From Gallaecimonas sp. GXIMD4217 (lineage in GTDB: Bacteria; Pseudomonadota; Gammaproteobacteria; Enterobacterales; Gallaecimonadaceae), in assembly GCF_038087665.1 (NCBI RefSeq), contig NZ_CP149925.1, forward strand, positions 771,455 through 835,454: DNA of 64,000 nt, read 5' to 3'. A program made the position numbers and the translations under genes. This document shows, one piece after another, positions 1 through 64,000 of the stretch (the stretch's first letter is position 1; each line of letters opens with the position of its first letter). The notes below the pieces were generated by a model. The model made no database searches, was not told where the DNA came from, and worked only from the letters and a program-made list of their open reading frames with translations.

Positions 1-68
1 AGGGGGAACAGCAACAGGATGTAGAGGAGGAGGCGCTTTCCCAGCTGTGGCCGCCCGGACCTGGCCAT
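1..68 (-). CDS. 5' end of a membrane-anchored protein, cut by the window edge
   Basis: The first 22 or so codons of a minus-strand gene run off the left edge. The start ATG at 68 has an AGGGA ribosome site about seven bases upstream. The visible residues are a short basic stretch (MARSGRPQLGKR) followed by the start of a hydrophobic run (LLLYILLLF), as in a single-pass or sensor-type inner-membrane protein. Nothing more can be said about function. It is transcribed in the same direction as smpB, with 62 bases between them. Confidence 0.5.
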   Translation of the reverse strand, partial: MARSGRPQLGKRLLLYILLLFP

Positions 69-130
69 GATCTTCCCTAAGTGAGCCTATTCACCTGAAA
101 AGATTAGCCAAGAAGGGGCGGCCCCGCCCG

Positions 131-607
131 TCAGCCGCGCTTCATGACCCGGGCTTTTTCCCGCTGCCAGTCCCTGTCCTTGATGTCGGCACGCTTGTCG
201 TGGGACTTCTTGCCGGTGGCGATGCCGATGGAGGCCTTCACCCAGGCCCGGCTCCAGTACAGCTTGAGGGCGACCACCGTCTTGCCCTTTTGCTCCACCT
301 GGCCGTAGAGGCGCTCCAGCTCGCGCTTGTTGAGCAGCAGCTTGCGGGTGCGGGTGGGATCGGCCACCACATGGGTGGAGGCGGCGCTCAGGGGCTGGAT
401 CTGGGCGCCGACCAGGAAGGCCTCGCCGTTTTTCAGGATCACATAGCTTTCGGAGATATTGCCCTTGCCGGCGCGCAGGGATTTGACTTCCCAGCCCTGC
501 AGGCTCAGACCGGCCTCGAAGGTTTCTTCGATGAAGTAGTCGTGGCGGGCACGTTTGTTGAGGGCGATGGTGTTGTCGCCCCCTTTAAGCGCTTTCTTCT
601 TGGTCAT
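131..607 (-). CDS. smpB: SsrA-binding protein SmpB
   Basis: 158 residues, the usual SmpB length (about 160). SmpB binds tmRNA and brings it to stalled ribosomes for trans-translation. The family core is clear: [15 protein letters not shown] near the N-terminus, [18 protein letters not shown], then the basic C-terminal tail with GKKSHDKR and [10 protein letters not shown]. The reading frame stays open upstream to 715, but family alignment places the start at [10 protein letters not shown] (ATG at 607). No Shine-Dalgarno sequence precedes this ATG. A TATAAT box sits only seven bases upstream, so the mRNA may be leaderless. Divergent from ratA, the usual gammaproteobacterial arrangement. Confidence 0.95.
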
Positions 608-614
608 GGGGCGC

Positions 615-620
615 ATTATA
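615..620 (-). promoter_or_regulatory. -10 box (TATAAT) of smpB
   Basis: A perfect TATAAT on the minus strand is followed by GCGCCCC and then directly by the smpB ATG. The expected transcription start falls on or next to the A of the start codon. No strong -35 hexamer was found at 16-18 bases. Confidence 0.5.
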
Positions 621-676
621 CGGATAAGGGAATCATTTGCATGGCATTTTGCCGTGGTGCCAGGCCTGGCGACAAG

Positions 677-685
677 TGATAAAAT
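677..685 (+). promoter_or_regulatory. Extended -10 box of ratA-rnfH
   Basis: TGATAAAAT matches an extended -10 (TGnTAnAAT type). It is followed by GCGCCCC, the same initial sequence as at smpB on the other strand. It lies about 28 bases before the ratA start, which has its own AGGAG ribosome site. Confidence 0.4.
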
Positions 686-713
686 GCGCCCCAAAGCCAC
701 TTCAGGAGCCGCC

Positions 714-1145
714 ATGCCGGTGATCAGACGTCAGGCCGACGTACCTTATTCCCCAGCGCAGATGTATGCCCTGGTCAATGACGTGCCGTCTTATCCGGCC
801 TTCCTGCCGGGCTGTGTGGCCACCCGGGTCTTGAACCGGAGCGACAAGGCCATGACCGCCACCGTCGAGGTGGCCAAGGGGCCCATCCGCAAGGCCTTTA
901 CCACCCGCAACAGCCTGGTGGCCGACGAGCGAATCGACATGGAGCTGGTCAACGGACCCTTCCGTTACCTCAGGGGCTGCTGGCACTTCCTGCCCAAGGG
1001 CGGCGGCTGCACGGTACAGCTGGAGCTGGATTTTGCCTTCAGCTCGCCGCTGGTGGCGATGGCCTTCGGCGGCATCTTCGAACAGCTCACCAAGGCCATG
1101 GTGGGCGCCTTCAGCCAAAGGGCCAGGGAGGTGTATGGTGACTGA
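714..1145 (+). CDS. ratA: Ribosome-association toxin RatA / START-domain protein
   Basis: 143 residues of the polyketide cyclase/COQ10 START-like family (RatA, formerly YfjG). In E. coli RatA binds 50S subunits and blocks 70S formation. Homologues of this fold also carry coenzyme Q. Start at [10 protein letters not shown], with AGGAG at 703-707; the frame is open further upstream but that part is not family-like. Recognisable stretches are [23 protein letters not shown] and the C-terminal [20 protein letters not shown] helix. Its last 11 bases overlap rnfH, so the two are probably translationally coupled. Confidence 0.9.
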
Positions 1146-1488
1146 GAAGCTGATCACCGTGGAAGTGGTGTTCGCGCTGCCGGACCGCCAGGCCCTGCTG
1201 GCCCTGAAGGTGGCCGAGGGGGCCAGGGTGCAGGAGGTCATCGAGCGCAGCGGCATCCTGGGCCGCTTTCCCGAGATAGACCTGGACAAGAACGATGTCG
1301 GGATCTGGTCCCGGGCCTGCAAGCTCAGCGACAAGGTCAGGGACGGCGACCGTATCGAGATCTACCGGCCACTGCTGGCCGATCCCAAGGAGGCCCGCCG
1401 CCGCCGGGCCGAGCGGGCCAAGGAGGAAGGCCGGGCCGACAAGACCACGGGAGGCCGCCCCAATCCCCTGCGGGCCAAGGACGACTAA
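1135..1488 (+). CDS. rnfH: RnfH family ubiquitin-like protein
   Basis: 117 residues of the UPF0125/RnfH family, a small beta-grasp protein encoded next to ratA across gammaproteobacteria. Its biochemical role is unsettled. Visible family features are [16 protein letters not shown] at the N-terminus, the [11 protein letters not shown] segment, and [23 protein letters not shown] near the end, followed by a charged tail. ATG at 1135 overlaps the end of ratA. A GTG three bases later is a possible alternative start. Confidence 0.9.
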
Positions 1489-1492
1489 AAAA

Positions 1493-1518
1493 AAACGCCG
1501 CCTCAACAGGCGGCGTTT
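1493..1518. terminator. Bidirectional terminator between rnfH and bamE
   Basis: Ten-base stem AAACGCCGCC / GGCGGCGTTT with a six-base loop, an A-run on one side and T residues on the other. It lies between two convergent genes and can serve both. Confidence 0.85.
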
Positions 1519-1534
1519 CTTGTCGCGGAGCGGC

Positions 1535-1870
1535 TCAGTTGCCGGTGAAGCCGGTGGGCAGTTCGAAGTCCTCGCCTTCCAGGCTGAGCAGCTTGCCGCT
1601 GTCGTCGAAGCGGGCCTTGAGCTCCTTCTCGGTCAGCTTGCCCTTGCCGCTGCGAAAGGCGTACTTGTAGTACCAGGTGTTGGCGTCGAAGCTGTCCCTG
1701 AGCAGGGGCGTGCCCAGCACAAACTGTACCTGTTCCTTGGTCATGCCGGCCCTGAGCTTGTCGATCTGTTCCTGCTCCAGGTAGTTGCCCTGGGCCACGT
1801 CAATCTTGTAGATCAGGCCACAACCGCTCAGGGCCATGCCCAGTCCCAGTACCATCAACAGCTTGCGCAT
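1535..1870 (-). CDS. bamE: Outer membrane assembly lipoprotein BamE (SmpA)
   Basis: 111-residue lipoprotein of the BAM complex, which folds beta-barrels into the outer membrane. The start MRKLLMVLGLG gives a clean lipoprotein signal with lipobox LSGC. Reading from the upstream in-frame ATG would add 19 charged residues before the signal. The SmpA/OmlA fold is recognisable from YKIDVAQGNYLEQEQIDKL, the GMTKEQVQFVLGTPLL loop and TWYYKYAFRSG. It sits just downstream of recN, as in E. coli. Confidence 0.95.
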   Translation of the reverse strand: MRKLLMVLGLGMALSGCGLIYKIDVAQGNYLEQEQIDKLRAGMTKEQVQFVLGTPLLRDSFDANTWYYKYAFRSGKGKLTEKELKARFDDSGKLLSLEGEDFELPTGFTGN

Positions 1871-1942
1871 TCTTCTGTTCCGTCTCTTGTTGCGTTCTGC
1901 CGGGCAGTCTAACCCGGCCATGGTCATGCAGCAACAGAGCCC

Positions 1943-3607
1943 CTACAGGGACAAAAGTTCCCTGGCATTGGCGCGGCTGGCTTCGCTGATGGCATCGCCG
2001 CCCAGCAAACGGGCCAGCTCGGTGATGCGCTGCTCCTGATCCAGGGCCTGCATGAGGGTCTCGGTCTGGCCGGCCTTGGTTTCCTTCTGCACGAACATCT
2101 GCTGGTGGCCTTGGCCCGCCACCTGGGGCAGGTGGGTTACGCACATCACCTGGGTCTTTTCCCCCAGGCGGCGCAGCAGCTTGCCCACCACCAGGGCGGT
2201 GGGGCCTGAGATGCCCACGTCCACCTCGTCGAAGATCAGGGTGGGGGTGTTGCTCTGCTGGGCGGTCAGCACCTGCAGGGCCAGGCCGATGCGCGACAGC
2301 TCGCCGCCGGACACCACCTTGGCCATGGGGGCCAGGGGCTGGCCCGGGTTGGTGGTGACCTCGAAGCTGATCCTATCCAGGCCCAGGGGCGAGGGCGCGG
2401 CCTCCTGCTGGTGCTCGACCTTGATGGCAAATACCGCGTGGGGCAGGGCCAGCTCCCGCACCGCCGCCTGGGTGGCCTTGGCCAGGGCCTTGCCGTGTCG
2501 GATGCGGCTCTGGCTCAGCTTCAGGGCCTGCTGGTGGTAGTGCCCACGGCACTTTTCCAGCTCCGTTTCCAGTTCATCCAGGCGCTGGTGGTCATCGGAC
2601 AGGGCCTTGAGCTCGTCGGCCAGCCGCTGGTGCTGTTCGGGCAGCCGGGCCGGTGGCACCTTGTGCTTGCGGGCCAGCTCGATGGCCTTGCCCATGCGTG
2701 ACTCCAGCTCCTGGAAGCGCTCGGGGTCGATCTCCAGGCGCTGCTGGTAGCGCTCCAGCTCCGAGGCCGCCTCGTCCAGCTGTACCTGGGCCTCCAGCAG
2801 CAGATCCACCACGGGCGCCAGGGCCTCGTCGGTGTCCCTGAGCGGGTAAAGGCGGTCCAGCACCTGGCGCAGCAGATCGGCGGCATTGACCTCGTCGTTC
2901 TGGCTGAGCATGTCCAGGCACAGCCCGGAGCCCTGGATCAGGTTGGCGGCATTGGCCTGGCGATGGTGTTCTTCCTCTATCTGCTGGTATTCGCCCTCTT
3001 CCAGGGCGAACTGGTCCAGCTCCTCCACCTGGTATTCCAGCAGCTGGCGGCGGGCCTCGCGCTGGGCCTCGCTGGCGCGCAGGCCGTCAAGCTCTTCCTG
3101 GGTGGCCTTGAGGCTGCGCCAGCTCTGGCGTACCGCTTCCAGCAGCTCCTGGTGGCCGGCATAGCCGTCCAGCAGCTTGAGCTGGGTGTCGCTTTTCAGC
3201 AGGGCATGGTGGGCGTGCTGGCCGTGGATGTTCACCAGCAGGGCGCCCAGCTGCTTGAGCTGGGATACCGGCACCGGCTGGCCGTTGATATAGGCCCGGG
3301 AGCGGCCCTCGCTGGTGACGGTGCGGCGGATGATACAGTCGTCTTCCTCATCCAGCTCCTGGCCTTGCAGCCAGGCCCTGGCCTGGGGCAGGGCGGCCAG
3401 CGAGAAGCGGGCCGAGACCTCGGCCTTGTCGGCGCCTGGCCTGACCATGGCGCCTTCGGCCCTGTCGCCCAGGCAAAGCCCCAGGGCGTCTATGGCGATG
3501 GACTTACCGGCACCGGTTTCACCCGTGATGCTGGTCAAGCCGCCGTGGAAATCCAGTTCCAGGAAACGGACGATGGCAAAGTTGCTGACGGTGAGCTGTG
3601 TGAGCAT
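1943..3607 (-). CDS. recN: DNA repair protein RecN
   Basis: 554 residues (E. coli 553), an SMC-like ATPase acting in double-strand break repair. The N-terminus MLTQLTVSNFAIV carries the Walker A GETGAGKS. A long coiled coil spans roughly residues 160-370. The C-terminal half has the ABC signature VVSGGELSRIGLAL and Walker B TLIFDEVDVGISG. The frame extends nine codons upstream, but ATG at 3607 fits the family. Two LexA boxes lie directly upstream, so it is an SOS gene. It is followed by bamE and preceded by nadK on the same strand. Confidence 0.97.
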   Translation of the reverse strand: MLTQLTVSNFAIVRFLELDFHGGLTSITGETGAGKSIAIDALGLCLGDRAEGAMVRPGADKAEVSARFSLAALPQARAWLQGQELDEEDDCIIRRTVTSEGRSRAYINGQPVPVSQLKQLGALLVNIHGQHAHHALLKSDTQLKLLDGYAGHQELLEAVRQSWRSLKATQEELDGLRASEAQREARRQLLEYQVEELDQFALEEGEYQQIEEEHHRQANAANLIQGSGLCLDMLSQNDEVNAADLLRQVLDRLYPLRDTDEALAPVVDLLLEAQVQLDEAASELERYQQRLEIDPERFQELESRMGKAIELARKHKVPPARLPEQHQRLADELKALSDDHQRLDELETELEKCRGHYHQQALKLSQSRIRHGKALAKATQAAVRELALPHAVFAIKVEHQQEAAPSPLGLDRISFEVTTNPGQPLAPMAKVVSGGELSRIGLALQVLTAQQSNTPTLIFDEVDVGISGPTALVVGKLLRRLGEKTQVMCVTHLPQVAGQGHQQMFVQKETKAGQTETLMQALDQEQRITELARLLGGDAISEASRANARELLSL

Positions 3608-3622
3608 GGCCAAGCCTCGATA

Positions 3623-3638
3623 CTGTATTGGCATCCAG
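3623..3638 (-). promoter_or_regulatory. LexA box 2 of recN (one mismatch)
   Basis: CTGT-N8-CCAG, flanked by TA on both sides. It differs from the CTGT-N8-ACAG consensus in one position. It lies 15 bases upstream of the recN ATG. Confidence 0.75.
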
Positions 3639-3644
3639 TATAGG

Positions 3645-3660
3645 CTGTTTTTTTATACAG
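3645..3660 (-). promoter_or_regulatory. LexA box 1 of recN
   Basis: CTGTTTTTTTATACAG is a perfect CTGT-N8-ACAG SOS box with an A/T-rich centre. It overlaps the -10 element of the candidate recN promoter, so bound LexA would block RNA polymerase directly. Confidence 0.9.
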
Positions 3661-3678
3661 TAAAGAGGCCGTTGTCAA
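3652..3678 (-). promoter_or_regulatory. recN promoter
   Basis: TTGACA (perfect -35, overlapping the last nadK codons) is followed after 15 bases by TATAAA. A slightly shifted TAAAAA gives a 17-base spacer. The -10 lies inside LexA box 1. Confidence 0.65.
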
Positions 3679-4553
3679 AAAAGCCTGGAGCTCCAGCCCA
3701 GCTTGCTGCGCAGCACGTGGTAGTAGTCGTAGCCGGGCGGGTGGATCAGCTTCAGGGGCAGGGCGCTCTTCTGGATCCGCACCTCGTCGCCGCTGTGCAC
3801 CGACAGCGAGATCTGGCCGTCGCAGGACAGTTGCAACTCCTCGGTCTCGGAGGTCACCACCAGGGTGATCAGGCTGTTGCCCTCCACCACTATGGGCCGG
3901 CTGGACAGGGTATGGGGGAACATGGGCACCAGCACTATGGCGTCCATCCTGGGGTGGATGATGGGGCCGCCGCTGGACAGGGAATAGGCGGTGGAGCCGG
4001 TGGGGGTGGAGACGATCAGGCCGTCGGAACGCTGGGAATAGACGAACTGCTCGTCGATGCTGACCGAGAACTCGATCATGTGCGCCACCTTGCCCGGGTG
4101 CAGTACCACTTCGTTGACGGCGCTGTTGGAGGCCTGGATCCGGCCGTGGCGGCGCACCTCCGCCTCCAGCAGGAAGCGGTGCTCGGTCTGGTACTTGCCG
4201 GCCAGCACCTCGGCCAGGGGGGCCTGGAAGTTGTCGGGATCCAGATCGGTCAAGAAGCCCAGGTTGCCGCGGTTGACGCCGATCACCGCCACCTTGTAGC
4301 GGGCCAGCACCCGGGCCGCCCCCAGCATGTTGCCGTCGCCGCCCACCACTATGGCCAGGTCCGCCTCGCGGCCTATGGCCACCAGATCCCGGATGTGGTC
4401 GGAGTCGATATCCAGCTGCTCGGCGGTCTTCTGCTCCACCAGCAGGTTGTAGCCCTGGTCCCTCAGGAAGCCGTACAGGGCGGTCAGGGTCTGGTTGGCG
4501 CCGTCGTGGTGGGGTTTGCCGATCAGGGCGATGGTCTCGAAGGGGCGTTTCAT
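3675..4553 (-). CDS. nadK: NAD kinase
   Basis: 292 residues, exactly the E. coli length. Phosphorylates NAD to NADP in the cytoplasm with ATP. The GGDG motif is at residues 71-74 (VVGGDGNML). The second family block is [12 protein letters not shown], and TPTGSTAYS is the glycine-rich substrate loop. Start [14 protein letters not shown] is supported by GGAAG eight bases upstream; 14 further in-frame codons upstream are not family-like. It is divergent from grpE and its 3' end carries the -35 of recN. Confidence 0.97.
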
Positions 4554-4603
4554 GGGCAGCTTCCATGGCATTCTCCCTGGCAGTATACCCGCCAATGGCA
4601 GGC

Positions 4604-4632
4604 CTTGAAACTGGCCGGGGCGCCCCCATAAT
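4604..4632 (+). promoter_or_regulatory. Sigma-32 heat-shock promoter of grpE
   Basis: CTTGAAA, 13 bases, then CCCCATAAT. This matches the RpoH consensus CTTGAAA-N13/14-CCCCATnT almost perfectly. It lies about 35 bases before the grpE ATG. Confidence 0.9.
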
Positions 4633-4666
4633 AGGCAGCATTCAGCCGTACCTTGGAGACAGATTG

Positions 4667-5221
4667 ATGACCGACAAGCAGAAGGTCGAAGAACAGGAAG
4701 CCCAACTGAACACCGAGCAGGACGTTCAGGAAACCGAGTCCCACACCGAGATGGACGTGGATCTGGCCGCCGATGTGGCCCGCCTGGAGGCGGAAGTGCA
4801 GGCCCAGAACGAGGAAATGCTGCGTGCCCGCGCCGAGGTGGAGAACATCCGCCGCCGCGCCGCCCAGGACGTGGAAAAGGCCCACAAGTTCGCCCTGGAG
4901 AAATTCGCCGCCGACCTGCTGCCGGTGATCGATTCCCTGGAGCGGGCCCTGGAACTGTCCAGCAAGGAAGACGAGGCCGGCAAGGCCATGGTCGAAGGCC
5001 TGGAGCTGACCCTGAAATCCTTCCTGGATACCGTCCAGAAGTATGGCGTCGAGCAGATCGATCCCGCCGGCCAACCCTTCAACCCGGAGCTGCACCAGGC
5101 CATGGCCATGCAGCCGAGCGAAGAGCACCCGGCCAACACCGTCATCGCCGTGATGCAGAAGGGCTACAGCCTCAACGGCCGCCTGGTGCGCCCGGCCATG
5201 GTCATGGTCAGCCAGGGCTGA
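4667..5221 (+). CDS. grpE: Nucleotide exchange factor GrpE
   Basis: 184 residues. Releases ADP from DnaK. The acidic N-terminal tail (about 1-40) leads into a long coiled coil ([21 protein letters not shown]), followed by the four-helix and beta-wing head with [11 protein letters not shown] and [20 protein letters not shown]. The C-terminus ends in [22 protein letters not shown] at 4667 has GGAGA upstream. It is a separate heat-shock unit ending at its own terminator before dnaK. Confidence 0.97.
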
Positions 5222-5238
5222 GCCGGCCCATTGGCGAA

Positions 5239-5264
5239 AAACCCGGCAAACGCCGGGTTTTTTT
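5239..5264 (+). terminator. Terminator after grpE
   Basis: AAACCCGGC / GCCGGGTTT stem with a four-base loop, followed by seven T residues. Confidence 0.9.
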
Positions 5265-5275
5265 CATTTTTGGCC

Positions 5276-5304
5276 CTTGAAATGCCCTGGGGGTCACCCC
5301 ATCT
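5276..5304 (+). promoter_or_regulatory. Sigma-32 promoter P1 of dnaKJ
   Basis: CTTGAAA, 14 bases, then CCCCATCT: a near-perfect RpoH promoter about 100 bases before dnaK. Confidence 0.9.
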
Positions 5305-5333
5305 AGCAAGGCAAAGGCAATTCGGCTCAGGGG

Positions 5334-5361
5334 CTTGAAAACCCCAAAAGCGCCCTCATAT
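5334..5361 (+). promoter_or_regulatory. Sigma-32 promoter P2 of dnaKJ
   Basis: A second CTTGAAA, 13 bases, then CCTCATAT. The -10 is weaker than in P1. It lies 43 bases before the dnaK ATG and makes a tandem heat-shock promoter. Confidence 0.6.
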
Positions 5362-5403
5362 GAGCCGATAAGAGTCCAAACCAGAGAATTTTGGAGACGT
5401 AAC

Positions 5404-7326
<1,923 letters not shown>

Positions 7327-7345
7327 GAGGGCAACCTCTTAGGTT

Positions 7346-7364
7346 GGGGCGCCCTCGGCGCCCC
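7346..7364 (+). other. GC hairpin between dnaK and dnaJ
   Basis: GGGGCGCC / GGCGCCCC stem with a three-base loop and no T-run. It probably reduces or processes the dnaK-dnaJ transcript rather than ending it, giving less DnaJ than DnaK. Confidence 0.5.
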
Positions 7365-7390
7365 TTGGTCGTTTAACCGGATAGGACACT

Positions 7391-8530
7391 ATGTCGAAGC
7401 GCGATTTATACGAAGTACTGGGCGTGGACAAGGGCGCCGACGAGCGCACCATCAAGCGCGCCTACAAGAAGCTCGCCATGAAGTACCACCCGGACCGCAA
7501 CCCGGGTGACGCCGAGGCCGAGGCCACCTTCAAGGAGGTCAAGGCCGCCTATGAGGTGCTCACCGATCCCGACAAGAAGGCTGCCTACGACCGCTACGGC
7601 CATGCCGGCATCGATCCCAACATGGGCGGTGGCGCCGGTGGCTTCGGCGGTGGTGCCGACTTCAACGACATCTTCGGCGACGTCTTCGGCGACATCTTTG
7701 GTGGCGGCCGCCGCGGTGGTGGCCATCGCCAGGCCCGTGGCGCCGACCTGCGCTACAACATGGAGCTGAGCCTGGAGGAGGCCGTCAAGGGCGTCTCCAA
7801 GGAGATCAAGGTGCCCACCTATGTGCACTGCGATACCTGCGACGGCTCCGGCGCCAAGCCCGGCACCAGCGCCACCACCTGTGGCACCTGCCACGGCCAG
7901 GGTCAGGTGCAGATGCGCCAGGGCTTCTTTGCGGTGCAGCAGACCTGTCCGGTCTGTCACGGCAAGGGCAAGACCATAGACGAGCCCTGCAGCGACTGCC
8001 ACGGCCAGGGCCGCAAGCAGAAGACCAAGACCCTCAACGTCAAGATCCCCGCCGGGGTGGACACCGGCGACCGCATCCGCCTGGGCGGCGAAGGGGAAGC
8101 GGGCCAGTTCGGCGCCCCCGCCGGCGATCTCTATGTGCAGGTGCACGTCAAGGACCACCCGATCTTCGTCCGCGACGGCAACAACCTCTACTGCGAGGTG
8201 CCGATCAGCTTCACCACCGCCGCCCTGGGTGGCGAGATCGAGGTGCCGACCCTGGACGGCCGGGTCAAGCTGAAGATCCAGCCGGAGACCCAGACCGGCC
8301 GCATGTTCCGCCTGCGCGGCAAGGGCGTGCAGTCGGTGCGCAGCGGCGCCCTGGGCGATCTGCTGGTCAAGGTGGTGGTCGAGACCCCGGTCAAGCTCAC
8401 CGACGAGCAGCGCGAGCTGCTGGAGAAGTTGGAGCAGAGCCTCACCGGTGAATCCGCCAAGCGCCACAAGCCCAAGGCGGAAGGCTTCTTCGACGGCGTG
8501 AAACGCTTCTTCGACGACCTGTCCAGCTGA
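7391..8530 (+). CDS. dnaJ: Chaperone DnaJ (Hsp40)
   Basis: 379 residues, the type I DnaJ layout. The J domain (1-70) has HPD at residues 33-35. A Gly/Phe-rich linker (about 75-110) follows, then a zinc domain with four CxxCxGxG repeats ([32 protein letters not shown]), and two C-terminal beta domains. It stimulates DnaK ATPase and delivers substrates. It lies 64 bases after dnaK and is transcribed from the same heat-shock promoters. Confidence 0.98.
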
Positions 8531-8543
8531 GGCTGACGGAATG

Positions 8544-8572
8544 AAAAAGGCGCCCTCTTGGGCGCCTTTTTT
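8544..8572. terminator. Bidirectional terminator between dnaJ and dsbD
   Basis: AAAAAGGCGCCC / GGGCGCCTTTTTT stem with loop TCTT, between convergent genes. Confidence 0.92.
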
Positions 8573-8587
8573 ATGTGGCCAGCTCTG

Positions 8588-10024
8588 TCAGAGCCTGGCC
8601 AGGGTCTCCAGGAAGCGGTCCGCCTTCTGGAAGCCGGTTACCCGCAGCGTCTTCAGCTCCTGGCCCTGGCCGTCGAAGAACAGCAGGGTGGGCAGGCCCA
8701 GCACCTGATAGTGGTTCATCATTTCGATGTCCTGCTCGGTGTTGTCGGTGACGTCGGTCTGCACCAGCACCATGTCCTTGAAGCGGGCCTGCACCCTGGG
8801 GTCGGTGAAGGTGTACTTCTCGAATTCCTTGCAGGCCACGCACCAGTCGGCATAGAAGTCCACCATCACCGGCTTGCCCTGGGCACTGGCGGCGGCGATC
8901 ACCTGCTGCATCTCGGCCAGGTTGCGGACCTTCTGGAACTGGCCGTGTTGCTCGGCCTGCTGCACGGCGGCAGGGGGGAACAGGGTGCGGTAGCCCAGCA
9001 CGGCGCCGCTGAACAGGCCCAGGAAGATCGCCAGGGTGCGGGCCCCCTTCCAGAAGCCGCCCCGGCTGGTGCTGTTGGCCTGGGCCAGGTAGCTGAAGGC
9101 GACCAGCAGCAGCGCCGCCCACAGCAGGTTTTCGCTCCACTCGGGGAGCAGCCGGCCCAGCAGCAGCACCGGCACCGCCAGCAGCATGAAGCCGAACAGG
9201 TGCTTGATGGTCTCCATCCAGGCGCCGGCCCTTGGCAGCAGCTTGCCGCCGGAGGTGCCCAGCAGCAGCAGCGGCAGGCCCATGCCCATGGACAGGGCAT
9301 AGAGGGCCAGGCCGCCCAGCACCATGTCGCCGCTCTGGGCCACATAGAGCAGGGCGCCGGTCAAAGGCGCCGTGGTACAGGGGCTGGCCACCAGGCCGGA
9401 GATCACCCCCATCACCAGCACGCCGGCCATGGAGCCGCCCTTTTGCTTGTTGGAGATGGCGTTGAGGCGTTCCTGGAGGCCGGAGGGCAGCTGCAGGTTG
9501 AACAGGCCGAACATGGCCGCCGCCAGCACCACGAACAGCAGCGACAGCGCCACCAGTATGGCCGGGTGCTGGAAGGCGGCCTGGACCTGGGCGCCGGCGC
9601 TGGCCACCACCAGGCCAAGGGCGGTATAGGTGATGGCCATGCCCTGCACGTAGAGGAAGGAGAGGCTGAAGGCCCGGCCGGTGCTCAGCTTGCTGCCGGC
9701 CCCGGCGATGATGCCGGTGAGTATGGGGTACATGGGGAAGACACAGGGGGTGAAGGCGATCAGCAGGCCGGCGCCGAAGAAGGCGGCCAGGGTCAGGGCC
9801 AGGCTGGAGCCGGCCAGCATGCCGGCCAGGCGATCCTGCTCGCTCTGGGCGGCGCCGGAGGATTGGCCGGCGGCCGGTGCCGTGACGGTCATGGCCACCG
9901 GAGCTACGGGCAGGATTTCGGACTCTTCGCTCTGCAGCAGCGGGTTGGCCAGCAGCGGGTTGGCGGCCTGGACCGGCGGCAGCGGGCCCAGCAACAACAG
10001 CAATGTGATCCAGAGTGCTTTCAT
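8588..10024 (-). CDS. dsbD: DsbD-type disulfide reductase lacking the N-terminal alpha domain
   Basis: 478 residues against 565 in E. coli. DsbD carries electrons from cytoplasmic thioredoxin to the periplasm. After a signal peptide (1-21) comes a 50-residue Ala/Gln-rich linker, then the eight-helix beta domain with its cysteine pair at C94 (AFTPCVFPMYP) and C216 (ASPCTTAP). The C-terminal thioredoxin-like gamma domain has WCVAC at C395/C398. The roughly 120-residue periplasmic alpha domain (DsbD-N) is absent: the signal peptide joins directly to the linker. A good alpha domain is encoded by the next gene upstream (10270-11511). Beta and gamma cysteines are intact, so the electron path up to the periplasmic face should work. 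Confidence 0.92.
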   Translation of the reverse strand: MKALWITLLLLLGPLPPVQAANPLLANPLLQSEESEILPVAPVAMTVTAPAAGQSSGAAQSEQDRLAGMLAGSSLALTLAAFFGAGLLIAFTPCVFPMYPILTGIIAGAGSKLSTGRAFSLSFLYVQGMAITYTALGLVVASAGAQVQAAFQHPAILVALSLLFVVLAAAMFGLFNLQLPSGLQERLNAISNKQKGGSMAGVLVMGVISGLVASPCTTAPLTGALLYVAQSGDMVLGGLALYALSMGMGLPLLLLGTSGGKLLPRAGAWMETIKHLFGFMLLAVPVLLLGRLLPEWSENLLWAALLLVAFSYLAQANSTSRGGFWKGARTLAIFLGLFSGAVLGYRTLFPPAAVQQAEQHGQFQKVRNLAEMQQVIAAASAQGKPVMVDFYADWCVACKEFEKYTFTDPRVQARFKDMVLVQTDVTDNTEQDIEMMNHYQVLGLPTLLFFDGQGQELKTLRVTGFQKADRFLETLARL

Positions 10025-10221
10025 GGTGGTGTTTCCTCTTGCAGCCGGCTCGGGCAAACCGGCAGTGCCAGGACCTCCGGTGTCTCATGGGGATACGGCT
10101 CGACGATGAGCTGCTCCCGGGATCGGCCAGACGCCTTGAGGTGGCTGGCCCATCGAGCTTTGCTTCTTTCCACCGCTTCGGGCTTGGTGAGGCGACAGCG
10201 GCGAAGGGCCCTGATGCCCAT
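10021..10221 (-). CDS. Possible small hypothetical ORF
   Basis: 66 codons from ATG at 10221; its stop overlaps the dsbD start as ATGA, which would permit coupling. It begins just after a strong hairpin. The product is basic and Pro/Glu-rich, with no recognisable domain, signal or helix. Third-position GC looks lower than in the neighbouring genes, so it may be chance. It may only be the dsbD leader. Confidence 0.25.
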   Translation of the reverse strand: MGIRALRRCRLTKPEAVERSKARWASHLKASGRSREQLIVEPYPHETPEVLALPVCPSRLQEETPP

Positions 10222-10224
10222 GGT

Positions 10225-10260
10225 CCAGGCAGAGCCCCGCCTTGGCGGGGCTCTGCCTGG
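10225..10260. repeat. Perfect 17-bp inverted repeat (hairpin) upstream of dsbD
   Basis: Left arm 10225-10241, two-base loop TT, right arm 10244-10260, all 17 pairs perfect and very GC-rich (core CAGAGCCCCGCC). No T-run follows on either strand. It starts 10 bases after the stop of the thioredoxin-DsbD alpha gene. It may protect that gene's mRNA 3' end or modulate read-through into dsbD. Confidence 0.85.
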
Positions 10261-10269
10261 CAAAGGCGG

Positions 10270-11511
10270 TCAGGGCAGGGTGCGACTGGCGGGGGGGTAG
10301 CAAAGGCCGGCGTCGGCGCAGCCCCTGAAGCGCACCTTCAGCTGCAGATCCCGGGCCAGGGGCACCTTGAGGCGCAGCTGCCGGCGGTAGATGCGGCTGG
10401 TGCCGAAGTAAGGGTCTTGGTGAGTCAGGGCCTCGGGGTAGCTAATGGCCAGGGGCCGGCCCCCGGCGCTCAGCTGGAGCTGATCCTGGTAGAGGTAGTA
10501 GCCATCGGCGATGTCCCAGGTCAGCACCAGCTGGTCGCCGTCGCGCTTGCTGCTCAGGGCAAAGGCCTTATCCACCGGCAGGAAATCCGGCTTGGCGGCG
10601 CTCAGCTGCTTGACCAGGGCCGCCCGGTCGTCAAAGTCGGTGATCCTGGCCAGCACCTGGCCGTCCTTGACCCAGAGCAGGGTGGGGATGTCGCGGATGG
10701 CGAAGTGGTGGAACAGCAGGCCCATCTCGTCTATCTGGATGGGCTGGCGCAGCTGGTACTTGTCCCTGAATTCCTGCACCGCCGCCTGGTCCGTCCAAAG
10801 GTGGTTGACCAGCACCTGCCAGGGGCGGTTGGGCAGGGCCGCCGTCAGGGCGTTGAGGCCTTGCTGGGCCCGGGTGCAGCGCTGGGCCATGGCTGGCCTG
10901 CTGTCCGCCAGGTACCAGTCGCACCAGGTGGCGGTAAAGAACAGCAGCTTTTCCCCTTGCAGCCAGGGGGCCAGCTGCTGGCTGGCCTGGCCGTGATCCA
11001 GGCCGGCGGTGGCCAGGGACGGCTGGGCCTTGCCCTCGGCCAGCAACGCCAGCTGGCGATCCAGCTCGGCGTCGGCCTCGTGGGTGCTGTAGACCACCTG
11101 GCCCTGGGCATTGATCAGCACATGATAGGGGGTGCCCACCAGCCCCAGGGCGACGCCCAGGGCCCCTTCATTGTCGAGCCAGATGGGAATATGGAGCCCA
11201 TAGCGTTCCACCACCTTGTCGATGGCGTCCCTGGACTCGTTGATGTTGATGTTCAGGGCCAGTACGTTGAGCTTGTCCTGGTAGCGCTGGTAGGCGTGCT
11301 CGAAGTGCGGCATCTGCTCCAGGCAGGGCTGGCACCAGCTGGCCCAGAACTTCAGGTAAAGGGGCTTGCCCTGGGGCAGGCTGGCCAGGGTCACGGGGGC
11401 CTGGTCGTTGAAGCGCTTGAGGGGGATATGCCGGTAGGCGTTGTCCTGGGCCAGGGCCGCTGCACTGCACAGCAGGCAGAGGGCGGTCAGGAGGCGTTGC
11501 CAGATCACCAT
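10270..11511 (-). CDS. Periplasmic TlpA-like / thioredoxin-like / DsbD-alpha fusion protein
   Basis: 413 residues with a signal peptide (1-22, cut after AALAQ). Domain 1 (about 25-160) is a TlpA/ResA-like thioredoxin with an active CxxC at C60-C63 (WASWCQPC) and the cis-Pro loop VGTPYH. Domain 2 (about 175-305) is a second thioredoxin fold (LLFFTATWCDWY ... IRDIPTLLW) that has lost the second cysteine of CxxC. Domain 3 (about 309-413) is a DsbD alpha domain: it keeps LTWDIADGYYLYQDQ, PYFGTSRIYRRQL and the redox loop GCADAGLCYPP (C398, C404). Start MVIWQRLL has GAGGA upstream. dsbD, which lacks this domain, follows on the same strand. Inference: this protein is the mobile periplasmic acceptor of DsbD electrons. 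Confidence 0.88.
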   Translation of the reverse strand: MVIWQRLLTALCLLCSAAALAQDNAYRHIPLKRFNDQAPVTLASLPQGKPLYLKFWASWCQPCLEQMPHFEHAYQRYQDKLNVLALNININESRDAIDKVVERYGLHIPIWLDNEGALGVALGLVGTPYHVLINAQGQVVYSTHEADAELDRQLALLAEGKAQPSLATAGLDHGQASQQLAPWLQGEKLLFFTATWCDWYLADSRPAMAQRCTRAQQGLNALTAALPNRPWQVLVNHLWTDQAAVQEFRDKYQLRQPIQIDEMGLLFHHFAIRDIPTLLWVKDGQVLARITDFDDRAALVKQLSAAKPDFLPVDKAFALSSKRDGDQLVLTWDIADGYYLYQDQLQLSAGGRPLAISYPEALTHQDPYFGTSRIYRRQLRLKVPLARDLQLKVRFRGCADAGLCYPPASRTLP

Positions 11512-11525
11512 GGGAATGTCCTCGT

Positions 11526-11561
11526 TTCGGTTTGGGATGACCGAAGGATCGCATTTATATT
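11526..11561 (+). promoter_or_regulatory. mocR-type gene promoter with a nearby inverted repeat
   Basis: TTGGGA (11532-11537), 18 bases, TATATT (11556-11561) is a plausible promoter for the regulator at 11595. The inverted repeat TTCGGT-N8-ACCGAA (11526-11545) covers its -35 and could be an operator. The region is shared with the divergent thioredoxin fusion gene. Confidence 0.4.
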
Positions 11562-11594
11562 GGTACCCTGAGAGTGCCAATGAAGGATAATTTC

Positions 11595-13031
11595 ATGGAT
11601 CCAGTTTTTGGCCTGAATCTGCACCTGGACCGCCAGGGGCCCGAACCGCTGCGGGTGCAGCTGCAGCGGCAGCTGAGCCAGGCCATCTTCGAGGGGCGCC
11701 TCAAGGCCGGCACCCTGCTGCCCTCCAGCCGCCAGCTGGCGGCACGGCTGGGCGTGTCGCGCAATACGGTGATGCAGGTCTACGAGCAGCTGGCCAGCGA
11801 GGGGCTGCTGCGCACCAAGCCTGGCAGCGGCACCCAGGTCAACGACCTGGCCCTGCCGCCCAGCCAGGAGCCGGGGCGGCCCGAGGCGGGCCACTGGCTC
11901 AAGGGGCTCTGGAGCGGGCTGCCCCTGTTCGCGCCGCCGGCAGCGCCGCTGCGTTACGACTTTGCCCTGGGGGCCGCCGATCTGTCCCGCTTTCCCTTCG
12001 ACCACTGGCGCCGTTGCCAGGCCAGGGCCCTGCGCCAGTTCGAAACCCAGGGCCTGGAGATGGACTGGGCCGGTTACCCGCCCCTGCGCACCCTTATCGC
12101 CTCTTTCGTGTCCCAGTCCAGGGCCGTGTCCTGCACCCCGGGGCAGGTGCTGGTGTGCAGCGGCGCCCAGCAGGGCTTCAGCCTGATCGGCGGCTGCCTT
12201 ATCGAGCCGGGCCGCACCCTGGTGGCCATGGAGTCTCCCGGCTATCCCATGGCCCGCCGGGCCTTCCTGGCGGCAGGGGCCAGGGTGGTGGAGGTACCGG
12301 TAGACGACCAGGGCCTGGTGGTGGAGGCCCTGCCCGAGGGGGTTGATCTGGTCTATGTCACCCCTTCCCACCAGTTCCCCACCACGGTCGCCATGTCGGC
12401 GAGCCGCCGCCTGGCCCTGCTGCAAAAGGCCAGGCAGCAGGATTTTTTGATCATCGAAGACGACTACGATGCCGAGTTCCAACTGAGCGGCCAGCCCATA
12501 GACGCCTTGCAGACCCTGGATAAGGACGGCCGGGTGCTCTACGTCGGCACCTTTTCCAAGTGCATGTTCGGGGATCTGCGGCTGGGCTTTCTGATCGTGC
12601 CGGACTGGCTGGTGCAGCCTCTGGTGCTGGCCCGCCAGGCGGCGGATCTGCACAGCCCCCTGGTGGCCCAGGCGGCCCTGGCCGATTTTATCCGCCAGGG
12701 GGCCCTGAGGCGTCATATCAGGGCCATGAATCGTCTCTACCGGGCCAAGCACCAGGCGGTGTGTCGGGCCCTGGCCGACTGCCCCTGGCTTGCCCCCGTG
12801 CCCTTGCTGGCCGGGGTGCACATGGCGCTGCTGGCCGAGCCCGGGCTGGATCTGGACGCCCTGGTGGCCAGGGCCAGGCAAGCGGGAGTCAATGTCAGCC
12901 ACAGCGGGCCTTTCGGCCTGGCCCAAGGGGCTCGCCCCCGCCACCTGTTGCTGGGCCTTGGCCCCATCGCCCTGGAGGACATCGACGAGGCCATGGCCCT
13001 GCTCAAGGCCGCCCTGGCCGAAGAGTTGTGA
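11595..13031 (+). CDS. MocR-family transcriptional regulator (GntR HTH fused to aminotransferase fold)
   Basis: 478 residues. N-terminal winged helix (about 15-80: GTLLPSSRQLAARLGVSRNT, VYEQLASEGLL). C-terminal class-I aminotransferase fold with IIEDDYDAEF and the PLP lysine in GTFSKCMFGDLRLGF, so it probably binds pyridoxal phosphate. Start chosen at ATG 11595 because AAGGA lies eight bases before it; ATG at 11580 and GTG at 11574 are in frame but lack a good ribosome site. PdxR-like family members often act on a divergent neighbour, here the thioredoxin-DsbD alpha gene, but the target is not shown by sequence. Confidence 0.88.
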   Translation: MDPVFGLNLHLDRQGPEPLRVQLQRQLSQAIFEGRLKAGTLLPSSRQLAARLGVSRNTVMQVYEQLASEGLLRTKPGSGTQVNDLALPPSQEPGRPEAGHWLKGLWSGLPLFAPPAAPLRYDFALGAADLSRFPFDHWRRCQARALRQFETQGLEMDWAGYPPLRTLIASFVSQSRAVSCTPGQVLVCSGAQQGFSLIGGCLIEPGRTLVAMESPGYPMARRAFLAAGARVVEVPVDDQGLVVEALPEGVDLVYVTPSHQFPTTVAMSASRRLALLQKARQQDFLIIEDDYDAEFQLSGQPIDALQTLDKDGRVLYVGTFSKCMFGDLRLGFLIVPDWLVQPLVLARQAADLHSPLVAQAALADFIRQGALRRHIRAMNRLYRAKHQAVCRALADCPWLAPVPLLAGVHMALLAEPGLDLDALVARARQAGVNVSHSGPFGLAQGARPRHLLLGLGPIALEDIDEAMALLKAALAEEL

Positions 13032-13038
13032 TGAGCCT

Positions 13039-13929
13039 TTATTCGCGGCAGGGCCCGGCCTGGTAGATCAGGTATTCCCCGGGCGGCCTGGGCAGCACGG
13101 TGCCTTTGGCGGCCATCTCCGCCCTCAGCTCGGCGGCCAGCCTGGCCGCCAGTTTCTCGACCTCGGCCGCCAGCTCGGCATCTGGGGCCATGGCGAACAG
13201 CTGGTGCAGCTCGGGGACCAGCACCTGGCGCAGCCTGTCGTAGGCGAGCTGCCGGCGTTTGGCCTCGGCCAGTGCGGCGACGTCGTGTGGGTTTGTCGCC
13301 TTCAGCAGCAGGTGGCGGTAGTAATGGTTGAAGGCGATCTCGCCCAGGGCCTCCACCCGGCCCAGGGCGGCGGCGCGCAGCAGCAGTTCATTGCTCCGGC
13401 TGAAGCGCTCGGCGTCAATCCCCTTTTCCACGACCATGCTGAAGGCGTCATCGGCGTACACCGCCAGCAGCGGCTGAGGCAGCGCCTTGCCGAAGGCCTG
13501 CCAGCGGCGGAGCAGTCCCAGGGTCTGTAGGGCGTCCGGGTCGTCCTGCTCGGCCAGGGCTTCGATGGTTTCCAGGCTGAAGCCAAAGTGGGGGTGCTGC
13601 TCGTAGAGCCGTTGGTCGCTGCCCGCCACCCTGGCCGGCAGGTAGAGGCCCAGCTGCCACAGCCAGTCCTCGATGACGGCCCTGTTGGCGGGCACGGCCA
13701 GGAAGGCCCGGTACTGCTCCGCCGGCAGGCAGGAAGGCTTGCCCACCGGCTGCCCTTCGCCCTGTTCAGGGGCTTGTTGCACCTCCACCGGGGAGGCCTC
13801 CTGGCTCTCGGCTGGTGCCACTGCCTGCTCCTTGGGGCCGTCATCGCCGGTGCGCCAGGTGAGCAGCAGCGGCAGGGCGGCCAGGGCCAGCAGGGCCAGC
13901 AGCAGGTAGTGGCGGCTTTTGAAGGACAT
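13039..13929 (-). CDS. Membrane-anchored hypothetical protein with helical repeats
   Basis: 296 residues, not recognised. One N-terminal transmembrane anchor (about 7-24, LLLALLALAALPLLL) is followed by a Pro/Glu/Gln-rich linker (about 28-62) and an all-helical periplasmic part. Segments such as DPDALQTLGLL and LLLRAAALGRVEALGEIA resemble Sel1/TPR-type helices. The C-terminus has PPGEYLIYQAGPC. Cys-67 and a C-terminal cysteine could pair. It converges on the mocR gene with only seven bases between them, so no terminator separates the two. Confidence 0.75.
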   Translation of the reverse strand: MSFKSRHYLLLALLALAALPLLLTWRTGDDGPKEQAVAPAESQEASPVEVQQAPEQGEGQPVGKPSCLPAEQYRAFLAVPANRAVIEDWLWQLGLYLPARVAGSDQRLYEQHPHFGFSLETIEALAEQDDPDALQTLGLLRRWQAFGKALPQPLLAVYADDAFSMVVEKGIDAERFSRSNELLLRAAALGRVEALGEIAFNHYYRHLLLKATNPHDVAALAEAKRRQLAYDRLRQVLVPELHQLFAMAPDAELAAEVEKLAARLAAELRAEMAAKGTVLPRPPGEYLIYQAGPCRE

Positions 13930-13998
13930 GGCTTACCTGGATGTTGTCGGGCTGATCCCATTGTCGGGGCGACCGCATCCCCAGGCAAGCCGGCCATG

Positions 13999-14024
13999 AA
14001 AAAAGCCGCCCGCAGGCGGCTTTT
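13999..14024 (-). terminator. Terminator after the alpha-glucosidase gene
   Basis: On the minus strand AAAAGCCGCC / GGCGGCTTTT with a four-base loop, followed by more T residues, just past the stop at 14027. Confidence 0.88.
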
Positions 14025-14026
14025 GG

Positions 14027-15643
14027 TCAGTCCAGCTCGGCGTAGAAGACGCCGTAGTCGGGCAGGCGCAGGGCCTTGCCGTCGATGAGCCCTTCCAGCA
14101 GGCCGTGTCCGGCCAGGGGCCGGAGGGCACCTTCGACGGGCAGCTCGATGTCCACCACCTGGTTGCTGAGGTTGAACACCGCCAGGATCCGCTCTCCTTC
14201 ATGTTCGCGCACAAAGGCCAGCACCGGCTCTTGGGTATCCAGGAAGCGGATGTCGCCCAGCACCAGGGCCGGGTGCTGCCTGCGCCAGGCCATGAAGGTG
14301 CGAAAGCCCTTGAGCGGCGAGTCGGCCTGGCTCTCCTGCACCGCCACGCTGGCCGCCTTGTGCTCATCCGGCACCGGCAGCCAGGGCTTGCTGGTGCTGA
14401 AGTCGCCGTGCTCGCCCTGGCCCCAGGGCATGGGGGTGCGGCAGCCGTCCCGGCCCTTGAAGTTGGGCCAGAAGGTGATGCCGTAGGGATCCTGGAGATC
14501 CTCGAAGGCCACCTCGGCCTCGGTCAGGCCCAGTTCCTCGCCCTGGTAGATGCACACCGAGCCGCGCAGCGAGCTGACCATGGCGGTGAGCATGTTGGCC
14601 ATGTGGGCCGGTGGGCTTTCGCCACCCCAGCGGGTTACCACCCGCTGCACGTCGTGGTTGGCGATGGCCCAGCAGGGCCAGCCCTGGGTCATCTTGGCTT
14701 CCAGGTTCTCCACTGTGCCGCGGATATAGCCGGCGCTGAAGTCGTCGGTGAGCAGCTCGAAGCTGTAGCCCATGTGCAGGCGCTTGCCTTGGGTGTATTC
14801 GGCCATGGTGGCCAGGGAGTCTTCCGAGGAGATCTCGCCCAGGGTGGCGGCGCCCGGGTACCGGTCGATCAGTGCCCGCAGCTGTTCCAGGAAGGCCAGG
14901 TTCTCCGGCTGGGTGTTGTTGTACCAGTGGTACTGGAAGGCATAGGGGTTGTCCGGGCTGAAGCCGCGGCCGACCCGCTGCTCCACCGGCTTGGGCGGGT
15001 TGTCCCTGAGCTGGGCGTCGTGGTAGCAGAAGTTGATGGCGTCCAGGCGGAAGCCGTCCACGCCCCTGTCCAGCCAGAAGCGGACGTTGTCCAAGGTGGC
15101 CTGCTGCACCTCTGGGTTGTGGAAGTTCAGATCCGGCTGGTCGGTCAGGAAGTTGTGCAGGTAGTATTGGCAGCGCCGCGGCTCCCACTGCCAGGCCACG
15201 CCGCCGAAGATGGACAGCCAGTTGTTGGGCGGGCTGCCGTCGTCCTTGGCGTCGGCCCAGACGTACCAGTCGGCCTTGGGGTTGTCCTTGCTCTGGCGGC
15301 TTTCCTGGAACCAGGCGTGTTCCACCGAGGTGTGGGACAGCACCTGGTCGATCATCACCTTGATGCCGCGCGCATGGGCGCCGGCCAGCAAGCGATCGAA
15401 GTCGTCCAGCTTGCCGAACAGGGGATCCACGTCCCGGTAATCGGCGATGTCGTAGCCGAAGTCGGCCATGGGCGACTTGAAGAAGGGGGAGATCCAGATG
15501 GCGTCCACGCCCAGGGAGGCGATGTAGTCCAGCCTGTCGATGATGCCGGGCAGATCACCGACCCCGTCGCCGTTGCTGTCGAGAAAGCTGCGTGGATAGA
15601 TCTGGTAGATGACGGCGCCGCGCCACCAGGGTGTCTGACTCAT
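14027..15643 (-). CDS. Cytoplasmic alpha-glucosidase, GH13 (oligo-1,6-glucosidase/AglA type)
   Basis: 538 residues with no signal peptide. Hydrolyses alpha-glucosidic bonds of imported maltodextrins to glucose. The GH13 signature regions are present: nucleophile D201 in DGFRLDAINF, acid/base E270 in ATLGEISSED, third acid D331 in IANHDVQRV. WWRGAVIYQIYPRSFLDSNG and GVGDLPGIIDRLDYI are typical of the GH13_23/31 groups. ATG at 15643 preceded by GGGG was chosen; a TTG two codons earlier is possible. It is divergent from the permease gene across a 365-base region with two ATACGTAT operators. Confidence 0.93.
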   Translation of the reverse strand: MSQTPWWRGAVIYQIYPRSFLDSNGDGVGDLPGIIDRLDYIASLGVDAIWISPFFKSPMADFGYDIADYRDVDPLFGKLDDFDRLLAGAHARGIKVMIDQVLSHTSVEHAWFQESRQSKDNPKADWYVWADAKDDGSPPNNWLSIFGGVAWQWEPRRCQYYLHNFLTDQPDLNFHNPEVQQATLDNVRFWLDRGVDGFRLDAINFCYHDAQLRDNPPKPVEQRVGRGFSPDNPYAFQYHWYNNTQPENLAFLEQLRALIDRYPGAATLGEISSEDSLATMAEYTQGKRLHMGYSFELLTDDFSAGYIRGTVENLEAKMTQGWPCWAIANHDVQRVVTRWGGESPPAHMANMLTAMVSSLRGSVCIYQGEELGLTEAEVAFEDLQDPYGITFWPNFKGRDGCRTPMPWGQGEHGDFSTSKPWLPVPDEHKAASVAVQESQADSPLKGFRTFMAWRRQHPALVLGDIRFLDTQEPVLAFVREHEGERILAVFNLSNQVVDIELPVEGALRPLAGHGLLEGLIDGKALRLPDYGVFYAELD

Positions 15644-15740
15644 GCCCAACCCCGATTTTCTGTAATGTGCCTGGCCCCTGGGGGGCCTCGTTTTTGTGCT
15701 GGCAGCTTACGTGAGGGTCAGTCGGGCGGACAACCACCCT

Positions 15741-15752
15741 GCATACGTATGC
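15741..15752. promoter_or_regulatory. Operator site 1 (GCATACGTATGC), towards alpha-glucosidase
   Basis: Perfect 12-base palindrome with the LacI-family CpG centre. It lies about 100 bases upstream of the alpha-glucosidase start on the minus strand. It shares the core ATACGTAT with two other sites in this window. Confidence 0.8.
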
Positions 15753-15852
15753 ATGGGCGAAAAGGCGACGGGGTTAACGGCCTGGCAAAAAACCAAGTTG
15801 CCGGGGCCCTTGGGGTTTTGCACTTTTATGGCCAGTCTGTGACCCTGGCCCC

Positions 15853-15867
15853 TTGAATACGTATGCA
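15853..15867 (+). promoter_or_regulatory. Operator site 2 (TTGAATACGTATGCA), towards the permease
   Basis: Identical over 15 bases to the site before the TonB receptor gene. In both places ATTGTGG follows exactly four bases later. Probably bound by the LacI-type repressor encoded at 19217-20251. Confidence 0.85.
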
Positions 15868-15932
15868 GTCGATTGTGGTGGTAAATGGGCCGTGCCTACC
15901 ATTGCGTCAACGTAAAGAAAGGCGGCGTGCTG

Positions 15933-15961
15933 TTGACGCAGCCGTTAAGTCGCCGTAACAG
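15933..15961 (+). promoter_or_regulatory. Candidate permease promoter
   Basis: TTGACG, 17 bases, TAACAG. The -10 ends 47 bases before the permease ATG, and the -35 starts about 65 bases downstream of operator site 2. Confidence 0.45.
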
Positions 15962-16008
15962 AACAGGCGGGCCCCCTGGCCCAAACTGTCGTCTTGGGGA
16001 ACAGCTAC

Positions 16009-17505
16009 ATGACCACTAAACCTCGGCTTTCGTTCTGGCAGATCTGGAACATGTGTTTCGGCTTTTTGGGGATCCAGTTCGGCTTCGCGCTGCAAAACGC
16101 CAACGTCAGCCGCATCTTCCAGACCCTGGGCGCGGACATGGACGAGATCCCCGTGCTCTGGATAGCGGCGCCCCTGACCGGGCTCATCGTCCAGCCCATA
16201 GTGGGCTACCTCAGCGACCGTACCTGGACCCGCCTTGGCCGCCGCCGCCCCTATTTCCTGGTTGGCGCCGTGCTGACCACATTGGCGCTCTTTGTGATGC
16301 CCCACTCGCCGGCGCTGTGGGTGGCGGCCGGGGTGCTGTGGATCATGGACGCCTCCATCAACATCTCCATGGAGCCCTTCAGGGCCTTCGTGGGCGACCA
16401 GCTGCCGCCGAAGCAGCGGCCGCTCGGCTATACGCTGCAGAGCTTTTTCATCGGTATCGGCGCCGTGGTGGCCTCCATGCTGCCCTGGATCCTGACCCAG
16501 TTCGGGGTGGCCAACACCGCCGAGCCGGGTGCCATTCCCGACACCGTCCGCTACGCCTTCTACGCCGGCGGCCTGGTGCTGCTGCTGGCGGTGGGCTGGA
16601 CGGTGCTGTCCACCCGTGAATATCCGCCGGCGCAGCTGGCGCAATTCGACGACAGCCTCGACGAGGCCGACACCCAGCAGCCCATGGACAGGCACCAGGC
16701 CCAGCGCAGCGGCCTGGGCTGGCTGGCCCTGGGCCTGGCCGGCGGCGTGCTCAACTGGCATTTCCAGCTCGACAAGCAGCTCTACCTGCTGGCCGCTGGC
16801 CTGGGCCTGTACGGCGCCCTGCTGCTGGTGCTGGCCAAGCGCGAGAGCCGCTCCATGGTCGGCACCATCATGGCCGATCTCTATACCATGCCCCTGGCCA
16901 TGCGGCGCCTGGCGGTGGTGCAGTTCTTCTCCTGGTTCGCCCTGTTCGCCATGTGGATCTACACCACGGCCGCCGTGGCCCAGGTCCATTTCGGCAGCAC
17001 CGACACCAGCTCCGCCGCCTTCAACGAGGGCGCCAACTGGGTGGGGGTGCTGTTCGCCGCCTATAACGGCTTCGCCGCCCTGGCGGCCATGGTGATCCCG
17101 CTGATGGTCAACCGCCTGGGGCTGCGCCTCAGCCACCTGATCAACGTCTGCCTGGGCGGCGCCGGCCTGCTGTCCTTCCTGGTGATCCGTGACCCCGACT
17201 GGCTGCTGCTGTCCATGCTGGGGGTGGGCTTTGCCTGGGCCTCCATACTGTCGCTGCCCTATGCGCTGCTGTCCGACTCGGTGCCGGCCAAGAAGATGGG
17301 CACCTACATGGGCATCTTCAACTTCTTCATCGTCATCCCCCAGCTGCTGGCGGCCACCCTGCTGGGCTTCCTGCTCAAGAGCTTCTTCGCCAACCAGCCC
17401 ATCTATGCGCTGCTGATCGGCGGCGTCAGCCTGATCCTCAGCGGCCTGTGCGTGCTGCGGGTGGCCGAGCCACAGGTGAACGGCGAACTGGCCGCCAGCA
17501 ACTAA
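16009..17505 (+). CDS. Sugar (maltose/maltodextrin) permease, MFS/GPH-SLC45-like
   Basis: 498 residues with about 12 transmembrane helices. It resembles the GPH/SLC45-like sugar:cation symporters used for maltose in Alteromonadales and Xanthomonas. The N-terminal half has FWQIWNMCFGFLGIQFGFALQ and the signature loop GYLSDRTWTRLGRRRPYF. A central cytoplasmic linker lies around residues 205-235. SVPAKKMGTYMGIFNFFIVIPQ marks the C-terminal half. ATG at 16009 has GGGGAA upstream. Locus context (amylase, glucosidase, glucokinase) supports maltodextrin as substrate. The exact oligosaccharide is inferred. Confidence 0.85.
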   Translation: MTTKPRLSFWQIWNMCFGFLGIQFGFALQNANVSRIFQTLGADMDEIPVLWIAAPLTGLIVQPIVGYLSDRTWTRLGRRRPYFLVGAVLTTLALFVMPHSPALWVAAGVLWIMDASINISMEPFRAFVGDQLPPKQRPLGYTLQSFFIGIGAVVASMLPWILTQFGVANTAEPGAIPDTVRYAFYAGGLVLLLAVGWTVLSTREYPPAQLAQFDDSLDEADTQQPMDRHQAQRSGLGWLALGLAGGVLNWHFQLDKQLYLLAAGLGLYGALLLVLAKRESRSMVGTIMADLYTMPLAMRRLAVVQFFSWFALFAMWIYTTAAVAQVHFGSTDTSSAAFNEGANWVGVLFAAYNGFAALAAMVIPLMVNRLGLRLSHLINVCLGGAGLLSFLVIRDPDWLLLSMLGVGFAWASILSLPYALLSDSVPAKKMGTYMGIFNFFIVIPQLLAATLLGFLLKSFFANQPIYALLIGGVSLILSGLCVLRVAEPQVNGELAASN

Positions 17506-17515
17506 AGGAACGGCC

Positions 17516-19171
17516 ATGAACAAGTCTGCTTTTTCCGCCCTGGCGCTGCTGGCCGCCGGCCCGCTCCAGGGCGCCGATTACTACGGCACCACAGAGCCCA
17601 TGGCGGAAAACGCCATCTATTTCCTGCTTACCGACCGCTTCGTCAACGGCGATCCGGGCAATGATCACCGCGACCAGGGCGGCCAGTACCCCACCTTCGA
17701 CGTGCCTGTGATGGGCCCGGATGGCGAGCGGGCCAACATCGGCTACCTGGGCGGTGACTTCAAGGGCATCCTCGACAACGCCGACTACCTCCGCGAGCTC
17801 GGCTTCGGCGCCGTCTGGCTGACCCCCATAGTGGACAACCCGGACCAGGCCTTTTCGGGCGGCGAGCCGGTCAGCTGGGGCAGCGCCTTTACCGACCGGG
17901 GCAAGACCGGCTACCACGGCTACTGGGGGGTGAACTTCTACCGGGAAGACGAGCACCTGCCGAGCCCCGGCCTGGATTTCGCCGCCTTCACCCAGGCCAT
18001 GAAGGCCAGGGGCCTGAAGACGGTGCTGGATATCGTCGTCAACCACGGTTCGCCGTCCTTCACCATGGCAAAGGACCAGCCCAAGTTCGGCGAGATCTAC
18101 GGGCCCGATGGCGAGCTGGTGGCGGACCACCAGAACCTGGCCCCGGAAGCGCTGAGCCCGGACAACCCCCTGCACGACTTCTTCTACAAGGAAAAGGATC
18201 TGGTGCAGCTGTCCAACCTGGCGGATAACAGCCCCCAGGTGCTGGACTACTTCGTGGGCGCCTATGGCCAGTGGATAGACAGGGGCGCCGACGCCTTTCG
18301 CATCGACACCATCAAGCATGTGTCCAACGCCTTCTGGCATGACTTTGCCGAGCGCATTCGCGCCCGCTATCCCGGCTTCTACATGTTCGCCGAGAGCTAC
18401 AGCTACGATGCGGCGGAAATCGCCAAACACACCCATCCGGAAAACGGCGCCATCAGCGTGCTGGACTTCCCCCTCAAGCAGGCCATGGATCAGGTGTTCG
18501 CCAAGGGCGCCGGCTTCGAGGCCCTGGCCGAGCCCCTGCACCTGGAGGGGGGGCCCTACGCCAACCCCTATGAGCTGACCACCTTCTACGACAACCACGA
18601 CATGGCGCGCATGGCCGCCAGCGATGAAGGCTTTATCGACGCCCACAACTGGCTGTTCACGGCCAGGGGCATACCTGTGCTCTATTACGGCTCCGAGGTG
18701 GGCTTCATGCGCGGCCGCGGCGAGCACCAGGGCAACCGTAACTATTTCGGCCAAGAGCGCCTCGACGCCGCCCCCCAAAGCCCCATCTACCAGGCCCTGA
18801 AGCGCATCGCCAATGTCCGGGCCGGTGCCATCGCCCTGCAGAAGGGCCTGCAGCTGAACCTGAGGCTGAACGGCGACCAGGCCGCCTTCCTGCGGGTCTA
18901 CCAGCAGGGCGAGCGGGCCCAGCAGGCCCTGGTGCTGCTCAACAAGGGTGACCGGGCCGTGACCATGGGCGTGGATCAGTATCTGGAGTCCGGCACCTGG
19001 CGGGATGCCTTTACCGGCAAGAAGGTAAGGATTTCAGGGCCCTACCGCACCCAGGTGCCGGCCCACGGCGTGGTGGTGCTGCTCAAGGACGGCCAGGTAC
19101 AAAACCCCGGGCTCAGGGCCCGGCTGGCGCGGCTGATGATTAATAAGGCGCACCGCACCAGCAACAAGTAA
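17516..19171 (+). CDS. Exported alpha-amylase family enzyme (GH13)
   Basis: 551 residues. Signal peptide (about 1-19, cut near LQGADYYG). GH13 catalytic residues: D264 in DAFRIDTIKHV, E293 in MFAESYSY, D362 in FYDNHDMAR. The region NAIYFLLTDRFVNGDPGND is typical of the cyclomaltodextrinase/CGTase-like branch; a C-terminal beta domain closes the protein. It would cut starch or long dextrins outside the cytoplasm. It lies 10 bases after the permease gene and is probably co-transcribed. A basic tail (KAHRTSNK) is unusual but has no obvious role. Confidence 0.9.
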   Translation: MNKSAFSALALLAAGPLQGADYYGTTEPMAENAIYFLLTDRFVNGDPGNDHRDQGGQYPTFDVPVMGPDGERANIGYLGGDFKGILDNADYLRELGFGAVWLTPIVDNPDQAFSGGEPVSWGSAFTDRGKTGYHGYWGVNFYREDEHLPSPGLDFAAFTQAMKARGLKTVLDIVVNHGSPSFTMAKDQPKFGEIYGPDGELVADHQNLAPEALSPDNPLHDFFYKEKDLVQLSNLADNSPQVLDYFVGAYGQWIDRGADAFRIDTIKHVSNAFWHDFAERIRARYPGFYMFAESYSYDAAEIAKHTHPENGAISVLDFPLKQAMDQVFAKGAGFEALAEPLHLEGGPYANPYELTTFYDNHDMARMAASDEGFIDAHNWLFTARGIPVLYYGSEVGFMRGRGEHQGNRNYFGQERLDAAPQSPIYQALKRIANVRAGAIALQKGLQLNLRLNGDQAAFLRVYQQGERAQQALVLLNKGDRAVTMGVDQYLESGTWRDAFTGKKVRISGPYRTQVPAHGVVVLLKDGQVQNPGLRARLARLMINKAHRTSNK

Positions 19172-19216
19172 GCGGCCGGCTAGGTATACAGCACCAGCGG
19201 CGAATAAGCGGCCGGG

Positions 19217-20251
19217 TCAGCCGGCCGCGCCGCAGGAACGGCGAATGACCGGCTCGGCGGCGATGGTGGCGCTGACCGCGTCCTGGCCGCGGATCTGCTC
19301 GATGAGGGTGTTGACCAGCATCTCGCCGGCCTTGGCGGTGTTCTGGCGCACCGTGGTCAGGGCCGGGTTGGCGAAGGCGGCCATCTGGATGTCGTCGAAG
19401 CCCACCACGGCCACGTCCTGGGGCACCCTGAGGCCGCGCTCGTTGAGGGCGCGGATGGCGCCCAGGGCGATGAGATCGCTGGCGCCGAACAGGGCGTCGA
19501 AGGGCTGGCCGCTGTCCAGCAGGGCGCAGGCGGCGCTGTGGCCGTCTTCCTCGGAGGACAGGGCATCGAAGCGCAACCCGCCATCGGCCTCGAGGCCGGC
19601 CTGCTCCAGGGCCTGGCGGTAGCCAAGGTAGCGGTCCAAGAATTCGGGGTAATGGTCGTCGGCGGTGCCGAGGAAGGCGATGCGGCGGCGGCTTAAGGAC
19701 AGCAGGTGGCCGGTGATGTCGCGGCCGCCCTGGAGGTTGTCGCAGCCGATGGACAGGCCCTGCTGGCCGGGCAGCACGGCGCCCCAGCGCACGAAGTGGG
19801 TGCCCTGGGCCAGCAGCTTGTCCAGCTTGGCCTGGTATGCCAGGTAGTCGCCGTAGCCCAAAAGGATGATGCCGTCGGCCTTCTTGCTGTCCTCGTAGTC
19901 GGCGTGCCAGTCGTCGCTGAGCTGCTGGAAGGAGACCAGCAGATCGTAGCCCTGGCGGGCGCAGGCGCGGGTGATGGCGCCCAGCATGGACAGGAAGAAG
20001 GGATTGATCTGGGACTCGTCCGGGGTCGGATCCTCGAACAACAGCAGCGCCAGGGTGCCGGTGTGCTGGGTCCGCAGGCTGGAGGCGTTCTTGTCGACCT
20101 TGTAGTTGAGCTCCCGGGCGATGGCCTGGATCCGGGCCCGGGTCTCGGCGTTGACCAGGGGGCTGCCGCGCAGGGCGCGGGAGACGGTGGACTGGGAAAC
20201 CCCAGCCAGATGGGCAATGTCGAAGGAGGTTGCCCTGCCTTTGTTTCGCAT
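19217..20251 (-). CDS. LacI-family repressor, probable maltodextrin regulator
   Basis: 344 residues. N-terminal lambda-repressor-like HTH (about 7-30: SFDIAHLAGVSQSTVSRALR), hinge helix, then a periplasmic-binding-protein fold for the effector (FEDPTPDESQINPFF, VVGFDDIQMAAFANPALTTV). Such repressors bind palindromes with a central CG, which fits the three ATACGTAT sites in this window. It is divergent from glucokinase with 77 bases between. No ATACGTAT copy is seen in its own promoter. The role is inferred from context. Confidence 0.9.
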   Translation of the reverse strand: MRNKGRATSFDIAHLAGVSQSTVSRALRGSPLVNAETRARIQAIARELNYKVDKNASSLRTQHTGTLALLLFEDPTPDESQINPFFLSMLGAITRACARQGYDLLVSFQQLSDDWHADYEDSKKADGIILLGYGDYLAYQAKLDKLLAQGTHFVRWGAVLPGQQGLSIGCDNLQGGRDITGHLLSLSRRRIAFLGTADDHYPEFLDRYLGYRQALEQAGLEADGGLRFDALSSEEDGHSAACALLDSGQPFDALFGASDLIALGAIRALNERGLRVPQDVAVVGFDDIQMAAFANPALTTVRQNTAKAGEMLVNTLIEQIRGQDAVSATIAAEPVIRRSCGAAG

Positions 20252-20328
20252 GGACCTGGCTTTCCCGGTTGCTGGAAGACAGGTGCTAAATTACCACACA
20301 ATGACAACCCAGGAATGACGCAGTAGCT

Positions 20329-21297
20329 ATGGCAGACATTGCAGCTCCCTATGTGGTCGCCGACATCGGTGGCACCAACGCCCGTTTTGGCCTGGTCACC
20401 GGCTTCGAGGATGGCCATTACCGCATCGAGCACCAGCAGCGCTACCCCAGCGGCGACTTCGCCGACATCCAGGCCCTGGTGGCCCATTACCTGGCCCAGG
20501 TGGCGCCATTTCAGCCGAAACAGGCCTGCCTGGCCGTGGCCGGTCCGGTCGGCGGCGATCAGGTGTACCTGACCAACCTGGGCTGGCGCTTCTCCATCCG
20601 GGCCCTGCAGCAGCAGCTGGGCCTGGCGCGGCTGGCCGTGATCAACGACTTCGTGGCCTATGCCAACGCCATACCGCTGCTGCCGCCCGAGGCCCTGGTG
20701 GAGGTACGCGGCGGCGAGCCGGTAGCGGGCGCGCCCCTGGCGGTGCTGGGGCCGGGCACCGGCCTGGGGGTGGCCTGCCTGGTGCCGCACAAGGACGGCT
20801 GGTCCGCCATCGGCTGCGAGGGGGGGCACATGGCCCTGGCGCCGGTCACCGAGCGCCAGCGCCAGGTGCTGGCGGTGCTGGCCGAGGAGTTGGGCTTCGT
20901 GTCCGCCGAGTCGGTGCTGTCCGGCACCGGCCTGCCCAACCTCTACAGGGCCGTGGCCAGGGTGCGGGGCGAAATCCCCAAGGCCTTAAGCGCCGCCGAC
21001 ATCAGCGAGCAGGCCCTGGACGGCGAGCCCTGCTGCCATGAGACCCTGAGCCTGTTCTGCCAATGGCTGGGCTCGGTGGCCTCGGACATCGCCCTGGCCC
21101 AGGGCGCCCGGGGTGGTCTGTACCTGGGCGGCGGCATACTGCCGCGCTTCCTGGCCTTCTTCCTGGACAGCGACTTCGTCAATGCCTTCACCCACAAGGG
21201 CATCATGGGCGGCTACCTGGGCCAGATCCCCATTCATCTCGCCATAGAGACCCATTCGGCCTTGACCGGTGCCGCCGCCTGGCTGGATAAGCCCTAG
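20329..21297 (+). CDS. glk: Glucokinase
   Basis: 322 residues, close to E. coli Glk (321). Phosphorylates glucose released by the cytoplasmic alpha-glucosidase. ATP-binding [14 protein letters not shown] near the N-terminus, catalytic loop with [28 protein letters not shown], and the glucose-binding [19 protein letters not shown] is the second phosphate loop. Divergent from the LacI gene. Its stop codon interlocks with the stop of the convergent GNAT gene (21294-21297). Confidence 0.95.
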
Positions 21298-21794
21298 AGA
21301 TCCAGCGCCATACAGATCTCGCAGTCGCCGTGGCCGGTGTTGCCCAAAGGCCCCGGCAGGCGTTTAAAGCCCAGCTTCTGGTAAAGGACCAGTGCCTCGC
21401 CGAGGGCGGCGGTGGTCTCCAGGTAACAGCGGCGGTAGCCCTGCGCCCGGGCGAAGGCCAGGGCCTTCAGGGCCAGGCGTTTGCCGAGGCCCAGGCCCCT
21501 GAGCTCGGCCAGGAAATACATTTTCTGCAGTTCGCAGGTGTCGGCCTCGCCCCCGGCCAGGGGCGCCAGGCCGCCCCCGCCCAGCAGCCGCCCGTCCGGG
21601 CCCAGGATCACCCAATAGGCCGAACCCTGGCCCTGGTAACATTCGAACAGCCGATCCAGGTTGGGATCCGATACCCCATAGCCCTTGTCGGCGGTCAGGC
21701 CGTACTCGGCGGAAACAGTGCGGATCACCCGGGCCATGGCGGCGTTGTCGTCGCGGGTCATGGGGCGTATCTGCCAGGCGGCGGCTTGGCTCAT
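21294..21794 (-). CDS. GNAT family N-acetyltransferase
   Basis: 166 residues of the GNAT fold. The acetyl-CoA loop is [14 protein letters not shown], followed by [27 protein letters not shown]. Start [14 protein letters not shown] at 21794 has a perfect GAGGAGG ribosome site. The frame is open far upstream on this strand, but that part is the shadow of the M48 gene. Substrate unknown. It ends against glk with overlapping stop codons. Confidence 0.85.
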
Positions 21795-21917
21795 GGGAAC
21801 CTCCTCTTTGGGCGCTTTCATCTTAAGGCATGCCGGGGGCCATTCAACAGCGCACTGCGCCTTGCGCCGAGGCGGCCCAGGGGAAACAATAGGGAAAATG
21901 TCTTGGAGGACAACGTG

Positions 21918-22697
21918 ATGAAGAAACTGCTCGCCCTGGCCATGGCCGCCGCCCTGGCCGGTTGTGCCCAGAGCCCCACCGGTCGGGATCAGATCCTGCT
22001 GCTGGACAACAGCCAGGTGGCCCAGATGGGCGCCCGCTCCTTCGAAGAGCTGAAGCAGAAGGAAAAGATCAGCACGGACCGCCGCCAGAACGCCTATGTG
22101 CAGTGCGTGGCCGGCGCCATCACCCGCGTGCTGCCCAGGGAGCAGCAGGGCAGCTGGGAAGTGGTGCTGTTCGAGTCCAAGTCGGTGAACGCCTTTGCCC
22201 TGCCGGGCAAGAAGATCGGTGTCTACACCGGGCTCTTGCAGGTGGCCGAGAACCAGGACCAGCTGGCCGCCGTCATCGGCCACGAGGTGGGCCATGTGCT
22301 GGCCAACCATTCCAACGAGCGGCTCAGCCAGAACCAGCTGACCCAGGTGGGCATGGCCCTGGGCGATGCCGCCCTGGGCATGGCCGGGGTGCAGAACCGC
22401 GATCTGTGGATGGCCGGCCTGGGCGTGGGTGCCCAGGTCGGGGTGCTGCTGCCCTTTTCCCGTACCCATGAATCCGAGGCGGACGCCATCGGCCTGGAGC
22501 TGATGGCCAAGGCCGGCTTCGATCCCAATGCCTCGGTGGCGCTGTGGCGGAACATGGCCAGGCAGGGCAGCGGTGCCCCGGTGGAATTCCTGTCCACCCA
22601 CCCCAGCCCCGGCACCCGCATCGGCAAGCTGCAGGCCGGCATTCCCAAGGTGCTGCCCAGCTACCGGGCGGCCAGCCCCAAGCCCAACTGCCGCTGA
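21918..22697 (+). CDS. M48 metalloprotease lipoprotein (LoiP/YcaL-like)
   Basis: 259 residues. Lipoprotein signal with lipobox LAGC, so probably attached to the inner leaflet of the outer membrane. Zinc motif HEVGH at residues 122-126 ([13 protein letters not shown]) and the third ligand in [13 protein letters not shown]. The C-terminus has [15 protein letters not shown], usual for YcaL/LoiP-type proteases that trim misfolded outer-membrane proteins. ATG at 21918 has GGAGGA seven bases upstream. It converges on a small I42-type inhibitor gene. Confidence 0.92.
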
Positions 22698-22699
22698 CA

Positions 22700-22727
22700 A
22701 AAAAGCCCGCCATCAGGCGGGCTTTTT
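22700..22727. terminator. Bidirectional terminator after the M48 lipoprotein gene
   Basis: AAAAAGCCCGCC / GGCGGGCTTTTT with loop ATCA, between convergent genes. Confidence 0.92.
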
Positions 22728-22741
22728 ACTGTCAGGGCCGG

Positions 22742-23068
22742 TCAGGGCTCGATGATCACGAAGCGGTTTTCCATCGGCGTCGGCTCGGCGATGGTGGGCT
22801 GGGGATGGGTGTACTTGACCTGCCTGAACATCAGGTTGCCTTCGCCCGGCTCCAGGGCGATGAAGGTGAAGCGGCGGGTGCCGGGGACGCCGACCATGCC
22901 GGGCAGGGCCTGGCCGGGGATATGGGTGTCTTCCGCCAGGGCCAGGCCGCGGGGCATGTCGGTCAGGCAGACATTGAAGCCGGTGGACGGGTTGTCTTCC
23001 AGCTGGATGACGACGGGCTCGCCCACTCTCACCTTGATGGGGGGCAGTACGGATTCTGCTGGGTGCAT
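22742..23068 (-). CDS. Chagasin-type (I42) peptidase inhibitor domain protein
   Basis: 108 residues. The three inhibitory loops of the chagasin/I42 fold can be recognised: NPSTGF near residue 26, a Gly-rich loop in MVGVPGTRRFTF, and FRQVKYTHPQPT in the position of the usual RPW loop. I42 proteins inhibit papain-type cysteine proteases. No signal peptide is seen from ATG at 23068, which has AAGGAG upstream, so it would act in the cytoplasm unless the start is wrong. Its neighbour is a metalloprotease, not a papain-type target. Confidence 0.72.
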   Translation of the reverse strand: MHPAESVLPPIKVRVGEPVVIQLEDNPSTGFNVCLTDMPRGLALAEDTHIPGQALPGMVGVPGTRRFTFIALEPGEGNLMFRQVKYTHPQPTIAEPTPMENRFVIIEP

Positions 23069-23172
23069 CCTTTTTCTCCTTGACTGTTCCGATATGACAC
23101 CTGGTCGGTGCCCGTTCAGTGTAAGAAGGCGATGGCGTGCGGATCAGTATCAGCTTGGTATCAGTAGCGACA

Positions 23173-23199
23173 AAAAAGCCCGCATTTTGCGGGCTTTTT
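23173..23199 (-). terminator. Terminator after the NhaC-family carrier gene
   Basis: AAAAAGCCCGC / GCGGGCTTTTT with a five-base loop, T-run on the minus strand. It may also act for plus-strand read-through. Confidence 0.88.
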
Positions 23200-23212
23200 C
23201 AATCCAGGGCGC

Positions 23213-24517
23213 TCAGGCGGTGGCCACCTGGGGCGCCTGGCTCCTGGCCAGGACGATGGAGGCCAGGGCCAGGGTCGCCAGCACCAGCACATAGCCGCTG
23301 TGGCTGACCGCCGCCAGGGGCGAGATGGCGAAGCTGGAGCCCAGCAGCAGCGCCTGGGCGCCCCAGGGCAGCAGGCCCTGGCTGACGCAGGCGAAGATGT
23401 CCAGCAGCGAGGCGCTGCGCTTGGCCTCGATGCCCTGCTGCTCGGCCAGCTCCCTGGCCACGCTACCTGTGACGATGATGGACACGGTGTTGTTGGCGGT
23501 GCAGGCGTTGGTGCTGGCCACCAGGCCGGCGATGGCCAGCTCGCCGCCCCGGCGGGAGCCGGCGCCGCGGCCCAGCTTCTGGGCCAGCCAGGCCAGGCCG
23601 CCCTGGCGCTCCATCAGGGCGCCCAGGCCGCCCATCAGCAGCGACAGTATGAAGATCTCCTGCATGCCGGTGAAGCCGGCGTAGATGTCCTTGGCGAAGC
23701 TGGCCAGCTGGTAGTCGCCGGCCAGGCCCACCAGGCCCGCAAAGGCAATGCCCAGCAGCAGCACCACGAACACGTTCACCCCGGCCACGGCCAGCACCAG
23801 GATACTCAGGTAGGGCAGCACCGGCAGCAGCTGCACCTCGCGCGCGGCGATCTCGGCGGCGCCCTCGCCGGCGAAGGCCAGCCAGATCAGGGTCAGGATG
23901 GCGGCGGGCAGGGCCAGGCGCACGTTGGCGCGGAACTTGTCCTTCATCTCGCAGCCCTGGCTGCGGGTGGCGGCGATGGTGGTGTCGGAGATGATGGACA
24001 GGTTGTCGCCGAACATGGCGCCGGACAGCAGGGCGCCGGCGGTCAGGGCCAGGGACAGATCCGCCTCCTGGGCCAGGCCCAGGGCCACCGGCGCCAGGGC
24101 GGCTATGGTGCCCATGGAGGTGCCCATGGCGGTGGCGATAAAGGCGGCGATCACGAACAGGCCGGGCAGCAGCAGCTCGGCGGGGATCAGGCTCAGGCCC
24201 AGGTTGACGGTGGCGTCGACGCCGCCGGTGGCCTTGGCCACGGCGGCAAAGGCGCCGGCCAGCAGGTAGATCAGGCACATGGCCATGATGTTGCTGTGGC
24301 CGCAGCCGGCCAGGAACTGTTCGACCGTCCTGTTGAGGCTGTCACGGGACAGCAGCACCGCCAGGATCAGGGCCGGCAGCACCGCCACCGGGGCCGGCAG
24401 CTGGTAGAAGGCGTAGTCCACGCCCTGGCTGGTCAGGTAGGCGCCCACGCCCAGGAACAGGGCCAGGAAGGCCAGCAGGGGCAGCAGGGCCAGGGCATTG
24501 GCTTGGGGTTTTGACAT
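23213..24517 (-). CDS. metT: NhaC-superfamily carrier, probable methionine transporter MetT
   Basis: 434 residues with 10-12 hydrophobic segments. NhaC-type features are ATAMGTSMGTIAALAPVALG, GAMFGDNLSIISDTT and ASTNACTANNTVSIIVTG. Homology alone says Na+/H+ antiporter. However, four tandem MetJ-type boxes lie upstream (24616-24647), and NhaC-superfamily carriers under methionine control have been predicted by comparative genomics to be methionine transporters (MetT). I therefore favour methionine uptake. Start MSKPQAN at 24517 has GAGGA upstream; the open frame before it is not family-like. Confidence 0.75.
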   Translation of the reverse strand: MSKPQANALALLPLLAFLALFLGVGAYLTSQGVDYAFYQLPAPVAVLPALILAVLLSRDSLNRTVEQFLAGCGHSNIMAMCLIYLLAGAFAAVAKATGGVDATVNLGLSLIPAELLLPGLFVIAAFIATAMGTSMGTIAALAPVALGLAQEADLSLALTAGALLSGAMFGDNLSIISDTTIAATRSQGCEMKDKFRANVRLALPAAILTLIWLAFAGEGAAEIAAREVQLLPVLPYLSILVLAVAGVNVFVVLLLGIAFAGLVGLAGDYQLASFAKDIYAGFTGMQEIFILSLLMGGLGALMERQGGLAWLAQKLGRGAGSRRGGELAIAGLVASTNACTANNTVSIIVTGSVARELAEQQGIEAKRSASLLDIFACVSQGLLPWGAQALLLGSSFAISPLAAVSHSGYVLVLATLALASIVLARSQAPQVATA

Positions 24518-24615
24518 GGGTACATCCTCGGAGCTTGGTTTAGCGGCATTTGTTTGCTGCGCCCGCAAGCCAGGGGCAAATCGGCGCAGAGCGGGGAAGG
24601 CTAAGGTATCGGTCT

Positions 24616-24647
24616 GAACGTGTCAACGTTTAGACGGCTAAACGTCC
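24616..24647. promoter_or_regulatory. Four tandem MetJ boxes
   Basis: Contiguous octamers GAACGTGT, CAACGTTT, AGACGGCT, AAACGTCC match the MetJ consensus AGACGTCT at 5, 5, 7 and 6 of 8 positions, in exact eight-base phase. They overlap a minus-strand TTGACA (rc of 24621-24626) about 100 bases before the NhaC-family gene. The divergent RND operon starts 140 bases away and is a less likely target. Confidence 0.78.
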
Positions 24648-24786
24648 GTATTTTACAATTCGTAAACAAGGGTAAAGTTGCCGGCGGATTGTCGCAGGCG
24701 GTTGTCGCCACGGCGTATCCTGTGCCCTCATGCCACATTAGCTGCGTATAGTGCAGCCATCTCCGATAAAAGGAATGAGCGAGTCC

Positions 24787-25851
24787 ATGACAAGCAGAGT
24801 CGTATCCCTGGCACTGGCCCTGATGGTGGCCGCAGGTGCCGCCTGGTATTTCTGGCCCGGCCAAGGGCAGCAGCAGGGCAGGGCGGCCCGGGGCCCGGTG
24901 TCCGTGGTGACCACCGAGGTCCGGCAGCAGCTGCTCAGCGACGAGGTAGAGGCCCTGGGCACGGCCCAGGCCAACGAGGCCGTCCAGCTGACCGCCAGCG
25001 TCAGCGACCGGGTGGCCAGGGTCCATTTCCAGGACGGCGATACCGCCCAGGCCGGCCAGTTGCTGGTGACCCTGGAGCACGGCGAGGAAGAGGCCGAGGT
25101 CACGGCCGCCCAGGTGGATCTCAAGGAGCAGCAGCGCGAATATAAGCGCATCCAGGCCCTGGTACGCAACAAAACGGTGCCGGCCTCCGAGCTGGATCGG
25201 CTGCAGAGCGCCATCGACCTGGCCCGGGCCGAGCTGGCCCAGGCCGAGGCCAAGCTGGCCGACCGCTTCATCCGCGCCCCCTTTGCCGGCGTGCTGGGCT
25301 TTCGCCAGGTCAGCCCCGGCTCCCTGGTCAGCCAGGGCACTGTGGTGACCACCCTGGACGACCTGCACCGGATCAAGCTCGACTTCCAGGTACCGGAGCG
25401 TTACCTGGGGCTGCTGGCGCCGGGCAAGACCATCCATGCCCACAGCGACGCCGCCGGCGGCAGCTTCGAAGGTGTGGTCAGCTCCATAGCGCCGCGGGTA
25501 GATCCGGTGTCCCGCTCCGCCAGCATCCGCGCCATCCTCGACAACGCCGACGGCAGGCTCAGGCCCGGCATGCTGATGACGGTGCGCCTGGTGCGTGAGG
25601 CCCGCCAGGCCCTGGCGGTGCCGGAGGCGGCGGTGTTCCTGATCAAGGAGCAGTCCTACGTCTATGTGGTCAACGGGGATGCCCAGGTGGAGCAGCGCCC
25701 GGTGCAGACCGGCCTGCGCCTGCCCGGGCTGGTGGAGATCACCGCCGGCCTCGACGAGGGCGAACAGATCATCACCCGCGGCCTGCTCAAGGTGCGCCCC
25801 GGCGCCAAGGTGGTGACCAAGGCCGCCGACATCCCCGGAGGTGAGGCGTGA
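24787..25851 (+). CDS. RND efflux periplasmic adaptor (membrane fusion protein)
   Basis: 354 residues. N-terminal membrane anchor or signal (about 4-25), barrel-sandwich lipoyl halves with a coiled coil between (KEQQREYKRIQALVRNKTVPA ... AELAQAEAKLADRFIRAPFAGVLG), then a beta-barrel and a membrane-proximal domain. It links an inner-membrane RND pump to an outer-membrane channel. ATG at 24787 was chosen so that the hydrophobic segment is at the N-terminus; ATG at 24775 is in frame. It overlaps the RND gene by four bases (GTGA). Confidence 0.9.
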   Translation: MTSRVVSLALALMVAAGAAWYFWPGQGQQQGRAARGPVSVVTTEVRQQLLSDEVEALGTAQANEAVQLTASVSDRVARVHFQDGDTAQAGQLLVTLEHGEEEAEVTAAQVDLKEQQREYKRIQALVRNKTVPASELDRLQSAIDLARAELAQAEAKLADRFIRAPFAGVLGFRQVSPGSLVSQGTVVTTLDDLHRIKLDFQVPERYLGLLAPGKTIHAHSDAAGGSFEGVVSSIAPRVDPVSRSASIRAILDNADGRLRPGMLMTVRLVREARQALAVPEAAVFLIKEQSYVYVVNGDAQVEQRPVQTGLRLPGLVEITAGLDEGEQIITRGLLKVRPGAKVVTKAADIPGGEA

Positions 25852-28800
25852 TCATCACCGACCTGTCGGTCCGGCGGCCGGTGCTGGCGTCGGTCATCTC
25901 GCTGCTGATCATCGCCTTCGGCCTGGTGGCCTTCGGCAAGCTGCCGCTGCGGGAATACCCCAATATCGATCCGCCTGTGGTGTCCATCTCCACCGCCTAC
26001 CGGGGCGCCTCGGCGGCGGTGGTGGAGTCGCGCATCACCCAGGTGCTGGAGGACCGCATCTCCGGCATCGAGGGCATCCGCCATATCGGCTCCTCCAGCC
26101 AGGACGGCCGCTCCAGCATCAACATCGAGTTCGACATCAGCCGCGACATCGACGCCGCCACCAACGACGTGCGCGACAAGATCTCCCGGGCCCTGGGCAA
26201 CCTGCCCGAGGAGGCGGATCCGCCCGAGGTGTCCAAGGCCGGCTCCGACGACGACACCATCATGTGGCTGAACCTGATGTCCCAGCGCATGTCGGTGCGC
26301 GAGCTTACCGACTATGCCGACCGCTACTTGGTGGACCGCTTCTCCACCCTGGACGGGGTGGCCCGGGTGCGCATCGGCGGCGAGCAGCGCAGCGCCATGC
26401 GCATCTGGCTGGACCGCCAGGCCCTGGCGGCCCGCGGCCTGACCGTGGCCGACGTGGAATCGGCCCTGCGCAGCGAGAACGTCGAGCTGCCCGCCGGCGG
26501 CATGGAGTCCCTGGAGCGCTTCTTCTCGTTGCGCCTGGAGCGCCAGTACCAGAGCGCCGAGGACTTCGCCGCCCTGGTGATCGGCACCGGCGCCGACGGC
26601 TACCTGGTGCGCCTGGCCGACGTGGCCCGGGTGGAGGAAAGCGCCGAGGACGACCGCAAGCTGTTTCGCGGCAACGGCGAGAACATGATTGGCCTGGGCA
26701 TCGGCAAGACCTCCACCGCCAACACCCTGGAGGTGGCCCGCCAGGCCAAGGCCCTGGTGGCGCAGATCAAGGCCAGCCTGCCCGAGGGCATGGAGCTTAT
26801 CGTCGGCTACGACTCATCCGTCTTCATCGAGCGCTCGGTGGAGGAGGTCTACCAGACCCTGTTCATCGCCATGGGCCTGGTGGTGATCGTCATCTACCTG
26901 TTCCTGGGCTCGGTGCGGGCCATGCTGATCCCGGCCCTGGCGCTGCCGGTGTCGTTGATGGGCGCCTTCATCGTGCTCTATGCCCTGGGCTTCACCATCA
27001 ACCTCTTGACCCTGCTGGCGATGATCCTGGCCATCGGCATGGTGGTGGACGACGCCATCGTCATGCTGGAGAACATCCACAGGCGCATCGAGGAAGGGGA
27101 GAAGCCCCTGGTGGCGGCCTTCCTGGGCGCCCGCCAGGTGTCCTTCGCGGTCGTCGCCACCACGGCGGTGCTGATCTCGGTGTTCCTGCCCATCACCTTC
27201 CTGGAAGGGGATCTGGGCAAGCTGTTCACCGAGTTCTCGGTGGCCATGGCGGCGGCGGTGATCTTCTCCTCCATCGTCGCCCTGACGCTGTCGCCCATGA
27301 TGTGCTCCAAGCTGCTCACCGAGCACGAGGGCCACACCGGCATGACCGCCTGGGTGGACGACAAGCTGGGCAGGCTGGCCGGCCTCTACAAGCGTCTGCT
27401 GGCCCGGCTGATCAGGCACCCCTTCTACGTGGTGGCCATGATCCTCGGTGGCCTGGGCGGCAGCGCCTGGCTCAACCAGCAGATCCCCAGCGAGTTCTCG
27501 CCCCCCGAGGACCGCGGCTCCTTCTTCATGTTCGTCAACGGTCCCGAGGGCGCCTCCTACCAGTACATGGAACAGTACATGGACGAGATAGAACGGCGCC
27601 TGCTGCCCATGACCGGCGAGGACGGCGAGCTGCACCGGATGATCCTGATCGCGCCGAGGGGCTGGGGCGGGGTCCAGGCCTTCAACACCGGCATGGGCAT
27701 CTTCGCCCTCAAGGACTGGTCCGAGCGCCGTTCGGTGTTCGAGATCACCAACGAGATCCGCGCCAAGCTGGGTGATCTCAGCGGCATCCGCTCCTTTGCC
27801 GTGGTTCGCAGCGCCTTCGGCCGCGGCACCGGCAAGCCGGTGCAGTTCGTGCTGGGTGGCCCAGACTATGAGTCGCTGCGCCAGTGGCGGGACATCGTCA
27901 TGGCCAAGGCCGCCGAGAACCCCGGCCTGGTGGGCCTGGACGACGACTACAAGGAAACCAAGCCGCAGCTGAAGCTGGACGTGGATCTGGACAGGGCCGC
28001 CGACCTCGGCGTGTCCATGAACACCATAGGCCGGACCCTGGAATCCATGCTGGGCTCGCGGGTGGTGACCACCTACATCCGCGGCGGTGAGGAATACGAC
28101 GTGATCCTGGAAGGGGAACGGGACAAGCAGCGCTCGCCCCAGGATATCGGCGGCATCTATGTGCGCGCCGACCAGAGCGGCCAGCTGATCCCGCTGTCGG
28201 CCCTGGTGACCCTGCGCGAGGTGGCCGATGCGTCCAACCTCAACCGCTACAACAGGATGCGGGCCATCACCATAGAGGCCAACCTGGCCGACGGCTACAG
28301 CCTGGGCGAGGCCCTGGCCTACCTGGACGATCTGGTGGCCCGTGAGCTGCCCGCCGAGGCGGCGGTGAGCTACAAGGGCCCCTCCCTGGACTACAAGGAA
28401 TCCGGCGAGTCGGTGTACTTCATCTTCGCCCTGGCCCTGGGGGTGGTGTTCCTGGTGCTGGCGGCCCAGTTCGAGAGCTATGTGCACCCGCTGGTGATCA
28501 TGCTGTCGGTGCCCCTGGCCATGGCCGGGGCCCTGCTGGGCCTGCACCTGACCAATCAGACCCTCAACATCTACAGCCAGATCGGCATCATCATGCTGAT
28601 CGGCCTGGCGGCCAAGAACGGCATCCTCATCGTCGAGTTCGCCAACCAGCTCCGCGACGAGGGCAGGGACTTCATCGAGTCGTTGCTGGAGGCCTCGGCC
28701 CAGCGGCTGCGGCCGATCCTGATGACCGGCATCACCACCGCCGCCGGCGCCGTGCCCCTGGTGCTGGCCACCGGTGCCGGCGCCGAGACCCGCTACGTGA

Positions 28801-28988
28801 TCGGCGTGGTGGTGCTGGCCGGCATCCTCATGGCCACCTTCTTCACCCTGCTGGTGACACCGGTGATGTACGCCTGGCTGGCCAGGGGTACCCGTTCGCC
28901 CGAGGCGGTGACCCGGGAGCTGGAGCAGGCCCTGGCCCGCGAGGGCAAGGGCGAGGCCCTGGCGCCCGACGACCACAGGGCGGCCTGA
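25848..28988 (+). CDS. RND efflux pump inner-membrane subunit (HAE1 family)
   Basis: 1046 residues with the usual 12 transmembrane helices and two large periplasmic loops. MIITDLSVRRPVLASVISLLI starts TM1, and GYDSSVFIERSVEEV precedes TM2. The proton-relay aspartates D401-D402 lie in TM4 (GMVVDDAIVMLENIHRRIEEG). GLAAKNGILIVEFANQLRDEG is in the second half. GTG start overlaps the adaptor gene. No outer-membrane factor is encoded nearby, so it probably uses a TolC-type channel from elsewhere. Substrate cannot be predicted. Confidence 0.95.
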   Translation: MIITDLSVRRPVLASVISLLIIAFGLVAFGKLPLREYPNIDPPVVSISTAYRGASAAVVESRITQVLEDRISGIEGIRHIGSSSQDGRSSINIEFDISRDIDAATNDVRDKISRALGNLPEEADPPEVSKAGSDDDTIMWLNLMSQRMSVRELTDYADRYLVDRFSTLDGVARVRIGGEQRSAMRIWLDRQALAARGLTVADVESALRSENVELPAGGMESLERFFSLRLERQYQSAEDFAALVIGTGADGYLVRLADVARVEESAEDDRKLFRGNGENMIGLGIGKTSTANTLEVARQAKALVAQIKASLPEGMELIVGYDSSVFIERSVEEVYQTLFIAMGLVVIVIYLFLGSVRAMLIPALALPVSLMGAFIVLYALGFTINLLTLLAMILAIGMVVDDAIVMLENIHRRIEEGEKPLVAAFLGARQVSFAVVATTAVLISVFLPITFLEGDLGKLFTEFSVAMAAAVIFSSIVALTLSPMMCSKLLTEHEGHTGMTAWVDDKLGRLAGLYKRLLARLIRHPFYVVAMILGGLGGSAWLNQQIPSEFSPPEDRGSFFMFVNGPEGASYQYMEQYMDEIERRLLPMTGEDGELHRMILIAPRGWGGVQAFNTGMGIFALKDWSERRSVFEITNEIRAKLGDLSGIRSFAVVRSAFGRGTGKPVQFVLGGPDYESLRQWRDIVMAKAAENPGLVGLDDDYKETKPQLKLDVDLDRAADLGVSMNTIGRTLESMLGSRVVTTYIRGGEEYDVILEGERDKQRSPQDIGGIYVRADQSGQLIPLSALVTLREVADASNLNRYNRMRAITIEANLADGYSLGEALAYLDDLVARELPAEAAVSYKGPSLDYKESGESVYFIFALALGVVFLVLAAQFESYVHPLVIMLSVPLAMAGALLGLHLTNQTLNIYSQIGIIMLIGLAAKNGILIVEFANQLRDEGRDFIESLLEASAQRLRPILMTGITTAAGAVPLVLATGAGAETRYVIGVVVLAGILMATFFTLLVTPVMYAWLARGTRSPEAVTRELEQALAREGKGEALAPDDHRAA

Positions 28989-29006
28989 AACGTCGGATGA
29001 GTAGCG

Positions 29007-29033
29007 AAAGCGGCCCTGGGGCCGCTTTTTTAT
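29007..29033 (+). terminator. Terminator of the RND operon, invaded by the insertion sequence
   Basis: AAAGCGGCCC / GGGCCGCTTT stem, two-base loop, followed by a T-run. The insertion element sits immediately after the TTTTTTAT of this terminator and has duplicated it. Confidence 0.88.
29026..29033 (+). repeat. Left copy of the 8-bp target-site duplication (TTTTTTAT)
   Basis: Identical to 30327-30334 on the other side of the element. Eight bases is the usual duplication length for ISL3-family elements. Confidence 0.9.
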
Positions 29034-29064
29034 GGTTCTTCGCACATTAGCGGGGAATAGATGT

Positions 29065-29128
29065 GAAAACGGCTGGATAGGTTATTGTGATGTCGCCAAA
29101 CAAAGACACTAACCAACCAGCCGTTTTC
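29065..29128 (+). repeat. 12-bp inverted repeat in the transposase leader
   Basis: GAAAACGGCTGG (29065-29076) and CCAGCCGTTTTC (29117-29128) are perfect complements. The right arm ends one base before the transposase ATG. RNA reading in from outside would fold and hide the start site; RNA started between the arms would not. Confidence 0.75.
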
Positions 29129-29129
29129 G

Positions 29130-30323
29130 ATGTCGCAGCTTACCCTTCCGTTCGAGCTGTGGGAAGGCTTTAGCCCCGACCACATAGAGCAACACGACCA
29201 ACATCTCACCATTCACCTCAGCCCCAATCGCCCGCCCTGCTGTCGTTGCGGCAAGCTGGCCCAAGCCGTCCACGACACCACCTGGAGAACGGTCGCCGAT
29301 CGCGCACTGATGGACCATACCGTGACCCTCAAGGTGCCGGTGCGACGGCTTAACTGCCATCAGTGCGGCCGAGGGACCGAACACATCTCCTGGCTGCGTC
29401 CCTTCGCCCGTTTGAGCTGCCGTCTGGAACGCTACGCCGAACGCCTACTGGCGTTACTGCCGGTCAAGCAGGTCGGTGAACTGCTGGGGCTGCACTGGCA
29501 CACCGTGAAGGCCATCGACAAGCGCCGCCTGCAGCGGCAGGTCACCGAGCCCGACTGGTCCCGGTTGCGACGACTGGTCATGGATGAGTTCGCCCTGTTC
29601 AAGGGCCACCGCTACGCCACCGTCATCGCCGATGCGGATACCCACCAGGTGTTGTGGATAGGCGAGGGACGCAGTCGCCGCAGCATCCGGCCCTTCTTCG
29701 AGCGGCTAGGCGAACGCTGTCAGCAGATCGAGGCCGTGGCGATGGACATGAACACCGCCTTCGATCTGGAGGTGCAGGCGCATTGCCCCAACGCCAGGGT
29801 GGTCTACGACCTGTTCCATGTGGTGGCCAAGTATGGCCGGGAGGTGATTGACCGGGTGCGGCTCGACTGTGCCAAGGCCCAGGGCACCGAGCAGCAGGCC
29901 CGCCGTCATATCAAGCGTAGCCGCTGGGTGTTGCTCAAAAACGAGGGCAATCTCAATGACAAGGAACGTGGCCGCCTCGAAGCCTTGCTGGCCGCCAACC
30001 GTGATCTGATGGTGGTCTACGTGCTCAAGGAGCAGTTGAAGGCGCTGTGGTACTGCCGCGATGAGCAAACGGCCCATCGCCAATGGCGGCTCTGGTGGCA
30101 GCAGGTGGAGGAAAGTGGCATCGCGCCGCTGTTGCAGTTCGCCCGTAAGCTAAAACCCTACTTGCCAGGGATAGTCGCTTCCGCCAGCTATCCCCTCCAT
30201 ACCTGCCGGCTGGAGGGGATGAACAACAAAATCAAACTGATGAAGCGGATGGCTTATGGCTATCGGGATCTGGAGTACTTCTTCCTGAAGATAAAAGCCG
30301 CCTTCCCCGGAGATCCGCGATGA
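29130..30323 (+). CDS. ISL3-family transposase
   Basis: 397 residues. N-terminal zinc-ribbon pairs (CCRCGK and NCHQCGR), then an HTH-like region and the DDE nuclease. Candidate catalytic acids are D in LVMDEFALFKGHRYATV, D in VAMDMNTAFD and E in CRLEGMNNKIKLMKR. VVYDLFHVVAKYGREVIDRVR is characteristic of ISL3 transposases. Full length and uninterrupted, so probably active. No clear ribosome site precedes the ATG, which abuts the right arm of a leader hairpin. Confidence 0.93.
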   Translation: MSQLTLPFELWEGFSPDHIEQHDQHLTIHLSPNRPPCCRCGKLAQAVHDTTWRTVADRALMDHTVTLKVPVRRLNCHQCGRGTEHISWLRPFARLSCRLERYAERLLALLPVKQVGELLGLHWHTVKAIDKRRLQRQVTEPDWSRLRRLVMDEFALFKGHRYATVIADADTHQVLWIGEGRSRRSIRPFFERLGERCQQIEAVAMDMNTAFDLEVQAHCPNARVVYDLFHVVAKYGREVIDRVRLDCAKAQGTEQQARRHIKRSRWVLLKNEGNLNDKERGRLEALLAANRDLMVVYVLKEQLKALWYCRDEQTAHRQWRLWWQQVEESGIAPLLQFARKLKPYLPGIVASASYPLHTCRLEGMNNKIKLMKRMAYGYRDLEYFFLKIKAAFPGDPR

Positions 30324-30326
30324 ACC

Positions 30327-30334
30327 TTTTTTAT
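30327..30334 (+). repeat. Right copy of the 8-bp target-site duplication (TTTTTTAT)
   Basis: Direct repeat of 29026-29033, directly after the right inverted repeat. Confidence 0.9.
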
Positions 30335-30460
30335 TGGCCGGGCATGATCGGGATCAAGTCAAACCGGTAAAAGATTAAAGAAGCGTATGGCGAACCATTC
30401 TCAATTAGATTAATATGCGCCCCGTCCAAGAACACATAACGATCTTTTTTGGAGAGAACC

Positions 30461-31663
30461 ATGTTCAAGAAGGCGCTGCTCGCTGCCGCCGTTGCCACCG
30501 CCGCAACAGGTGTACAAGCCAAAACCCCGACTCTGGAAGAACTCTACGAGCTGGTCCAGGCCCAGCAGGCCGAGATCCAGCGCCTGAAGGGTCAGCTGGG
30601 TGAAACCGAAGCCAAGGTCGAGAAGACCGACGCCAAGGTCGAGGCCACCGCCGACGCCCTGGAGAAGGGCACCGGCTCCTACGCCGCCAACGATGGCGCC
30701 TGGTACAACAAGACCAGCCTGGGTGGCTATGGTGAGCACCACTACAACCACTTCGACAGCGATTCCGGCAAGACCGACCAGGTCGACGCCCACCGCTTCG
30801 TGCTGTTCGTTGGCCACGAGTTCAACGACAAGCTGCGTTTCTTCTCCGAGCTGGAGCTTGAGCACTCCCTGTCCGGCGAAGGCAAGCCCGGCGAGGTTGA
30901 GCTGGAGCAGGCCTACATCGAGTACGACTTCGCCCAGAACCACAGCGCCCAGATCGGTCAGTTCCTGATCCCGGTCGGCATCATCAACGAAACCCACGAG
31001 CCGGACACCTTCTACGGTGTTGAGCGCAACAACGTCGAGAAGAACATCATCCCCGCCACCTGGTGGGAAACCGGTGTCCAGGTCAAGGGCGAGCTGGCCC
31101 CCGGCCTGAGCTATAACCTGGCCGTGCACTCCGGCCTGGCCACCGACGACGCCGGCAAGATCCGCGGCGGTCGCCAGAAGTCCGCCAAGGCCAACGCCGA
31201 GGACTTCGCCTACACCGGTCGCATCAAGTACACCGGTATCCAGGGCCTGGAGCTGGCCGCCACCGTCCAGTACCAGGAAGACGTGACCCAGGATCTGTTC
31301 GGCCAGAACGACGCCATGCTCTATGAAGCCCATGCCGTCTACCAGTTCGACGCCTTCAAGTTCACCGGCCTGTGGGCCAAGTGGGACATCGACGGCCTGA
31401 GCTTCGAAGACGCCGGCCGTGACGAGCAGGAAGGCTGGTACGTCGAAGGCGCCTACAAGGTCACCGACAAGCTGGGCCTGTTCGTTCGCGAAAGCGCCTG
31501 GGACAACAACGCCGGCAACAGCGCCGACACCGAGACCCGCCAGTTCGACTACGGTATCAACTACTGGCTGGCCGACAACGTGGTCCTGAAGGCCGACGTT
31601 GCCAACCAGCGCGGCGCCGGCAAGGCCGATGCCTTCAACCTGGGTGTGGGCTGGTCCTTCTAA
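30461..31663 (+). CDS. Outer membrane porin with N-terminal coiled coil (OprO/OprP-like)
   Basis: 400 residues. Signal peptide (1-24, cut after GVQA) is followed by a coiled coil (about 28-70: EELYELVQAQQAEIQRLKGQL). A 16-strand-type beta-barrel comes next, with VDAHRFVLFVGHEFNDKLRFFSELELEH and IEYDFAQNHSAQIGQFLIPVG, and it ends in a C-terminal Phe (GVGWSF), the usual BAM signal. ATG at 30461 has GGAGAG upstream. The strong codon bias suggests high expression. Substrate unknown: phosphate-selective porin homology is a family label, not proof. It is followed by an FMN-binding protein and a PepSY membrane protein. Confidence 0.88.
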   Translation: MFKKALLAAAVATAATGVQAKTPTLEELYELVQAQQAEIQRLKGQLGETEAKVEKTDAKVEATADALEKGTGSYAANDGAWYNKTSLGGYGEHHYNHFDSDSGKTDQVDAHRFVLFVGHEFNDKLRFFSELELEHSLSGEGKPGEVELEQAYIEYDFAQNHSAQIGQFLIPVGIINETHEPDTFYGVERNNVEKNIIPATWWETGVQVKGELAPGLSYNLAVHSGLATDDAGKIRGGRQKSAKANAEDFAYTGRIKYTGIQGLELAATVQYQEDVTQDLFGQNDAMLYEAHAVYQFDAFKFTGLWAKWDIDGLSFEDAGRDEQEGWYVEGAYKVTDKLGLFVRESAWDNNAGNSADTETRQFDYGINYWLADNVVLKADVANQRGAGKADAFNLGVGWSF

Positions 31664-31688
31664 GGTCTGGTACCTTAGGCTGATAACG

Positions 31689-31715
31689 AAAAGGGCGCCG
31701 TGGCGCCCTTTTTTT
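31689..31715 (+). terminator. Terminator after the porin gene
   Basis: AAAAGGGCGCC / GGCGCCCTTTT with a two-base loop and a longer T-run. The next gene starts 15 bases later, so some read-through is likely or a second promoter is used. Confidence 0.85.
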
Positions 31716-31729
31716 CGATGAGGAGTCCC

Positions 31730-32278
31730 ATGCGTACCGTTCTGTTGTTATGCCTGGCCCTGGCGGCCGGTGGCGCCTGGGCCCAGAAGGGCCGTTACCT
31801 GACCCTGCCCCAGTTCCTGGACAGGGCCTTCGCCGGCCAGAGCCACCAGGCCGATACCCTGTGGATCCAGGACGACTGGCGCCCCGAGATGGAGCGCATC
31901 CTCGACCACAGGTTCAGCCGCCTGCGGGTCCGCTACTGGCGCGCCGAGCGGCGCAGCGCCTGGATCTTCGACGAGATCGGCAAGGAGCAGCCCATCACCA
32001 TAGGGGTGGTGGTGGACGGCGGCCGTATCGACTCGGTGCAGATCCTCGAGTTCCGGGAGAGCCGGGGCGGCGAAGTGCGCTACCCCTTCTTTACCGATCA
32101 GTTCAGGGGCCTGTCCCTTGTTGCCGCGGAAAAAAATCGTAAACTGAGCGACAACATAGACGGCATCACGGGTGCCACCCTGTCGGTCAGCGCCGTGACC
32201 CGGGTGGCCACCCTGGCCCTGTACCTGCACGAGAAGGCTTTCCCATCAGCAAGCGAAACCCCTCCAACGGCCAACTGA
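31730..32278 (+). CDS. Exported FMN-binding domain protein
   Basis: 182 residues. Signal peptide (1-19, cut after GAWAQ). The FMN-binding domain has the flavinylation motif DGITGATLS: in this family ApbE attaches FMN to the threonine of the (S/T)GAT motif. PITIGVVVDGGRIDSVQILEFRESRG is the usual upstream strand pattern. It would carry electrons in the periplasm as a covalent flavoprotein. ATG at 31730 has AGGAG upstream. Its 3' end overlaps the PepSY gene by 34 bases when that gene is read from its likely true start. Confidence 0.87.
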   Translation: MRTVLLLCLALAAGGAWAQKGRYLTLPQFLDRAFAGQSHQADTLWIQDDWRPEMERILDHRFSRLRVRYWRAERRSAWIFDEIGKEQPITIGVVVDGGRIDSVQILEFRESRGGEVRYPFFTDQFRGLSLVAAEKNRKLSDNIDGITGATLSVSAVTRVATLALYLHEKAFPSASETPPTAN

Positions 32279-33003
32279 AGCGCCTGTTCTGGCGCTGGCA
32301 CCGCCGCACCGGCCTGGTGGCGGCGCTCTTTGCGCTGCTCTTCGCCGTCACCGGCCTGGCCCTCAACCATACCGAGCGCCTGGGGCTGGCCGACAGCGAG
32401 CTGGGCCACGGCCTTGTCAGCCGCCATCTCTACGGCATCCAGGCGCCCGAGATCAGCGCCTTCGAGGCCGGCGGCCACTGGTTGCTGCAGGCCGGCACAG
32501 AGCAGCTTTACCTGGACGGCCGGCCCCTGGGCCAGTGCCACGCCCTCAAGGGCGCCCAGCTTAAGGACGGCCAACTGGTGCTGGCCTGCGAAGATCGCCT
32601 CTTTCTCTACCGCCTTGGCGATGTGCCGGTGCTGCTGGACGAGCTGGACGCCAACTTCGGCCTGCCGGTGCCGGTGCAGGCCCTGGGCCGGGCCGGCGGC
32701 GATATCGCCCTCTGGGCCCAGGGCAGGCACTGGCTGCTGGACCTGGATAGCCTGAGCCTGGCCGAGACCGAACGCCAGGCCCACTGGCAGTCGCCGAGTC
32801 CGGCGCCGGCCCGGCTGCTGGCGGGCCTATCCCTGCCCACCGGCATCACCGTGGAGCGGTTGCTGCTGGATCTGCACAGCGGCCGCCTGCTTGGCCTGTC
32901 CGGGGTGCTGGTGATGGATCTGATGGCCCTGGCGCTGATCTTCCTGGCCGGATCCGGTATTTACCTGTGGTGGCAGAGCCGCAGCAAGAAACGCCGCCGC
33001 TGA
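32245..33003 (+). CDS. PepSY-associated membrane protein, apparently starting at ATC
   Basis: 252 residues from ATC at 32245, which has GAGAAGG seven bases before it. The first conventional start (GTG at 32317) would remove the conserved LFWRWHRRTGLVAALFA that opens the first membrane helix of this family. No ATG, GTG or TTG was found in frame between about 32160 and 32317. One N-terminal helix (about 18-40), a periplasmic PepSY-like domain, and a C-terminal helix (about 222-245) with a basic tail SKKRRR. It probably passes electrons to the FMN-binding protein before it. Confidence 0.75.
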   Translation: MSKRNPSNGQLKRLFWRWHRRTGLVAALFALLFAVTGLALNHTERLGLADSELGHGLVSRHLYGIQAPEISAFEAGGHWLLQAGTEQLYLDGRPLGQCHALKGAQLKDGQLVLACEDRLFLYRLGDVPVLLDELDANFGLPVPVQALGRAGGDIALWAQGRHWLLDLDSLSLAETERQAHWQSPSPAPARLLAGLSLPTGITVERLLLDLHSGRLLGLSGVLVMDLMALALIFLAGSGIYLWWQSRSKKRRR

Positions 33004-33021
33004 GGCGGCCTGGAGCAAGTG

Positions 33022-33825
33022 ATGATCAAAGTAGCTGTCTTGGGCGCCAACGGCCGCATGGGCCGGGCCCTGATCAAGGCCCTGGCCGATGCCGAGGGCG
33101 CCGAGCTGGGCGCCGCCCTGGTCCGTCCCGGCCATCCGTTGCTGGGCCAGGATGCCGGCCTGGTGGTGGGCCTCGAGGCCCTGGGCGTGCCGCTCAGCGA
33201 CTCCCTGGCGGCGGTGGCGGGTCGGGTGGATCTGGTGGTGGACTTCACCTCCCCGGAGCACAGCCCTGTCATCGCCCGGGACTGCGCCGACCTGGGCCTG
33301 GCCCTGGTGGTGGGCACCACGGGCCTGAGCGAGGCACAGCAGGCCGAGCTGCGCGCCGCCGCCGAGCGCATTCCGCTGGTGTTCGCCCCCAACATGAGTG
33401 TCGGCGTCAACCTGCTGCTGGGGCTGGTGGAGCTGGCCGCCCAGGTGCTGGGGGACAGCGTCGACGTGGAGATCATCGAGGCCCACCACAGGCACAAGAA
33501 GGATGCCCCCTCAGGCACCGCCCTGGCCCTGGGCCAGGCCGCCGCCAAGGCCCTGGGCCGTGACCTTGGGCAATGCGCCGTCTATGGCCGCGAAGGCATC
33601 ACCGGCGAGCGGGACAGGGAGACCATCGGCTTTGCCACTGTGCGCGGCGGCGACATCATCGGCGAGCACACCGTCCTCTACGCCGGCGACGGCGAGCGCC
33701 TGGAGCTGAGCCACAGGGCCCACCACAGGGACACCTTCGCCACCGGCGCCGTGCGCGCCGCCCTCTGGCTGACTGGCCGGGAGCCCGGCTTCTACGACAT
33801 GAAGGATGTGCTGGGGCTGCGCTGA
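33022..33825 (+). CDS. dapB: 4-hydroxy-tetrahydrodipicolinate reductase
   Basis: 267 residues. Reduces the product of DapA in lysine and diaminopimelate synthesis, using NAD(P)H. Nucleotide loop VAVLGANGRMGR at the N-terminus, VVGTTGLSEAQQ, APNMSVGVNLLL, and the catalytic segment IIEAHHRHKKDAPSGTAL with its essential Lys. The C-terminal tetramer region has RVGD-type AVRAALWLTGREPGFYDM. ATG at 33022 fits GGAG at -6; GTG at 33019 is too close to it. In relatives dapB adjoins carA; here 13 kb separates them. Confidence 0.97.
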   Translation: MIKVAVLGANGRMGRALIKALADAEGAELGAALVRPGHPLLGQDAGLVVGLEALGVPLSDSLAAVAGRVDLVVDFTSPEHSPVIARDCADLGLALVVGTTGLSEAQQAELRAAAERIPLVFAPNMSVGVNLLLGLVELAAQVLGDSVDVEIIEAHHRHKKDAPSGTALALGQAAAKALGRDLGQCAVYGREGITGERDRETIGFATVRGGDIIGEHTVLYAGDGERLELSHRAHHRDTFATGAVRAALWLTGREPGFYDMKDVLGLR

Positions 33826-33854
33826 GGTTAACCTTCGCGTCAACTCCAAGCTTT

Positions 33855-33879
33855 GGCCAGGCCCCCGCCTGGCCTTTTT
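33855..33879 (+). terminator. Terminator after dapB
   Basis: GGCCAGGC / GCCTGGCC stem with a four-base loop, followed by TTTTT. Confidence 0.9.
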
Positions 33880-33929
33880 GATCGGTACGAAAAGGGTGAT
33901 CTGGGTTACAGGAATTTTACATTGCCCCT

Positions 33930-33944
33930 TTGAATACGTATGCA
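33930..33944 (+). promoter_or_regulatory. Operator site 3 (TTGAATACGTATGCA), TonB receptor operon
   Basis: Same 15 bases as the site before the permease gene, again followed by ATTGTGG after four bases. It lies about 125 bases before the TonB receptor ATG. A second shared element, CATTACGTAAACG, is at 34001-34013. Confidence 0.85.
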
Positions 33945-34066
33945 ATGCATTGTGGCGCCAAAAACCTATTCAGTACCATCCGATCCGGGTCGTGGCTTCC
34001 CATTACGTAAACGAGAAAATTTAACAAAAGCCGCCTAACAACACTGACAACTTTGGGGGTATTCGG

Positions 34067-36919
34067 ATGGCACACTTCAAGCCCAGCCTGCTGTCTCTGG
34101 CACTGGCGGCGACCGGCATGACCATGGTCACGCTGCCGGCGCAAACCTTTGCACAGGAAGACGCGGCCCAGCCGGCTCAGGCCCAGGACGCCGATAAGAA
34201 GGCCGACAAGAAGCGCGAGGAAGAGAACGTCGAGGTCATCGAGGTCACCGGCTTCCGCGCCAGTCTGCAGCGTTCCCAGGCCCTGAAGCAGACCAATACC
34301 TCCGTGGTGGAGGCCATCTCCGCCGAAGACATCGGCAAGCTGCCCGATTCCAGTATCGCCGAATCCATTGCCCGCCTGCCCGGCCTGGCCGCCCAGCGCC
34401 TGGACGGCCGTGCCAGCTCCATCTCCATCCGCGGCCTGGGTGAGGATTTCAGCACCACCACCCTGAACGGCCGGGAGCAGGTCTCCATCGGCGACAACAG
34501 GGGCGTGGAGATGGATCTCTACCCGTCCGAGATCATGAACGCTGTGGTGGTCTACAAGACCCCGGATGCCTCCCTGACCAGCCAGGGCATTGGCGGCACC
34601 ATAGACCTGCAGACCGTTCGCCCCCTCAAGCAGGGTGACCAGAGCCTGTCCCTGTCCCTGCGCGGCGAGCACAACGACATCGGCAAGCTCAATGCCGACG
34701 GCGAAGACACCGGCTGGCGCTCCAGCCTGGCCTACATCGACCAGTTCGCCGACGACCGCGTCGGCCTGGCCCTGGCCGTGGCCCATATGGAGTCCCCCAA
34801 CAACGAAGAGCGCTGGAACGCCTGGGGCTACCCCCAGACCGCCGACGGCCAGTTCATCCTGGGTGGCGCCAAGCCCTTCGTGCGCTCCAGCGAGCTGACC
34901 CGCGATACCTTCATGGGTGTGCTGGAGCTGGCCCCCACAGAGGATCTGCACCTGACCCTGGACGCCCTGTACATCGACTTCAAGGACGAGAAGATCCTGC
35001 GCGGCATCGAGATCCCGGCCCAGTGGGGCGTCTGGGACGGCGACAGCTTCGCCGACAACGTGGCCATACTGGAGAGCCAGGGCGACTTCGTCACCCGCGG
35101 CCTTATCGAGGGCGTGCGCCCTGTGGTGCGCAACGATTTTGAGGCGCGTGACGCCGAGCTCAATTCCTTCGGCCTCAACCTCGAGTACAACCTGGGCGAC
35201 GACTGGCTGCTGGCAGGCGACGCCAGCTACTCCAAGGTCGAGCGCGAGATCTTCAGCCTGGAGTCCTATGCCGGCACCGGCCGCGGCAACGCCAACGGCC
35301 AGGCCGACAACATCGGCTTCACCCTCAACGAGGGCGCCCGTGGCGTCATGTTCGACCCCGAGCTGGACTACAGCGACGCCGACCTGATCCTGATGGGCGG
35401 CCCCCTGAGCTGGGGTGGCGGCAACCCGCTGCACGGTGCCGACGACGACCAGGACGGCTTCCTGAACCGGCCGGAAGTGGACGACGAGCTGAGCGCCCTG
35501 CGCCTGAGCGCCGAGCGCTTCCTGGACCATGACACCTTCTCCAGCATCGAGTTCGGCGCCCATTACAGCGATCGCGAGAAGGAGCGCCGCGACAACGGCT
35601 TCTTCCTGACCCTCAAGGACTACCCGGCCATGCTGGCCGTGCCCGAGCAGTACCGGGTCGGCGACACCTCCCTGGCCTTCATCGGCATGGGTGACATGCT
35701 CAGCTACGACGCCAAGGCCTTCTTCGACGACGGCAACTACATCGTCACCAGCGAAGGCGATACCGCCACCGGCCGTGCCGTCAACTCCTGGCGCGTGCAG
35801 GAGAAGGTCACCACCGCCTATGTGAAGGCCAACATCGACGCCATGTGGTTCGACCTGCCGGTACGAGGCAACCTGGGCCTGCAGATGGTACACACCGACC
35901 AGAGCTCCGTGGGTAACGCCGCCACCACGGTGGACGGCAAGGTCGAGGTGCAGCAGGTCGAGCGTGGCGACAGCTACACCGAGTACCTGCCCAGCCTGAA
36001 CCTGAGCTTCGAGGTGGCCGACAGCCAGTGGGTACGCCTGGGCGCCTCCCGTACCCTGGCCCGCTCGCGCATGGATCGCATGAACGCCAGCTTCGGCTAC
36101 GGCTTCAATTCCATGGCCAACAACCCCAACGCCACCGTGTTCACCTCCCCCTGGGGCGGTGGCGGCGGCAACCCACAGCTTCGCCCCTATATCGCCAACC
36201 AGTTCGACCTCACCTATGAGAACTACTTCAGTTCCCAGGGTTATGTGGCCGCGGCCCTGTTCTACAAGGACCTGCGCAACTGGCAGTTCAACGTGCCCCG
36301 CGTCTACGACTTCTCCGACGTGACCCCGCCGGGCAACGAAGTGCCGGTCATCAACCAGGGCCTGGTCAGCACCTGGGAGAACACCGACGGCGGCTACGTC
36401 AAGGGTGCGGAATTCACCGCCTCCCTGCCCGGCGAGCTGGTCAGCGACGCCCTGGAAGGCTTCGGTGCCATCCTCAGCGCCACCTTCATCGACAGCGCCG
36501 TGTCCTTCGACTACATCTCCGCCTACGACGACCAGGGCAACGCCACCACCAGCAGTGTCGACGTCGAGGTGCCCGGCCTGTCCAGGCGGATCTACAACGC
36601 CACCTTCTTCTACGAGAAGGCCGGCTTCCAGCTGCGCACCAGCATGCGCAAGCGCAGCGACTTCAACGGTGAGGTGTACGACATCTCCTTCACCCGCAAG
36701 CCGGTCCGGGTCCAGGGCGACACCGTCTGGGACGCCCAGATCAGCTACGACTTTGCCGAATCCGGCATTGACTCCCTGGATGGCCTGACCGTCACCTTCC
36801 AGGCCCAGAACCTCACCGACGAGGAGTTCGTCACCGCCGTCCATGGCGACGACCGCCAGGTGCGCGACTTCCAGGTGTTTGGTCGCAACTTCCTGCTTGG
36901 CCTGAACTACAAGTTCTAA
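34067..36919 (+). CDS. TonB-dependent receptor, probable maltodextrin transporter
   Basis: 950 residues. Signal peptide (about 1-29, cut after TFAQ), an acidic/basic linker, then a TonB box-like VEVIEVTG near residue 57. The plug domain (about 65-190) has SISIRGLGEDFSTTTLNGRE. The 22-strand barrel ends in a terminal Phe (LLGLNYKF). The long type with VVEAISAEDIGKLPDSSIAESIARLPGL is common in Caulobacter, Xanthomonas and Alteromonadales carbohydrate loci. It heads an operon with a halogenase-like flavoprotein and three glycosidases, and carries operator site 3, so dextrin import is the best guess. Confidence 0.9.
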   Translation: MAHFKPSLLSLALAATGMTMVTLPAQTFAQEDAAQPAQAQDADKKADKKREEENVEVIEVTGFRASLQRSQALKQTNTSVVEAISAEDIGKLPDSSIAESIARLPGLAAQRLDGRASSISIRGLGEDFSTTTLNGREQVSIGDNRGVEMDLYPSEIMNAVVVYKTPDASLTSQGIGGTIDLQTVRPLKQGDQSLSLSLRGEHNDIGKLNADGEDTGWRSSLAYIDQFADDRVGLALAVAHMESPNNEERWNAWGYPQTADGQFILGGAKPFVRSSELTRDTFMGVLELAPTEDLHLTLDALYIDFKDEKILRGIEIPAQWGVWDGDSFADNVAILESQGDFVTRGLIEGVRPVVRNDFEARDAELNSFGLNLEYNLGDDWLLAGDASYSKVEREIFSLESYAGTGRGNANGQADNIGFTLNEGARGVMFDPELDYSDADLILMGGPLSWGGGNPLHGADDDQDGFLNRPEVDDELSALRLSAERFLDHDTFSSIEFGAHYSDREKERRDNGFFLTLKDYPAMLAVPEQYRVGDTSLAFIGMGDMLSYDAKAFFDDGNYIVTSEGDTATGRAVNSWRVQEKVTTAYVKANIDAMWFDLPVRGNLGLQMVHTDQSSVGNAATTVDGKVEVQQVERGDSYTEYLPSLNLSFEVADSQWVRLGASRTLARSRMDRMNASFGYGFNSMANNPNATVFTSPWGGGGGNPQLRPYIANQFDLTYENYFSSQGYVAAALFYKDLRNWQFNVPRVYDFSDVTPPGNEVPVINQGLVSTWENTDGGYVKGAEFTASLPGELVSDALEGFGAILSATFIDSAVSFDYISAYDDQGNATTSSVDVEVPGLSRRIYNATFFYEKAGFQLRTSMRKRSDFNGEVYDISFTRKPVRVQGDTVWDAQISYDFAESGIDSLDGLTVTFQAQNLTDEEFVTAVHGDDRQVRDFQVFGRNFLLGLNYKF

Positions 36920-36937
36920 CACCAGGCGTCTGAGCAC

Positions 36938-36975
36938 TACCCCTGTGAAACGCCGTTTTGCAGGGGTATTTTTTT
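36938..36975 (+). terminator. Leaky terminator between the receptor and halogenase-like genes
   Basis: TACCCCTG / CAGGGGTA outer stem with an inner AAAC/GTTT stem, followed by a T-run. The next gene's AGGAGG starts inside the end of the T-run. It probably lowers transcription of the enzymes relative to the receptor. Confidence 0.8.
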
Positions 36976-36986
36976 AGGAGGTGAAG

Positions 36987-38480
36987 ATGAGCACCATCGA
37001 CAGGGTGATCATACTGGGCGGCGGCAGCGCCGGCTGGATGGCGGCGGCCATGCTGGCCAAGCTGATGGGCAGGCAACTGGACATCTGCCTGGTCGAGTCC
37101 GAGGACATCGGCACCGTCGGCGTCGGCGAAGCCACCATACCCCCCATCATGCTGTTCAACCGGCTGCTGGGCCTGGACGAGGGGGACTTCCTGCGCCAGA
37201 ACCAGGGCACCATCAAGCTGGGGATCCAGTTCGAGGGCTGGGGCCGGGCGGGGGAGTCCTACATGCACGCCTTCGGCCACATCGGCAAGGATCTGGGCCT
37301 GACCCGCTTCCACCACCTTTGGCTGCGGGCCAGGGCACTGGGCCTGGGCGGGGACTTCTGGGACTATTCCCTCAACAGCCAGGCCGCCCGCAAGGGCCGT
37401 TTTAAGCCCCTGGACAAGATCCCCGGCACGCCGCTGCCTGGCCTGACCCATGCCTACCATTTCGACGCCGGGCGCTATGCCCAGATGTTGCGCCGCGTCG
37501 CCGAAGGGCAAGGGGTCAGGCGCATCGAGGGCAGGGTGGTCGAGGTGCCGCTGAGGAAGGACGGCAACATCGACGCCCTGGTGCTGGCCTCGGGGCAGCG
37601 CCTGGAGGGGGATCTCTTCATCGACTGCAGCGGCTTCCAGGCCCTGCTCATCGAAGGGGCCCTGGGCGCCGGTTTCGAGGACTGGTCCCACTGGCTGCCC
37701 TGCGACCGGGCCTGGGCCGTGCCCACCGCGGCCAGCGGCGAGCCAAAGCCCTACACCAGGGCCATGGCCAGGGAAGCGGGCTGGCAATGGCGCATCCCCC
37801 TGCAGCACCGCACCGGCAACGGCCTGGTCTATTGCAGCGACCACTGGCAAGACGCCGAGGCCAGGGAGCAGCTGCTGGCGGGCCTGGACGGCGAGCCCCT
37901 GGCCGAGCCCAGGCTGATCCGTTTCCGTACCGGCCGGCGCAAGCGCCAGTGGCACCGCAACTGCGTCAGCCTGGGCCTGGCCAGCGGCTTCCTGGAGCCC
38001 CTGGAGTCCACCAGTTTGCACCTGATCCAGTCCGGCATCACCCGTCTGATCAAGCACTTCCCCCGCCGGGGCCTGGCACCGGCACTCATCGACGAATACA
38101 ACCGCCAGTCGGCCATCGAATTCGAGCGCATTCGCGACTTCGTGATCCTCCATTACCACCTCAACCGCCGCGAGGAGGCCTTCTGGCGGGCCCGCCGCGA
38201 CATGGCCATACCCGACAGCCTGGCCCACAAGCTGGCGCTGTTTCAGGCCTCGGGGCGGGTGTTTCGGGAGCAGGACGAGCTGTTCAGCGAGGTGGCCTGG
38301 CACCAGGTGCTGCTGGGTCAGGGGCTGATCCCGGCCGACCGGGATCCCATGGCCGACGCCATCAGCGACCAGCAGCTGGCCGTCTTCCTGGGCGATCTCC
38401 GTACCCTGGTGGACAGGACAGTGGCCAGGCTGCCCGGCCACCAGGCCTTCCTCGACCATGCCTGTGGAGGCAATTCATGA
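36987..38480 (+). CDS. Tryptophan-halogenase-like FAD-dependent protein
   Basis: 497 residues of the flavin-dependent tryptophan halogenase family. FAD loop VIILGGGSAGWMAAAML at the N-terminus, the catalytic lysine K77 in GTIKLGIQFEGW, the diagnostic WxWxIP at residues 266-271 (WQWRIP), and the conserved GFLEPLESTSLH. All key residues of true halogenases are therefore present. No flavin reductase or natural-product gene is nearby. Members of this family often follow TonB receptors in marine bacteria, where their function is unknown. ATG at 36987 has AGGAGG five bases upstream. It overlaps the next gene by four bases (ATGA). Confidence 0.88.
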   Translation: MSTIDRVIILGGGSAGWMAAAMLAKLMGRQLDICLVESEDIGTVGVGEATIPPIMLFNRLLGLDEGDFLRQNQGTIKLGIQFEGWGRAGESYMHAFGHIGKDLGLTRFHHLWLRARALGLGGDFWDYSLNSQAARKGRFKPLDKIPGTPLPGLTHAYHFDAGRYAQMLRRVAEGQGVRRIEGRVVEVPLRKDGNIDALVLASGQRLEGDLFIDCSGFQALLIEGALGAGFEDWSHWLPCDRAWAVPTAASGEPKPYTRAMAREAGWQWRIPLQHRTGNGLVYCSDHWQDAEAREQLLAGLDGEPLAEPRLIRFRTGRRKRQWHRNCVSLGLASGFLEPLESTSLHLIQSGITRLIKHFPRRGLAPALIDEYNRQSAIEFERIRDFVILHYHLNRREEAFWRARRDMAIPDSLAHKLALFQASGRVFREQDELFSEVAWHQVLLGQGLIPADRDPMADAISDQQLAVFLGDLRTLVDRTVARLPGHQAFLDHACGGNS

Positions 38481-40315
38481 TGTTAAGAGCCGCATTGTTG
38501 CTGCTGGCCCTCTTGTGCCCGCCGGTGTCGGCCCTGACCCTGGACAGGGTCGAGCCCGCCAACTGGTGGGTGGGCATGAAGCACCCCAGGCTGCAGCTGA
38601 TGATCCACGGCGACGGCATCGGTGCCGCCACGCCTTCCCTGGCACCTTACCCGGGCGTGCAGCTGGCCGGGGTGCGCCGTACCGACAACCCCAACTACCT
38701 GTTCCTGGAGCTGGCCATAGGGCCAGAGGCCAGGGCGGGGCAGCTTGAGCTCGGCTTCAGCCTTGACGGTGAAAGCCTGCAACACGGCTACCCGCTGCTG
38801 GCCCGGGAGCCAGGCTCGGCCGGGCGCCAGGGCTTCGGGCCCAGGGACGTCATCTACCTCATCACCCCGGATCGCTTCGCCAACGGCGACCCCGGCAACG
38901 ACAGGGTTCAAGGCTACGACGACCTGCCGGACCGCCAGGCCCCGGGCGGCCGCCATGGCGGCGATCTCCAGGGCGTCATCGACCACCTGGATCATCTGGC
39001 GGCCCTGGGCGTGACCCAGCTCTGGCTCAACCCGGTGCTGGAAAACGCCATGGCCAGCTACAGCTACCACGGCTATGCGATCACCGACTTCTACCGGGTC
39101 GACCCCCGCTTCGGCAGCAACGGCCTGTACCGGCAGCTGGCCGACCAGGCCAGGCAGCGGGGCCTGGGGCTGATCATGGACGTGGTGCTCAACCATGTCG
39201 GCACCGGTCATTGGTGGCTGGCGGATCTGCCGGCCTCGGACTGGCTGCACCCGGCCGGGCTCACCACCAACCACAGGCGCGAGACCTTGGTCGATCCCCA
39301 TGCCGTGGCGGCGGATCGCGAGGCCTTCGGCAACGGCTGGTTCGTGCCCACCATGGCCGACCTCAACCAGGCCAACCCGCTGCTGGCCGAGTACCTGATC
39401 CAGAATGCCATCTGGTGGCTGGAGACCCTGGGGCTGAGCGGCCTGCGCATCGACACCTGGTCCTATTCCGACCAGGCCTTCCTGGCCAGCTGGAGCCGGC
39501 GGCTGCTGGCCGAGTATCCCAACCTCAACCTGGTCGGCGAGGAATGGGTGACAGTGCCGGCCCTGGTGGCCTACTGGCAGAAGGGCAAGGCCAATCACGA
39601 CGGCTATGGCACCGAGCTGCCGTCGCTGATGGACTTCCCCCTCCAGGAGGCCCTGGTAGGGGCCCTGACCGAGCCCGAGAGCTGGCGCAGCGGCCTGATC
39701 GGCCTCTACCAGGTGCTGGCCCAGGACTTCCTCTACCCGGCTCCCCACAACCTGGTGATCTTCGCCGACAACCACGACATGAGCCGCATCGCCAGCCAGC
39801 TTGGCGAGGATCCCAGGCTGTGGCGCATGGCCATGGCCGTGCTGGCCACCACCAGGGGCATACCCCAGCTCTTCTACGGCACCGAGCTGATGATGGCCAA
39901 CCCCGGCGGCGAGGATCACGGCCTCATCCGCAGCGATTTCCCCGGCGGCTGGCCAGGGGACCAGGCCAATGCCTTCAGCGGCTCGGGTTTGACTCCGCAG
40001 CAGGTGGCGGCCCAAGGCTGGCTCAAGCGCCTGCTCAACTGGCGCAAGGGCGCCACGGCCATCCACGACGGCAGCCTGGTTCACCATGTGCCCCATGACG
40101 GCCTCTACGTCTATTTCCGCCGCCACGAGGCCCAGAACGTGATGGTGATCCTGAACAAGAACGAGACGCCGAAGACAGTGGAACTGGCGCGCTTTGCCGC
40201 TCAGCTGCAGGGAGCCGGCCGGGCCCTGGAAGTGACCACGGGCCGGCGCCTGGCGCTGGAAGATAGCCTGACCCTACCGGCCAAGACGGCCTGGATCCTG
40301 GAACTTGAACCATGA
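38477..40315 (+). CDS. Exported GH13 enzyme (cyclomaltodextrinase/neopullulanase type)
   Basis: 612 residues. Signal peptide (1-19). An N-terminal Ig-like domain (about 22-110) typical of cyclomaltodextrinases precedes the GH13 barrel. Catalytic residues: D326 in SGLRIDTWSYS, E355 in NLVGEEW, and the Asp of FADNHDMSRI. DVIYLITPDRFANGDPGND is the family's first conserved block. It would cut cyclic or linear dextrins in the periplasm or outside. ATG at 38477 overlaps the halogenase-like stop and has GGAGG upstream. The frame is open far upstream but that is a shadow. Confidence 0.92.
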   Translation: MMLRAALLLLALLCPPVSALTLDRVEPANWWVGMKHPRLQLMIHGDGIGAATPSLAPYPGVQLAGVRRTDNPNYLFLELAIGPEARAGQLELGFSLDGESLQHGYPLLAREPGSAGRQGFGPRDVIYLITPDRFANGDPGNDRVQGYDDLPDRQAPGGRHGGDLQGVIDHLDHLAALGVTQLWLNPVLENAMASYSYHGYAITDFYRVDPRFGSNGLYRQLADQARQRGLGLIMDVVLNHVGTGHWWLADLPASDWLHPAGLTTNHRRETLVDPHAVAADREAFGNGWFVPTMADLNQANPLLAEYLIQNAIWWLETLGLSGLRIDTWSYSDQAFLASWSRRLLAEYPNLNLVGEEWVTVPALVAYWQKGKANHDGYGTELPSLMDFPLQEALVGALTEPESWRSGLIGLYQVLAQDFLYPAPHNLVIFADNHDMSRIASQLGEDPRLWRMAMAVLATTRGIPQLFYGTELMMANPGGEDHGLIRSDFPGGWPGDQANAFSGSGLTPQQVAAQGWLKRLLNWRKGATAIHDGSLVHHVPHDGLYVYFRRHEAQNVMVILNKNETPKTVELARFAAQLQGAGRALEVTTGRRLALEDSLTLPAKTAWILELEP

Positions 40316-42678
40316 AGATGTTGTTACGTACCTTGCTGTTACTGCCCCTGCTGGCGCTGCTGCTCAGCTGCGCCCTCAATGGCCCCGCCTATCACCTGGA
40401 CGGTCATACCCTGGTGCTGGAAAGGCCGGATGGCCAGCTGCGCCTGAGCGCCAGGAGCGCCGATGCCCTGGAGCTGGAATTCCTGCCCCAGGGCCAGGCC
40501 AACCCGGCCTCCCTGGCCCTGGTGGCGCCAAAGCGGGCGTTGCCGGCCCGGCTCAGCGACCAGGGCGACCACCTCAGCTTCGCCGTGGATGGCATTCGCG
40601 CCGAGATAGACAAGGACAGCCTGGCCATCCGCTATTACCGGGGCGAGCGCCTGCTGCTGGCGGAGGCCGGCGGTTTCGCCGGCAAGGACCGGGGCGTCGA
40701 ACTTGGCTTCAGGCTCCAGGACGGCGAGCAGCTGATGGGGGGCGGCCAGCGGGTGCTGGGCATGGACAGGCGCGGCCACAAGCTGCCGTTGTACAACAAG
40801 GCCCATTACGGCTACAGCACCCGGTCCAGCCAGATGTACTTCGGCCTGCCCATGGTGTTGTCCAGCAACAAGTACCTGCTGCTGTTCGACAACACCGCCA
40901 AGGGCGAGCTGGATCTGGGCCATGACAGGCAGGATGAGCTGCGCTTTAGCGCCGTCGGCGGTCGCCGCGCCTATGTGGTGGTGGCCGGCGGGAGCTTTGG
41001 CGAGCTCACCCAGCACCACAGCGAGCTCACCGGCCGCCAGCCGCTGCCGCCGCGCTGGGCCCTGGGCAGCTTCGCCTCCCGCTTCGGCTACCACAGCGAG
41101 GCCGAGGCCCGGGAGGTGGTCGCGCGCTACCGTGACGCCAATATGCCCCTGGATGCCATCGTCCTCGACCTGTTCTGGTTCGGCCCGGACATCAAGGGCC
41201 ATATGGGCAACCTGGCCTGGGACAGGGACGCCTTTCCCGAGCCCGAAAAGATGCTGGCCGACTTCAAGGCCCAGGGCGTCAAGACAGTGCTGATCACCGA
41301 GCCCTTCGTGCTGACCAGCTCCCAGCGTTGGGACGAGGCGGTGGCCGCCGGCGCCATCACCCCCAATGGCCAGGGCCAGCCCGGCACCTTCGATTTCTAT
41401 TTCGGCAACACCGGCCTGGTGGACGTGTTCGACGCCAGGGGCCGGGACTGGTTCTGGCAGCACTACCAGCGCCTGCTGGATCAGGGCGTGGCCGGTTTCT
41501 GGGGCGACCTTGGCGAGCCCGAGGTGCACCCGGCCGAGCTGGTACACGCCGCCGGCCCGGCCGATGAGGTGCACAACGGCTATGGCCACCGCTGGGCCCA
41601 GATGGTGTTCGAGCGCCACCGTGAGGCGGCCCCGGAGCAAAGGCCCTTCATCCTGATGCGGGCCGGCTTCGCCGGCTCCCAGCGCTTCGGCATGATGCCC
41701 TGGACAGGTGACGTCAGCCGCTCCTGGGGCGGCCTCAAGCCCCAGGTGGAGCTGGGCCTGCAGATGAGTGCCCTGGGGCTGGGTTACATCCACTCGGATC
41801 TGGGCGGCTTTGCCGGCGGCGAGGCCTTTGATGCCGAGCTCTACCTGCGCTGGCTGCAGCTGGGGGTGTTCCAGCCGCTGTTCCGGCCCCACGGCCAGGA
41901 GCAGATCCCCTCTGAGCCGGTGTTCCACGACCAGGCCGTCCAGGACAGGGCCAGGTCCCTGCTTGAGCTGCGCTACCGGCTGCTGCCCTACAACTACAGC
42001 CTGGCCTATGAGAACAGCCTGACCGGCCGGCCGCTGATGCGCTCCCTGTTGCAGGCCACCGACGATGTGGCCTGGTTCGACGAGAAGGACAGCTTCCTCT
42101 GGGGCGACGCCTTCCTGGTGACCCCGGTCACCGAGCCCGGCGCCAAGACCGTCAGCACCCGCCTGCCCGGTGGCGTCTGGTTCGATCTTGAGAGCGGCCA
42201 GCGCTTCGACGGCGCCCTGGCCACCCGGGCCACCAGCCTCGACCGGCTGCCGGTGCTGGTCAGGGCCGGGGCCTTCGTGGCCATGGCCGAGCCGGTCACC
42301 AGCACCGACCACTACCGCAGCGATGTGCTGGAACTGCATTACTGGGCCGACCAGAGCGTCCTTGAGGCCAGCGGCCAGCTCTACGAGGACGATGGCCGCC
42401 GCTTCCATGCCCCGGAGCAGGCCTTTGAGCGCCTCGACTTTGCCGCCAGCCAGAGCGCCAAGGCCCTCGGCATCCGCTTGAGCCGCGGCGGTCCCGGCTA
42501 TGCCGGCATGCCAAAAGAGCGCCGGATCCGCCTGGTGGTCCATCACCTGGCCAGGCCCGAGCGGGTGCTGCTGGACGGCAGCGCCGTCCCCTTCAGCCAT
42601 GACGGCCAGACCCTGACCCTGGAATTTGACTGGGATCACCAGCCCCTGAACCTGCAACTGGAGTTGCCCCATGAATAA
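40312..42678 (+). CDS. GH31 alpha-glucosidase / alpha-transglucosylase lipoprotein
   Basis: 788 residues. Lipoprotein signal with C20 in LLSC. The GH31 barrel has its nucleophile D399 in GFWGDLGEPEVHP, a form of the motif like that of Cellvibrio Agd31B, a dextrin-acting transglucosylase. Other blocks are PLDAIVLDLFWFG, FILMRAGFAGSQRFG and MMPWTGDVSRSWGGL. An N-terminal beta domain and C-terminal beta domains surround it. ATG overlaps the previous gene by four bases. Hydrolase or transferase cannot be decided from sequence. Confidence 0.92.
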   Translation: MKMLLRTLLLLPLLALLLSCALNGPAYHLDGHTLVLERPDGQLRLSARSADALELEFLPQGQANPASLALVAPKRALPARLSDQGDHLSFAVDGIRAEIDKDSLAIRYYRGERLLLAEAGGFAGKDRGVELGFRLQDGEQLMGGGQRVLGMDRRGHKLPLYNKAHYGYSTRSSQMYFGLPMVLSSNKYLLLFDNTAKGELDLGHDRQDELRFSAVGGRRAYVVVAGGSFGELTQHHSELTGRQPLPPRWALGSFASRFGYHSEAEAREVVARYRDANMPLDAIVLDLFWFGPDIKGHMGNLAWDRDAFPEPEKMLADFKAQGVKTVLITEPFVLTSSQRWDEAVAAGAITPNGQGQPGTFDFYFGNTGLVDVFDARGRDWFWQHYQRLLDQGVAGFWGDLGEPEVHPAELVHAAGPADEVHNGYGHRWAQMVFERHREAAPEQRPFILMRAGFAGSQRFGMMPWTGDVSRSWGGLKPQVELGLQMSALGLGYIHSDLGGFAGGEAFDAELYLRWLQLGVFQPLFRPHGQEQIPSEPVFHDQAVQDRARSLLELRYRLLPYNYSLAYENSLTGRPLMRSLLQATDDVAWFDEKDSFLWGDAFLVTPVTEPGAKTVSTRLPGGVWFDLESGQRFDGALATRATSLDRLPVLVRAGAFVAMAEPVTSTDHYRSDVLELHYWADQSVLEASGQLYEDDGRRFHAPEQAFERLDFAASQSAKALGIRLSRGGPGYAGMPKERRIRLVVHHLARPERVLLDGSAVPFSHDGQTLTLEFDWDHQPLNLQLELPHE

Positions 42679-44536
42679 CGCCTTCAAGGCGGCGCTGCTG
42701 CCGCTCTCCCTGTCATTGACCCTGGCCGGCTGCGGCGACGAGCCGGCCCGGGAGGCCCCCAAGGCCCCCGAGCCCAAGGCCAGCGCCCCGCAGCCGATCA
42801 AGCCGGTGCTCTACCAGGTGTTCACCCGCCTGTTTGGCAACAAGAACGGCACCAACAAGCCCTGGGGCACCCTGGCGGAAAACGGCGTCGGCAAGTTCGC
42901 CGACTTCGACGACAGGGCCCTGGCCGCCATCAAGGCCCTGGGCACCACCCACATCTGGTACACGGGGGTGCTGCACCACGCCACCGCCACCGACTACAGC
43001 GCCCATGGCATCAGCAAGGACGATCCGGACGTGGTCAAGGGCCGGGCCGGCTCACCCTACGCGGTCAAGGACTACTACAACGTCAACCCGGATCTGGCCC
43101 TGGATCCGGCCAGGCGCCTGGCCGAGTTCGAGGCCCTGATCGCCCGCACCCATGACCACGGCATGAAGGTGGTCATCGACATAGTCCCCAACCACGTGGC
43201 CCGCAACTACCACTCCCTGGTGTTCCCCGAGCGGGACTTCGGTGCCCATGACGACACCAGCGTCGCCTATGCCAGGGACAACAACTTCTACTATGTGCCG
43301 GGCCAGGACTTTCAGGTGCCGGAGCCGGAAAACGGCTACCGGCCCCTGGGCGGCGAGGCCCATCCCCTGGTCGACGGTGAATTCGCCGAGTCGCCGGCCA
43401 AATGGACCGGCAACGGCGCCCGCCTGGCCCAGCCGGGTTTTCACGACTGGTACGAGACGGTCAAGGTCAACTACGGGGTGCGCCCGGACGGCAGCCATGA
43501 TTTCCCGGCCCTGCCTGCCGGCCTGGCGGAACAGGACTCTGAGGCCCATGCCGATTTCTGGCGGGACAAGGTGGTACCGGACAGCTGGCGCAAGTTCCGC
43601 GACATCGCCCTGTACTGGCTGGACAAGGGGGTGGACGGCTTCCGTTACGACATGGCCGGCATGGTGCCGGTGGCCTTCTGGAGCTACCTGAACAGCGCCA
43701 TCAAGGACCGCAACCCCGAGGCCCTGCTGCTGGCCGAGATCTACGATCCCAGCCGCTACCGGGACTACATCCACCTCGGCAAGATGGATTACCTCTACGA
43801 CAAGGTGGGCACCTATGACAGCCTGAGGGCCGTCATCGAAGGCAAGGCCGGCACCGAGCCGCTGGCGTCCATACTGGACTCCCTGGCCGACATCGACCGC
43901 CACATGCTGCGCTTTTTGGAAAACCACGACGAGCAGCGCATCGCCAGCCCGGAATTTGCCGGTGACGCCGACAGGGCCAGGCCGGCCATGGTGGTCAGCG
44001 CCCTGGCGGGCCGGGGACCCGTGATGCTCTACTTCGGCCAGGACGTGGGCGAGCCCGGCGCCGAGAACGGCGGCTTCGGCGCCCCGAGCCGCACCAGCAT
44101 CTTCGACTATGTGGGCGTGCCCCATCACCAGCGCTGGATGAACAGCGGCGCCTTCGACGGCACCCTGCTCAGCGGCCGGGAGAAGGCGCTCCAGGCCTTT
44201 TACCGGCAGTTGCTGAACCTGGCCGCCACCGAGCCGGCCCTGGCCGGGGAGATGGCGGTGCTGAAGGCCGAGGGCAAGGCCTTTGCCTTTGCCCGCTGGC
44301 AGGGTGAGCAGCGGCTGCTGGTGGCCAGCAACTTCGCTGTCGACCAGGCGCTGGAACTGACGCTGGCGCTGCCGGCGGAGCTGGTCGGCCGCTGGCGGCT
44401 GGCCGACGGCGCCCATGCCCTTGAGCCGCTGCTGGCCGGGCCGGCCGCCACCCTGGCGGTGAGTGGCGGCCAGGGGGAGCTCAGCCTGCGGCTGCCACCG
44501 CTGGGCTCGGCGGTGCTGAGGCTTTCGCCGCGCTGA
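42671..44536 (+). CDS. GH13 alpha-amylase lipoprotein
   Basis: 621 residues. Lipobox LAGC (C21), then a Pro/Ala/Lys-rich spacer (about 24-44), as in surface-exposed lipoproteins. GH13 catalytic residues D327 (GFRYDMAG), E356 (LLLAEIYDPS) and D420 (LENHDEQRI), with VVIDIVPNHVARNY as the first conserved region. It ends the receptor operon: the start overlaps the GH31 gene by eight bases. Its last 56 bases overlap the 3' end of the convergent M48 gene, and no terminator was found between them. Confidence 0.92.
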   Translation: MNNAFKAALLPLSLSLTLAGCGDEPAREAPKAPEPKASAPQPIKPVLYQVFTRLFGNKNGTNKPWGTLAENGVGKFADFDDRALAAIKALGTTHIWYTGVLHHATATDYSAHGISKDDPDVVKGRAGSPYAVKDYYNVNPDLALDPARRLAEFEALIARTHDHGMKVVIDIVPNHVARNYHSLVFPERDFGAHDDTSVAYARDNNFYYVPGQDFQVPEPENGYRPLGGEAHPLVDGEFAESPAKWTGNGARLAQPGFHDWYETVKVNYGVRPDGSHDFPALPAGLAEQDSEAHADFWRDKVVPDSWRKFRDIALYWLDKGVDGFRYDMAGMVPVAFWSYLNSAIKDRNPEALLLAEIYDPSRYRDYIHLGKMDYLYDKVGTYDSLRAVIEGKAGTEPLASILDSLADIDRHMLRFLENHDEQRIASPEFAGDADRARPAMVVSALAGRGPVMLYFGQDVGEPGAENGGFGAPSRTSIFDYVGVPHHQRWMNSGAFDGTLLSGREKALQAFYRQLLNLAATEPALAGEMAVLKAEGKAFAFARWQGEQRLLVASNFAVDQALELTLALPAELVGRWRLADGAHALEPLLAGPAATLAVSGGQGELSLRLPPLGSAVLRLSPR

Positions 44537-46820
44537 GCAGGGACACCAGGGCGGCCAGGTGCCGCTGGTATTGGTGGCGCACGGCCCAGGTGGCCGCCTC
44601 CAGATGCTGAAGGAAGGCCTCTTCCTTCAGCGTTTCCAGGGGCTGCTGCGGTTCGTTCATCCAGCCCTGGATGAAGGCCAGCAGCTTGCCGTCCAGGGCC
44701 GCCGTCGGCAGGGCGTCCGCCTGCCTGAGCAGGCCGTTCAGGTCGCCGGTGGCGGCTTCCCTCAGCCTCAGGTAGGCATGCTGGAATTTTTCTTGTGAGC
44801 CGGCGCTGCTGTCCCACTGGGCCAGGGACCGCAGCAGGTGGCGGCCCAGCTCCAGCTCGTGCAGGGCCGGCTCCAGATCCTTGAAGCCCTTCAACGCCTT
44901 GAGATGGGCCAGGGCCCGCTGGCGGTCGTCGCCCTGGCAGTGGCGCAGATCCTGGCGCAGCTTGGCCACCAGCAACTGGTTACCCTCCCTGAGCGGCCTG
45001 GCCGCGTCCCGAAGCTCGCTGCGCCAGCGCTCGAACTGCTGGCGGTGCCTGCCGAGATCCCGCGAGAACAGCTCGAATTCGCTGTGATCCACGTCGAACC
45101 CCACCTCCAGGGCCAGGCTGCCCACATGGGCGTGCCGGTAGCCGTCCAGGCGCTGCAGGTAGTTGTCGCGGCTCTCTTCCAGCCAGGCCTGGCGCTTGTC
45201 CATGCGCTCGGCCAGGGCCCTGGCGTCCAGGCCCTTGAGCTCGTCCGGCAGCGGCTCGGCCGGATCCGGCAGCAGGGCAGGGTGGTAGAGGCCGCGGTGG
45301 TAGCGGGCCAGGCGCTGGTCGTCCCTGTCCTGGCTTTCGCAGAGGCTGAACACCCAGTCGTTGGGCCGGGTCAGCTTGCCGATGTCCCTGTGGCCCCAGA
45401 GCGCGTAGTCCAGGGCGGTGACGAAGCGGCACAGCCTGGCGTAGTCCTGGAACAGGCCGGCGGCCGGCTTGTCCAGGCGGAAATAGCCGGGTTCGGCCAG
45501 GGCCTCGGCATGGCGGACCCTGTCCAGGTCCGCCGGGTGGGAGTCCCAGGTGCGGGTCTGGCGCTTTTCCATGGCCACCAGGATGTCGGCCCTGTCGTCA
45601 TCGCTGAGCAGCTGGTGGTTGCGCACCACGGCGGCGGGGAAGTCTTCCAGCAGCACCTTGTTGGCCCAGGCCTGGTGGTTGAGCTGGTGGCTGCGGGCGG
45701 CGGCCAGGGACAGCTCCCGCAGCAGCAGGGCGTTGGGCTTGGCCAGGGCGCTGCCGCAGATGCGGCTGGCGTGGCTGTCGGCGTCGTATTCCATCTGCCT
45801 GGACAGGAACTGGCTCAGGCCGTGGCTGGCCAGGTACAGCCCCTTCATCAGAGCGCGGTTGAGGCCGATGCCGAGCCTGGCCATCTGCAGGGGTATCGCC
45901 AGCCAGCCGTGGTCGTCGTCCTGGCTCCAGTGGCCAAGGCGCTGGTCCCAGTCGTCCTCCCGGAAGGCGCAGTCGGCGAACCAGCCGTTGACCTTGTTGA
46001 TCAGGTAATAGAGCAGCATGCCCCGGCGCTGGGCGAAATGGCCGAACTCGTGGGCCAGGACCTCGGTCAGCTGGGTGACCGTCATGCCGCTGACCAGGGG
46101 CAGGCCCAAGGTCAGCACCAGCTCGTTGTGGCGGTAGCCGTGCAGGCCCTGGTGGAAGCCGGCCGAGGCATTGACCTCGCAGTCGACCCGGATCTCCACC
46201 GGGTGGGGCACACCCATGTGATCGCAGAGGTTGTGGACCAGCCTAAACAGCAGTGGATGCTCCAGTTCCTTGAGGGCCTTGTACTGGGGCTCGCCATGGT
46301 GGACCAGCCAGGGCTTGAGCATGAACAGGCTGAGCAGGACTGTGGTGAGGATCAGGCCGACCAGGAATACCGCCTTGAAAACGAACAGGCCATCCCAGTC
46401 GAACAGGGTATGGCCGCGCAGCGTCAGCCACAGGCTGGTGGCCACCAGCGACACCACCAGCAGCAGGTACAGCAGCGGCAGCAACAGCACCGCCGTGCCG
46501 GTGGTCAGCAGGCCCAGGCCGTATTTGGCCTGGCTGGCGACGGGGGCCATGGGGGCCTGGAAGGGGGCATCGAGCTCCTGGGGCAGCACCTCGTCCGGGG
46601 CCATCACCTTCACTGCCAGGCCCAGTGACTCCAGGCTGGCGGCCAGGCGCTCGGCCTTGTCCCTGGTGATGTTCTTCTGCACCGCCTTGGGGCCCTTGAG
46701 CAGTTCGGTGGCCTGGGCGGCGCTGAACCTGAGCCTGTCCTGCAGGGCCTTTTCCACCTCCGCCCTTTTGAAGCCGGGCAGCAGCATGCCCAGGTAATAC
46801 AAGCGAAATCCGTTATCCAT
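44481..46820 (-). CDS. Large M48 family membrane metalloprotease
   Basis: 779 residues. Residues 1-75 form a small alpha/beta module seen fused to assorted gammaproteobacterial membrane proteins. Two or more membrane helices follow (about 103-134 and 145-169). The zinc site is H257-EFG-H261 (VLAHEFGHFAQRRG), with E344 as third ligand (MEYDADSHAS). A long helical cytoplasmic part (about 430-779) ends in Ala/Pro. The intact zinc site argues for an active inner-membrane protease; substrate unknown. The last 18 codons overlap the amylase gene on the other strand. Confidence 0.87.
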   Translation of the reverse strand: MDNGFRLYYLGMLLPGFKRAEVEKALQDRLRFSAAQATELLKGPKAVQKNITRDKAERLAASLESLGLAVKVMAPDEVLPQELDAPFQAPMAPVASQAKYGLGLLTTGTAVLLLPLLYLLLVVSLVATSLWLTLRGHTLFDWDGLFVFKAVFLVGLILTTVLLSLFMLKPWLVHHGEPQYKALKELEHPLLFRLVHNLCDHMGVPHPVEIRVDCEVNASAGFHQGLHGYRHNELVLTLGLPLVSGMTVTQLTEVLAHEFGHFAQRRGMLLYYLINKVNGWFADCAFREDDWDQRLGHWSQDDDHGWLAIPLQMARLGIGLNRALMKGLYLASHGLSQFLSRQMEYDADSHASRICGSALAKPNALLLRELSLAAARSHQLNHQAWANKVLLEDFPAAVVRNHQLLSDDDRADILVAMEKRQTRTWDSHPADLDRVRHAEALAEPGYFRLDKPAAGLFQDYARLCRFVTALDYALWGHRDIGKLTRPNDWVFSLCESQDRDDQRLARYHRGLYHPALLPDPAEPLPDELKGLDARALAERMDKRQAWLEESRDNYLQRLDGYRHAHVGSLALEVGFDVDHSEFELFSRDLGRHRQQFERWRSELRDAARPLREGNQLLVAKLRQDLRHCQGDDRQRALAHLKALKGFKDLEPALHELELGRHLLRSLAQWDSSAGSQEKFQHAYLRLREAATGDLNGLLRQADALPTAALDGKLLAFIQGWMNEPQQPLETLKEEAFLQHLEAATWAVRHQYQRHLAALVSLLSAAKASAPPSPAVAAAG

Positions 46821-46976
46821 TTTTCATGCAAGAGAGTGGTCAAAAAACAACCCAGGTTAATGGAATGTCAAGGGCGGGGAAAGGGCGCTTTAGCGGTTAT
46901 GGATGAACACCCTGCCGAAAGGCCGGGAAAGACAGGGAAAACGGCCGAAAACAGGGCCTTTTTTGTGGATTTCTTT

Positions 46977-46992
46977 GGGAAAGCGTTTGCCT
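46977..46992. promoter_or_regulatory. PurR-type operator of carAB
   Basis: Read on the minus strand AGGCAAACGCTTTCCC matches the PurR consensus AnGCAAnCGnTTnCnT at all but the last position. carAB is a known PurR target in E. coli. Confidence 0.72.
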
Positions 46993-47024
46993 AGAAAGGG
47001 CTGGATCCCGAGCCTGGGTTGCTG

Positions 47025-47030
47025 TATATT
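47025..47030 (+). promoter_or_regulatory. Candidate -10 box of carAB
   Basis: TATATT, about 100 bases before the carA start. No good -35 at 16-18 bases. It lies 33 bases after the PurR-type box. Confidence 0.35.
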
Positions 47031-47132
47031 ACCGTCAATTTGCCAGAATTTGGGTTTCGTGAAGCCGAAAGGCCCTGCGTCCTAGTGGTAAGTTACTGAT
47101 TTTTCTCGGTTTCTAACTCTATGGAGGTTGTC

Positions 47133-48263
47133 TTGAGTCAGCCAGCACTCTTGGTTCTTGGGGATGGAACCGTCTTCAAAGGTACGTCGATCGGCGCACC
47201 GGGAAAGACGGTCGGTGAAGTGGTTTTTAATACGTCTATGACGGGTTATCAAGAAATTCTCACCGATCCTTCCTATTCTCAACAGATTGTTACTCTCACC
47301 TATCCCCACATTGGCAATACCGGCACCAACGCCGAAGACGAAGAATCCTCCACCATCTGGGCCAAGGGCCTGGTGATCCGCGACCTTCCCCTGGTTGCCT
47401 CCAATTTCCGTAATACCCAGTCCCTGTCGGACTACCTCAAGGCCAACAACATCGTGGCCATCGCCGACATCGATACCCGCAAGCTGACCCGCATCCTCCG
47501 TGAGAAGGGCGCCCAGAACGGCTGTATCATCACGGGCGACGCCAACGTGGCCGACGCCGAGGCGCTGATCCGCGACTTCCCCGGCCTCAAGGGCATGGAT
47601 CTGGCCAAGGTGGTCTGCACCAAGGAAGCCTACAGCTGGACCGCCGGCAGCTGGCAGCTGGGCGAAGGCCACAAGGTCTATGGCGACGACCACTTCAAGT
47701 ACCACGTGGTGGCCTACGACTTCGGCGTCAAGCGCAACATACTGCGCATGCTGGCCGACCGCGGCTGCAAGCTGACCGTGGTGCCGGCCGAGACCCCGGC
47801 CAGCACCGTGCTGGCCATGAATCCGGACGGCATCTTCCTGTCCAACGGTCCCGGCGACCCCGAGCCCTGCACCTACGCCATCGAGGCCATCCAGGCCTTC
47901 CTGGAAACCGATATCCCCGTATTCGGCATCTGCCTGGGGCACCAGCTGCTGGCCCTGGCCAGTGGCGCCAAGACCGTGAAGATGAAGTTCGGCCACCACG
48001 GCGGCAACCACCCGGTCAAGGATCTGGACCGGGACGTGGTGATGATCACCGCCCAGAACCACGGTTTCGCCGTGGACGAGGACAGCCTGCCGGCCAACCT
48101 GCGCGCCACCCACAAGTCGCTGTTCGACGCCAGCCTGCAGGGCATCCACCGCACCGACAAACCGGCGTTCTCCTTCCAGGGGCACCCGGAAGCCAGCCCG
48201 GGTCCGCACGACGCGGCGCCTCTTTTCGACCATTTCATCGAGCTGATGTCTGAGCGGGGATAA
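47133..48263 (+). CDS. carA: Carbamoyl-phosphate synthase small chain, TTG start
   Basis: 376 residues (E. coli 382). Glutaminase subunit that passes ammonia to CarB for arginine and pyrimidine synthesis. The class I amidotransferase triad has C267 in FGICLGHQ and His-Glu in [11 protein letters not shown]. The start is TTG at 47133: GGAGG lies six bases before it, and [13 protein letters not shown] matches the family start. An ATG at 47121 is in frame but would place the ribosome site inside the gene. E. coli carA also starts with TTG. The carB gene follows after three bases. Confidence 0.96.
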
Positions 48264-48266
48264 GTC

Positions 48267-51485
<3,219 letters not shown>

Positions 51486-51504
51486 GTACGAGCCGAATGT
51501 TCTG

Positions 51505-51532
51505 AAAAGCCCCGCTGTCGCGGGGCTTTTTT
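51505..51532 (+). terminator. Terminator after carB
   Basis: AAAAGCCCCGC / GCGGGGCTTTT stem with loop TGTC and six T residues. Confidence 0.92.
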
Positions 51533-51731
51533 ATGTTTGGTGGCAGCCGTCCATGGCGGCCGGTAGCGGCGCTTTCTATGGCCGGTTTTCAAAAGCTGAG
51601 CTTTTACTCAAGTCTGGTGGCCGTGTCGTCGTCATGCCTGAGCCAGCTTTTTTTCTTCTTAAAAATTTCAATCACTTGTAACACTGGTTGGCCAGGCTTT
51701 CCTAAGTCATCAGAGCAAAGGAAAGCGTCAA

Positions 51732-52475
51732 ATGGACTCCAAACAGGTTGCCGTGATCACCGGCGCCAACGGCGGCATAGGTACCGCCATCTGCCAGCAG
51801 CTGCACGACAGCGGTTACCGGGTTGCCGCCCTGTGCCGTCCCTCCGAGAAGGCCAGGGTCTGGGCCGAAAGGATGGCCGAGCAGGACCTGGATCTCAGGG
51901 GTTACCACGCCGACATCCGCGATCTGGACGGCGTCCAGAGCGCCATGGCCGTCATCGAACAGGAGCTGGGGCCCATCGCCGTGCTGGTCAACAATGCCGG
52001 CATCACCCGCGACGGCACCCTGCGCAAGATGGACCCCAAGGACTGGCAGGACGTGGTCGACACCAACCTCACCGGCGCCTTCAACCTGTGCCGGGCCGTG
52101 GTGCCGCTGATGCTGGAGCGGGAGTACGGCCGCATCATCAACATCAGCTCGGTCAACGGCGAGAAGGGCCAGCTGGGCCAGACCAACTATGCCGCCACCA
52201 AGGCCGGCCTCCATGGCCTGACCATGTCCCTGGCCCAGGAGCTGGCCCGCAAGGGCATCACCGTCAACACCATTTCCCCCGGCTATATCGCCACCGACAT
52301 GGTGATGCAGGTGCCGGCGGAGATCCGCGCCATGATCATCAAGCAGATCCCGGTGGGCCGCCTTGGCGAGCCGGCGGAGATCGCCCGCATCGTCGACTTC
52401 CTGGCCGACCGCCAGGCCGGCTTCATCACAGGTTCCAACATCTCCGCCAATGGCGGCCAACACATGCACTATTAG
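51732..52475 (+). CDS. phaB: Acetoacetyl-CoA reductase (short-chain dehydrogenase)
   Basis: 247 residues. Reduces acetoacetyl-CoA to (R)-3-hydroxybutyryl-CoA for PHA synthesis. SDR cofactor motif TGANGGIGTAI, NNAG, and the Ser-Tyr-Lys triad (NISSVNGEKGQLGQTNYAATKAG). The C-terminus GSNISANGGQHMHY is typical of PhaB. AAGGAAAG precedes the ATG. It heads phaB-phasin-phaC, with an AT-rich 246-base region upstream. No thiolase (phaA) is in the window. Confidence 0.93.
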   Translation: MDSKQVAVITGANGGIGTAICQQLHDSGYRVAALCRPSEKARVWAERMAEQDLDLRGYHADIRDLDGVQSAMAVIEQELGPIAVLVNNAGITRDGTLRKMDPKDWQDVVDTNLTGAFNLCRAVVPLMLEREYGRIINISSVNGEKGQLGQTNYAATKAGLHGLTMSLAQELARKGITVNTISPGYIATDMVMQVPAEIRAMIIKQIPVGRLGEPAEIARIVDFLADRQAGFITGSNISANGGQHMHY

Positions 52476-52484
52476 GAGAATCCC

Positions 52485-52832
52485 ATGTTCCAGGAATGGA
52501 TCCGTCAAGCCAACGCCCAGCAGCAGGAAATGATGAAGCCCATGGCCCGTATCAACGAGGTCCTGGTCAGCAACATGGAGAAGCTGACCAGCCACCAGAT
52601 CAACGCCATGGGCCATTACGCCGAGCAGCAGTACAGCTTCATGAAGAAGCTCAACGAGGCTTCCGCCAAGGGCGACATGGCCGAACTGGGCCAGGCCCAG
52701 ATGAGCCAGCTGGCCGAGCTGAACCGCCGCTTCCTGCAGGACTGCAAGGCCATGATGGCGCTGTCCGAGAGCTTCCGTAAGGACTTCAACGGCATCTTCG
52801 TCGAACTCGCCAAGCAAGAGGAAAAGGCCTGA
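52485..52832 (+). CDS. phaP: Phasin (PHA granule-associated protein)
   Basis: 115 residues, all-helical and amphipathic (QQQEMMKPMARINEVLVSNMEK, MGHYAEQQYSFMKKLNEA), matching the phasin_2 pattern but somewhat shorter. Phasins coat PHA granules and control their size. GGAGAA precedes the ATG. It lies between phaB and phaC, which supports the call. Confidence 0.85.
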   Translation: MFQEWIRQANAQQQEMMKPMARINEVLVSNMEKLTSHQINAMGHYAEQQYSFMKKLNEASAKGDMAELGQAQMSQLAELNRRFLQDCKAMMALSESFRKDFNGIFVELAKQEEKA

Positions 52833-52833
52833 G

Positions 52834-54420
52834 ATGATGGCTGAAAACCCCTGGGAGCGGTGCCTGGCACCGCTCTTCCAGATGACCCAGAAATGGCTGC
52901 AGGCCTGCGCCGACGAACCCCAGGCCTTCTGGGGCGCCGCCGGCGACTGGTGGCAGGGGCAGATGCAGCTGTGGAACCAGAGCATGGAAAGCCTGGGCCA
53001 GGGCGACTTCCAGGCCGGCTTCGGCCAGTACCTGGGCCAGAGCCATCAGCTGCTGCAGCAGTATTGGCTGCGCGGCATAGAGGCCCTGGAAGGGCTGGAC
53101 GAGACGGAAAAGCGCCAGTTTGCCTTCTGGGTACGGCAATACCTGCAGCTCTGGGATCCCCAGCATCAGGCATGGGCCAACCCCAAGGTGATGGAGCGGA
53201 CCCTCAAGGAAGACGGCCAGAACCTGCTGCGGGGCTTCGAAAAGCTGTGCAGCGATCTCAGGGACAGCCCCCTGGGCCTGAACGTGCCCCTGGGTGACCT
53301 TGGTGCCTTCGAGCTGGGCCGGGATCTGGCCAGCACCCAAGGCCAGGTGGTCAGGGAAACGCCGCTCTTCCAGCTGATCCAGTACGCGCCCAGCACCGAG
53401 CAGGTGCGGCAGACGCCCATCCTCATGGTGCCGCCCTGCATCAACAAGTACTACGTGCTGGATCTGCGGCCCGAGAATTCCTTTATCCGCCACCTGGTGG
53501 ATGCCGGCTTCACCGTCTACCTGATGTCCTGGGTCAATCCCGACAGCGCCCTGCGCGACAAGGGCATGGAAGACTATGTGCTGTCGGTGGTGGAGGCCAG
53601 CGGCTGGGTCAGGGATCTGGCCGGCAGCAAGCAGCTGCACGGGGTGGGCTATTGCGTCGGCGGTACCCTGCTGGCCATGGCCGCCGCCTGGCAGGCCGCC
53701 AGGGGGACCAAGCGCCTGGCCAGCCTGAGCCTGATGACCACCTTGCTGGATTTCAGCGACCCCGGCGAGCCCGGCATGCTGTTGTCGCCGGCGCTCATCG
53801 ACGGCCTGTTGGAGGTGGTGGACAGCCACGGCCTCATGGACGGACGCATGATGGCACTGGGCTTTTCCCTGCTCAGGGAAAAGGAGCTGTACTGGCCCGC
53901 CTATGTGCAGCAGTACCTGCTGGGCGAGAAGCCGCCGGCCTTCGATCTGCTGGCCTGGAACTCGGACGCCACCCACCTGCCGGCCCGTTTCTACCGGGAC
54001 TACCTGGGTGGCACCTACAGGGACAACCTGCTGGCCGAGCCCGGCGCCTGGCGCCTGGGCGGCCAGCGCCTGGATCTGTCGCGGATCAAGGTGCCGGCCT
54101 ATGTGCTGGCCACCGAGAAGGACCATATCGTGCCCTGGCACGGTGCCATGGACTCGGCCAGGCTGCTGGGTTCTTCGTCCGTGCGCCGGGTGCTGAGCAG
54201 CTCCGGCCATGTGGCCGGGGTGATCAACCCGCCGGCCCGGCAGAAGTACGGCTACCGGATCCTGGACGAAAACCTGGCCGCCACGGACAAGCAGGATGGC
54301 TCCTGGTGGCCGGACTGGTACCAATGGCTGGCGGCACTGGACTCCAAGCTGGTGCCGGCCCGGCCACTGCCGCCGGGTATAGAGCCGGCGCCGGGCCGCT
54401 ATGTCAGGAAGCGGCCGTAA
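52834..54420 (+). CDS. phaC: Poly(3-hydroxyalkanoate) synthase, class I
   Basis: 528 residues; class I synthases are usually 560-600. Polymerises hydroxyacyl-CoA. The lipase-like box GYCVGG carries the catalytic C274. Other blocks are the Asp in ATEKDHIVPWHGAM and the His in SSGHVAGVINPPA. The N-terminal non-catalytic domain (about 1-180) is shorter than usual but keeps the NPKVMERTLKEDGQNLLRGF region. Two ATGs (52834 and 52837) are adjacent. It ends at a terminator facing the OmpA-like lipoprotein gene. Confidence 0.95.
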   Translation: MMAENPWERCLAPLFQMTQKWLQACADEPQAFWGAAGDWWQGQMQLWNQSMESLGQGDFQAGFGQYLGQSHQLLQQYWLRGIEALEGLDETEKRQFAFWVRQYLQLWDPQHQAWANPKVMERTLKEDGQNLLRGFEKLCSDLRDSPLGLNVPLGDLGAFELGRDLASTQGQVVRETPLFQLIQYAPSTEQVRQTPILMVPPCINKYYVLDLRPENSFIRHLVDAGFTVYLMSWVNPDSALRDKGMEDYVLSVVEASGWVRDLAGSKQLHGVGYCVGGTLLAMAAAWQAARGTKRLASLSLMTTLLDFSDPGEPGMLLSPALIDGLLEVVDSHGLMDGRMMALGFSLLREKELYWPAYVQQYLLGEKPPAFDLLAWNSDATHLPARFYRDYLGGTYRDNLLAEPGAWRLGGQRLDLSRIKVPAYVLATEKDHIVPWHGAMDSARLLGSSSVRRVLSSSGHVAGVINPPARQKYGYRILDENLAATDKQDGSWWPDWYQWLAALDSKLVPARPLPPGIEPAPGRYVRKRP

Positions 54421-54423
54421 TGA

Positions 54424-54450
54424 AAAAGCCCCACCAAGGTGGGGCCTTTT
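54424..54450. terminator. Bidirectional terminator after phaC
   Basis: GCCCCACC / GGTGGGGC stem with loop AA, A-run before and T residues after, between convergent genes. Confidence 0.88.
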
Positions 54451-54487
54451 ACATACGGGCAGGGTGGTTGCCGTTCGCCCTTGGGCC

Positions 54488-55159
54488 TTACTGCTCTTCA
54501 ACCAGGGGGATCAGTTCGATCTCCACCCGGCGGTTCCTGGCGCGGCCATCGGCGGTGGCGTTGCTGGCGATGGGCCTGGTCTCACCGAAGCCGGTGGTGT
54601 GGATCCGCTCGGCCATGACACCGCGGCGGACCATGTAGCCGCGCACCGAGTCGGCCCGGTTTTCCGACAGGGTCTGGTTGTAGGTGGCGGCACCCGTGCT
54701 GTCGGTGTGGCCGGCGATTTCGATCATGGTCTTGTTGTAACGACGCAGGGTGTCGGACAGGTCGTTGAGGATGGCGTGGAACTCGGGCTTCACCTCGGAG
54801 CGGTTGACGTCGAAGGTGATGCCGTCGGGCAGGGTCAGCAGCAGGTTGTCGCCCTGGCGCTCCACGTCGATACCGGTGCCGGCGGTCTGCTGGCGCAGTT
54901 CCTTTTCCTGCTTGTCCATGTAGTTGCCGACGGCGGCACCGGCCAGGGCGCCGATGGCGGCACCCACTATGGCCCTGTCCCTGTGGTGGCTGCCGGTGGA
55001 TTTACCCAGTACGGCACCGGCGATGGCACCTATGGTGGCGCCGGTGGCGGTCTTGTTGGTGGTGCGTTCACCCGTGTTGGGGTCGACGGTGGTACAGCCG
55101 GCCAGGGCCAGGGTGCCGGCCAGGGCCAGGGTAAGTGCGTTGCGGGATGTCGCTTTCAT
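54488..55159 (-). CDS. OmpA-family lipoprotein (YiaD-like)
   Basis: 223 residues (E. coli YiaD 219). Lipobox LAGC, then a glycine-zipper segment (ATGATIGAIAGAVLGKSTGS ... AIVGAAIGALAGAAVGNYMD). The C-terminal OmpA peptidoglycan-binding domain (about 105-218) has GHTDSTGAATYNQTLSENRA and NRRVEIELIP. It anchors the outer membrane to the cell wall. Convergent with phaC. Confidence 0.93.
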   Translation of the reverse strand: MKATSRNALTLALAGTLALAGCTTVDPNTGERTTNKTATGATIGAIAGAVLGKSTGSHHRDRAIVGAAIGALAGAAVGNYMDKQEKELRQQTAGTGIDVERQGDNLLLTLPDGITFDVNRSEVKPEFHAILNDLSDTLRRYNKTMIEIAGHTDSTGAATYNQTLSENRADSVRGYMVRRGVMAERIHTTGFGETRPIASNATADGRARNRRVEIELIPLVEEQ

Positions 55160-55249
55160 GGGTACAGATCTCCCTCTAGTCCATGGGACGAGTCTAAACA
55201 GAGGGTAGCCAAGGGCAAAGCCCCTGTCCTGGTCTGGTTCAGTGAAAAT

Positions 55250-55504
55250 TCAGTGAGTTCTGATGTGGATGGCGGGGTGCAGATCGATCTCGCCGGAGGC
55301 ATCCACCGTGATGTAGTTGCCGTCATGGCTGAGGATGGCCAAAGGGCAGTAGACGGCGTTGCGAACGAACAGCAGCTGGGCGCCGACCTTCATCAGGGCG
55401 TAGACGGCGTCGAGCTGCGGCTCGTCGAGCAGGTCGAAGTTGTCCCTGAGTGAGCGGCTTTCCCGGCGGCGTTCCGATTGGCCGTTATGCGTGGTGGCTG
55501 GCAC
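55250..55504 (-). CDS. Small hypothetical protein, GTG start
   Basis: 84 residues, not recognised. It starts at GTG 55504 with TTTGGAG eight bases upstream, a good ribosome site. The N-terminal third is hydrophilic and Arg-rich; the rest (DEPQLDAVYALMKVGAQLLFVRN, ILSHDGNYITVDASGEIDLHP) has the alternating pattern of a small alpha-beta fold. No signal peptide. It is divergent from greA. Position and ribosome site suggest a real gene. Confidence 0.6.
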   Translation of the reverse strand: MPATTHNGQSERRRESRSLRDNFDLLDEPQLDAVYALMKVGAQLLFVRNAVYCPLAILSHDGNYITVDASGEIDLHPAIHIRTH

Positions 55505-55593
55505 TGGCGTGACTCCAAAGGCTGTTCAAAGCAAGTGTAGCCCCAGTTCCAGACCCGTCTCGCCGTGGAGGTGATCAGTTTCGCCTTTTTGCG

Positions 55594-55599
55594 TAAAAT
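55594..55599 (+). promoter_or_regulatory. Candidate -10 box of greA
   Basis: TAAAAT upstream of the leader hairpin; no strong -35 seen. Initiation about seven bases later would give a leader RNA of roughly 50 bases if it ended at the 55621-55653 hairpin. Confidence 0.45.
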
Positions 55600-55620
55600 G
55601 TCCTGAATAACGCTATCAGA

Positions 55621-55653
55621 CCTGATGCCGCCCCCGGTGGCATCGGGCTTTTT
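55621..55653 (+). terminator. Attenuator-type terminator in the greA leader
   Basis: CCTGATGCC / GGCATCGGG stem (one T-G pair) with a nine-base loop and TTTTT, 19 bases before the greA ATG and downstream of its -10 candidate. Its place matches the E. coli greA leader that yields GraL RNAs. Confidence 0.8.
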
Positions 55654-55671
55654 GTTGCCTCTGGAGACGCT

Positions 55672-56148
55672 ATGAATCCCATTCCCATGACCGCGCAAGG
55701 TGCCGAGCAGCTGCGGGAAGAGCTGAAGCACCTCAAGTCCGTGCTTCGTCCCCAGATCATCGAAGCCATTGCCACGGCACGTGAGCTGGGTGATCTGAAG
55801 GAAAACGCCGAGTACCATGCCGCCCGCGAGCAGCAGGGCTTCTGTGAAGGCCGCATCCAGGAGATCGAGGCCAAGCTGTCCAACGCCCAGATCATCGATG
55901 TCACCAAGCTGGCCAACAACGGCAAGGTGATTTTCGGTGCCACAGTGACCATGCTGAACCTGGAAACCGATGAGGAAGTGACCTACCGCATCGTCGGCGA
56001 CGACGAAGCCGACATCAAGCAGCACCTGATCTCGGTCAGCTCGCCCATCGCCCGGGCCATGGTCGGCAAGGAGCTGGACGATCTGGTGCAGGTGCAGACC
56101 CCGTCCGGCATCAAGGAATACGAAGTGGTCGAGGTCCAGTACCTCTGA
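55672..56148 (+). CDS. greA: Transcription elongation factor GreA
   Basis: 158 residues, the E. coli length. Rescues backtracked RNA polymerase by stimulating transcript cleavage. N-terminal coiled coil ([18 protein letters not shown]) with the acidic tip [15 protein letters not shown], then the FKBP-like C-terminal domain ([33 protein letters not shown]). GGAG precedes the ATG. The leader holds a terminator. Confidence 0.97.
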
Positions 56149-56163
56149 CGGCCAAGGGCAAAA

Positions 56164-56190
56164 AGAAAGCCGCCTCGGGGGCGGCTTTCT
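56164..56190. terminator. Bidirectional terminator between greA and yhbY
   Basis: AGAAAGCCGCC / GGCGGCTTTCT stem with a five-base loop, between convergent genes. Confidence 0.9.
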
Positions 56191-56484
56191 TTATCGGGGC
56201 AAGCTGATGACAGGCTCCTCGGCGGGCCGGTAGAAGACCAGGATGTGACCTATGACCTGGACCTGGGCGGCGCCCAGCTCCTTGGCGATGGTCTCATAGA
56301 TGGCCATCTTCAGTTCCCGGTCACGGGTGGCGGCCTTCACCTTGATCAGCTCATGGTGTGACAGTGCCTGGTCGATCTCGGCAAGCACACCCTCGGTCAG
56401 GCCATTGGCGCCCAGCAGCACCACCGGCTTGAGCGAATGGGCCTGCCCCTTGAGAAATTGCCTTTGTTTCGGCGTCAGCTCCAT
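56191..56484 (-). CDS. yhbY: CRM-domain RNA-binding protein YhbY
   Basis: 97 residues. The CRM/YhbY fold binds pre-50S ribosomes. Family blocks: LTPKQRQFLKGQAHSLKPVV, the GANGLTEGVLAEID loop (GxxG-type), LIKVKAATRDRELK, and GHILVFYRP. Divergent from rlmE, as in E. coli. Confidence 0.95.
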   Translation of the reverse strand: MELTPKQRQFLKGQAHSLKPVVLLGANGLTEGVLAEIDQALSHHELIKVKAATRDRELKMAIYETIAKELGAAQVQVIGHILVFYRPAEEPVISLPR

Positions 56485-56501
56485 GATTCACGCTCTGTTG
56501 G

Positions 56502-56529
56502 GTTGAAAAGCCGAATTTTATCGCCATTT
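56502..56529 (+). promoter_or_regulatory. Sigma-32 promoter of rlmE-ftsH
   Basis: GTTGAAA, 13 bases, CGCCATTT. Two mismatches to CTTGAAA-N13-CCCCATTT. It lies 32 bases before rlmE. The same operon is heat-induced in E. coli. Confidence 0.75.
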
Positions 56530-56560
56530 ACCTAAGAATACGAATACCCGCGAGGCTCTG

Positions 56561-57190
56561 ATGGGTAAAAAGAAGCGCTCGGCCAGTTCAAGACGCTGGT
56601 TGAAAGAGCATTTTGATGACAGATTCGTGCAGGAGGCCCAGAAGAAGGGCCTGCGCTCCCGTGCCGTGTTCAAGCTCGAGGAGATCCAGCTGCGCGACAA
56701 GCTGCTCCGTCCCGGCATGACGGTGGTGGACCTGGGGGCGGCCCCTGGCGGCTGGTCCCAGTACGCCACCGAGATCGTCGGCGACAAGGGCAGGGTGATC
56801 GCCTGTGACATCCTGCCCATGGATTCCCTGCCCGGGGTCGACTTCCTGCAGGGCGACTTCCGCGACGAAGCGGTGCTCAACGCCCTGCTGGAGCGGGTCG
56901 GCGGCCAGCAGGTGGACGTGGTCATGTCCGACATGGCGCCAAACATGAGCGGCACCAAGGACGTGGACCAGCCAAGGGCCATGTACCTGGTGGAGCTGGC
57001 CCTGGACATGTGCCACCAGGTGCTGGGACGAAACGGCAGTTTCGTGGTCAAAGTGTTTCAGGGGGAAGGCTTTGACGAGTACCTGCGCGATGTGCGCCAG
57101 GCGTTCACCACGGTGCGGATCCGCAAGCCGGATTCGTCCAGGCCCCGGTCCCGGGAGGTATACATTGTGGCTACAGGCTACAAGATATAG
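56561..57190 (+). CDS. rlmE: 23S rRNA 2'-O-ribose methyltransferase RlmE
   Basis: 209 residues, the E. coli length. Methylates U2552 of 23S rRNA on the 50S subunit. SAM-binding [11 protein letters not shown], and the catalytic K38, D124, K164, E199 are all in the same positions as in E. coli. Heat-shock promoter upstream. ftsH follows after 46 bases. Confidence 0.97.
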
Positions 57191-57236
57191 TACGCTGGCC
57201 CCGACCTGGCGCCCACTGCGTTAAGAGGTACTTAAC

Positions 57237-59153
<1,917 letters not shown>

Positions 59154-59157
59154 GTGA

Positions 59158-59187
59158 AAAACCCCGAGGCCAGCCTCGGGGTTTTGT
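59158..59187 (+). terminator. Terminator after ftsH
   Basis: CCCCGAGGC / GCCTCGGGG with a two-base loop, A-run before and TTTT after. The folP start is only about 20 bases further on. Confidence 0.88.
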
Positions 59188-59208
59188 TATCAAGCAAGAA
59201 GAAAGACC

Positions 59209-60018
59209 ATGAAAGCCACGCCACTGCCCCAGGTCATGGGGATCATCAATGTCACCCCGGACTCCTTTTCCGACGGCGGCCGTTTCCAGGGCCGGGACGC
59301 CGCCCTGGCCCAGGCCGAAAGGCTGGTCGCCGAAGGCGCCCACTGGCTGGATATCGGCGGCGAGTCCACCCGCCCCGGTGCCGCCGAGGTCAGCGTCGAA
59401 GACGAGCTGGCGCGGGTGATCCCCGTGCTTGAGGCCGTCAAGGCCAGGTTCGACGTCAAGGTGTCCATCGACACCTCCAAGCCCGAGGTGATGGGCGCCG
59501 CCCTGGCCGCGGGGGCCGACATGATCAACGACGTGCGCGCCCTGCAGCAGCCCGGTGCCCTGGCGGCGGTGGCGGACAGCGACGCCCTGATCTGCCTGAT
59601 GCACATGCAGGGCCAGCCCCGCACCATGCAGCAGGCGCCCCAATACCAGGACGTGGTCAAGGAGGTGGCCGCCTTCCTTGGCGAGCGGATCCGCGCCTGC
59701 GAGGCGGCCGGCATCGAGCGTCAGCGCTTGCTGCTGGATCCGGGCTTTGGGTTCGGCAAGACCCTGCAGCACAACTACCAGCTGCTCAACCGCCTGCGGG
59801 ATCTGCGGGTGATGGAGCTGCCGCTGCTGGTGGGACTGTCCCGCAAGTCCATGATCGGCGGCCTTCTGGGCCGGGATACCGATCAGCGCCTGGCCGGCTC
59901 CCTGGCCGGCGCCCTCATTGCAGCCCAGCACGGGGCTGATATCATTCGCGTTCATGATGTCCAGGCCACCATGGATGTTCTCAGGGTCTGGCAGGCCACC
60001 ATCACGGAGTCAGTTTAA
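59209..60018 (+). CDS. folP: Dihydropteroate synthase
   Basis: 269 residues. Joins the pterin pyrophosphate to p-aminobenzoate in folate synthesis; the sulfonamide target. Family blocks: MGIINVTPDSFSDGGRF, HWLDIGGESTRPGA, VSIDTSKPEVM, DPGFGFGKT and VGLSRKSMIG. No sulfonamide-resistance insertion is evident in the substrate loops. The glmM GTG follows its stop directly. Confidence 0.97.
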   Translation: MKATPLPQVMGIINVTPDSFSDGGRFQGRDAALAQAERLVAEGAHWLDIGGESTRPGAAEVSVEDELARVIPVLEAVKARFDVKVSIDTSKPEVMGAALAAGADMINDVRALQQPGALAAVADSDALICLMHMQGQPRTMQQAPQYQDVVKEVAAFLGERIRACEAAGIERQRLLLDPGFGFGKTLQHNYQLLNRLRDLRVMELPLLVGLSRKSMIGGLLGRDTDQRLAGSLAGALIAAQHGADIIRVHDVQATMDVLRVWQATITESV

Positions 60019-61359
60019 GTGAGCAGTCGCAAATATTTCGGTACCGACGGCGTGCGCGGCCGCGTCGGCGAATTTCCCATCACCCCCGAATTTGCCCTCA
60101 GGCTGGGCTTTGCCGCCGGCAAGGTGCTGGCGCGCCAGGGCACCAACAAGGTGCTGATCGGCAAGGACACCCGCATCTCCGGCTACATGCTGGAATCGGC
60201 CCTGGAGGCGGGCCTGTCCGCCGCCGGCCTGGACATCGAGCTGCTGGGCCCCATGCCGACCCCGGCCGTGGCCTACCTGACCCGGACTTTCAGGGCCGAG
60301 GCCGGTATCGTCATCAGCGCCTCCCACAATCCCTACCACGACAACGGCATCAAGTTCTTCTCCGCCGACGGCACCAAGCTGCCGGACGAGGTGGAGCTGG
60401 CCATCGAGACCGAACTGGACAAGCCCATGACCGGCATCAGTTCCGAGAAGCTGGGCAAGGCCAGGCGCCTGGACGACGCCGCCGGCCGCTACATCGAATT
60501 CTGCAAGTCCAACTTCCCGTCCCAGCTGTCCCTGCGCGGCCTGCGCCTGGTGGTGGACTGCGCCCATGGCGCCACCTACCACATAGCCCCGGCGGTACTG
60601 CGTGAGCTGGGCGCCGAGGTGATCCCCATGGGCGTGGCCCCGGATGGCTTCAACATCAACGATGGCGTCGGCGCCACCGACACCAAGGCCATGGCCGCCA
60701 AGGTGGTGGAGCTGCGCGCCGACATGGGCATCGCCCTGGACGGTGACGGCGACCGCCTGATGATGGTGGATCACCAAGGAAAACTGGTCGACGGCGACCA
60801 GCTGATCTTCATCATCGCCAAGCATCTGCACGACAGGGGCGAGCTGGTCGGCGGCGTGGTCGGTACCCTGATGTCCAACCTGGGCATGGAGGTGGCCCTC
60901 AAGGCCCTGGGTATCGACTTCGTCCGTGCCAAGGTCGGCGACCGCTATGTGCTGGAGCTGCTGAAGAAACATGGCTGGCAACTGGGGGGCGAGTCCTCCG
61001 GGCACATCATCAGCCTGGATCACACCACCACAGGTGACGGCGTGGTGGCGGCCCTGCAGGTGCTGGCGGCGGTGATCCAGTCCGGCCACAAGCTGGCCGA
61101 GCTGGCGGCGGCCATGCCCAAGTATCCCCAGAAGCTGATCAATGTCCGTTTCCAGAAGGGCCAGGATCCGCTGGCCGCCGAGCCGGTCAAGACTGTGGTG
61201 GCCGAGGTGGAATTGGAGCTGGGCGAGGCGGGCCGGGTGCTGCTCAGGAAATCCGGTACCGAGCCGCTGATCCGGGTGATGGTGGAAGGCCGCGATGCCC
61301 AGCAGGTCAACGACTGCGCCGAGCGCATCGCTGGACAGGTGCAGGCGGCTGCCCAATAA
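60019..61359 (+). CDS. glmM: Phosphoglucosamine mutase, GTG start
   Basis: 446 residues (E. coli 445). Interconverts glucosamine 6- and 1-phosphate for cell-wall UDP-GlcNAc. Starts at GTG right after the folP stop (TAAGTG), giving [18 protein letters not shown]. The phosphoserine S102 lies in [11 protein letters not shown]. The metal loop is [11 protein letters not shown], and GGESSGHII and [14 protein letters not shown] complete the family set. Confidence 0.97.
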
Positions 61360-61373
61360 ATCGGCACTTGAAA

Positions 61374-61401
61374 GGGAAATGCGGCTTTTTCCGCATTTCC
61401 C
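61374..61401 (+). terminator. Hairpin after glmM
   Basis: GGGAAATGCGG / CCGCATTTCCC, 11 perfect pairs, six-base loop CTTTTT. Only CC and TT follow, so termination may be partial. Confidence 0.6.
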
Positions 61402-61470
61402 CCTTGTCAGCCTGGGGGGCATTCGATAGTATCTGCCCCGCTTTCAAGGAGTGGCCATGAGGCCTTGTCC

Positions 61471-61499
61471 TTGACAGTGATTGTCAATCTGAGACAATC
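61471..61499 (+). promoter_or_regulatory. Candidate secG promoter
   Basis: Perfect -35 TTGACA, 17 bases, ACAATC. The -35 is also the left arm of TTGACA-N5-TGTCAA, and a second GATTGTC...GACAATC repeat overlaps, so a regulator may bind here. About 45 bases before secG. Confidence 0.45.
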
Positions 61500-61543
61500 A
61501 GCGCGCGGCAGGAAAGGCCTGCCGGAGACGGGAAGCTACTGAT

Positions 61544-61870
61544 ATGTACGAAGTGTTGTTAGTGGTTTACCTGCTCGTGGCGCTGGCCCTGATCGGTCTG
61601 GTGCTTATCCAGCAAGGCAAAGGCGCCGACATGGGTGCGTCCTTTGGAGCAGGGGCCTCAAATACGGTTTTTGGTGCGAGCGGTTCTGGCAATTTCTTGT
61701 CACGCTCCACCGCAATAGCGGCGGTTGCCTTTTTTACCCTTAGCCTGGTGCTGGGTAATATGACAGCCAACAGGGCCAAGCCTGATACTGAATGGCAAAA
61801 CCTGGAACAGCCTGCTGTAGAAGAAGTACAGCAAGCGCCGCAAGACGGTTCGGACGTTCCGACCAACTAA
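61544..61870 (+). CDS. secG: Protein translocase subunit SecG
   Basis: 108 residues (E. coli 110). Small SecYEG subunit in the inner membrane. Two transmembrane helices (about 3-22 and 56-71) flank the conserved loop QQGKGADMGASFGAGASNT. The C-terminal tail is acidic and variable. It uses more A/T-ending codons than neighbouring genes, common for this low-demand membrane gene. tRNA-Leu follows after seven bases. Confidence 0.96.
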   Translation: MYEVLLVVYLLVALALIGLVLIQQGKGADMGASFGAGASNTVFGASGSGNFLSRSTAIAAVAFFTLSLVLGNMTANRAKPDTEWQNLEQPAVEEVQQAPQDGSDVPTN

Positions 61871-61877
61871 AGAATTT

Positions 61878-61964
61878 GCCGAGATGGTGGAATTGGTAGA
61901 CACGCTATCTTGAGGGGGTAGTGCTCGAAAGGGCGTGCGGGTTCAAGTCCCGCTCTCGGCACCA
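61878..61964 (+). tRNA. tRNA-Leu (anticodon GAG)
   Basis: 87 bases including encoded CCA. Acceptor GCCGAGA / TCTCGGC pairs fully, anticodon loop TTGAGGG, long variable arm of a class II tRNA, T loop GTTCAAGTC. Very close to E. coli tRNA-Leu(GAG), which also follows secG. Confidence 0.97.
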
Positions 61965-62022
61965 AGTTCGCATCCTGACTTGAAGTAAAACATCAGGTTA
62001 GTTAAGATGCAGGCCAGTTTGG

Positions 62023-62099
<77 letters not shown>

Positions 62100-62174
62100 A
62101 ATTCTTGTCACACTGTGGCAGGCCCAGACCCCGTGCGGGGTCAGCCGGTTTCCGGCACTCAACTTCTGGTTGAT

Positions 62175-62202
62175 AAAAGCCCCGCATCGCTCGGGGCTTT
62201 TT
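62175..62202 (+). terminator. Terminator between tRNA-fMet and rimP
   Basis: AAAAGCCCCG / CGGGGCTTTT stem with a seven-base loop and T-run. A smaller GACCCCG/CGGGGTC hairpin lies at 62127-62142. Confidence 0.85.
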
Positions 62203-62323
62203 GCTGTCTGTGCCCCGGAAAAGCGATCCGGGGATGGGCTATGCTTAGCGGCGAAGTCTCAGAGGCTGGCGTCGCATGGACTGGGCAATATTGCCCTTTT
62301 TTTGTTTGTGAAGGGGGTACTCT

Positions 62324-62779
62324 TTGGCAAAGCTGGAACACCAATTGACCGACATGCTGCGTCCGGCAGTGGAAGCCCTGGGCTTCGAGCTGCTGGGCAT
62401 CGAACATATTCGTGCCGGCCGGCACTCCACTGTGCGTCTTTATATCGACCACGAAGACGGCATCACCGTGGACAACTGCGCCGAGGTGAGTCATCAGGTC
62501 AGCGCTGTTCTGGATGTCGAAGATCCCATCACCGGTGAATACAACCTGGAAGTGTCCTCACCGGGCTCCGATCGACCCCTGTTCGTGCCGGCCCATTACG
62601 AGCGTTTTGTCGGCAATGACATCGAATTCCGCCTTGTCGTTCCCATGGGCGGCCGGCGCAAGTTCAAGGGGCGGCTGGTGACCGTGGAAGGTGACATGAT
62701 CCGCTTGGCTTATGAAGGCAAGGAAGAGAGTTTCGCCTTCAGCAATATCGAAAAGGCCAACCTGGTTCCCACTTATTGA
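62324..62779 (+). CDS. rimP: Ribosome maturation factor RimP, TTG start
   Basis: 151 residues. Needed for 30S maturation. Starts at TTG 62324 with AAGGGGG upstream; no ATG is near the family start. Blocks: [61 protein letters not shown], and the C-terminal [10 protein letters not shown]. First gene of the rimP-nusA-infB operon. Confidence 0.96.
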
Positions 62780-62810
62780 AATACGGCAAAGGTGTAACGA
62801 GGCATCAGTT

Positions 62811-64000
62811 ATGAACAAAGAAATTCTGCTGGTTGTCGATGCGGTTTCCAACGAGAAGGCGGTGCCGCGGGAAAAGATTTTCCAGGCCCTGGAAACGGCC
62901 CTGGCGACAGCCACCAAAAAAAAATACGAAGGCGACATCGAAGTGCGCGTTGCCATCGACCGTAAGACCGGCGACTTCGACACCTTCCGCCGCTGGGCCA
63001 TCGTTGAAGACAGCGATGAAGGCCTGGAGCATCCCTTCCGGGAGATCTCCCTGTCCGCCGCCCGCGCCATGGAAGAGGACGACAACCTGCAGGTCGGCGA
63101 TTTCGTCGAAGAGCAGATCGCGTCCATCACCTTTGACCGTATCACCACCCAGACCGCCAAGCAGGTCATAGTGCAGAAGGTCCGTGAGGCCGAGCGTGCC
63201 CAGGTGGTGGAGCAGTTCGAAGACAGCGTCGGCGAGCTGGTCACCGGCGTGGTCAAGAAGAGCAACCGCGACAGCGTCATCGTCGATCTCGGCAACAATG
63301 CCGAAGCCATCCTCTATCGCGACGACATGCTGCCGCGGGAAAGCTTCCGTCCCGGCGACCGCATCCGTGCCCTGCTGTACGCGGTCAAGCCCGAAGCCCG
63401 TGGCGCCCAGCTGTTCCTGAGCCGCACCAAGCCGGCCATGCTGACCGAGCTGTTCCGCATCGAGGTGCCGGAAATCGGCGAAGAGCTGATCGAACTCAAG
63501 GGCGCCGCCCGCGACCCGGGCAGCCGCGCCAAGATCGCCGTCAAGACCAACGATCGCCGTATCGACCCGGTCGGTGCCTGTGTCGGCATGCGCGGTGCCC
63601 GCGTCCAGGCCGTGTCCGGTGAGCTGGATGGCGAACGTGTCGACATCGTGCTGTGGGACGACAACCCGGCCCAGTTCGTCATCAACGCCATGGCGCCGGC
63701 CGACGTGGCCAGCATCATCGTCGACGAAGACGCCAACTCCATGGACATCGCCGTGGAAGAGAGCAACCTGGCCCAGGCCATCGGCCGCGGCGGCCAGAAC
63801 GTGCGCCTGGCCAGCCAGCTGAGCGGCTGGAACCTGAACGTCATGACCGTCGAGGACATGAACAAGAAGCACCAGGCCGAAGCCGAGAAACTCATCGAAG
63901 GCTTCAAGGCCAAGCTGGACATCGACGATGATCTGGCCGGCCTGCTGGTGGAAGAAGGTTTCTCCACCCTGGAAGAAATCGCCTACGTGCCTGTTGCCGA
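62811..64000 (+). CDS. nusA: Transcription termination/antitermination protein NusA (3' end outside window)
   Basis: 396 complete codons of about 495-500 are visible. N-terminal RNA-polymerase-binding domain (1-125: [20 protein letters not shown]), S1 domain (about 135-200: [21 protein letters not shown]), KH1 with [17 protein letters not shown], and KH2 with [17 protein letters not shown]. The first C-terminal acidic repeat begins at [20 protein letters not shown] where the window ends. It lies 31 bases after rimP. Confidence 0.97.

Follow-up and report, generated by a model that had tools for sequence, protein, structure and literature searches.

In DsbD, the transfer of electrons from the alpha domain to thioredoxin folds is established, and nDsbD is reported to reduce the thioredoxin-like N-terminal domain of Neisseria PilB, a pair with a rate of about 6e5 per M per s (PMC6210582). 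The cap-loop phenylalanine F70 of alpha shields its disulfide (PMC7347389), and LpDsbD2 is reported as a DsbD without alpha beside a full DsbD (PMC4491210). Among further relatives, Alteromonadales and other Proteobacteria have a twin-thioredoxin protein (TrxA-TrxB), encoded alone or near a complete dsbD, and other lineages have free alpha domains encoded close to a TlpA-like thioredoxin or fused with one (L208-L210), including an alpha-Lgt-TlpA fusion (L213).

The locus described here lies in Gallaecimonas sp. GXIMD4217, in a window of 64,000 nucleotides (the whole stretch of DNA analysed). It resembles DsbD (NCBIfam NF001419; PF11412 with PF02683) in that one protein carries a DsbD alpha domain and its neighbour the membrane and gamma domains, and differs in that alpha stands C-terminally on a twin thioredoxin and the neighbour lacks alpha. 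The twin-thioredoxin proteins of other bacteria share both thioredoxin domains, the four invariant cysteines and a recurrent MocR-type neighbour (14 of 38 loci, BLAST cluster), but an in-frame alpha was not found beyond this genus in any of 33 loci or of 17 loci (16 genomes) searched. In the free-alpha systems (L208-L210, L213), alpha likewise stands apart from the membrane domain of DsbD and goes with a TlpA-like thioredoxin, as a neighbouring gene or within one protein, but the order and partners are others (an Lgt-like part; for L209, a membrane protein of small size, assigned by eye) and no match to TrxB was detected. PilB is comparable as a multi-domain periplasmic protein with a thioredoxin domain reduced by DsbD alpha, with the difference that alpha resides on DsbD and not on the client. 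LpDsbD2 parallels the second, alpha-less DsbD beside a complete one, whereas the copy here is a 98% identical duplicate. No description of a TlpA-Trx-DsbD alpha architecture was found in the literature searched, a coverage that excludes most subscription journals.

The features of the locus are as follows.

8588..10024, minus strand: dsbD duplicate without alpha, 478 aa; a signal peptide recognised by eye is followed by the linker, the membrane domain and a gamma thioredoxin (WCVACK)
9900..9915, minus strand: deletion junction where alpha (315 bp, in frame) is missing
10027..10130, minus strand: degraded cutA 3' end, named by eye from the translation
10168..10226, minus strand: yjbR remnant of 59 nt, 74.6% match to congener G004
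10225..10260, minus strand: strong hairpin without T-run, just past the fusion stop
10270..11511, minus strand: fusion gene, 413 aa (ORF and translation, Pfam, AlphaFold2 model)
10273..10593, minus strand: fused DsbD alpha, residues 307-413, C398/C404
10597..10977, minus strand: TrxB, residues 179-305, without CxxC
11017..11445, minus strand: TrxA, residues 23-165
11574..13031, plus strand: MocR/GntR-type regulator, divergent from the fusion (GntR 1.3e-17, Aminotran_1_2 4.7e-19)

Domain organisation of the fusion protein

Translation and Pfam searches bear out the reading of the earlier note as to the places of the two ORFs and the presence of two thioredoxin-like domains and a DsbD alpha in the fusion. 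The fusion ORF runs from the ATG at 11511 to the stop at 10270 and encodes, in this order, a signal peptide (by eye), a TlpA/ResA-like thioredoxin (TrxA), a second thioredoxin-like domain (TrxB) and DsbD alpha, with C60/C63, C197 and C398/C404 as redox cysteines; the AlphaFold2 model has a mean pLDDT of 91.2. The Pfam matches, Redoxin at 57-170 and DsbD_N at 330-433, are numbered in a 435-aa reading that begins 22 codons upstream of the ATG, and 22 is to be subtracted for ATG numbering. TrxA is ResA-like by sequence (Redoxin, 2e-21) and fold (ResA 1su9_B, 3.0e-11), and its CxxC (C60/C63, WCQPC) and cis-proline P128 are invariant in the alignment.

TrxB departs from canonical thioredoxins in having WC-x14-C in place of CxxC, and its Pfam thioredoxin matches are marginal, falling below the cut-off in the window copy. 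The earlier description of a thioredoxin fold short of a CxxC cysteine holds for the absence of the motif and not for a simple defect: C197 and C212 are invariant in 36 of 36 and 52 of 52 aligned rows (overlapping sets; L059, among 49 twin-thioredoxin references, was left out of alignment A3). A merely broken thioredoxin was rejected on account of this second invariant cysteine, and the C-x14-C pair, invariant across many Proteobacteria, is possibly a redox site.

Judged by sequence and modelled fold, the C-terminal domain is a true DsbD alpha. It matches PF11412 (DsbD_N) at 2.4e-27 (95.8 bits, cut-off 25), and residues 307-413 align to chain positions 8-118 of E. coli DsbD alpha 1l6p (5e-23). 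The structure comparison proposed in the earlier note returned the expected immunoglobulin-like alpha fold (model pLDDT 94.2), with E. coli DsbD alpha 3pfu as the best PDB match (Foldseek 4.9e-12, TMt 0.81, 40% identity) and the solved complexes of alpha with gamma (1vrs) and DsbC (1jzd) among the fold matches. The redox pair and the conserved tyrosines are kept, the columns of C95, C101, Y35, Y36, Y38 and D63 being invariant in 35 rows (L141, L146 and L159, among 35 alpha references, were left out of alignment A4). The cap loop reads DPYF where E. coli has DEFY, with a Tyr at the alignment position of F70, so that an aromatic residue is kept there. These unlike cap residues would suit a binding or folding module that has lost electron transfer, but the cysteine pair and the invariant positions Y, Y, D and G are retained and DsbD2, the second DsbD of congener G003, has this cap variant too; such a role is improbable.

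Duplication of dsbD and loss of its alpha domain

The neighbouring dsbD (ATG 10024, stop 8588) matches DsbD_TM at 4.3e-92 and the DsbD model NF001419 with 590 bits (cut-off 330). As the earlier note had claimed, it lacks alpha, no DsbD_N match being obtained up to E 0.1; with a membrane domain and gamma only, it is not a complete DsbD, nor is it a CcdA (membrane domain only), since gamma thioredoxin matches extend from 373 to 475. That note had further seen a split DsbD whose alpha had moved onto the adjacent protein, a reading that, by its own terms, a second complete dsbD acting as the main enzyme would contradict. A complete dsbD, which may be the main one, is present in the same single-contig genome (C1:2784369 on), and since it is 98.4% identical to the alpha-less gene in protein sequence over 441 aa, from the linker to the end, the latter is, on sequence evidence, its duplicate, which lost alpha by an in-frame 315-bp deletion at a direct repeat: CCCGTGGA, the short repeat at the junction, flanks alpha on both sides in the complete gene. 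With only 36.5% identity to the alpha of the complete dsbD, the fused alpha is not the missing piece of the copy, and a move of alpha out of the neighbouring dsbD was rejected.

The cutA remnant, which aligns with the sequence preceding the complete dsbD (66% over 122 columns), came along with the duplicate, and yjbR, whole downstream of the fusion in congeners G001 and G004 (PF04237, 5e-29 in G004), is reduced here to a remnant; by these alignments, the cutA end and the dsbD duplicate are inserted into yjbR. One stretch of very high identity might raise the suspicion that the assembly has misplaced a piece of the complete dsbD. Such an artefact is highly improbable: the 1434 nt compared differ by 31 substitutions, the copy has the deletion, its own cutA remnant and otherwise different flanks, and the single-contig assembly is 99.68% complete with 0% contamination.

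The substitutions are unevenly placed, with 18 over the 1314 nt that lie downstream of the deletion and 13 over the 120 nt upstream (Fisher p 3e-7), so that the downstream part of the copy was probably homogenised by gene conversion. Downstream, the pair shows dN 0.006 and dS 0.036 (P(nonsyn<=6 of 18)=0.0004), and the N-terminal part has many amino-acid changes (dN 0.097). On the copy's own branch, four nonsynonymous and four synonymous nucleotide changes are unambiguous and constraint is not seen (P 0.13), the three amino-acid changes falling on residues invariant in the five main DsbDs.

These data bear on two views of the copy. The somewhat favoured one holds it to be a neutral, recent duplicate that is decaying, that chance gene conversion homogenised and that has no role for the fusion: it occurs in this one of the five congeneric genomes, none being found in the four others searched, its cutA and yjbR flanks are degraded, its N-terminal part has many amino-acid changes, and its own branch shows no clear constraint, although the ORF is intact over 478 codons and the pairwise dN/dS after the deletion is low. 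It is rather unlikely, though arguable, that the alpha-less DsbD has been retained as a donor dedicated to the fusion, its gamma, lacking an alpha of its own, feeding the fused alpha in a branch separate from the general DsbD. The adjacency and common orientation of the two genes, the intact membrane domain and gamma CxxC, the same low pairwise dN and the LpDsbD2 precedent (PMC4491210) would fit such a donor. The single occurrence of the copy, the own-branch changes, the altered invariant residues, and the strong hairpin (z-score -7.28 for 10205-10275) and gene remnants between the two ORFs argue against it.

Distribution within the genus and probable origin of the fused alpha

The fusion is present in three of the five congeneric genomes (G000, which is the present genome, G001 and G004), each with a complete dsbD elsewhere; the fusions of G001 and G004 are likewise followed by hairpins. 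An association of the fusion with an alpha-less dsbD is not supported in G001 and G004, which carry the fusion without the copy, the complete dsbD being their only DsbD membrane-plus-gamma match. In G003, a separate twin-thioredoxin gene is directly followed by the complete second DsbD (DsbD2), and in G002 neither the fusion nor this gene pair was found. The fusions of G000 and G004 are 89% identical, whereas identity between their main DsbDs is 69% in alpha, 77% in the membrane domain and 68% in gamma, which suggests transfer.

Among the 34 alphas aligned, YQDQ, HQDPYFG and an R before GCA are common only to the fused alphas and DsbD2, the other 30 having Q in place of this R. The fusions form one clade (support 98/88). 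In the tree of alpha domains (117 columns) the fused alpha does not group with DsbD2, and by the AU test a grouping with DsbD2 (p 0.242) is not rejected, nor is one with the main DsbDs of the genus (p 0.237). In the DsbD tree, from which a motif filter dropped L141 and L146 (two of 35 DsbDs), DsbD2 groups with Alteromonadaceae-type DsbDs (100/99) on a long branch, a placement flagged as unsure; an origin of DsbD2 by duplication of the main dsbD within the genus is disfavoured by this grouping, despite the long branch. Both the DsbD tree and a midpoint-rooted CarB plus DnaJ tree have G000 outermost and G003 nested, so that, had the ancestor of the genus already carried the fusion, G003 must have undergone a reversal or a transfer. 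The probable source of the fused alpha is a second DsbD like DsbD2 of G003.

Two proposed events and a predicted electron path

The locus is best explained by two separate events (probability roughly 0.6). In the first, a TrxA-TrxB protein would have acquired a C-terminal DsbD alpha within the genus, the likeliest route being a deletion that joined the twin-thioredoxin gene to the alpha of a directly downstream second DsbD, the arrangement present in G003. In the second, seen in this genome and in none of the four congeners searched, the cutA 3' end and dsbD would have been copied beside the fusion, interrupting yjbR, and the copy would then have lost alpha by the short-repeat deletion.

The fusion is most likely a periplasmic reductase fed by DsbD gamma. 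Electrons would pass from cytoplasmic thioredoxin through the DsbD membrane domain and gamma to the fused alpha (C398/C404) and on to the tethered TrxA (C60/C63), possibly to the C197/C212 pair of TrxB as well, and from there they would reach periplasmic substrates. The complete DsbD would be the main electron source. As a complete pump is kept elsewhere, the fusion is probably an extra side branch rather than a rebuilt DsbD. The alpha-less copy could also donate to the fused alpha.

Against this path, the complete DsbD has a tethered alpha of its own, which would compete with the fused one for gamma.

The fusion may be a dedicated soluble relay, as the earlier note proposed. The full form of such a relay, a single soluble protein in which a client-carried alpha passes electrons from gamma to TrxA and then to the C-x14-C pair of TrxB, fed by an alpha-less DsbD kept for the purpose, with two parallel DsbD branches, is doubtful.

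DsbD alpha appears here as a mobile module able to reside on the thioredoxin that is its client, and this one genus offers a natural set, comprising separate genes, the fusion without a copy and the fusion with an alpha-less copy, for testing the choice of alpha by gamma.

The fusion gene and its domains

The genes under study are neighbours on the minus strand, and their open reading frames bear out the description in the earlier note:

8588-10024, minus strand: alpha-less dsbD, 478 aa, with DsbD_TM and thioredoxin matches in Pfam
10270-11511, minus strand: fusion gene, 413 aa counted from the ATG

The fusion joins a ResA/TlpA-like thioredoxin (TrxA), a second thioredoxin-like domain (TrxB) and a DsbD alpha domain. 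Pfam searches gave Redoxin and DsbD_N matches for the fusion and no DsbD_N match for the alpha-less dsbD protein. The C-terminal domain of the fusion is, as judged from its sequence, a DsbD alpha, since residues 307-413 of the protein align with E. coli DsbD alpha (chain 1l6p, residues 8-118; 5e-23). Structure prediction bears out this assignment, first made in the earlier note: a model of the domain, built on an alignment of 3 fusions with 32 DsbD alphas (35 rows), has a pLDDT of 94.2, and its top 18 PDB matches are all solved DsbD alpha structures. The model of the whole fusion (52 rows, mean pLDDT 91.2) has DsbD alpha and ResA-type and related thioredoxins among its 50 listed PDB matches. 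A long hairpin with no T-run lies 3' of the fusion (window 10225-10260), with diverged counterparts in two other genomes of the genus, G001 and G004.

TrxB, seen only marginally by Pfam, had been taken for a thioredoxin missing one CxxC cysteine. This holds in so far as W-C-x14-C replaces the CxxC, but the domain is no simple ruin: C197 and C212 are both kept in every row of two overlapping alignments (36 of 36 and 52 of 52). The whole-fusion model places C197 within a loop and C212 on the helix that follows. The W-C-x14-C of TrxB (window 10597-10977; loci L030-L063) is invariant in the rows from Gammaproteobacteria and from Duganella, and is possibly an unrecognised redox site.

The complete dsbD and its alpha-less duplicate

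A profile search of the window genome (one contig, 3.35 Mb) placed DsbD_N in the fusion and in a 664-codon open frame at C1:2784369, in which alpha, the membrane domain and gamma are all present; DsbD_TM matched this gene and the window copy, and nowhere else. The proposal that DsbD had been split and its alpha moved out is overturned by this complete dsbD, a finding which the earlier note itself had set against it, and the locus is no split DsbD. The alpha-less dsbD is a duplicate of the complete gene: over the 441 aa that run from the linker to the stop, its protein has 98.4% identity to the complete one. The piece absent from the copy measures 315 bp and is in frame; in the complete dsbD it lies between two occurrences of CCCGTGGA, one at each end of alpha, both of which encode PVD. 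A degraded cutA end lies upstream of the copy, and cutA (named by eye) also precedes the complete dsbD.

Differences between the copy and the complete gene are denser ahead of the deletion (13 in 120 nt) than behind it (18 in 1314 nt; Fisher p 3e-7), and this uneven spread suggests that the segment behind the deletion, with a dN of 0.006 and a dS of 0.036, underwent gene conversion. When the changes in this segment are polarised against four relatives, those that fall unambiguously on the copy's branch are 4 nonsynonymous and 4 synonymous nucleotides (P 0.13 against neutrality), which demonstrates no selection on the copy itself. In the order, 282 of 388 genomes were matched; among the matches listed, only the window copy had an open frame shorter than 570 codons.

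Behind the fusion, G001 and G004 have a hairpin and then a yjbR gene (Pfam YjbR in G004), of which about 60 nt are left in the window, ahead of the cutA remnant. A dnaJ gene lies 3' of the copy in the window; that of G001 is far from the fusion or twin-thioredoxin gene (TrxA-TrxB), and those of G003 and G004 are on another contig. Among the four genomes having the twin-thioredoxin gene, it adjoins dnaJ in the window genome only (window 7391-13031). This block was probably relocated, perhaps together with the dsbD duplicate.

Distribution and origin of the fusion

Within the genus, three genomes out of five carry the full fusion (the window genome G000, G001 and G004), and all five a complete main dsbD. 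G003 carries a twin-thioredoxin gene followed, about 50 nt downstream, by a complete second DsbD (DsbD2); a search of the G002 genome found neither a fusion nor this arrangement. At 1e-30, 20 genomes out of 394 searched in the order gave a match, and 16 of the 20 lie outside the genus; the match extends over the alpha part in the three congeners only, and at each of the 17 loci beyond the genus the twin-thioredoxin frame lacks alpha. A scan of named genomes yielded 420 relatives, of which the best 80 were kept and the first 35 loci (L030-L064) inspected: 33 have both thioredoxin domains, none of these 33 has alpha in frame, and in three (L038, L039, L049) a complete dsbD of like orientation follows downstream within 0.5 kb, with a small intervening ORF (cutA by eye) in L038 and L049. 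A dsbD start also lies downstream in L124 and L125.

At 14 of 38 loci the twin-thioredoxin gene is accompanied by a MocR/GntR-type regulator (window 11574-13031; also L023-L025, L038-L043, L046, L049, L057 and L058), often divergent as judged by eye, which suggests shared regulation. G002, G001, G003 and G004 each have one further DsbD_N protein (L018-L021 in that order; open frames 655-683 codons long, E-values from 6.7e-15 to 6.8e-20), perhaps ScsB-like; the same search found none in the window genome.

The fusions form one clade (support 98/88). In a tree with 33 of 35 DsbDs, DsbD2 clusters on a long branch with Alteromonadaceae-type DsbDs, apart from the main DsbDs of the genus. Fused alphas and DsbD2 are not joined in the 117-column alpha tree, and the AU test does not separate a DsbD2 origin (p 0.242) from a main-DsbD origin (p 0.237); the case for a putative DsbD2 origin of the fused alpha is therefore one of gene order and of three motifs common only to the fused alphas and DsbD2 among 34 alphas compared. 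Both the CarB plus DnaJ tree and the DsbD tree place G000 outermost and G002 with G003. Between G000 and G004, however, the fusions share 89% identity, against 68-77% for the three domains of the main DsbDs; this disagreement makes transfer of the fusion within the genus likely.

Related arrangements and a possible electron path

Alpha was matched in 134 of 398 genomes of the phylum, with at least six alpha open frames shorter than 400 codons among the matches listed; these six and two longer ones (L206-L213) were inspected. L208, L209 and L210 (the last two identical in alpha sequence) each encode a free alpha, with a TlpA-like gene lying about 1 kb away, and in L213 a single frame encodes alpha together with an Lgt-like part and a TlpA-like thioredoxin, so that in these loci alpha is linked with a TlpA-like thioredoxin by neighbourhood or fusion, as in the window. 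L211 is a free alpha, L206 an alpha with other hydrophobic segments, L212 a DsbD interrupted by a contig end, and L207 an apparent DsbD spread over three frames, which may reflect a frameshift. The gene order in L209 (1783-4465) is TlpA-like thioredoxin, Lgt-like gene, free DsbD alpha and small membrane protein, adjoining a MerR-like regulator (all but the thioredoxin and alpha named by eye). LpDsbD2, described in a passage of PMC4491210, resembles the window copy in being an alpha-less DsbD alongside a complete one. Both halves of the finding therefore have relatives in kind, and the arrangement in the window is itself a new variant.

Passages in PMC7347389 and PMC6210582 describe DsbD alpha as receiving electrons from gamma and passing them on to periplasmic thioredoxin-like partners. 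In the window genome, gamma of the complete DsbD would reduce the fused alpha, the copy possibly doing so as well, and the fused alpha would in turn reduce the tethered TrxA. A DsbD search covering 388 genomes from the order found no alpha-less DsbD in G001 and G004, which have the fusion, so that in these two genomes its electron supply must come from the complete DsbD if it has one at all. The main interest of the locus lies in the fused alpha as a possible relay and in the role that the C-x14-C pair of TrxB may have.
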